A DNA stretch of 20,381 nt, taken from a virus. Made by a program: the position numbers and the translations under genes. Under the pieces are notes generated by a model, which saw only the letters and a program-made list of their open reading frames with translations, was not told the DNA's origin and made no database searches. The DNA lies in the IMG/VR virus record IMGVR_UViG_3300031227_000550, positions 1 to 20,381 of that record. One strand, 5' to 3'. This document shows, piece after piece, positions 1 through 20,381 of the stretch (positions are counted from its first letter, which is position 1; each line of letters opens with the position of its first letter).

Positions 1-249
1 ATTGATTTTCAGAAAAAAGACTTCTTTGAAAACTCTTTTATTCAATTAGCAATGTCTGGAAATCCTCAAGCTATAATTGATGGCAATAAAACACTCAACA
101 AGGATAGAGGTTACGGGCAACAAACACAAGTTAATATGCATTTAGACGACGAGGTTAGTGTGATAACCACAATAAAGAATTTGAAAAAATTATCCTTGGG
201 CACAAAGAAGGAGTTATTATCCGCATTAAGAGAACAAAAAGTAAATTAG
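1..249 (+). CDS. Terminase small subunit, C-terminal part (5' truncated by window)
   Basis: The frame is open from the first base and ends at TAA 247-249, leaving the last 82 residues. The segment around 'IQLAMSGNPQAIIDGNKTLN' has the look of the C-terminal part of small terminase subunits, which recognise the packaging site and hand DNA to the large subunit. Position directly ahead of the large terminase supports this. An ATG at 52 lies inside the conserved segment and is unlikely to be the true start, because the reading continues upstream with coding-like composition (acidic/aromatic 'KKDFFENSFIQLA'). The DNA-binding N-terminal domain lies outside the window, so identity rests on context plus this short motif. 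Confidence 0.65.
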   Translation: MDFQKKDFFENSFIQLAMSGNPQAIIDGNKTLNKDRGYGQQTQVNMHLDDEVSVITTIKNLKKLSLGTKKELLSALREQKVN

Positions 250-275
250 ATGATGTTGTTTTAGATGAGTCTGAA

Positions 276-1709
276 TTGGTAGCCAGCATCACTAAAGAAT
301 CGTTCTATGAATTTGTAAAAGAATTTTGGAGTGAATCTGTAGCAGAACTTTATGTTGATAACTGGCACATCGAGTATCTTTGCAATGAATTTCAAAAAGT
401 AGCAGAGCGTGTGTTTTTAAATCTTCCAAAAGAATATGATTTAGTGATTAACGTTTCTCCCGGTTCTACTAAGTCAGTTATATTCTCAATTATGTCTTTA
501 CCGTGGATATGGGCAAGAAAGCCTTCTGCGAGGTTTATAGGGGCTTCCTATTCAAATCCTTTATCTTTAGATTTATCCAGAAAATCAAGAGACATCATTA
601 AATCTGTTAAATACAGAAAGTGCTTTCCATATATCACATTGAAAAAAGATCAGGACGCTAAAGGTTATTTTGCTAATACAAAAGGTGGTGGGAGATTTGC
701 AACATCAGTAGGCGGCACAGTAACAGGATTCCACGCTCACTTCTTAGGAGGTGATGATTTATTAAACCCAGCAGAAGCATTATCAGAAGTAGAATTAAAA
801 AGTGCAAATACATGGTTATCAGATACACTCCTTCAGAGAAAAGTAAATCAGACTATGACACCTTTTATTCTGATTATGCAAAGACTACATCAAGATGATG
901 CTACAATGCATACAATTAACCTCGCCAAGTCTGCACAACGATCAGAAATAGCACAAGGAAATCCAAATGCAAAATTAAAAGTAAGGCATATTTGCATCCC
1001 AGCAGAATTAACCGAGAACATCAAACCAAAAGAACTAACTAAGTATTATAAAAACAATCTAATGGATCCAGTCAGGTTACCTACTACTGTTTTAAATGAA
1101 AAGAAAGCAGCGGGTGATTATATGTATTCTGGCCAGTATTTACAACATCCAGTTCCATTAGGTGGAGGCATGTTTAAGACAGACTTATTCGATGTAGTAA
1201 ACCCCCCATATCCTATGGTTAGATTAGTTCGGTATTGGGATAAAGCAGGAACACAAGGTGGGGGATGTTATACAGTAGGATTGCTTATGGGCATCGACAA
1301 ATTTAAAAAGTATTGGGTCTTAGATGTTATTAGAGTTCAATTGGATTCTGCAAGAAGAGAAAATGTTATAAAACAAACAGCAAATATAGATGGCCGAAAT
1401 GTAATAGTAGGCATAGAACAAGAACCCGGTAGTGGCGGAAAAGAATCAGCAGAGAACACAGTAAGGAATTTAGCAGGATTTAAAGTATACGTAGAACGCC
1501 CTACAGGAGATAAAGCATTCAGAGCAGATCCTTATTCAGTACAAGTTAATAATAACAATGTAGGTATGAAGCCAGCAGAGTGGAATTTGGATTATATAAA
1601 TGAGCTAAAATATTTTCCTCTTTCAACATATAAAGATCAGGTGGACAGTAGCAGTGGGGCGTTTAACAAACTCGTTAAAGGCGGTAACTTTATAGGAGCA
1701 TTGAGATGA
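276..1709 (+). CDS. terL: Terminase large subunit (packaging ATPase/nuclease)
   Basis: A 477-aa packaging motor. Visible in order: N-terminal adaptor segment 'ESFYEFVKEFW' (8-18), deviant Walker A-like loop 'SPGSTKS' (61-67), Walker B-like 'HFLGGDD' (155-161), coupling-type motif 'ILIMQRLHQDD' (198-208), and an RNase H-like nuclease with acidic positions at D322 ('RYWDKAG'), E381 ('VGIEQEPGSGG') and the D412-D418 area. Length fits the family. The start is uncertain: the only standard start codon before the conserved region is TTG 276 with a poor ribosome site. The same frame is open back to 159 inside the small terminase gene, with a good GAAGGAG at 207-213 but only ATT/ATC codons after it. 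Translation may be coupled to the upstream gene. Function is secure, start is not. Confidence 0.92.
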   Translation: MVASITKESFYEFVKEFWSESVAELYVDNWHIEYLCNEFQKVAERVFLNLPKEYDLVINVSPGSTKSVIFSIMSLPWIWARKPSARFIGASYSNPLSLDLSRKSRDIIKSVKYRKCFPYITLKKDQDAKGYFANTKGGGRFATSVGGTVTGFHAHFLGGDDLLNPAEALSEVELKSANTWLSDTLLQRKVNQTMTPFILIMQRLHQDDATMHTINLAKSAQRSEIAQGNPNAKLKVRHICIPAELTENIKPKELTKYYKNNLMDPVRLPTTVLNEKKAAGDYMYSGQYLQHPVPLGGGMFKTDLFDVVNPPYPMVRLVRYWDKAGTQGGGCYTVGLLMGIDKFKKYWVLDVIRVQLDSARRENVIKQTANIDGRNVIVGIEQEPGSGGKESAENTVRNLAGFKVYVERPTGDKAFRADPYSVQVNNNNVGMKPAEWNLDYINELKYFPLSTYKDQVDSSSGAFNKLVKGGNFIGALR

Positions 1710-1864
1710 AGAAACTCACAGGATTATTTATGATTGCAGTAGGCCTCATGGTGGGTTTGATTTGTCCAGAGATCATAGGAGAATCTTGTTTAATCAGTAT
1801 TTTAGGTATAGGTATTACAGTAGCAGGTTTATTATTAACATGGAAAGCGGAGCAATTAAGATAA
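1706..1864 (+). CDS. 52-aa membrane mini-protein, two predicted TM helices
   Basis: ATG 1706 overlaps the large terminase stop (ATGA) and has AGGAG at 1694-1698, 7 nt upstream, so it looks like a real translationally coupled gene. The product starts 'MKKLTGLFMIAVGLMVGLIC', has a short turn containing Pro-Glu and Gly-Glu, then a second hydrophobic stretch 'LISILGIGITVAGLLLTW', and ends in a charged 'KAEQLR'. That is a two-helix hairpin placing both ends on the same face. I do not recognise a family. Small membrane proteins in phages include holins, superinfection-exclusion factors and unknowns. The position between terminase and portal gives no functional hint. Confidence 0.6.
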   Translation: MKKLTGLFMIAVGLMVGLICPEIIGESCLISILGIGITVAGLLLTWKAEQLR

Positions 1865-1887
1865 TAAAAAATAAGAAAGGAAAGCAA

Positions 1888-2238
1888 ATGAGTGAACAGA
1901 AAGACAATATGATTAACGTGGTGCAAGTAACATTTTTCGATGGAGTAAAATACTCTTACAGAACAGATAAGCCAATGGGGGAAGTGCGACTTAGTGATAT
2001 AATAAAACAGAAAAAAGGATCTTACCAATCACTGTCATTAAGACAACGCAGGGCTTTAGAAATAAAACACATAAATGGGAAAGCCTCTATCTGCATATCT
2101 AAACAAGTAAAAATGACCGAATCTGAATATTATAAAAATCCAGCAGTAAAAGCAATGGGAGTTAAAGATGAGCAAAAAGAAACTAAAACGGGACCAGTCT
2201 TTACAAATATCAAATCAACAATTAGTGAAGAACACTAA
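1888..2238 (+). CDS. Hypothetical protein, 116 aa
   Basis: I place the start at ATG 1888 because AAGAAAGGAAAG (1873-1884) lies just upstream and the sequence from there ('MSEQKDNMINVVQVTFFDG') looks coding, whereas an earlier in-frame ATG at 1762 would run through the 52-aa membrane gene. The protein is soluble and Lys-rich, opening with a beta-type segment ('VVQVTFFDGVKYSYRTD') and then 'LSDIIKQKKGSYQSLSLRQRRALE'. The last 71 nt overlap the portal gene in another frame, an unusually long overlap for this operon. No recognised family. Confidence 0.55.
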   Translation: MSEQKDNMINVVQVTFFDGVKYSYRTDKPMGEVRLSDIIKQKKGSYQSLSLRQRRALEIKHINGKASICISKQVKMTESEYYKNPAVKAMGVKDEQKETKTGPVFTNIKSTISEEH

Positions 2239-3649
2239 TCTATCACCAGAATCGAAAATGACATTAAACCAAATGTCAGAAGATGCAATGGTGCAGAACG
2301 TCCAATTATTCCGCAGTGAGCTAGTGAGTCAACTTATGAATCCCGGAAAGGATATAAACTACTCTTGCGGTTATCCAGACACTATTACTAAGACAGCATA
2401 TAAAAAGATATATGATCGTGAGGGCATAGCAACACGTGTTGTTAATGTTCTTCCGACTGAAAGTTGGGTGCAGAATCCAGTTATTATCGAAGATGAAGAA
2501 ACAAAAGAAACAGAGTTTGAGAAAATATGGAAAGATTTAAATCGTGAAAAGCATATACTTTCGTATATGCTGAGAATTGATGTCTTGTCTGGAATAGGTG
2601 AATATGGTTTACTGCTGTTGGGCATTAGCGATGGATTATCATTAGTAAAACCAGTTGCAGGTATAGATGAAAAGACTGGAGATTCATCTGGGAATAATGA
2701 TTATGAATTGTTGTATTTAAAACCTTTTGATGAGAGTACAGTTGAAATAAAAACAAAAGAAGCTGACATTACATCTAAAAGGTTCGGTTTACCAACGATG
2801 TACACAATACAAATGGAGGCCATGGAATCTGGTGGTTCTACTATAACAACAATTGATGTGCATTGGACAAGAACAATACACATTGCAGATAACCGGCAGA
2901 CTTCTGAGATTAGAGGTATGCCAAGAATGCAGAATGTGTATAATCGTTTATTGGATATTAGAAAAATAGTGTCTGGTTCTGGTGAGATGTTTTGGAAAGG
3001 TGCTTTTCCCGGTTATGCTTTTGAAGTGGATGCAGATAATACAGGCACAATTGACACGGATAGTGTGAAAGAAGGATTTAATGATTATTCATCTGGTATG
3101 CAAAGATATTTACTATTGCAAGGCATGAAAGCAAAATCTTTAGATGCGCAAGCGGTTAATCCAAAGGACCATCTTGATGCTCAGATTCGGTATATTGCAT
3201 TGACGTTAGGTATTCCATATCGAGTATTTATGGGCACAGAGCAAGGCGTATTAGCAGGTGAGCAAGATGCAGAAGCATGGAACAACAGAAGAAATAAAAG
3301 ACGAGAGGATTATATAACACCATTTATTATTCGGCCTGTGATTGACTACTTTATAGGTTTAGGTATACTGCCAGAACCAGTTGATTCCTACGAAGTAGAA
3401 TGGCCAGATATTCAAGCACCATCAGAAGAGGAGGTTGCCACTGTCGCAGATAAAAAGACCACAGCATTAGCAAAGTATGTAGGTGGTTCTGTGGATGCTT
3501 TAATTGATCCTAAGAACTTTTTAATGAAGATTATGCAAATGAGTGAGGAGGAAGCAGATGCAATAGGCACCAAAGCGTTAGAAAGAATTGCTGATAGGGT
3601 AGAAGATGGACCAGCAAATACTAAAACAGAAGGAGATGATGATGAGTAG
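2168..3649 (+). CDS. Portal protein, DUF1073-type
   Basis: A 493-aa protein forming the dodecameric DNA entry/exit channel at the capsid vertex. Recognisable blocks are 'YDREGIATRVVNVLPTESW' near residues 80-100, the 'GIGEYGLLLLGISDG' strand region, 'LKPFDESTVEI', 'VHWTRTIHIADN' and the well conserved 'LGIPYRVFMGTEQGVLAGEQ' segment around 350-370 leading into the tunnel helix and crown. These match the DUF1073 family of phage portals (PF06381, which to my recollection now carries an Acb1-like N-terminal name in Pfam). Start ATG 2168 is supported by GGGAG at 2157-2161. It lies inside the previous gene. The C terminus is acidic. Confidence 0.9.
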   Translation: MSKKKLKRDQSLQISNQQLVKNTNLSPESKMTLNQMSEDAMVQNVQLFRSELVSQLMNPGKDINYSCGYPDTITKTAYKKIYDREGIATRVVNVLPTESWVQNPVIIEDEETKETEFEKIWKDLNREKHILSYMLRIDVLSGIGEYGLLLLGISDGLSLVKPVAGIDEKTGDSSGNNDYELLYLKPFDESTVEIKTKEADITSKRFGLPTMYTIQMEAMESGGSTITTIDVHWTRTIHIADNRQTSEIRGMPRMQNVYNRLLDIRKIVSGSGEMFWKGAFPGYAFEVDADNTGTIDTDSVKEGFNDYSSGMQRYLLLQGMKAKSLDAQAVNPKDHLDAQIRYIALTLGIPYRVFMGTEQGVLAGEQDAEAWNNRRNKRREDYITPFIIRPVIDYFIGLGILPEPVDSYEVEWPDIQAPSEEEVATVADKKTTALAKYVGGSVDALIDPKNFLMKIMQMSEEEADAIGTKALERIADRVEDGPANTKTEGDDDE

Positions 3650-4148
3650 CATGTCATTAGTCAAATGGAGGAGCTCCAATGCCTTGAGACAGCAACTGAT
3701 GGGTGTAGAAATTAGCAATATGTCTAAAGCAATTCTTATGGTAACAGGAATGCATGACCACACGGAGTTTCAATTCTCGCATCGGTATGATTGTGTTTCT
3801 TTTTCTGCGACGATGCAGGATGGTTCTAATTGTGCAAGATTTAAACAGATAGGATATTCGCACCCTCTTAATTGGGACACTATATCAATGTGGATGACTG
3901 AAGCACAAGAGGACAGATGTTATGCAGAAGCAGTTAAATATGATGGTACTCCTTACGACAAGATTGGTGTGTTGAGTTTATCAACAAGATTAGACATTAT
4001 ACAACCAAGAAAAGATAAAGTGTGGTGCAATGAAGTGAGTGGTTATGTGTTAAATGCTGGGTTTGGTTATAATGTATTCGATCTTATAGGAAAGCAACCA
4101 GACCAGATAGGCCCAACAGAAGCCGATATGGTTATAAGAACATTATAA
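3642..4148 (+). CDS. Permuted NlpC/P60 (papain-fold) hydrolase-like protein
   Basis: A 168-aa protein whose motif order fits the circularly permuted papain-like enzymes (YiiX/NlpC-P60 type): 'FSHRYD' supplies a candidate catalytic His (H47), followed by 'VSFSATMQDG' and 'ARFKQIGYSHPLNWD', then 'YDKIGV' (105-110) and 'VWCNEVSGYVL' with candidate nucleophile Cys129. Family members cleave peptide, amide or thioester bonds. I cannot say whether the substrate is peptidoglycan, lipid or a virion protein. The start at 3642 follows AGGAG (3631-3635) by 6 nt and overlaps the portal stop; ATGs at 3636 and 3639 are too close to that site. Sitting between portal and minor head protein, it may be a virion-associated or ejected enzyme (inference). 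Confidence 0.6.
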   Translation: MSSMSLVKWRSSNALRQQLMGVEISNMSKAILMVTGMHDHTEFQFSHRYDCVSFSATMQDGSNCARFKQIGYSHPLNWDTISMWMTEAQEDRCYAEAVKYDGTPYDKIGVLSLSTRLDIIQPRKDKVWCNEVSGYVLNAGFGYNVFDLIGKQPDQIGPTEADMVIRTL

Positions 4149-4186
4149 GCAGCGGCATAATAAAATGTTAAGGGATAGGGAATTAA

Positions 4187-5176
4187 ATGCCTAATCAATT
4201 AAAAGCTGATCCTACCAGAACCACAACATTGAGAAATAGATATGTTGCTGATATGCGTAGGCGATTTAAATCCATAGCAAAAGCATTAACAGAATTGATC
4301 GTAAAAGATGATGCTTTCGGTTTAGACCCATCAACACCATTCACAATCAATCAGCAAGTAGAACGACAAGCATGGCGATTCCAAACAGATTCTCAGAAAG
4401 TCAAATCTTATAGAGTATGGCTGCAAGGTCAAGTAGATGCAAAGATACTAACACAAATAGGAGGTGTCGAAGGTAAGCCATGGACTGCTCAATATTTAGA
4501 ACAGTCATACACTAAAGGAGTGATTCGATCTTACACGGATGTCCATGCAGAATTATTAGCTGCAAACCCTGATTTTTATCAAGGTGGAAAGTCTCAGTTT
4601 TTAAGAGACGCTTTTAATGCTCCTATAACACAGGAGAAGTTACGATTTTTATCTACTCGATCTTTCGACGAATTAAAAGGTATCACTGATGTAATGTCAC
4701 AACAGATGAGCAGAATCATTGCAGATGGATTTGTTAGAGGGACTGGCCCTGCTGGGATAGCGAGAGAACTTCGCAGGAACGTTGTAGGCATCACAAAGCA
4801 ACGGGCCATAGTATTAGCTAGAACCGAAGTGATTGCGGCACATGCAGAGGGTCAGCTTGATAGTTTAGAACGCCTCGGTGTTAAAGAGGTCGGCATACAA
4901 GTCGAATGGTCTACAGCAGGGGATGATCGAGTATGTGAATTATGCGCTCCACTTGAGGGTGTCGTTATGAAGATCGAAGAAGCAAGGGGACTTATACCGA
5001 GGCATCCACAATGCAGATGTGCTTGGATTCCAGCAGACCCGAAACGTAAAGAGGCTGGGCAGTTATGGGATAAGGAAGGCAAAAAAGGAGTTGCAGATTC
5101 AATTCAAGCTGAGAGACCAAAATCTACAGCAAAGCAGGCAAAGAGGGCTTCTGTATGGGTTGGTAAAGAAATTTAA
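4187..5176 (+). CDS. Minor head/morphogenesis protein, SPP1 gp7 / Mu gpF-like
   Basis: A 329-aa protein with the C-terminal hallmark of the Phage_Mu_F/SPP1 gp7 family: 'ARTEVIAAHAEGQLDSLERLG' (211-231), then a metal-ligand-like cluster Cys250-x2-Cys253 and 'PRHPQCRC' (271-278). In SPP1 the homologue binds the portal and stays in the capsid, affecting DNA exit. The N-terminal half is helical and basic. ATG 4187 follows GGGATAGGG at 4172-4180. The C-terminal tail is Lys/Ala rich and stops at 5174-5176. About 100 nt further on there is an orphan acidic reading frame that may be a lost tail of this or another gene. Confidence 0.88.
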   Translation: MPNQLKADPTRTTTLRNRYVADMRRRFKSIAKALTELIVKDDAFGLDPSTPFTINQQVERQAWRFQTDSQKVKSYRVWLQGQVDAKILTQIGGVEGKPWTAQYLEQSYTKGVIRSYTDVHAELLAANPDFYQGGKSQFLRDAFNAPITQEKLRFLSTRSFDELKGITDVMSQQMSRIIADGFVRGTGPAGIARELRRNVVGITKQRAIVLARTEVIAAHAEGQLDSLERLGVKEVGIQVEWSTAGDDRVCELCAPLEGVVMKIEEARGLIPRHPQCRCAWIPADPKRKEAGQLWDKEGKKGVADSIQAERPKSTAKQAKRASVWVGKEI

Positions 5177-5187
5177 TATTTTTTTAA

Positions 5188-5280
5188 AATAGATTTACTA
5201 AAAACGATGAAAATCCAGATAATATAAGTGGCATCAATACAGAAGATACAGCTATTGATCTTGACGATGATGATGAATAA
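5188..5280 (+). pseudogene. Orphan acidic C-terminal coding relic (30 codons, no start)
   Basis: Between the gp7-like stop and the terminator, frame 1 is open from 5188 (after TAA 5185) to TAA 5278-5280. It reads as a plausible protein end, 'NDENPDNISGINTEDTAIDL' followed by Asp/Glu, with purine-first codons typical of coding DNA. There is no ATG, GTG or TTG in frame and no ribosome site. It is in a different frame from the gp7-like gene. I read it as the leftover 3' end of a gene whose front was deleted, or a former extension of the gp7-like protein separated by indels near the T7 run at 5179-5185. It could be chance. Confidence 0.35.
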
Positions 5281-5312
5281 ATCATAACAATATTTTCTTT
5301 TCCTTTAGTATG

Positions 5313-5355
5313 ATAGGGCAATCGGTATACAAAAGCCGGTTGTCCTATTTTTTTT
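5313..5355 (+). terminator. Rho-independent terminator closing the packaging/portal operon
   Basis: A 13-bp stem pairs 5313-5325 (ATAGGGCAATCGG) with 5336-5348 (CCGGTTGTCCTAT), containing two G-U pairs and a 10-nt loop, followed by an eight-T run at 5348-5355. This is a textbook intrinsic terminator on the + strand, located 136 nt after the gp7-like gene and before the promoter region of the capsid genes. Confidence 0.9.
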
Positions 5356-5373
5356 ATCTTTTATTTAAATTTA

Positions 5374-5402
5374 TTTACACACCCTTAAAATATATATATA
5401 AC
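5374..5402 (+). promoter_or_regulatory. Candidate sigma70-type promoter
   Basis: TTTACA at 5374-5379 and TATAAC at 5397-5402 are separated by 17 nt, the optimal spacing. It lies just after the terminator and about 200 nt ahead of the protease/scaffold gene, which would give a long 5' leader. In such AT-rich DNA a match like this can occur by chance. Confidence 0.4.
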
Positions 5403-5560
5403 ACAACCTCAGCTATTGTTATATGCACTTGATATGCTAATATAATAGCTAAATAACAACAACTCTTCAGTATATATACAAATCTTATACATTTCTTGAA
5501 TTTTACACGAACCTCTCTGCACTTTTTCTGTGGCTACCCTTTATTTCAGCAAAAGTAATG

Positions 5561-5566
5561 TATAAT
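5561..5566 (+). promoter_or_regulatory. Candidate -10 box (TATAAT) proximal to the capsid operon
   Basis: A consensus TATAAT preceded directly by TG ('AATGTATAAT'), about 38 nt ahead of ATG 5604, which would give a leader of roughly 30 nt including GGAG. No good -35 is present (TTTATT at 5540-5545 leaves only 15 nt), so this is a competing candidate to the one at 5374. Confidence 0.35.
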
Positions 5567-5603
5567 TTCAATAGTCTAATAACGTTTATTGGAGATTATT
5601 GAA

Positions 5604-7019
5604 ATGCTGCAAAGAATCATAGCAAATGTAGATGGGCTTGTCCGCAATGACACTATGGAGGGTAAACCCTTTATGGTTGTTCCAGTAGTTATGGTAGTTG
5701 AGGGTGTATTGCATGCAAATGAAGGCCCACTTCTTTACCCCGCCGAGGAATTAAGCAAAGTCCCTGTTATCTGGAATGCTAAACCTGTTATTGTTTATCA
5801 CCCAGATGTTGACGAACCTACTGCTTGCACTCCTGCTATTCTCACAAACCGCAAAGTTGGTGTGCTTATGAATACTAAGTTCGAGGATGGTAAATTAAAA
5901 GCAGAAGCATGGATTGAACCAGATCGAGCTGCTGCAGTAGATAATAGAGTTGTTGAGGCTATCGATAAAAAAGAAGTAATGGAATTATCAACTGGTTTAT
6001 TTTTAGATGTAGACAAAACATCTGGTACATTTAACGGTATTGATTATATAGGCATTGCCCGCAATTACCGACCAGACCATTTAGCATTACTACCAGATCA
6101 AGTTGGGGCATCTTCTATTGCAGATGGTGCTGGTTTTTTAAGATTGAATGCAGCAGGGGACAGCTTGACTTTATCATTGAAAGACTTATCTGATGATAAA
6201 AAGAAATGGATGCAAGCAAACAAAAAGCAAATCTTTAAAACCATTTCTAATGAGTTGAGTTTTGATGATACTCGACAAATACTATATTCCCTTTTACAAA
6301 CTTCAAAAGGCGACGATGCAGATTTTTGGATTGAAGAGACTTATGAAGATTTCTTTATATACGAACAGGATGGAAGTTTTTTCAAACAAGAATATGAGGA
6401 GATTGATAATGTTGTAGGATTAAAAGGTTTACCAACAGCAGTAAGTAAACAGGTATCATACGAGCCTGTTACAAATAAAAGTGTAAAAAACAGAAAGGAT
6501 AATGAGATGAAACTTGAAAAAATTGTAACTGCACTAATTGAAAATGAGGCTACTCATTGGACCGAAGAGGACAAAGACACTCTTATGGCAATGAACAAAG
6601 AAGTGTTGGAGAAAATGATACCCATCGTTAAAGAACCTGAATCTGTAGTGAACAAAGACGACAACTCTGTTGGGGCGACAGATGTAGTGGTCAATAAAGT
6701 ACAGCCTATCCCAACAGCCGAAGAGTATATTTTAAGTGCTCCTCCTGAGATTCAAGCCGTGTTGAAAAACTCTTTAGCAACACATAATGTTGAGAAAACA
6801 AAAATGATCAACATCATCACTAAGAATGAGAACAACACATTTACGGAAGAATTCCTTCGAACAAAGGATCTTGAAGAGCTTACGAATATTGCAAATCTGT
6901 CTCAGAGCAAAGAGGAGATTGCAATTAACAAGCGATTTAATTATGCTGGACAAGGTGATCCTGCAAACGTAAGTAATCACGATCAAGAGCCTATGTCTGA
7001 CCCAGAACAGACATACTAA
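5604..7019 (+). CDS. DUF2213-type prohead protease fused to scaffold
   Basis: A 471-aa protein. Residues about 20-180 are the DUF2213 module: 'MVVPVVMVVEGVLHANEGPL', 'PVIVYHPDVD' (61-70), 'VMELSTGLFLDVD' (125-137, candidate nucleophile Ser129) and 'RPDHLALLPDQVGASSIADG' (156-175, candidate His159). That His/Ser pattern resembles herpes/HK97-type assembly proteases. The C-terminal half (about 300-471) is charged and helical, like a scaffold. Start ATG 5604 has GGAG 9 nt upstream; an in-frame TTG at 5589 would lie ahead of that ribosome site and is rejected. Context just before the decoration and capsid genes fits a self-cleaving scaffold-protease. A nested start at 6507 probably yields free scaffold. 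Confidence 0.8.
   Translation: MLQRIIANVDGLVRNDTMEGKPFMVVPVVMVVEGVLHANEGPLLYPAEELSKVPVIWNAKPVIVYHPDVDEPTACTPAILTNRKVGVLMNTKFEDGKLKAEAWIEPDRAAAVDNRVVEAIDKKEVMELSTGLFLDVDKTSGTFNGIDYIGIARNYRPDHLALLPDQVGASSIADGAGFLRLNAAGDSLTLSLKDLSDDKKKWMQANKKQIFKTISNELSFDDTRQILYSLLQTSKGDDADFWIEETYEDFFIYEQDGSFFKQEYEEIDNVVGLKGLPTAVSKQVSYEPVTNKSVKNRKDNEMKLEKIVTALIENEATHWTEEDKDTLMAMNKEVLEKMIPIVKEPESVVNKDDNSVGATDVVVNKVQPIPTAEEYILSAPPEIQAVLKNSLATHNVEKTKMINIITKNENNTFTEEFLRTKDLEELTNIANLSQSKEEIAINKRFNYAGQGDPANVSNHDQEPMSDPEQTY
6507..7019 (+). CDS. Nested in-frame scaffold protein (internal start)
   Basis: ATG 6507 is in frame with the protease gene (codon 302) and has AAAGGA at 6494-6499, 7 nt upstream, within 'AGAAAGGATAATGAG'. 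This closely matches the ribosome sites of the next two capsid genes. The 170-aa product would start 'MKLEKIVTALIENEATHW' and is acidic, Gln/Asn/Glu rich and helical, as scaffolds are. Lambda makes scaffold Nu3 in the same way from inside the protease gene C. Initiation here is inferred from sequence only. Confidence 0.55.
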   Translation: MKLEKIVTALIENEATHWTEEDKDTLMAMNKEVLEKMIPIVKEPESVVNKDDNSVGATDVVVNKVQPIPTAEEYILSAPPEIQAVLKNSLATHNVEKTKMINIITKNENNTFTEEFLRTKDLEELTNIANLSQSKEEIAINKRFNYAGQGDPANVSNHDQEPMSDPEQTY

Positions 7020-7034
7020 AAAACAAAATAATAG

Positions 7035-7049
7035 TTTAAAACGAAAGGA
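7035..7049 (+). promoter_or_regulatory. Translation leader, copy 1 (TTTAAAACGAAAGGA)
   Basis: A 15-nt element with Shine-Dalgarno core AAAGGA ahead of the decoration gene. An identical 15-mer precedes the major capsid gene at 7522-7536. Confidence 0.6.
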
Positions 7050-7057
7050 TATAAAAG

Positions 7058-7504
7058 ATGTCGACGAATAGGATTCATGCAAAAGGTGATTTTGAATACA
7101 TCGAGCACGCAGTAAATGCGGCTAGTATTAAGCCCGGCATGCTGTTGTATATAGACAGCAGTGATGAGTTTGGGGTACATGCTGATGAAGGTGGTAGAGG
7201 TGATTTGATTATTGGTATAGAAGACGCTCTTCAAGGAAATGGTGTTAGCACGGCCTATACTGATGGAGAAATTGCTCCCGCAATGATACCTCATACAGGT
7301 TGTTCTTTTTATGGGTTGCTTGAGGATGGGCAGAATGCGGTTATCGGTTCGGAGCTTATTAGCGCAGGCAATGGTAAATTTAAACTCATCGGTGATTTAG
7401 AATCGGGTGAGTCTGCTGATAAGGTCATGTGTATGGCGGAAGAAGCAAAAGACCTCACAGGTAGCAACACCTCAGATACGTTGACACTTATGAGAGCGCT
7501 TTAA
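7058..7504 (+). CDS. Capsid decoration/cement-type protein
   Basis: A 148-aa protein immediately before the major capsid gene, the usual place for decoration proteins. The pattern 'ASIKPGMLLYID', 'GGRGDLIIGIEDALQGNG', 'YTDGEIAPAMIPHTGCSFYG', 'LEDGQNAVIGSELISAGNGKFKL' matches a widespread family of small beta-rich phage proteins at this locus that I know as head decoration or hypothetical head proteins. It should bind the outer capsid lattice and stabilise it. The ribosome site (AAAGGA 7044-7049) is identical in context to that of the capsid gene, suggesting matched high expression. Family identity is from memory. Confidence 0.65.
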   Translation: MSTNRIHAKGDFEYIEHAVNAASIKPGMLLYIDSSDEFGVHADEGGRGDLIIGIEDALQGNGVSTAYTDGEIAPAMIPHTGCSFYGLLEDGQNAVIGSELISAGNGKFKLIGDLESGESADKVMCMAEEAKDLTGSNTSDTLTLMRAL

Positions 7505-7521
7505 TAAACCAATTGATCAAA

Positions 7522-7536
7522 TTTAAAACGAAAGGA
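7522..7536 (+). promoter_or_regulatory. Translation leader, copy 2 (TTTAAAACGAAAGGA)
   Basis: Perfect 15-nt copy of the element at 7035-7049, placed 7 nt ahead of the major capsid ATG at 7544. Confidence 0.6.
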
Positions 7537-7543
7537 CATAAGT

Positions 7544-8605
7544 ATGTTTGATTTTATTAAAAATGGAGTACCACATGGGGACATAGCCACAAGGTTTGTA
7601 CAATCTGGTGGTGACCCTAATGTGTTCAGGCCTTATTTTGGCTCTGATGGCAGATCTTACATCAATCAGAAAGTAAATGGAAAAGTTGTAGCAATTCGAG
7701 CGGATAACGTCACTACAACTTTGAGGACAGATGAATGGAAAAAGATTGATGACGTAGTTGTCCGGGTCTCAAAGGAAAGACTCAGTGCTGTAAATGATTT
7801 GAGAAGTCGAGGACTGCAGTATACGATTCCGAATGGTATGGGGACAACTGTATTGCAGACGGACACTCAGAGTGACATCAATGATGCTGATGTTAGCATG
7901 GATGGACTTCGGAAGAATGCAAATGACCGCCCGGTCTATGAACCTACGTATTTGCCCCTGCCAATCATTCATAAGGACTTTTCTTTTTCTGCTCGTCAGA
8001 TTTTGGCAAGTAGAAATGGGACAACTCCTCTTGATACTGAGACTGCTGCATTGGCCACAAGAAAAGTTGCAGAGCGTGCAGAAAAGATGCTGCTTGGTGT
8101 CAGCACTGTTGGCAATGAGTACCCCTATGCTGCTGGTACTATCTATGGTTATACTGATTATACACATGCACTGACGAAGACAATCACGCAGCCATCGGGC
8201 ATAGCTGGTGATGGTGCTACTTTACTGGAAGAATTGCTTGCTATGAGAACGCAAGCACAGGCAGCGTATCATTATGGTCCATATATGATTTATGTTGCTC
8301 CGAACTGGGATCAGTATCTCGATAATGATTTTAAAGCAAACGGTACTGTTTCAGTAAGAAATCGGATCAAGGAAACTCAGGGTTTTGAGGATGTAAAGAC
8401 ACTCGATTATCTTACTGATTATGATATTGTGATGGTTCAGATGACTTCGGATGTTGTTCGCATGGTTATTGGCATGGAAATTATAACTTTGCAGTGGCCT
8501 TCGGATGGCGGATTGCAGTCGAACTTCAAGGTCATGGCTATTATGGTACCTCAGTTACGAGCAGATCAGAATGACAATACCGGCATTGTTTATGGTACTG
8601 TTTAA
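7544..8605 (+). CDS. Major capsid protein (HK97-fold type)
   Basis: A 353-aa protein in the capsid position after the protease/scaffold and decoration genes. It has features of major capsid proteins of this size: an N-terminal arm, 'RTDEWKKIDDVVVRVSKERLSAVNDL' before an extended loop region, 'LPLPIIHKDFSFSARQI' (about 144-160), 'ETAALATRKVAERAEKMLLG' spine-helix-like segment (about 166-185), 'YVAPNWDQYLDNDF' and C-terminal strands 'MVQMTSDVVRMVIGMEIITLQW'. I recognise the general family from siphophages but not a specific Pfam. Expressed from the strong leader at 7522. No signal of programmed extension is seen after its stop. Confidence 0.85.
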   Translation: MFDFIKNGVPHGDIATRFVQSGGDPNVFRPYFGSDGRSYINQKVNGKVVAIRADNVTTTLRTDEWKKIDDVVVRVSKERLSAVNDLRSRGLQYTIPNGMGTTVLQTDTQSDINDADVSMDGLRKNANDRPVYEPTYLPLPIIHKDFSFSARQILASRNGTTPLDTETAALATRKVAERAEKMLLGVSTVGNEYPYAAGTIYGYTDYTHALTKTITQPSGIAGDGATLLEELLAMRTQAQAAYHYGPYMIYVAPNWDQYLDNDFKANGTVSVRNRIKETQGFEDVKTLDYLTDYDIVMVQMTSDVVRMVIGMEIITLQWPSDGGLQSNFKVMAIMVPQLRADQNDNTGIVYGTV

Positions 8606-8646
8606 TATTATATAAATTATGAGCTGAAATTGGAAAGGTTTATATT

Positions 8647-9129
8647 ATGTTGTTTGAACTAAAAGCAAAATGCGGCAATCATATCATGGATGGTAAAACA
8701 TACGTAGCTGGTGATAGAATCGAAACTTCAAAAGATTTAACGATAAAACTTGGTCACAAGTTTAAAAGAATTGTTCAAAAGGAAGATTTTGAGCCTGATC
8801 AGCTACAGCCTAATATACCAGCAAAAGGTATTGGGAATAAGTCAGGGCAGGAGGATGAAATTAAAAGTCCTTCTGCTACTGACAAATCTGAAACTAAAAC
8901 ATCAGAGCATGGTGTTGACATTACAGGTGAGATTGACGGTGCTGCTGAGATCGGTGTTAAAGTTTATATGGGCAAAGCCAACTGGTGCGTGGTTGTTGAT
9001 AATGAGGATGGCAAAATACTCAATGATACAAAATTAAGAAAGAAGCATGTTGTAGAATTTCTTGAAAGTATTATTGAAGCTGAAGATGATGACGATGACG
9101 ATGACGATGACGAAGATGAGGATGAATAA
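8647..9129 (+). CDS. Small head-module protein with poly-acidic tail
   Basis: A 160-aa protein with ATG 8647 after GGAAAGG (8631-8637). The N terminus 'MLFELKAKCGNHIMDGKTYVAGDRIETSKDL' looks like a small beta barrel. The middle (about 60-90) is low-complexity Lys/Ser/Glu/Thr, a second short domain 'VKVYMGKANWCVVVDNEDGKIL' follows, and the end is almost entirely Asp/Glu encoded by GAC/GAT alternation. Its stop abuts the next ATG. The place after the capsid gene suggests a head-completion or capsid-associated role, but I recognise no family for the whole protein. Confidence 0.6.
   Translation: MLFELKAKCGNHIMDGKTYVAGDRIETSKDLTIKLGHKFKRIVQKEDFEPDQLQPNIPAKGIGNKSGQEDEIKSPSATDKSETKTSEHGVDITGEIDGAAEIGVKVYMGKANWCVVVDNEDGKILNDTKLRKKHVVEFLESIIEAEDDDDDDDDDEDEDE
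9091..9111 (+). repeat. GACGAT microsatellite coding an Asp tract
   Basis: Tandem GAC/GAT hexamers (about three and a half copies) encode the uninterrupted Asp run near the end of the 160-aa head-module protein. Such repeats can expand or contract by slippage in 6-nt steps without changing frame. Confidence 0.7.
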
Positions 9130-9753
9130 ATGCCTTCTTGGCCACCAGAAGCTAAATGGTTAGATCAAGACGTTTTTATTATCGGTGGCGGTAGATCCTT
9201 AAAAACGTTTGATTGGGATCTTCTAATCCCCGAACTGACTATAGGATGCAATACGGCCTACGAACTTGGAGAAGCTATTTGTAAAATTTGTATTTTTGGT
9301 GATATAAAATGGTGGCATAAACATAAGTCACATTTAGCACAATATAAAGGTGCAGTTTTTACAAATGCTTCTCAACTTATAAATAAAAATAAAACTCCTT
9401 GGTTATGGACAATGAGACGAGAGCCACACGGTCTTTACCATAATGCTCTTGGATGGAACAGTAATACAGGTTCTCTTGCCATAAATCTTGCCCTCATATT
9501 AGGTGCTAAAAGAGTTTTTCTTTTGGGCTTCGATATGCATCTTACGAATAAGAAGCCTAATTGGCATGATAATTTAATCGATAAACCTAATGATTCTGTT
9601 TACAATAAATTTATCGACAGCTTTAAAAAAGTATCTATTGATTGGAAAAAGAAATTTTCCGATAGAGAAATAATTAACATTACTGATAATAGCAATCTTG
9701 ATGTGTTTCCAAAAATAGGTGTTCAAGAATTTTGGGATGATCGGAATAAATAA
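9130..9753 (+). CDS. DUF115/MptE-like protein, possible glycosyltransferase-type fold
   Basis: A 207-aa protein starting directly after the previous stop. Motifs: 'VFIIGGGRSLKTFDW' (15-29, nucleotide-binding Rossmann-like loop), 'LTIGCNTAYELG' (36-47), 'CIFGDIKWW' (54-62), 'NTGSLAINLALILGAKRVFLLGFDM' (112-136) and 'NWHDN' (144-148). This set matches phage proteins often labelled 'norphogenetic' or DUF115/MptE-like, a fold shared by 6-hydroxymethylpterin pyrophosphokinase MptE and some sugar-transferring enzymes. In a head operon it may modify a virion or host-surface glycan, but the substrate is unknown. Its AT-rich codon use is like the neighbours. Confidence 0.65.
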   Translation: MPSWPPEAKWLDQDVFIIGGGRSLKTFDWDLLIPELTIGCNTAYELGEAICKICIFGDIKWWHKHKSHLAQYKGAVFTNASQLINKNKTPWLWTMRREPHGLYHNALGWNSNTGSLAINLALILGAKRVFLLGFDMHLTNKKPNWHDNLIDKPNDSVYNKFIDSFKKVSIDWKKKFSDREIINITDNSNLDVFPKIGVQEFWDDRNK

Positions 9754-9767
9754 AGGATGATTGCATA

Positions 9768-10175
9768 ATGGCTTACACTACATCAACATTAGTCGAAGGT
9801 GTTATAGATGTTGATTCTGCGATCACATTAACACCATTTATTGAAGCTGCTAATATCCTCGTTGTTAAGTATTGCGATGGTGCCGATGATGATTATACTG
9901 ATGATGAAACAGAAAAAATAGAAACATGGTTAGCTGCTCATTTTTACACTGTAAGAGATATGAGAGCAGAGCAAGAAAAAGCGGGATCTGTCAGTGAAAG
10001 ATTTCAAAGTAAAGTGGATTTAGGTTTATCAACATCCCATTATGGTCAAATGGCTATGACTTTGGATTATCAGGGAGGTTTAGCCGCATTAAATCAAAAG
10101 ATTATGAACGGTACGGCAAGATCGATTGGTGTCACATGGGTTGGCACTAGTGAAGAAGAAGCAGATGCTGATTAA
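9768..10175 (+). CDS. Head-tail connector/adaptor-type protein (DUF4054-like)
   Basis: A 135-aa mostly helical protein; AAAGGATG (9752-9759) precedes ATG 9768. The order after the capsid gene and the features 'KIETWLAAHFYTVRD', 'SERFQSKVDLGLSTSHYGQMAMTLDYQGGLAALNQ' fit adaptors that dock under the portal (gp6/gp15-type, often labelled DUF4054). Residues 40-48 are acidic. Family call from memory and gene order. Confidence 0.65.
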   Translation: MAYTTSTLVEGVIDVDSAITLTPFIEAANILVVKYCDGADDDYTDDETEKIETWLAAHFYTVRDMRAEQEKAGSVSERFQSKVDLGLSTSHYGQMAMTLDYQGGLAALNQKIMNGTARSIGVTWVGTSEEEADAD

Positions 10176-10190
10176 AAAAAGGACATGTTC

Positions 10191-10523
10191 ATGGCTAAAC
10201 AAATTAAATTTAATGGCGGAACAAAATTAGCAGGATTCATTTTAGCTGTCACAACGGTGATAGTATCTATTACTTTGGCATGGAGTGATCAAAAAGGAGC
10301 AACGTTACTTTTAGACAATAAAGTGGATTCTTTTATCACACAACAAACAAAGGAAAGAATAGAATTGAAAAAGGATGGTTGTGATCCAGCAGGTATGAAC
10401 ACAACATCAGTAGCAGTTATTAAATCGCAATTAACAGATATCAAATTGCAATTGACAGATATTGAAAAAAAGCGAGAAGCCGACACAAATGCTCTTATGG
10501 AAGCAATAGGAAAAATGAAATAA
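10191..10523 (+). CDS. Membrane-anchored coiled-coil protein, 110 aa
   Basis: One predicted TM helix ('LAGFILAVTTVIVSITLAW', about residues 13-31) follows a short basic N terminus. The rest is hydrophilic with a C-terminal heptad region ('KSQLTDIKLQLTDIEKKREA') built from a 21-nt tandem duplication. I choose ATG 10191 rather than 10185 because the ribosome site AAAAGGA (10177-10183) is 7 nt from 10191 but only 1 nt from 10185. The gene ends in TAATG overlap with the next. A membrane protein inside the connector module is unexpected. It could be holin-like, spanin-like or an exclusion factor, and I do not recognise the family. Confidence 0.6.
   Translation: MAKQIKFNGGTKLAGFILAVTTVIVSITLAWSDQKGATLLLDNKVDSFITQQTKERIELKKDGCDPAGMNTTSVAVIKSQLTDIKLQLTDIEKKREADTNALMEAIGKMK
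10422..10463 (+). repeat. 21-nt tandem duplication encoding a coiled-coil heptad
   Basis: Copies at 10422-10442 and 10443-10463 differ at a few positions and encode KSQLTDI and KLQLTDI, seven residues each, so one heptad of the coiled coil was duplicated. Confidence 0.7.
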
Positions 10524-10882
10524 TGGGCATCATCACTAAAATGTTGAAGTATCAAACAGCAGTTTATTGGGCATTAGAATCTGCTGGCAGTGATTATGAT
10601 AATTTTGGAAAACCAAATATTACTGATCCCATAGTGATACAAGTAAGATGGGAAGATAATATGGTTGAATTTATTGCTGCTGATGGCACACAGCATATGA
10701 GCAATGCGGTTGTTTATGTAGATCAAGATGTTGTGCTTGGTGGTGTTTTAATGTTAGGTGGATTAGATGATGTGACAGATGAAACTAATCCAAAAGAAAA
10801 TGATAATGCTTGGGAAATAAGACGTTTTGATAAACTACCAAAATTAAGGCAAACTGAAATACTAAGGACAGTATATTTATAA
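10523..10882 (+). CDS. Head closure/stopper-type protein
   Basis: A 119-aa protein with TAATG overlaps at both ends (10523 and 10882), typical of tight co-translation. The sequence 'MLKYQTAVYWALESAGSDYDNFGKP', 'VRWEDNMVEFIAADGTQHMSNAVVYVDQDVVLGGVLMLG' and 'AWEIRRFDKLPKLRQTEILRTVYL' is a pattern I recognise from small beta-barrel phage proteins between adaptor and neck genes, which seal the connector after packaging. The exact family name is not recalled. Confidence 0.65.
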   Translation: MGIITKMLKYQTAVYWALESAGSDYDNFGKPNITDPIVIQVRWEDNMVEFIAADGTQHMSNAVVYVDQDVVLGGVLMLGGLDDVTDETNPKENDNAWEIRRFDKLPKLRQTEILRTVYL

Positions 10883-11259
10883 TGGCAAAAGTATTAGCAA
10901 TAACTGGAACAACTAATGTCATAAAGAATATGAAAAGATATTCTGATATGCAAGCTATTGGTTTGCGAAAAGGTTTGATTCGTGGCGGTTTGTTTTTACA
11001 ACGAGAAGCCCAAAAGATTGTTCCAGTAGATACTGGTAATTTAAAGGCAAGTGCAGGGACAAGAAATGTAGGAAACCTTTTGCATTTTCCTGATGTTGTA
11101 GTACATTTTGGTGATGGGGCAAATTACGCAGTAGATGTCCATGAGAATTTAGATTCAAAGCATAATGAAGGACAACTTGCAAAGTATTTAGAAAAGCCAG
11201 CAAAAGAAAAACGAGATGAGATTTTAAGAATGATTAGGGAAGAAACGAGTTTGATTTAA
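10882..11259 (+). CDS. HK97 gp10-like neck/tail-completion protein
   Basis: A 125-aa protein with the family signature 'IVPVDTGNLKASAGTRNVG' (about 47-65) preceded by the amphipathic helix 'GLRKGLIRGGLFLQREAQK' and followed by 'HFGDGANYAVDVHENLD'. Members of this family act at the head-tail junction. The start overlaps the previous stop. The stop is TAA 11257-11259, but the same frame continues in a coding-like way to TAG 11344-11346, just before the next ribosome site, so the protein may once have been 154 aa. Confidence 0.82.
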   Translation: MAKVLAITGTTNVIKNMKRYSDMQAIGLRKGLIRGGLFLQREAQKIVPVDTGNLKASAGTRNVGNLLHFPDVVVHFGDGANYAVDVHENLDSKHNEGQLAKYLEKPAKEKRDEILRMIREETSLI

Positions 11260-11346
11260 TACGCCTATGACGCTGCGGGTGCAGGCGACGATGATTACGA
11301 AAGATTGAATAGAAGGCCGAGATATTCTGGCACTGGTAGAAACTAG
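11260..11346 (+). other. In-frame open extension after the gp10-like stop
   Basis: After TAA 11257-11259 the frame stays open for 28 codons with purine-first, G-rich codons ('YAYDAAGAGDDDYERLNRRP...'). It ends at TAG 11344-11346, which touches the AGGAG (11345-11349) of the next gene. No start codon or ribosome site is suitable for an independent gene. It could be a former C terminus cut by a stop mutation, a readthrough extension, or chance. Confidence 0.4.
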
Positions 11347-11355
11347 GAGCATAGC

Positions 11356-11461
11356 ATGAAGAAACAAGTAGGCTTAATAATCGCAATAACTGTTATAGCG
11401 AGGAGCTATTGCAGAAGAATCAGAAGGCTATCCAAAATATATGATAGGAGTAGCAAGATGA
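11356..11461 (+). pseudogene. Tiny signal-peptide ORF with a +1 frameshift
   Basis: ATG 11356 follows AGGAG (11345-11349) by 6 nt and reads 'MKKQVGLIIAITVIAR', a Sec-type signal start. Frame 1 then becomes Arg/Cys/Tyr rich (11401 onward), while frame 2, open from 11399, gives the natural continuation 'GAIAEESEGYPKYMIGVAR' and stops at TGA 11459-11461, overlapping the next ATG as ATGA. Skipping one base near 11401 would yield a 34-aa exported peptide. It looks like a frameshifted short gene or the remnant of a longer one. Sequencing error or programmed shift are alternatives. Confidence 0.45.
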
Positions 11462-12657
11462 AGATACATATTTTAATAGTCTTGTTGATGTGTTTTTTAT
11501 GTTCAGCCGACACGAAATATGTTGACGGCGATTTAGGCACAGGCGACAACGATGGAACTTCATGGGCAAATGCTTGGCGAACCCTAGCACAGGCGGGTGA
11601 TGTAACGGCAGTAGCCCCCGGCGACATCGTCCTTGTGAGCAATAGCGTGACATATAGTGCGCAAGATGCTGCTACAAGTGCGATTATTACTATTGACGAT
11701 TCAGGCACATTGGCTGATGGTATGATTACATATCAGGGCTGTGATGGTACTGGAACGGACGAATCAGATTTTGTCGCAGCCCAGGTTATATTAGAAGCAA
11801 CGACAAATTCATTAAATTACTGCATCAACATATCGGGTAGTTTTATTTCTGTTCGGAATTTTACGGTCAGTGGCGCTACAGGTGGCTTTCAAACAGGCAT
11901 TTATGGCACTGCTTCGGATAATAGCGAAGTTATAAATTGCATTGCATCAGACAATGATGGTACTGGTATCCAAATGGACGATCAATGCTTTGTGGCCGGG
12001 TGCGTGGCATTTGATAATGCTATAGGCTTTGACGCTGACAACTACAATACAATGTACGGCTGTGATGGACACGACAACACAACATCTAATTTCACAATGA
12101 ATATAGGCTTTTATATTAATTGCTTGAGTTATGGTACACTAACAAATCATTTCGTTATATCTGCTAATGGCACACAAAGTGGTATATTCAATTGCACAAT
12201 AGACGGTGAGAACGCAGGCGTTGGCATGCTTTTCGATGATGCTTCACAGAATGTGTTGCCGATGATAGTTAATAACGTGATTTACGATCTGGCTACAGGT
12301 GCAGCAAGTGATACAACAATGCACGCAACAACCACAAGAGCGTTTAATAATTTGTGTTATTCTAATGCAGCAGACACCGACGGCGATATAGGCTTAGGTA
12401 CATGGTTGTCGGATGGCAAATTAACCTCCGCCCCCGGCTTTAAGACCGAGGGAACTGACTATCAGCCAACTACTGTATCTGCGTTGATAGATGCGGGATT
12501 TGGTTTGGGGTACAGAGTCATAGGTTGTTATTTTCCGGGTGATCTTGCAACTCTATCGAATGTGCTAAATACTGATACGTTATTTGATGAGGCAGGCACG
12601 GCCAGCGCCAGCAGTGGGGGCGGTCAACCTGTTATCGGAGGTTCTGTCGTAAGATGA
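11458..12657 (+). CDS. Secreted/virion right-handed beta-helix protein, 399 aa
   Basis: I start at ATG 11458 (AGGAG at 11446-11450, 7 nt upstream) because the protein then opens with a signal peptide ('MKIHILIVLLMCFLCSA', likely cleavage before Asp-Thr). An in-frame ATG at 11356 would bury this. The mature start 'YVDGDLGTGDNDGTSWANAWRTL' is typical of bacterial parallel beta-helix surface proteins, and repeated short 'NCIASDNDGTGI', 'GCVAFDNAIGF', 'GCDGHDNTTSN' rungs support the fold. No catalytic residues can be named. It is the first of three overlapping signal-peptide genes inserted between neck and tail terminator genes. Candidate receptor-binding, tailspike or host-surface protein. Confidence 0.65.
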   Translation: MKIHILIVLLMCFLCSADTKYVDGDLGTGDNDGTSWANAWRTLAQAGDVTAVAPGDIVLVSNSVTYSAQDAATSAIITIDDSGTLADGMITYQGCDGTGTDESDFVAAQVILEATTNSLNYCINISGSFISVRNFTVSGATGGFQTGIYGTASDNSEVINCIASDNDGTGIQMDDQCFVAGCVAFDNAIGFDADNYNTMYGCDGHDNTTSNFTMNIGFYINCLSYGTLTNHFVISANGTQSGIFNCTIDGENAGVGMLFDDASQNVLPMIVNNVIYDLATGAASDTTMHATTTRAFNNLCYSNAADTDGDIGLGTWLSDGKLTSAPGFKTEGTDYQPTTVSALIDAGFGLGYRVIGCYFPGDLATLSNVLNTDTLFDEAGTASASSGGGQPVIGGSVVR

Positions 12658-14540
12658 TTCGTTTGGTTACTATATTTGTTCTATGCTTTTGTTCTATGTC
12701 TATCGGTGCAAATCATTACATCCGCGATGGTGGAAGCGGTGACGGTTCGGCGTGGGACAATGCTCTTGACGCCCTCCCAGCAACTCTAACCCGCGATGAT
12801 ACTTATTATATTGCTGATGGTGATTACGTTCAATATACATTTGACGATGCCGTCGACGGCACGAAATATATCACAATCAAAAAAGCCACCGTTGCCGATC
12901 ATGGTACTGAAACAGGATGGGACAATGCTTATGGTGACGGTCAGGCGGTTTTTGAAGTACCTGACACCGGAAACACTGAGCCGGACAATACGGCCTGGTG
13001 GGTAAGGACAAATTACTGGATTTTTGATGGACAGGTTGGAGGCGGTCCTGGTGATTGGGATGGCGATACAAATCCACACGGATTCCTGCTGACGGTTGAT
13101 GTTGATAATTTTGTATACGATATTTATAATACTAATTTCATAAGGTTGGGTGGGGCAGCTACACAAACATCTGTTGATTTTGTCGAAATCAGGCATGTCG
13201 AAATCACACTTGGTTCAGCAACTCAGGAGTGGGGAGCAGAAGTTGATTACAATATATTCGGCATCACTGCTTCGCTAAGTTGGGATGATATTGTCGGAAC
13301 AACAGATGGGTGCTATAATGTTACTATTAGCGAGTGCTACTTTAATGAATTGCACGTTAATATCCATGCCACGTCCGGTCACAACTGGATCATAGAAAAT
13401 AACTATTTCTGGAAGAACCATGACAATGACGATGGCGGTTCTCGTCAAGAAAACGGCATGAAACAATATGCCCCTCACGATTTAACTATTCGGTATAATT
13501 TATTCTATAACCAAAATGGAACTGGTTCGATTACTATGAGTTGCGGCACGCAAAATGTGGAAGCTGATTTTCCAGATAAAAACGTTGAGAATGTTTATAT
13601 CTATGGCAATATATTCTATAATGACGATACTCTCGGAAATGATACTGGGACTATCTGTGTCACACTAGAACATCAACGTACTCAAGCGGAGATTGATGAG
13701 GGTGATAATTATATAACCAATTTATATGTTATCAATAATACCTTTTACGATAATTTTGGTGTCAATACATCGTCTGGCGTGCGTACCGAACAAGACGCTG
13801 ATGATGCTGACAATCCCGACTCAGATCATTATCCTCCAACTATAAGCAATTTCGTTGTTAAAAATAATCTATTTTATGACTCCGATGCAGGCCGTGGTTA
13901 CGGAGACCATTTCAATAATGTTTCTAGTTTTAGTTATAATTGGTTTTATGATTGTGATGATAGCAGGAATAACCAGGAGGATGCAGGTACTAATCGTGAC
14001 GATGAGTATGTTGCTTTGCAATCGTCTGGAGGGATAAAAGGCACGGGGTCACCTACAACTAACGCCTCAAACTTAGACTTTAGTTTAACAGGGGCGATAG
14101 AAGGAGACGATTCTGTTGGTGCTACATATAACACAGACATGCTCGGTAATACTCGCGGTGATGATGGTGCATGGGACATGGGCGCGTTAGAGTTTGAAGC
14201 TGACGTTGCGGCCCCAACACCAGACCCTGCGACATGGTCAAGTGCTCCAGCGGCGGTTAATTCAATTAGTATCACAATGACGGCAACAACTGGCACAGAT
14301 GCAAGCGGTCCAGTTGAATATTCGTTTGTGGAGACTTCGGGGAATTCAGGTGGGACAAGTTCCGGGTGGACAGAGAATCCCGTTTATGTAGATTACGGGC
14401 TATCACCAAGTACACAATATACATATACCGTCCAAATGAGGGATAGCGTGCCGAATACTGGTACTGCTTCATCTGGGGCAAATGCCACAACCGATGCTGC
14501 TACTGGCAGCGAACAATATTTATTAGGATTCAAACTATGA
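12654..14540 (+). CDS. Signal-peptide beta-helix protein with C-terminal FN3-like domain, 628 aa
   Basis: Overlaps the previous gene (ATGA), with GGAGG at 12637-12641. N terminus 'MIRLVTIFVLCFCSMSIGA' is a signal peptide; the mature start 'NHYIRDGGSGDGSAWDNALDAL' parallels that of the previous protein. Residues about 100-500 contain rungs such as 'DFVEIRHVEI', 'NWIIENNYFWKN', 'DLTIRYNLFYNQNG', 'NVYIYGNIFYND' and 'NFVVKNNLFYDS', the alternation seen in pectate-lyase-like beta-helices. 'DMGALEFE' closes the helix, and about 517-612 form an FN3-like domain ('PTPDPATW' to 'TYTVQMRD'). Role: probably carbohydrate-facing. Enzymatic activity cannot be decided from the sequence. Confidence 0.65.
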   Translation: MIRLVTIFVLCFCSMSIGANHYIRDGGSGDGSAWDNALDALPATLTRDDTYYIADGDYVQYTFDDAVDGTKYITIKKATVADHGTETGWDNAYGDGQAVFEVPDTGNTEPDNTAWWVRTNYWIFDGQVGGGPGDWDGDTNPHGFLLTVDVDNFVYDIYNTNFIRLGGAATQTSVDFVEIRHVEITLGSATQEWGAEVDYNIFGITASLSWDDIVGTTDGCYNVTISECYFNELHVNIHATSGHNWIIENNYFWKNHDNDDGGSRQENGMKQYAPHDLTIRYNLFYNQNGTGSITMSCGTQNVEADFPDKNVENVYIYGNIFYNDDTLGNDTGTICVTLEHQRTQAEIDEGDNYITNLYVINNTFYDNFGVNTSSGVRTEQDADDADNPDSDHYPPTISNFVVKNNLFYDSDAGRGYGDHFNNVSSFSYNWFYDCDDSRNNQEDAGTNRDDEYVALQSSGGIKGTGSPTTNASNLDFSLTGAIEGDDSVGATYNTDMLGNTRGDDGAWDMGALEFEADVAAPTPDPATWSSAPAAVNSISITMTATTGTDASGPVEYSFVETSGNSGGTSSGWTENPVYVDYGLSPSTQYTYTVQMRDSVPNTGTASSGANATTDAATGSEQYLLGFKL

Positions 14541-17422
14541 AAAAGCTAATTGTATTTTTAATGGTGCTGCTGACATTAAGTTCTGCTAAAGCAGATATAG
14601 AAAAATTCCCAATAAACGAATCACCGACGTTAATGGTACAAGCGTCGCAATTCAGTTCTGGTGCTGTATATGCAGCGTCTCCAATTGTGTGGGAAGTGTA
14701 TGAAGATGGCGTGTATATGGCATCCCCTGCGCAAACTGGAAACTTAACAGTTGCTGCTGCTGCTGCGTCTGCTGTAACAGGCAGGTATTACTATTCTCTT
14801 GCTTTGACAGCAGTAAACGGCTATGAAGTCGATAAGTTTTATACTGTGTATGTTGCTGCTACCGTAGATACCGTAGCAGCCAGTAGTAAAGTGTTGACGT
14901 TTATAATAGACCCTGAAGTTATTACAGCAGGATTGGCTAGAGCAGGTGCGGGCAATGCTGAAATACAACTGGCAGCTACGACAGATTTTGTGAATGACAT
15001 TCTAAATGGCGCTGTCGTGACGATAACAGCGGGAACGGGTGTGGGGCAGCAGAGGATTATAAATGATTGGGTTGATACAGGCGAAACGGCAACTTTAGAG
15101 GTAAATTGGATAACAAATCCTGATGCAACATCAAAATATGAAGTAAGATTAGCCTCCGTGAACGTCCAAACAATACAAAATTCAAGCCCTATTGCAATGA
15201 CTGATATTACAGACACAGGAAACCCCATAACTTTGACCGGGGCGACCGGGGCGATTGCTTTAGTAACAACTACGACTACCGCAACAAACCTCACTGCTCT
15301 TACCGCTGGTACGGTAGATGTGGACTTTAACAGCATGGCAATTACGTCTACAACTGGTGATGCTGTTACAATTACATCAGGTGGAGGGGACGGGCATGGT
15401 GTTAAAGTTACTGCTAATGGTAGCGGTGATGGGATAAATATTACTGGGGGTTTAACCGGTGACGGCATCAACCTTTCTGCTGGAGCAACCAGTGGGACAG
15501 GCCTATCTGCTACAGGGGTGGGTGCTGGCTCAGGTTTTTACGCAAGGGGCGGAGTAACAGCCGGTTCTGGTATTCATGCGGCAGGTTATGGTGGTGGAGC
15601 AGCAATGTATTTAAGGGGTCAGGGGGCGGGCAATGGGCTCGATATTGCCGGTGGTACAACCGGGCACTCATTTGATCTTACAACTCTCGCTGAAATAGCA
15701 ACTTATGTATGGGTGAGCGACATCTCAGGTGTTTCAACCGCAAACTACGCAGGAACTATATTAAATGATGTACCTAGTACAGCAGAGTTTGAAAACAGAA
15801 CAATCAGCACTACTGCTGCTGGCAATATGGAAGACACTTATGATGGTACTGGTTATTCAAATGGTGTAGCACCAGCAACGCAGGAGCAACTTGATAATAT
15901 AGCCAATACAGGTGCTGCAATTAACAAATTAGCAAGTGGATCTGAAAATATTACAGGAACACCTACTAATACTTACACATCTACACAGGCTCTTGATGGT
16001 GTTTACCATTCTATCGCGCCAGCCACAACCACGATAGCAGTAGATTATAATTTTGATATCGGAACGACAGGCGTTCCAGTTTCTGTGACACTTGTAGGCA
16101 GACTATATGACCCACCAGCAACAAGCAATTCAATAGAAGTATTTGCATATGATTGGGTTGCTTTGGATTGGTCTCAAGTTGGTGAGTTGACTGGCACTGC
16201 TTCTGCCAATGATGCATTTTATACTGTCATCCTTTTCTCAAAACACGTTGGAACTGGTAGTAATGATGGATTGGTTAATATCAGATTCACAAACGCAAGT
16301 ATCGATTCTGGTACGATCTTTTATGCTGATTTGATTTATTGTTCATATGCTGTTGTTTCTTCAACCCTTGGGTATGCTAACGGTTCTATATGGGTCGATA
16401 CAGTTAATGGCACTGCTGGGACTGTTGAGGGTGTAAACGGTGTGGCTGATTTTCCGGTCGATTCATGGGCGGACGCTGTAACACTGGCTGGACTTACTGA
16501 TCTTTATATTTTCCAGATAACAAACGGTTCTGCTATTGAATTAACAGGTAATAGTGATAATTATATGCTGCATGGCATAGAGTACACACTTGCACTTGCA
16601 GGACAGTCTATTGCAAATTCGCACATAAAAGGTGCTGTTGTTTCTGGTATCAGTGCTGGCACGAGTGCGAGATTTGAAGATTGTAAAATTGGTATAGTGT
16701 CACTTACGGCTTGTGGAATGAAACATTGTGCTTTTCAATCGGATATTACTTTGCTGTCGGCAGGCACTTATATATTTGATAATTGCTTTTCCGCTGTAGC
16801 AGGGATAACTATACCAAGTATTGATTTTGGTGCTGCTCTTGGCGACACAAATCTTAATCTCAGACATTATTCAGGTGGTATTGAGATTAAAAATATGGGT
16901 GGTGCAGGTACAGATAAGATGAGTCTTGAGGGTTGGGGACAATTAGTTATTGCTGATAGTTCTGATGCTGGGACGATAGCCATACGAGGTGCATTTACTA
17001 TTACTGATAATGCTGCTGGCGGTAGTTTCTCCGGCACACTATCGGATAACGCCAGATATGATACAGGCCAAATCGCTAGTGAATTAGCAACATATGATGG
17101 ACCAACAAACACTGAGATGGAAGCAAGAACACTTTTAACAGCAAACTATTATGACTTTACAACTGATAGTGTTCAATTATTAACCACGGGTGGTTCTGCT
17201 GGAATAAATGCAGAAGAATTAGTTGATCTATATTTTGCAGAAATAATCGAAGCTACTTATACTTATAAAGATTTGATCAGAGTAACAGGTTCTTACATAG
17301 CTGGCGACTATGTTATATCTGGCACCACTTATACATATGAAGGACTTGACGGAGCCACTACAAGGATTGTTGGTGCTGCTTCCAGTTCTGGCAGAACTAT
17401 GTCAACTGTGAGTGGGGATTAA
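14537..17422 (+). CDS. Large tail-fibre-like protein with signal peptide, 961 aa
   Basis: Overlaps the previous stop (ATGA). Residues 1-20 form a signal peptide ('MKKLIVFLMVLLTLSSAKA'). Then come a beta-sandwich-like region ('PIVWEVYEDGVYMASPAQTG', about 50-120), a phage-type module 'GAGNAEIQLAATTDFVNDIL...GVGQQRIINDW' (about 137-215), Gly-rich 11-12-residue repeats (about 281-378), and a long C-terminal part with 'GSIWVDTVNGTAGTVEGVNG' (about 615-634) and 'LRHYSGGIEIKNMG...MSLEGWGQLVI' (about 774-805). The last block is a module I recognise from siphophage tail or structural proteins. So this is very likely a virion fibre or adhesin, which makes its signal peptide surprising. Confidence 0.7.
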   Translation: MKKLIVFLMVLLTLSSAKADIEKFPINESPTLMVQASQFSSGAVYAASPIVWEVYEDGVYMASPAQTGNLTVAAAAASAVTGRYYYSLALTAVNGYEVDKFYTVYVAATVDTVAASSKVLTFIIDPEVITAGLARAGAGNAEIQLAATTDFVNDILNGAVVTITAGTGVGQQRIINDWVDTGETATLEVNWITNPDATSKYEVRLASVNVQTIQNSSPIAMTDITDTGNPITLTGATGAIALVTTTTTATNLTALTAGTVDVDFNSMAITSTTGDAVTITSGGGDGHGVKVTANGSGDGINITGGLTGDGINLSAGATSGTGLSATGVGAGSGFYARGGVTAGSGIHAAGYGGGAAMYLRGQGAGNGLDIAGGTTGHSFDLTTLAEIATYVWVSDISGVSTANYAGTILNDVPSTAEFENRTISTTAAGNMEDTYDGTGYSNGVAPATQEQLDNIANTGAAINKLASGSENITGTPTNTYTSTQALDGVYHSIAPATTTIAVDYNFDIGTTGVPVSVTLVGRLYDPPATSNSIEVFAYDWVALDWSQVGELTGTASANDAFYTVILFSKHVGTGSNDGLVNIRFTNASIDSGTIFYADLIYCSYAVVSSTLGYANGSIWVDTVNGTAGTVEGVNGVADFPVDSWADAVTLAGLTDLYIFQITNGSAIELTGNSDNYMLHGIEYTLALAGQSIANSHIKGAVVSGISAGTSARFEDCKIGIVSLTACGMKHCAFQSDITLLSAGTYIFDNCFSAVAGITIPSIDFGAALGDTNLNLRHYSGGIEIKNMGGAGTDKMSLEGWGQLVIADSSDAGTIAIRGAFTITDNAAGGSFSGTLSDNARYDTGQIASELATYDGPTNTEMEARTLLTANYYDFTTDSVQLLTTGGSAGINAEELVDLYFAEIIEATYTYKDLIRVTGSYIAGDYVISGTTYTYEGLDGATTRIVGAASSSGRTMSTVSGD
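15379..15675 (+). repeat. Gly-rich degenerate repeat array in the fibre protein
   Basis: About seven units of 11-12 residues with a G-x-G-hydrophobic-x-x-x-G-G core ('GDGINITGG', 'GDGINLSAG', 'GTGLSATG', 'GSGFYARGG', 'GSGIHAAG', 'GNGLDIAGG'). Such units form slender beta-structured shafts in phage fibres. Confidence 0.65.
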
Positions 17423-17425
17423 ATC

Positions 17426-18202
17426 ATGGCTTGGCAAAATGATTGGCAAAATGATTGGCAAAGTGATTGGCAAGGAACAGTAACTGGTGTTTTGCCTAAT
17501 GCTCCTACAATCACTTTAGTCATGTCTGGTTCTACAGCTACAGTCTCTGTCGATGGGGCAGCAGGTGCTACAAACTATGTTTATTATCAAACGATTGTAG
17601 GAGGAGATTGGACACTTGGTGGTTTTGTTGTTGGTGACGGTGATGTGGTTATTTCAGATTTAGACGCTGGTCAATATATATTTACAGCTCAGTCTACTGT
17701 AAGCGGCGTGCCTTCAGGACTTAGTAATACAGTAATTGGGTGGGTCGTAAGTAGTGATTTAACATTTGATAATTCACCAGCATTTATTTTGGCGAGTTAT
17801 TTAATCAGTTCGATTTCTAAAATGACAAGTCCATCAGATAGAGATACTTGGCCCCTATACACGGCTCATCTACCTGATGGTAGTAATGTAGAATCAAACG
17901 CTGGTTGTATTTATGATACTCCGGGCATTAAAGATGGCAGATTGATGAGCGGCCCGGTAGTTGATCATCCCGGAATACAAATAAAGATCAGATCACTGGA
18001 CCATCAAATAGGTTACGCAAAAGCAGATGAGTTATCAAAAGCGTTAGATGAAATATCTTATTTTTCGATAGTCGTAAATACAGTGACTTATCAAATTAGG
18101 AATGCAAGCAGATTAACACCAGTTACTTTTATAGGGGTTGAAGAAGGCACAAAAAGACGAGATTTATTTACAGTAAATTACTTAACAACAATATTCAAAT
18201 AG
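17426..18202 (+). CDS. Tail terminator with extra N-terminal Ig/FN3-like domain
   Basis: A 258-aa fusion. Residues 1-17 are a Trp-rich repeat ('MAWQNDWQNDWQSDWQG'). About 22-107 form a beta-sandwich-like domain ('NAPTITLVMSGSTATVSVDG', 'TNYVYYQ', 'ISDLDAGQYIFTAQST'). The rest (about 118-258) matches tail terminator/minor capsid proteins: 'IYDTPGIKDGRLMSGPVVDHPGIQIKIRS', 'AKADELSKALDEI', 'YQIRNASRLTPVTFIGVEEGTKRRDLFTVNYL'. The terminator caps the tail tube at its head-proximal end and sits where expected, right before the tube gene. The added domain would decorate the neck. No internal start separates the parts. Confidence 0.72.
   Translation: MAWQNDWQNDWQSDWQGTVTGVLPNAPTITLVMSGSTATVSVDGAAGATNYVYYQTIVGGDWTLGGFVVGDGDVVISDLDAGQYIFTAQSTVSGVPSGLSNTVIGWVVSSDLTFDNSPAFILASYLISSISKMTSPSDRDTWPLYTAHLPDGSNVESNAGCIYDTPGIKDGRLMSGPVVDHPGIQIKIRSLDHQIGYAKADELSKALDEISYFSIVVNTVTYQIRNASRLTPVTFIGVEEGTKRRDLFTVNYLTTIFK
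17432..17474 (+). repeat. 12-bp tandem repeat (TGGCAAAATGAT) at a protein N terminus
   Basis: Units at 17432, 17444 and 17456 (one mismatch) plus a partial fourth at 17468 encode the repeated W-Q-N/S-D motif of the terminator protein. Confidence 0.85.
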
Positions 18203-18214
18203 AAAGGGAATATT

Positions 18215-18643
18215 ATGAGTTTACAAACTGATGGTCACAGTACAAGAGTATCTTTTGCAGCAGATGCAAGTGCGGCGGTAACATTGCTTGTTGAAAAATC
18301 AGTAACACCGCCTGGTGTTGATGGTGGAGGTCCGGTAGATACCACAACAATGGCAAATACAACTTATCATACACAGCAACCAAAACAGCTTATCACAATG
18401 ACTAATAGTTCATTTACGGCTGCATATGATCCAGATGTATTAACAAATATAATAGCATTGGTAAATGTGAATACTTTGATCACACTTACATTTCCAGATG
18501 CTGTTACATGGGCTTTTTGGGGCTATCTTGATAAGTTTATCCCTAATGCAAATGAAGAGGGTGAACAGCCCACAGCAGAGGTTACTATCGTCCCGACGAA
18601 TCAGAATGACTCTGCTGTAGAAACAGCACCTGTAGAGGGCTAA
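18215..18643 (+). CDS. Major tail tube protein
   Basis: A 142-aa protein. The pattern 'MSLQTDGHSTRVSFAADASA', 'LLVEKSVTPPGVDGGGPVDTTTMANTTYHTQQPKQLITMT', 'AAYDPDVLTNIIALVNVNTLITLTFPDAVTWAFWGYLDKFIPNANEEGEQPTAEVTIVPTN' is one I recognise from siphophage tail tube subunits that stack as hexameric rings. The ribosome site GAAAGGG (18201-18207) is 7 nt from ATG 18215. It is followed by an unusual 135-nt spacer with an inverted repeat, then the tail chaperones, as in most siphophages. Confidence 0.85.
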   Translation: MSLQTDGHSTRVSFAADASAAVTLLVEKSVTPPGVDGGGPVDTTTMANTTYHTQQPKQLITMTNSSFTAAYDPDVLTNIIALVNVNTLITLTFPDAVTWAFWGYLDKFIPNANEEGEQPTAEVTIVPTNQNDSAVETAPVEG

Positions 18644-18662
18644 AAGAAGAGCATATTTACGC

Positions 18663-18724
18663 TGTGCTGCGTTGTTATCAGAAATACGTATGATAGTACT
18701 AAATTTCTATTTTAACGCAGCACA
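18663..18724. repeat. 11-bp perfect inverted repeat between tube and chaperone genes
   Basis: TGTGCTGCGTT at 18663-18673 pairs exactly with AACGCAGCACA at 18714-18724. Inside, AGAAAT (18680-18685) pairs with ATTTCT (18703-18708), giving a two-tier hairpin. No T-run follows, so it is not a classical intrinsic terminator. It may attenuate readthrough, protect tube mRNA from 3' exonucleases, or be a recombination relic. Confidence 0.7.
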
Positions 18725-18778
18725 ACTAATCCTGAGAAGAAATAGAACTGTCTTAAATCTTTTGGAAAGGGCTAAAAC

Positions 18779-19138
18779 ATGGAAAACTTAAAATTCAGTC
18801 TAAAACTCACAGAATTGCCGGTGGAAATCGAAAATGAAGATGGATCAGTATCAACTTATGTTCTGAAGGAAATGGATGGTGCAAAGCGATCTTCATTTCT
18901 AAACGATCAATCTTGGCGAGTTAAACTCAAACCAGATGGCGAACCTGAAAGTGTTTCTGATTATAAACACATGCAGGAAAATGCTCTTACACTTTGTCTT
19001 TATGATCCTGATGGGAAACTTGTCCCTGTGGCAGTATTAGAAAAATGGCCTGGTGCTGTTTTGACTGCTCTTTATAAAGCAGCTCAAGCATTATCTGGTA
19101 TGGGCGAAGTTCAAAAAGATGAAGCAAAAAACGAATAA
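18779..19138 (+). CDS. Tail assembly chaperone G
   Basis: A 119-aa protein between tail tube and tape measure, with GGAAAGGG (18763-18770) upstream. It is rich in beta and helix segments ('MENLKFSLKLTELPVEIENE', 'STYVLKEMDGAKRSSFLND', 'ENALTLCLYDPDGKLVPVAVLEKWPGAVLTALYKAAQALSGMG'), which fits G-type chaperones that coat the tape measure during tail assembly. Its last codons contain the slippery heptamer A AAA AAC (19126-19132), 3 nt before its TAA, so a fraction of ribosomes should shift to -1 and make the GT fusion. Confidence 0.82.
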   Translation: MENLKFSLKLTELPVEIENEDGSVSTYVLKEMDGAKRSSFLNDQSWRVKLKPDGEPESVSDYKHMQENALTLCLYDPDGKLVPVAVLEKWPGAVLTALYKAAQALSGMGEVQKDEAKNE

Positions 19139-19485
19139 AGGGAGAAAAGCTGGCATGGTTCCAGCTTGCCTCTCATTTAGGTTTATCGTTGCAAAGATGT
19201 CAGCAAGAAACAACGTCAACAGAATTTATTGATTGGATGAAATATCTTGAGCAGCAAGACAATACACACACAAAGATGGATTATTATTTTGCTCAAATAG
19301 CAGCCAAAATCAGTGGTATGTTTTCAAAGGAACCAGAAAAGTTTAAAACTGAAGATTTTCTTATGCGATTTAGTTTTAAAAAGAAAAAGAAAGTGTTGAC
19401 CAAAAAAGAAGCTGAAGAAACAATAGAGAAAAAAACTAAAAATCATAAAAACTTCTTTTCTGTTATATTAGGAAGAAAAAAATGA
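18779..19485 (+). CDS. Tail assembly chaperone GT, made by -1 frameshift
   Basis: Reading in frame from 18779 to the A AAA AAC at 19126-19132 and then in -1 (next codon CGA at 19132) gives a 235-aa fusion. The -1 frame continues 'RIKGEKLAWFQLASHLGLSL' and 'QRCQQETTSTEFIDWMKYLE', a recognisable T-domain opening, and ends in a Lys-rich tail at TGA 19483-19485. This frame has no ATG in its first part and is closed just upstream by a TGA, so it cannot be made independently except from a weak TTG at 19189. The lambda G/GT system is the precedent. Confidence 0.82.
19126..19132 (+). promoter_or_regulatory. -1 ribosomal frameshift slippery site A AAA AAC
   Basis: Codons GCA AAA AAC GAA TAA place the heptamer in the X XXY YYZ register. 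Both tRNAs can re-pair one base back, moving translation into the T frame just before the zero-frame stop. Confidence 0.85.
19147..19167 (+). promoter_or_regulatory. Stimulatory hairpin after the slippery site
   Basis: AAGCTGG (19147-19153) pairs perfectly with CCAGCTT (19161-19167) around a 7-nt loop, 14 nt beyond the heptamer. GGGAG at 19140-19144 lies between and could act as an internal Shine-Dalgarno-like stimulator, although those usually lie upstream. Confidence 0.6.
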
Positions 19486-20381
19486 TAGGTCTTGATCTTG
19501 GTAATTTGATTGTTCATTTAAAAGCAGATACTCGTCAATATACAATGGCGATGGGTGCTGTTGCTGCGAATATGAAGTCAACTGGGACAAGAATGAAGGC
19601 CATGGGTACCCATATGTCTTTATACATCACGGCCCCTATAGCTGCAATCGGAATAGCTTCTATTAAATCCTTTGCTGATTTTGATGATGCTATGACTAAA
19701 TCACTTTCTATTATGAATGATATTATACCAACTGTCAGAAAAGAAATGGAGGGTTTAGCATTATCAATTTCTAAACAGGGTGTCACTTCTGCAAAAGAAC
19801 TTGCCAGAAGTTATTTCTTTTTAGCATCAGCAGGATTAGGTGCTAAACAATCCATGGCAGCACTATCTACTGTGAATCAATTTGCTATTGCAGGTGCGTT
19901 TGATATGGCACAAGCGACTGATTTATTAACGGATGCTCAATCGGCTTTAGGTCTTACCGTAAAAGACGCTGTGGCTAATATGCAAAATATGTCACGTGTG
20001 GCTGATGTATTAGTGGGCGCAAATACTTTAGCAAATGCAAGTACACAACAATTTTCATTGGCTCTTACTTCTGGTGCTGGTCCTGCTATGAAGGCCTTCG
20101 GTATTGAATTAGAACAGGGTGTTGCTGTATTAGCAGCTTACGCAGATCAGGGTATTAAAGCACAAGAGGCGGGAAACTTGCTTAGTAGGATGCTCAGATT
20201 AACCACAAGAGGATTCATGGAGAATCGAAAAGTATGGAAGTCTTTCTCTGTAGATATTTTTGATGTCGAAGGGGAGTTGAAAGATTTAGGTGTCATTGTT
20301 GGAGATTTATCAAAGGCTTTAGGTGATTTATCCACAAAGCAAAAAATAGCAGCGTTAGATATGTTAGGTTTTCAGGCAAGA
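19482..20381 (+). CDS. Tail tape measure protein, N-terminal 300 residues (3' truncated)
   Basis: ATG 19482 overlaps the GT stop (ATGA), and the frame is open to the window end. The start 'MIGLDLGNLIVHLKADTRQY' followed by 'MGAVAANMKSTGTRMKAMG' and then 'APIAAIGIASIKSFADFDDAMTKS' is typical of TP901-type tape measure proteins. Downstream 'GVTSAKELARSYFFLASAGLGAKQSMAAL', 'TDLLTDAQSALGLTVKDAVANMQNMSRVADVLVGA' and 'FGIELEQGVAVLAAYADQGIKAQEAGNLLSRMLR' form the family core. The full protein sets tail length, and the C-terminal part is outside the window. Confidence 0.92.
   Translation, partial: MIGLDLGNLIVHLKADTRQYTMAMGAVAANMKSTGTRMKAMGTHMSLYITAPIAAIGIASIKSFADFDDAMTKSLSIMNDIIPTVRKEMEGLALSISKQGVTSAKELARSYFFLASAGLGAKQSMAALSTVNQFAIAGAFDMAQATDLLTDAQSALGLTVKDAVANMQNMSRVADVLVGANTLANASTQQFSLALTSGAGPAMKAFGIELEQGVAVLAAYADQGIKAQEAGNLLSRMLRLTTRGFMENRKVWKSFSVDIFDVEGELKDLGVIVGDLSKALGDLSTKQKIAALDMLGFQAR

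Follow-up and report, generated by a model that had tools for sequence, protein, structure and literature searches.

The virion parts of tailed phages are normally made and assembled in the cytoplasm, and the known phage appendage proteins are likewise synthesized there and lack signal peptides. These tail and neck appendages, with their β-helix, LamG and CBM folds (e.g., the phi812 baseplate protein 9eui_D), are close counterparts of the locus described here, which resembles them in module folds, operon position and sugar-binding-type architecture; however, while the known ones have no signal peptide, each of the three large genes of this locus bears one. The PblA and PblB proteins of phage SM1, which act as streptococcal surface adhesins, are tail-like proteins active at the host cell surface, which they reach after lysis with no classical signal peptide, whereas the cassette considered here has such peptides. 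Phage-encoded exported proteins, some of them from the tail-gene region, are found among the morons and superinfection-exclusion proteins (lambda Lom, Cor and Llp), with Lom being an envelope protein encoded among the tail genes (PMC12309495). In contrast to these small membrane proteins or lipoproteins, our locus comprises three large coupled genes that share modules with tail-type proteins devoid of signal peptides. Signal peptides, present on bacterial DGR target proteins, are reported to be absent from those of phages (PMC6199706). Finally, the secreted right-handed β-helix proteins of Planctomycetota (choice-of-anchor-Q, Fn3) are homologous to the second protein of the locus over its full length, signal peptide included, but they are products of cellular genes outside any virion operon, and the third protein of the locus is of another kind. 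The literature searched, which was covered in part, offered no description of signal peptides on phage structural proteins or of such a cassette.

The window (the whole stretch of DNA analyzed, namely the 20,381-base IMG/VR virus record IMGVR_UViG_3300031227_000550) carries co-directional genes for the terminase, portal, Mu-F-like, DUF2213, major capsid, neck and tail proteins. Two further contigs from metagenome 3300035698 overlap it without gaps at an identity of at least 99.95% and prolong it rightwards; this extension encodes a 722-aa tape measure and includes large tail genes along with several genes resembling glycosyltransferases. Between the neck and tail genes lie the three cassette genes, whose products we term SP1, SP2 and SP3 after their signal peptides (Table 1); ATGA overlaps at 12654 and 14537 couple the genes and argue for their co-translation. 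The first-pass annotation of this DNA had posited three large, ATGA-coupled signal-peptide genes (399, 628 and 961 aa) between neck and tail terminator genes, the third with phage tail-type modules. All of this was borne out: the ORFs, overlaps and N-termini are as claimed, the flanks match PF04883/phrog_5 and PF12691, and the modules match phage proteins from two other loci (L107 and L067).

Table 1. Features of the cassette and its immediate flanks (window coordinates).
Feature	Position	Strand	Evidence
Conserved gene of the head-tail connector region, 119 aa; left context	10523..10882	+	71 orthologous ORFs among relatives
HK97-gp10-like neck/tail-completion protein, 125 aa; bounds the slot on the left	10882..11259	+	PF04883, phrog_5
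Tiny +1-frameshifted ORF: signal peptide and short C-terminal tail GYPKYMIGVAR	11356..11460	+	Three-frame translation
SP1, 399 aa: predicted Sec signal peptide and right-handed β-helix	11458..12657	+	PF13229 E 1.6e-4, below cut-off
SP2, 628 aa: predicted Sec signal peptide, β-helix, choice-of-anchor-Q-like segment and Fn3-like domain	12654..14540	+	Weak NF041518
SP3, 961 aa: predicted Sec signal peptide and phage tail-type modules	14537..17422	+	Jelly roll ~460-607, β-solenoid ~642-845
Tail terminator, 258 aa, without signal peptide; right border of the slot, possible docking adaptor	17426..18202	+	PF12691

The order of gp10-like gene, cassette, tail terminator and tail tube is conserved in relatives. 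The gp10-like protein, with 76 related ORFs there, matches phrog_5 with an E-value of 1.3e-8 and PF04883 with one of 0.0015, which is below the curated cut-off. The tail terminator matches PF12691 through residues 156-227 (E 2e-8) and has an N-terminal W-repeat/Fn3-like extension of ~115 aa, while the PHROG matches of the 119-aa connector-region protein are weak and of unknown function. Phage morons have a promoter and terminator of their own and do not depend on the late operon; here promoter-like sites are not in excess (25 against 25.9 expected from shuffles), and terminator-like sites number 8 against 5.0 expected. Several neighboring elements also merit mention. Between the capsid and neck genes, a 207-aa MptE/DUF115-like gene (9130-9753, plus strand; PF01973 E 0.003, below cut-off) is related to 89 ORFs from the loci compared, and a second such gene accompanies the glycosyltransferase-like genes of the right extension (L005 10439-13165). 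Near the g135 gene there is another small slot: in the window it encodes a protein with a single membrane helix (10185-10523, plus strand), and several relatives have signal-peptide- or lipoprotein-like genes there (L104 3238-4161, L132 1097-1585, L137 2006-2287). In frame behind the stop of the gp10-like gene, an open stretch up to the next stop (11260-11343, plus strand; YAYDAAGAGDDDYERLNRRPRYSGTGRN) appears to be the remaining end of a gene since lost.

Each cassette protein begins with a short basic n-region and a hydrophobic core, followed by small residues at -3/-1 as in a site of the signal peptidase I type: MKIHILIVLLMCFLCSA/DTK in SP1, MIRLVTIFVLCFCSMSIGA/NHY in SP2 and MKKLIVFLMVLLTLSSAKA/DIE in SP3 (slash, predicted cleavage site). 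A single predictor, a home-made and crude rule distinct from SignalP, was used for all loci; none of 3000 shuffles per N-terminus reached the native score for SP1, SP2 or SP3. The three N-termini have no lipobox, no C-terminal sorting signal was recognized in these proteins, and no extra cysteines were seen in the signal-peptide-bearing proteins. Erroneous gene starts were ruled out for SP2 and SP3, given the ATGA coupling and the position of every later in-frame start inside the signal itself, save for one at codon 33 of SP3; the SP1 frame is also open from 11356 (433 aa). An assembly artifact was likewise ruled out, with the cassette being identical in independent contigs bar scattered single-base differences.

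The first-pass annotation had also noted a tiny frameshifted gene with a signal peptide. This ORF, located ahead of SP1, is present in both the window and another contig of the collection, where the frameshift is identical and gap-free. It reads MKKQVGLIIAITVIA in frame 1 and then GAIAEESEGYPKYMIGVAR in the +1 frame, up to a stop that shares bases with the SP1 ATG at 11458. In a post hoc comparison, its tail resembles the C-termini of SP1 (QPVIGGSVVR), SP2 (QYLLGFKL) and the β-helix protein of L107 (RKMIGVS), and it may thus be the relic of a cassette gene whose middle was deleted; this likeness is only suggestive, since the C-terminal pattern occurs in ~5% of all proteins examined (71/1447).

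Beyond their N-termini, the cassette proteins have diverse connections. Proteins from the same slot in L107 and L067, neither of them with a signal peptide, have ~410 residues in common with SP3 (E 1e-92 and 2e-87, respectively); a scan with the SP3 modules added further loci, with a signal peptide on the module gene only in the window's own locus. An AF2 model of SP3 is reliable over residues ~460-607 and 642-845 (pLDDT mostly 60-84 over 490-836). As most of the model is unreliable and whole-protein Foldseek TM-scores are low, fold comparison was confined to 458-845. This region recovers carbohydrate-binding modules (CBM29, 1wcu; Z 11.2, 122 residues, 2.8 Å) and, with its second part, β-solenoid designs (5dn0; Z 12.0, 192 residues, 3.7 Å); phi812 9eui_D is also matched by the model (Z 10.9, 140 residues, 3.2 Å). 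The predicted fold fits a sugar-binding appendage, and other signal-peptide-bearing cassettes feature LamG and GDSL domains. The SP2 model is poor (mean pLDDT 40). SP2 is homologous to a 914-aa protein from L019 (E 1e-34). The N-terminal part of SP1 matches a 532-aa protein from L104 (E 7e-9) with a different N-terminus and no signal peptide.

A related tail-type module, LKQST, characterized by the pattern L[KR]xxTAxxxxxGPFxDxxDG in L019 and L118, is found in numerous phage loci as well as in an isolate, Microcystis phage PP496355 (L124), whose version has no signal peptide. In most loci without a signal peptide it starts at residue 2-6 (L124, L126, L127, L128, L130, L134, L141, L107, L076 and others), while in L019, L118 and L131 it lies directly behind the predicted cleavage site; the L019 protein retains the C-terminal motif of the versions lacking the signal. 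Similarly, the L107 β-helix protein, which is without a signal peptide, starts with MATYYVNA (M-ATYYVNAATGDDG) where the signal-peptide-bearing ones start after cleavage. As the same modules occur without it in other phage loci, the signal peptide on SP3 and the tail-type genes is an N-terminal accessory to what are phage-type proteins. The Fn3-like extension of the terminator (window 17426-17770) is shared with the L107 terminator (L107 15513-16349). Such a domain is instead fused to the connector gene in L092 (19589-20860), L087 (9077-10354) and L089, as if an Fn3-like adaptor moved among neck proteins, and we read these extensions as putative adaptors near the neck.

Searches with the capsid protein recovered 47 and then 80 viral loci (80 of 395 capsid relatives), which were aligned by profile searches. 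Across ~75 capsid relatives, among the 80 of 395 listed, the junction between the gp10-like and terminator genes is a variable slot, a generality that goes beyond the first-pass annotation, as does the affinity of SP2, closest to secreted Planctomycetota proteins. In most of the listed relatives the slot is empty, with the gp10-like gene directly beside the tail terminator. Large genes without signal peptides fill it in L008, L009, L012, L023, L062, L065, L067, L100 and L122. Signal-peptide genes occupy it in a scattered minority, namely the window, L118, L019 and L010, with those of L032 and L051 lying just past the terminator. All three proteins of L118 (627 aa β-helix-like, 263 aa LamG, 274+ aa tail-type) and L019 (914 aa β-helix, 291 aa LamG, 394 aa tail-type) have signal peptides, whereas L010 is mixed (1121 aa with and 212 aa without). 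In L032/L051 the program scores a signal in one of three genes, with the remaining two judged by eye. L131, found via the tail-type module, combines a LamG and a tail-type gene, both with signal peptides. Three loci with filled slots (L008, L009, L023) have two successive tail-terminator-like genes behind them (e.g., 179 and 147 aa), and in L019 the g119 gene is duplicated, with the extra copy adjoining the cassette. A GDSL lipase/acylhydrolase domain (PF13472, E 1e-12) lies within the 1121-aa L010 protein (13858-17223, plus strand) and points to a putative exported esterase.

Of the 42 slot genes that measure 200 aa or more in the relatives, 11 scored as bearing a signal peptide, against none of the 856 core virion genes; the tape measure, counted apart from the latter, scored in 5 of 52 cases (internal membrane segments). 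Pairs of signal-peptide-bearing genes within cassettes number 9 against 1.5 expected, a value reached in none of 20,000 permutations (p < 5e-5, only indicative in view of the coarse scoring and the kinship of the loci). On the capsid tree, whose bootstrap has not settled, the phages with these signals are scattered, with at least four changes on the best tree, two of which are forced by well-supported branches. Like cassettes occur at the same slot in related phages, some of them with signal peptides, but most slots are empty and others are filled with genes lacking the signal. Homologs without the hydrophobic N-terminus, which had been named as evidence against the first-pass claim, do exist at this slot (L107, L067), so that the signal peptide is not obligatory for these proteins; yet it recurs on like genes in several other phages (L019, L118, L131, L010, L032/L051) and is therefore no accident of this genome.

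Direct relatives of the three genes among viral contigs are confined to the near-identical contigs from metagenome 3300035698, and SP1, SP2 and SP3 had neither tblastn matches in the phage collection nor a PHROG family. SP2, in contrast, fits the Planctomycetota secreted β-helix family over its full length (signal peptide, β-helix and choice-of-anchor-Q-like C-terminal part), although its NF041518 match (E 0.014) is below the cut-off. Its residues 1-515 match two tandem signal-peptide-bearing genes adjoining an rfbC-like gene on a contig of a Planctomycetota MAG (L159; E 4e-33 and 2e-21). For its Fn3 part, proteins of one Planctomycetota genome show 57-63% identity, and 23 of 294 genomes have a match. 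With SP2 resembling secreted Planctomycetota proteins, signal peptide included, and SP3 being phage-type, the cassette is, by sequence, mosaic: in part host-secretome-like, in part phage-type. As SP2 looks host-derived, its signal peptide may be inherited rather than selected. Relatives of the major capsid protein in MAGs come from Bacteroidales, Planctomycetaceae, FCB group and archaeal bins, where binning errors are possible; 294 Planctomycetota and 198 Bacteroidota-side genomes yielded none beyond the MAGs already found. A planctomycete host is plausible, though a guess.

We propose that the three genes represent a neck/tail appendage cassette of an exchangeable kind, here in exported form. 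The cassettes without signal peptides at the same site, with their β-helix, LamG-type lectin and tail-type modules, would presumably supply virion appendages that stay in the cytoplasm. In the window and a number of further lineages, Sec signals would send the proteins to the periplasm or cell exterior late in infection. Glycans of the envelope or the extracellular space would be their targets there, and they would meet the cytoplasm-assembled virions only at cell lysis; docking might then occur via the Fn3-like adaptor on the non-exported tail terminator. The signal-peptide-like N-termini, the operon placement, the homologs of the phage-type modules lacking such signals, the recurrence and the clustering by cassette are observed in the sequences. 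From these we infer the probable cleavage and export of the proteins, their likely binding of glycans and the appendage role of the versions without signals. As a whole, we lean towards this explanation, with modest confidence. Docking at lysis is speculative, its basis being a generic Fn3-like adaptor, and even if export is real we would put it at somewhat short of an even chance.

The strongest competitor, which we take seriously despite thinking it probably incorrect, is that the proteins stay off the virion and act on the envelope of the infected cell, binding receptors or surface glycans and blocking superinfection or re-adsorption, with the slot providing only late co-expression. The Sec signals on all cassette proteins, the sugar-binding-like folds, the LamG and GDSL domains of other such cassettes and the precedent of envelope proteins from tail regions, such as lambda Lom (PMC12309495), agree with it; but the genes are coupled inside the virion operon, with promoter-like sites no more frequent than in shuffles, virion-type modules and a terminator adaptor are retained, and neither a lipobox nor a C-terminal sorting signal was recognized. 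Cell-surface action without docking is about as likely as docking at lysis; Fn3-like adaptors near the neck (window, L107, L087, L089, L092) lead us to favor docking slightly over a purely envelope role, the difference being small.

The full-length, signal-peptide-bearing SP2 homologs beside the rfbC-like gene, together with the Planctomycetota affinity of its Fn3 part, suggest another origin, namely the capture of host secretome cargo, signal peptides included, in a tolerant spot with no virion link. This is unlikely for the cassette as a whole and cannot explain all of it, because SP3 and the tail-type module of L019, L118 and L131 are phage-type: the SP3 modules occur in phage loci, those three loci bear signals on a module otherwise without them in phages, and appendage genes lacking signals occupy the same slot. 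It is quite improbable that the N-termini are in practice no export signals but membrane anchors, or neutral signals on proteins folding in the cytoplasm. Homologs without them are indeed common, the predictor is crude and cleavage is known as a prediction only; against this, a signal-like cleavage site follows a short hydrophobic core each time, and the signals recur in several lineages, cluster by cassette and are never on core virion genes. As for the exported appendage cassette that we propose, the occurrence of the SP3 modules without a signal peptide in every other locus found counts against export being essential. Also weighing against it are the mixed L010 cassette, the two L032/L051 genes whose signals were judged by eye, the perhaps inherited signal of SP2 and the lack of extra cysteines in the proteins with signals.

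The observation of three coupled genes with signal-peptide-like N-termini between neck and tail genes is confirmed, and its interpretation, a tailed-phage appendage cassette whose export signals recur, is partly supported. In its most general form, which we offer tentatively as an outside chance, a group of tailed phages would repeatedly add Sec signals to the genes of a neck/tail appendage cassette that binds glycans and so have its products exported, with a part of the virion made outside the cytoplasm and joining it at or after lysis. If cassette-wide export of appendage modules is true, it would mean either late extracytoplasmic virion assembly or the reuse of adhesins as secreted tools, and the pairing of cassettes with and without signal peptides at one slot makes the question directly testable.
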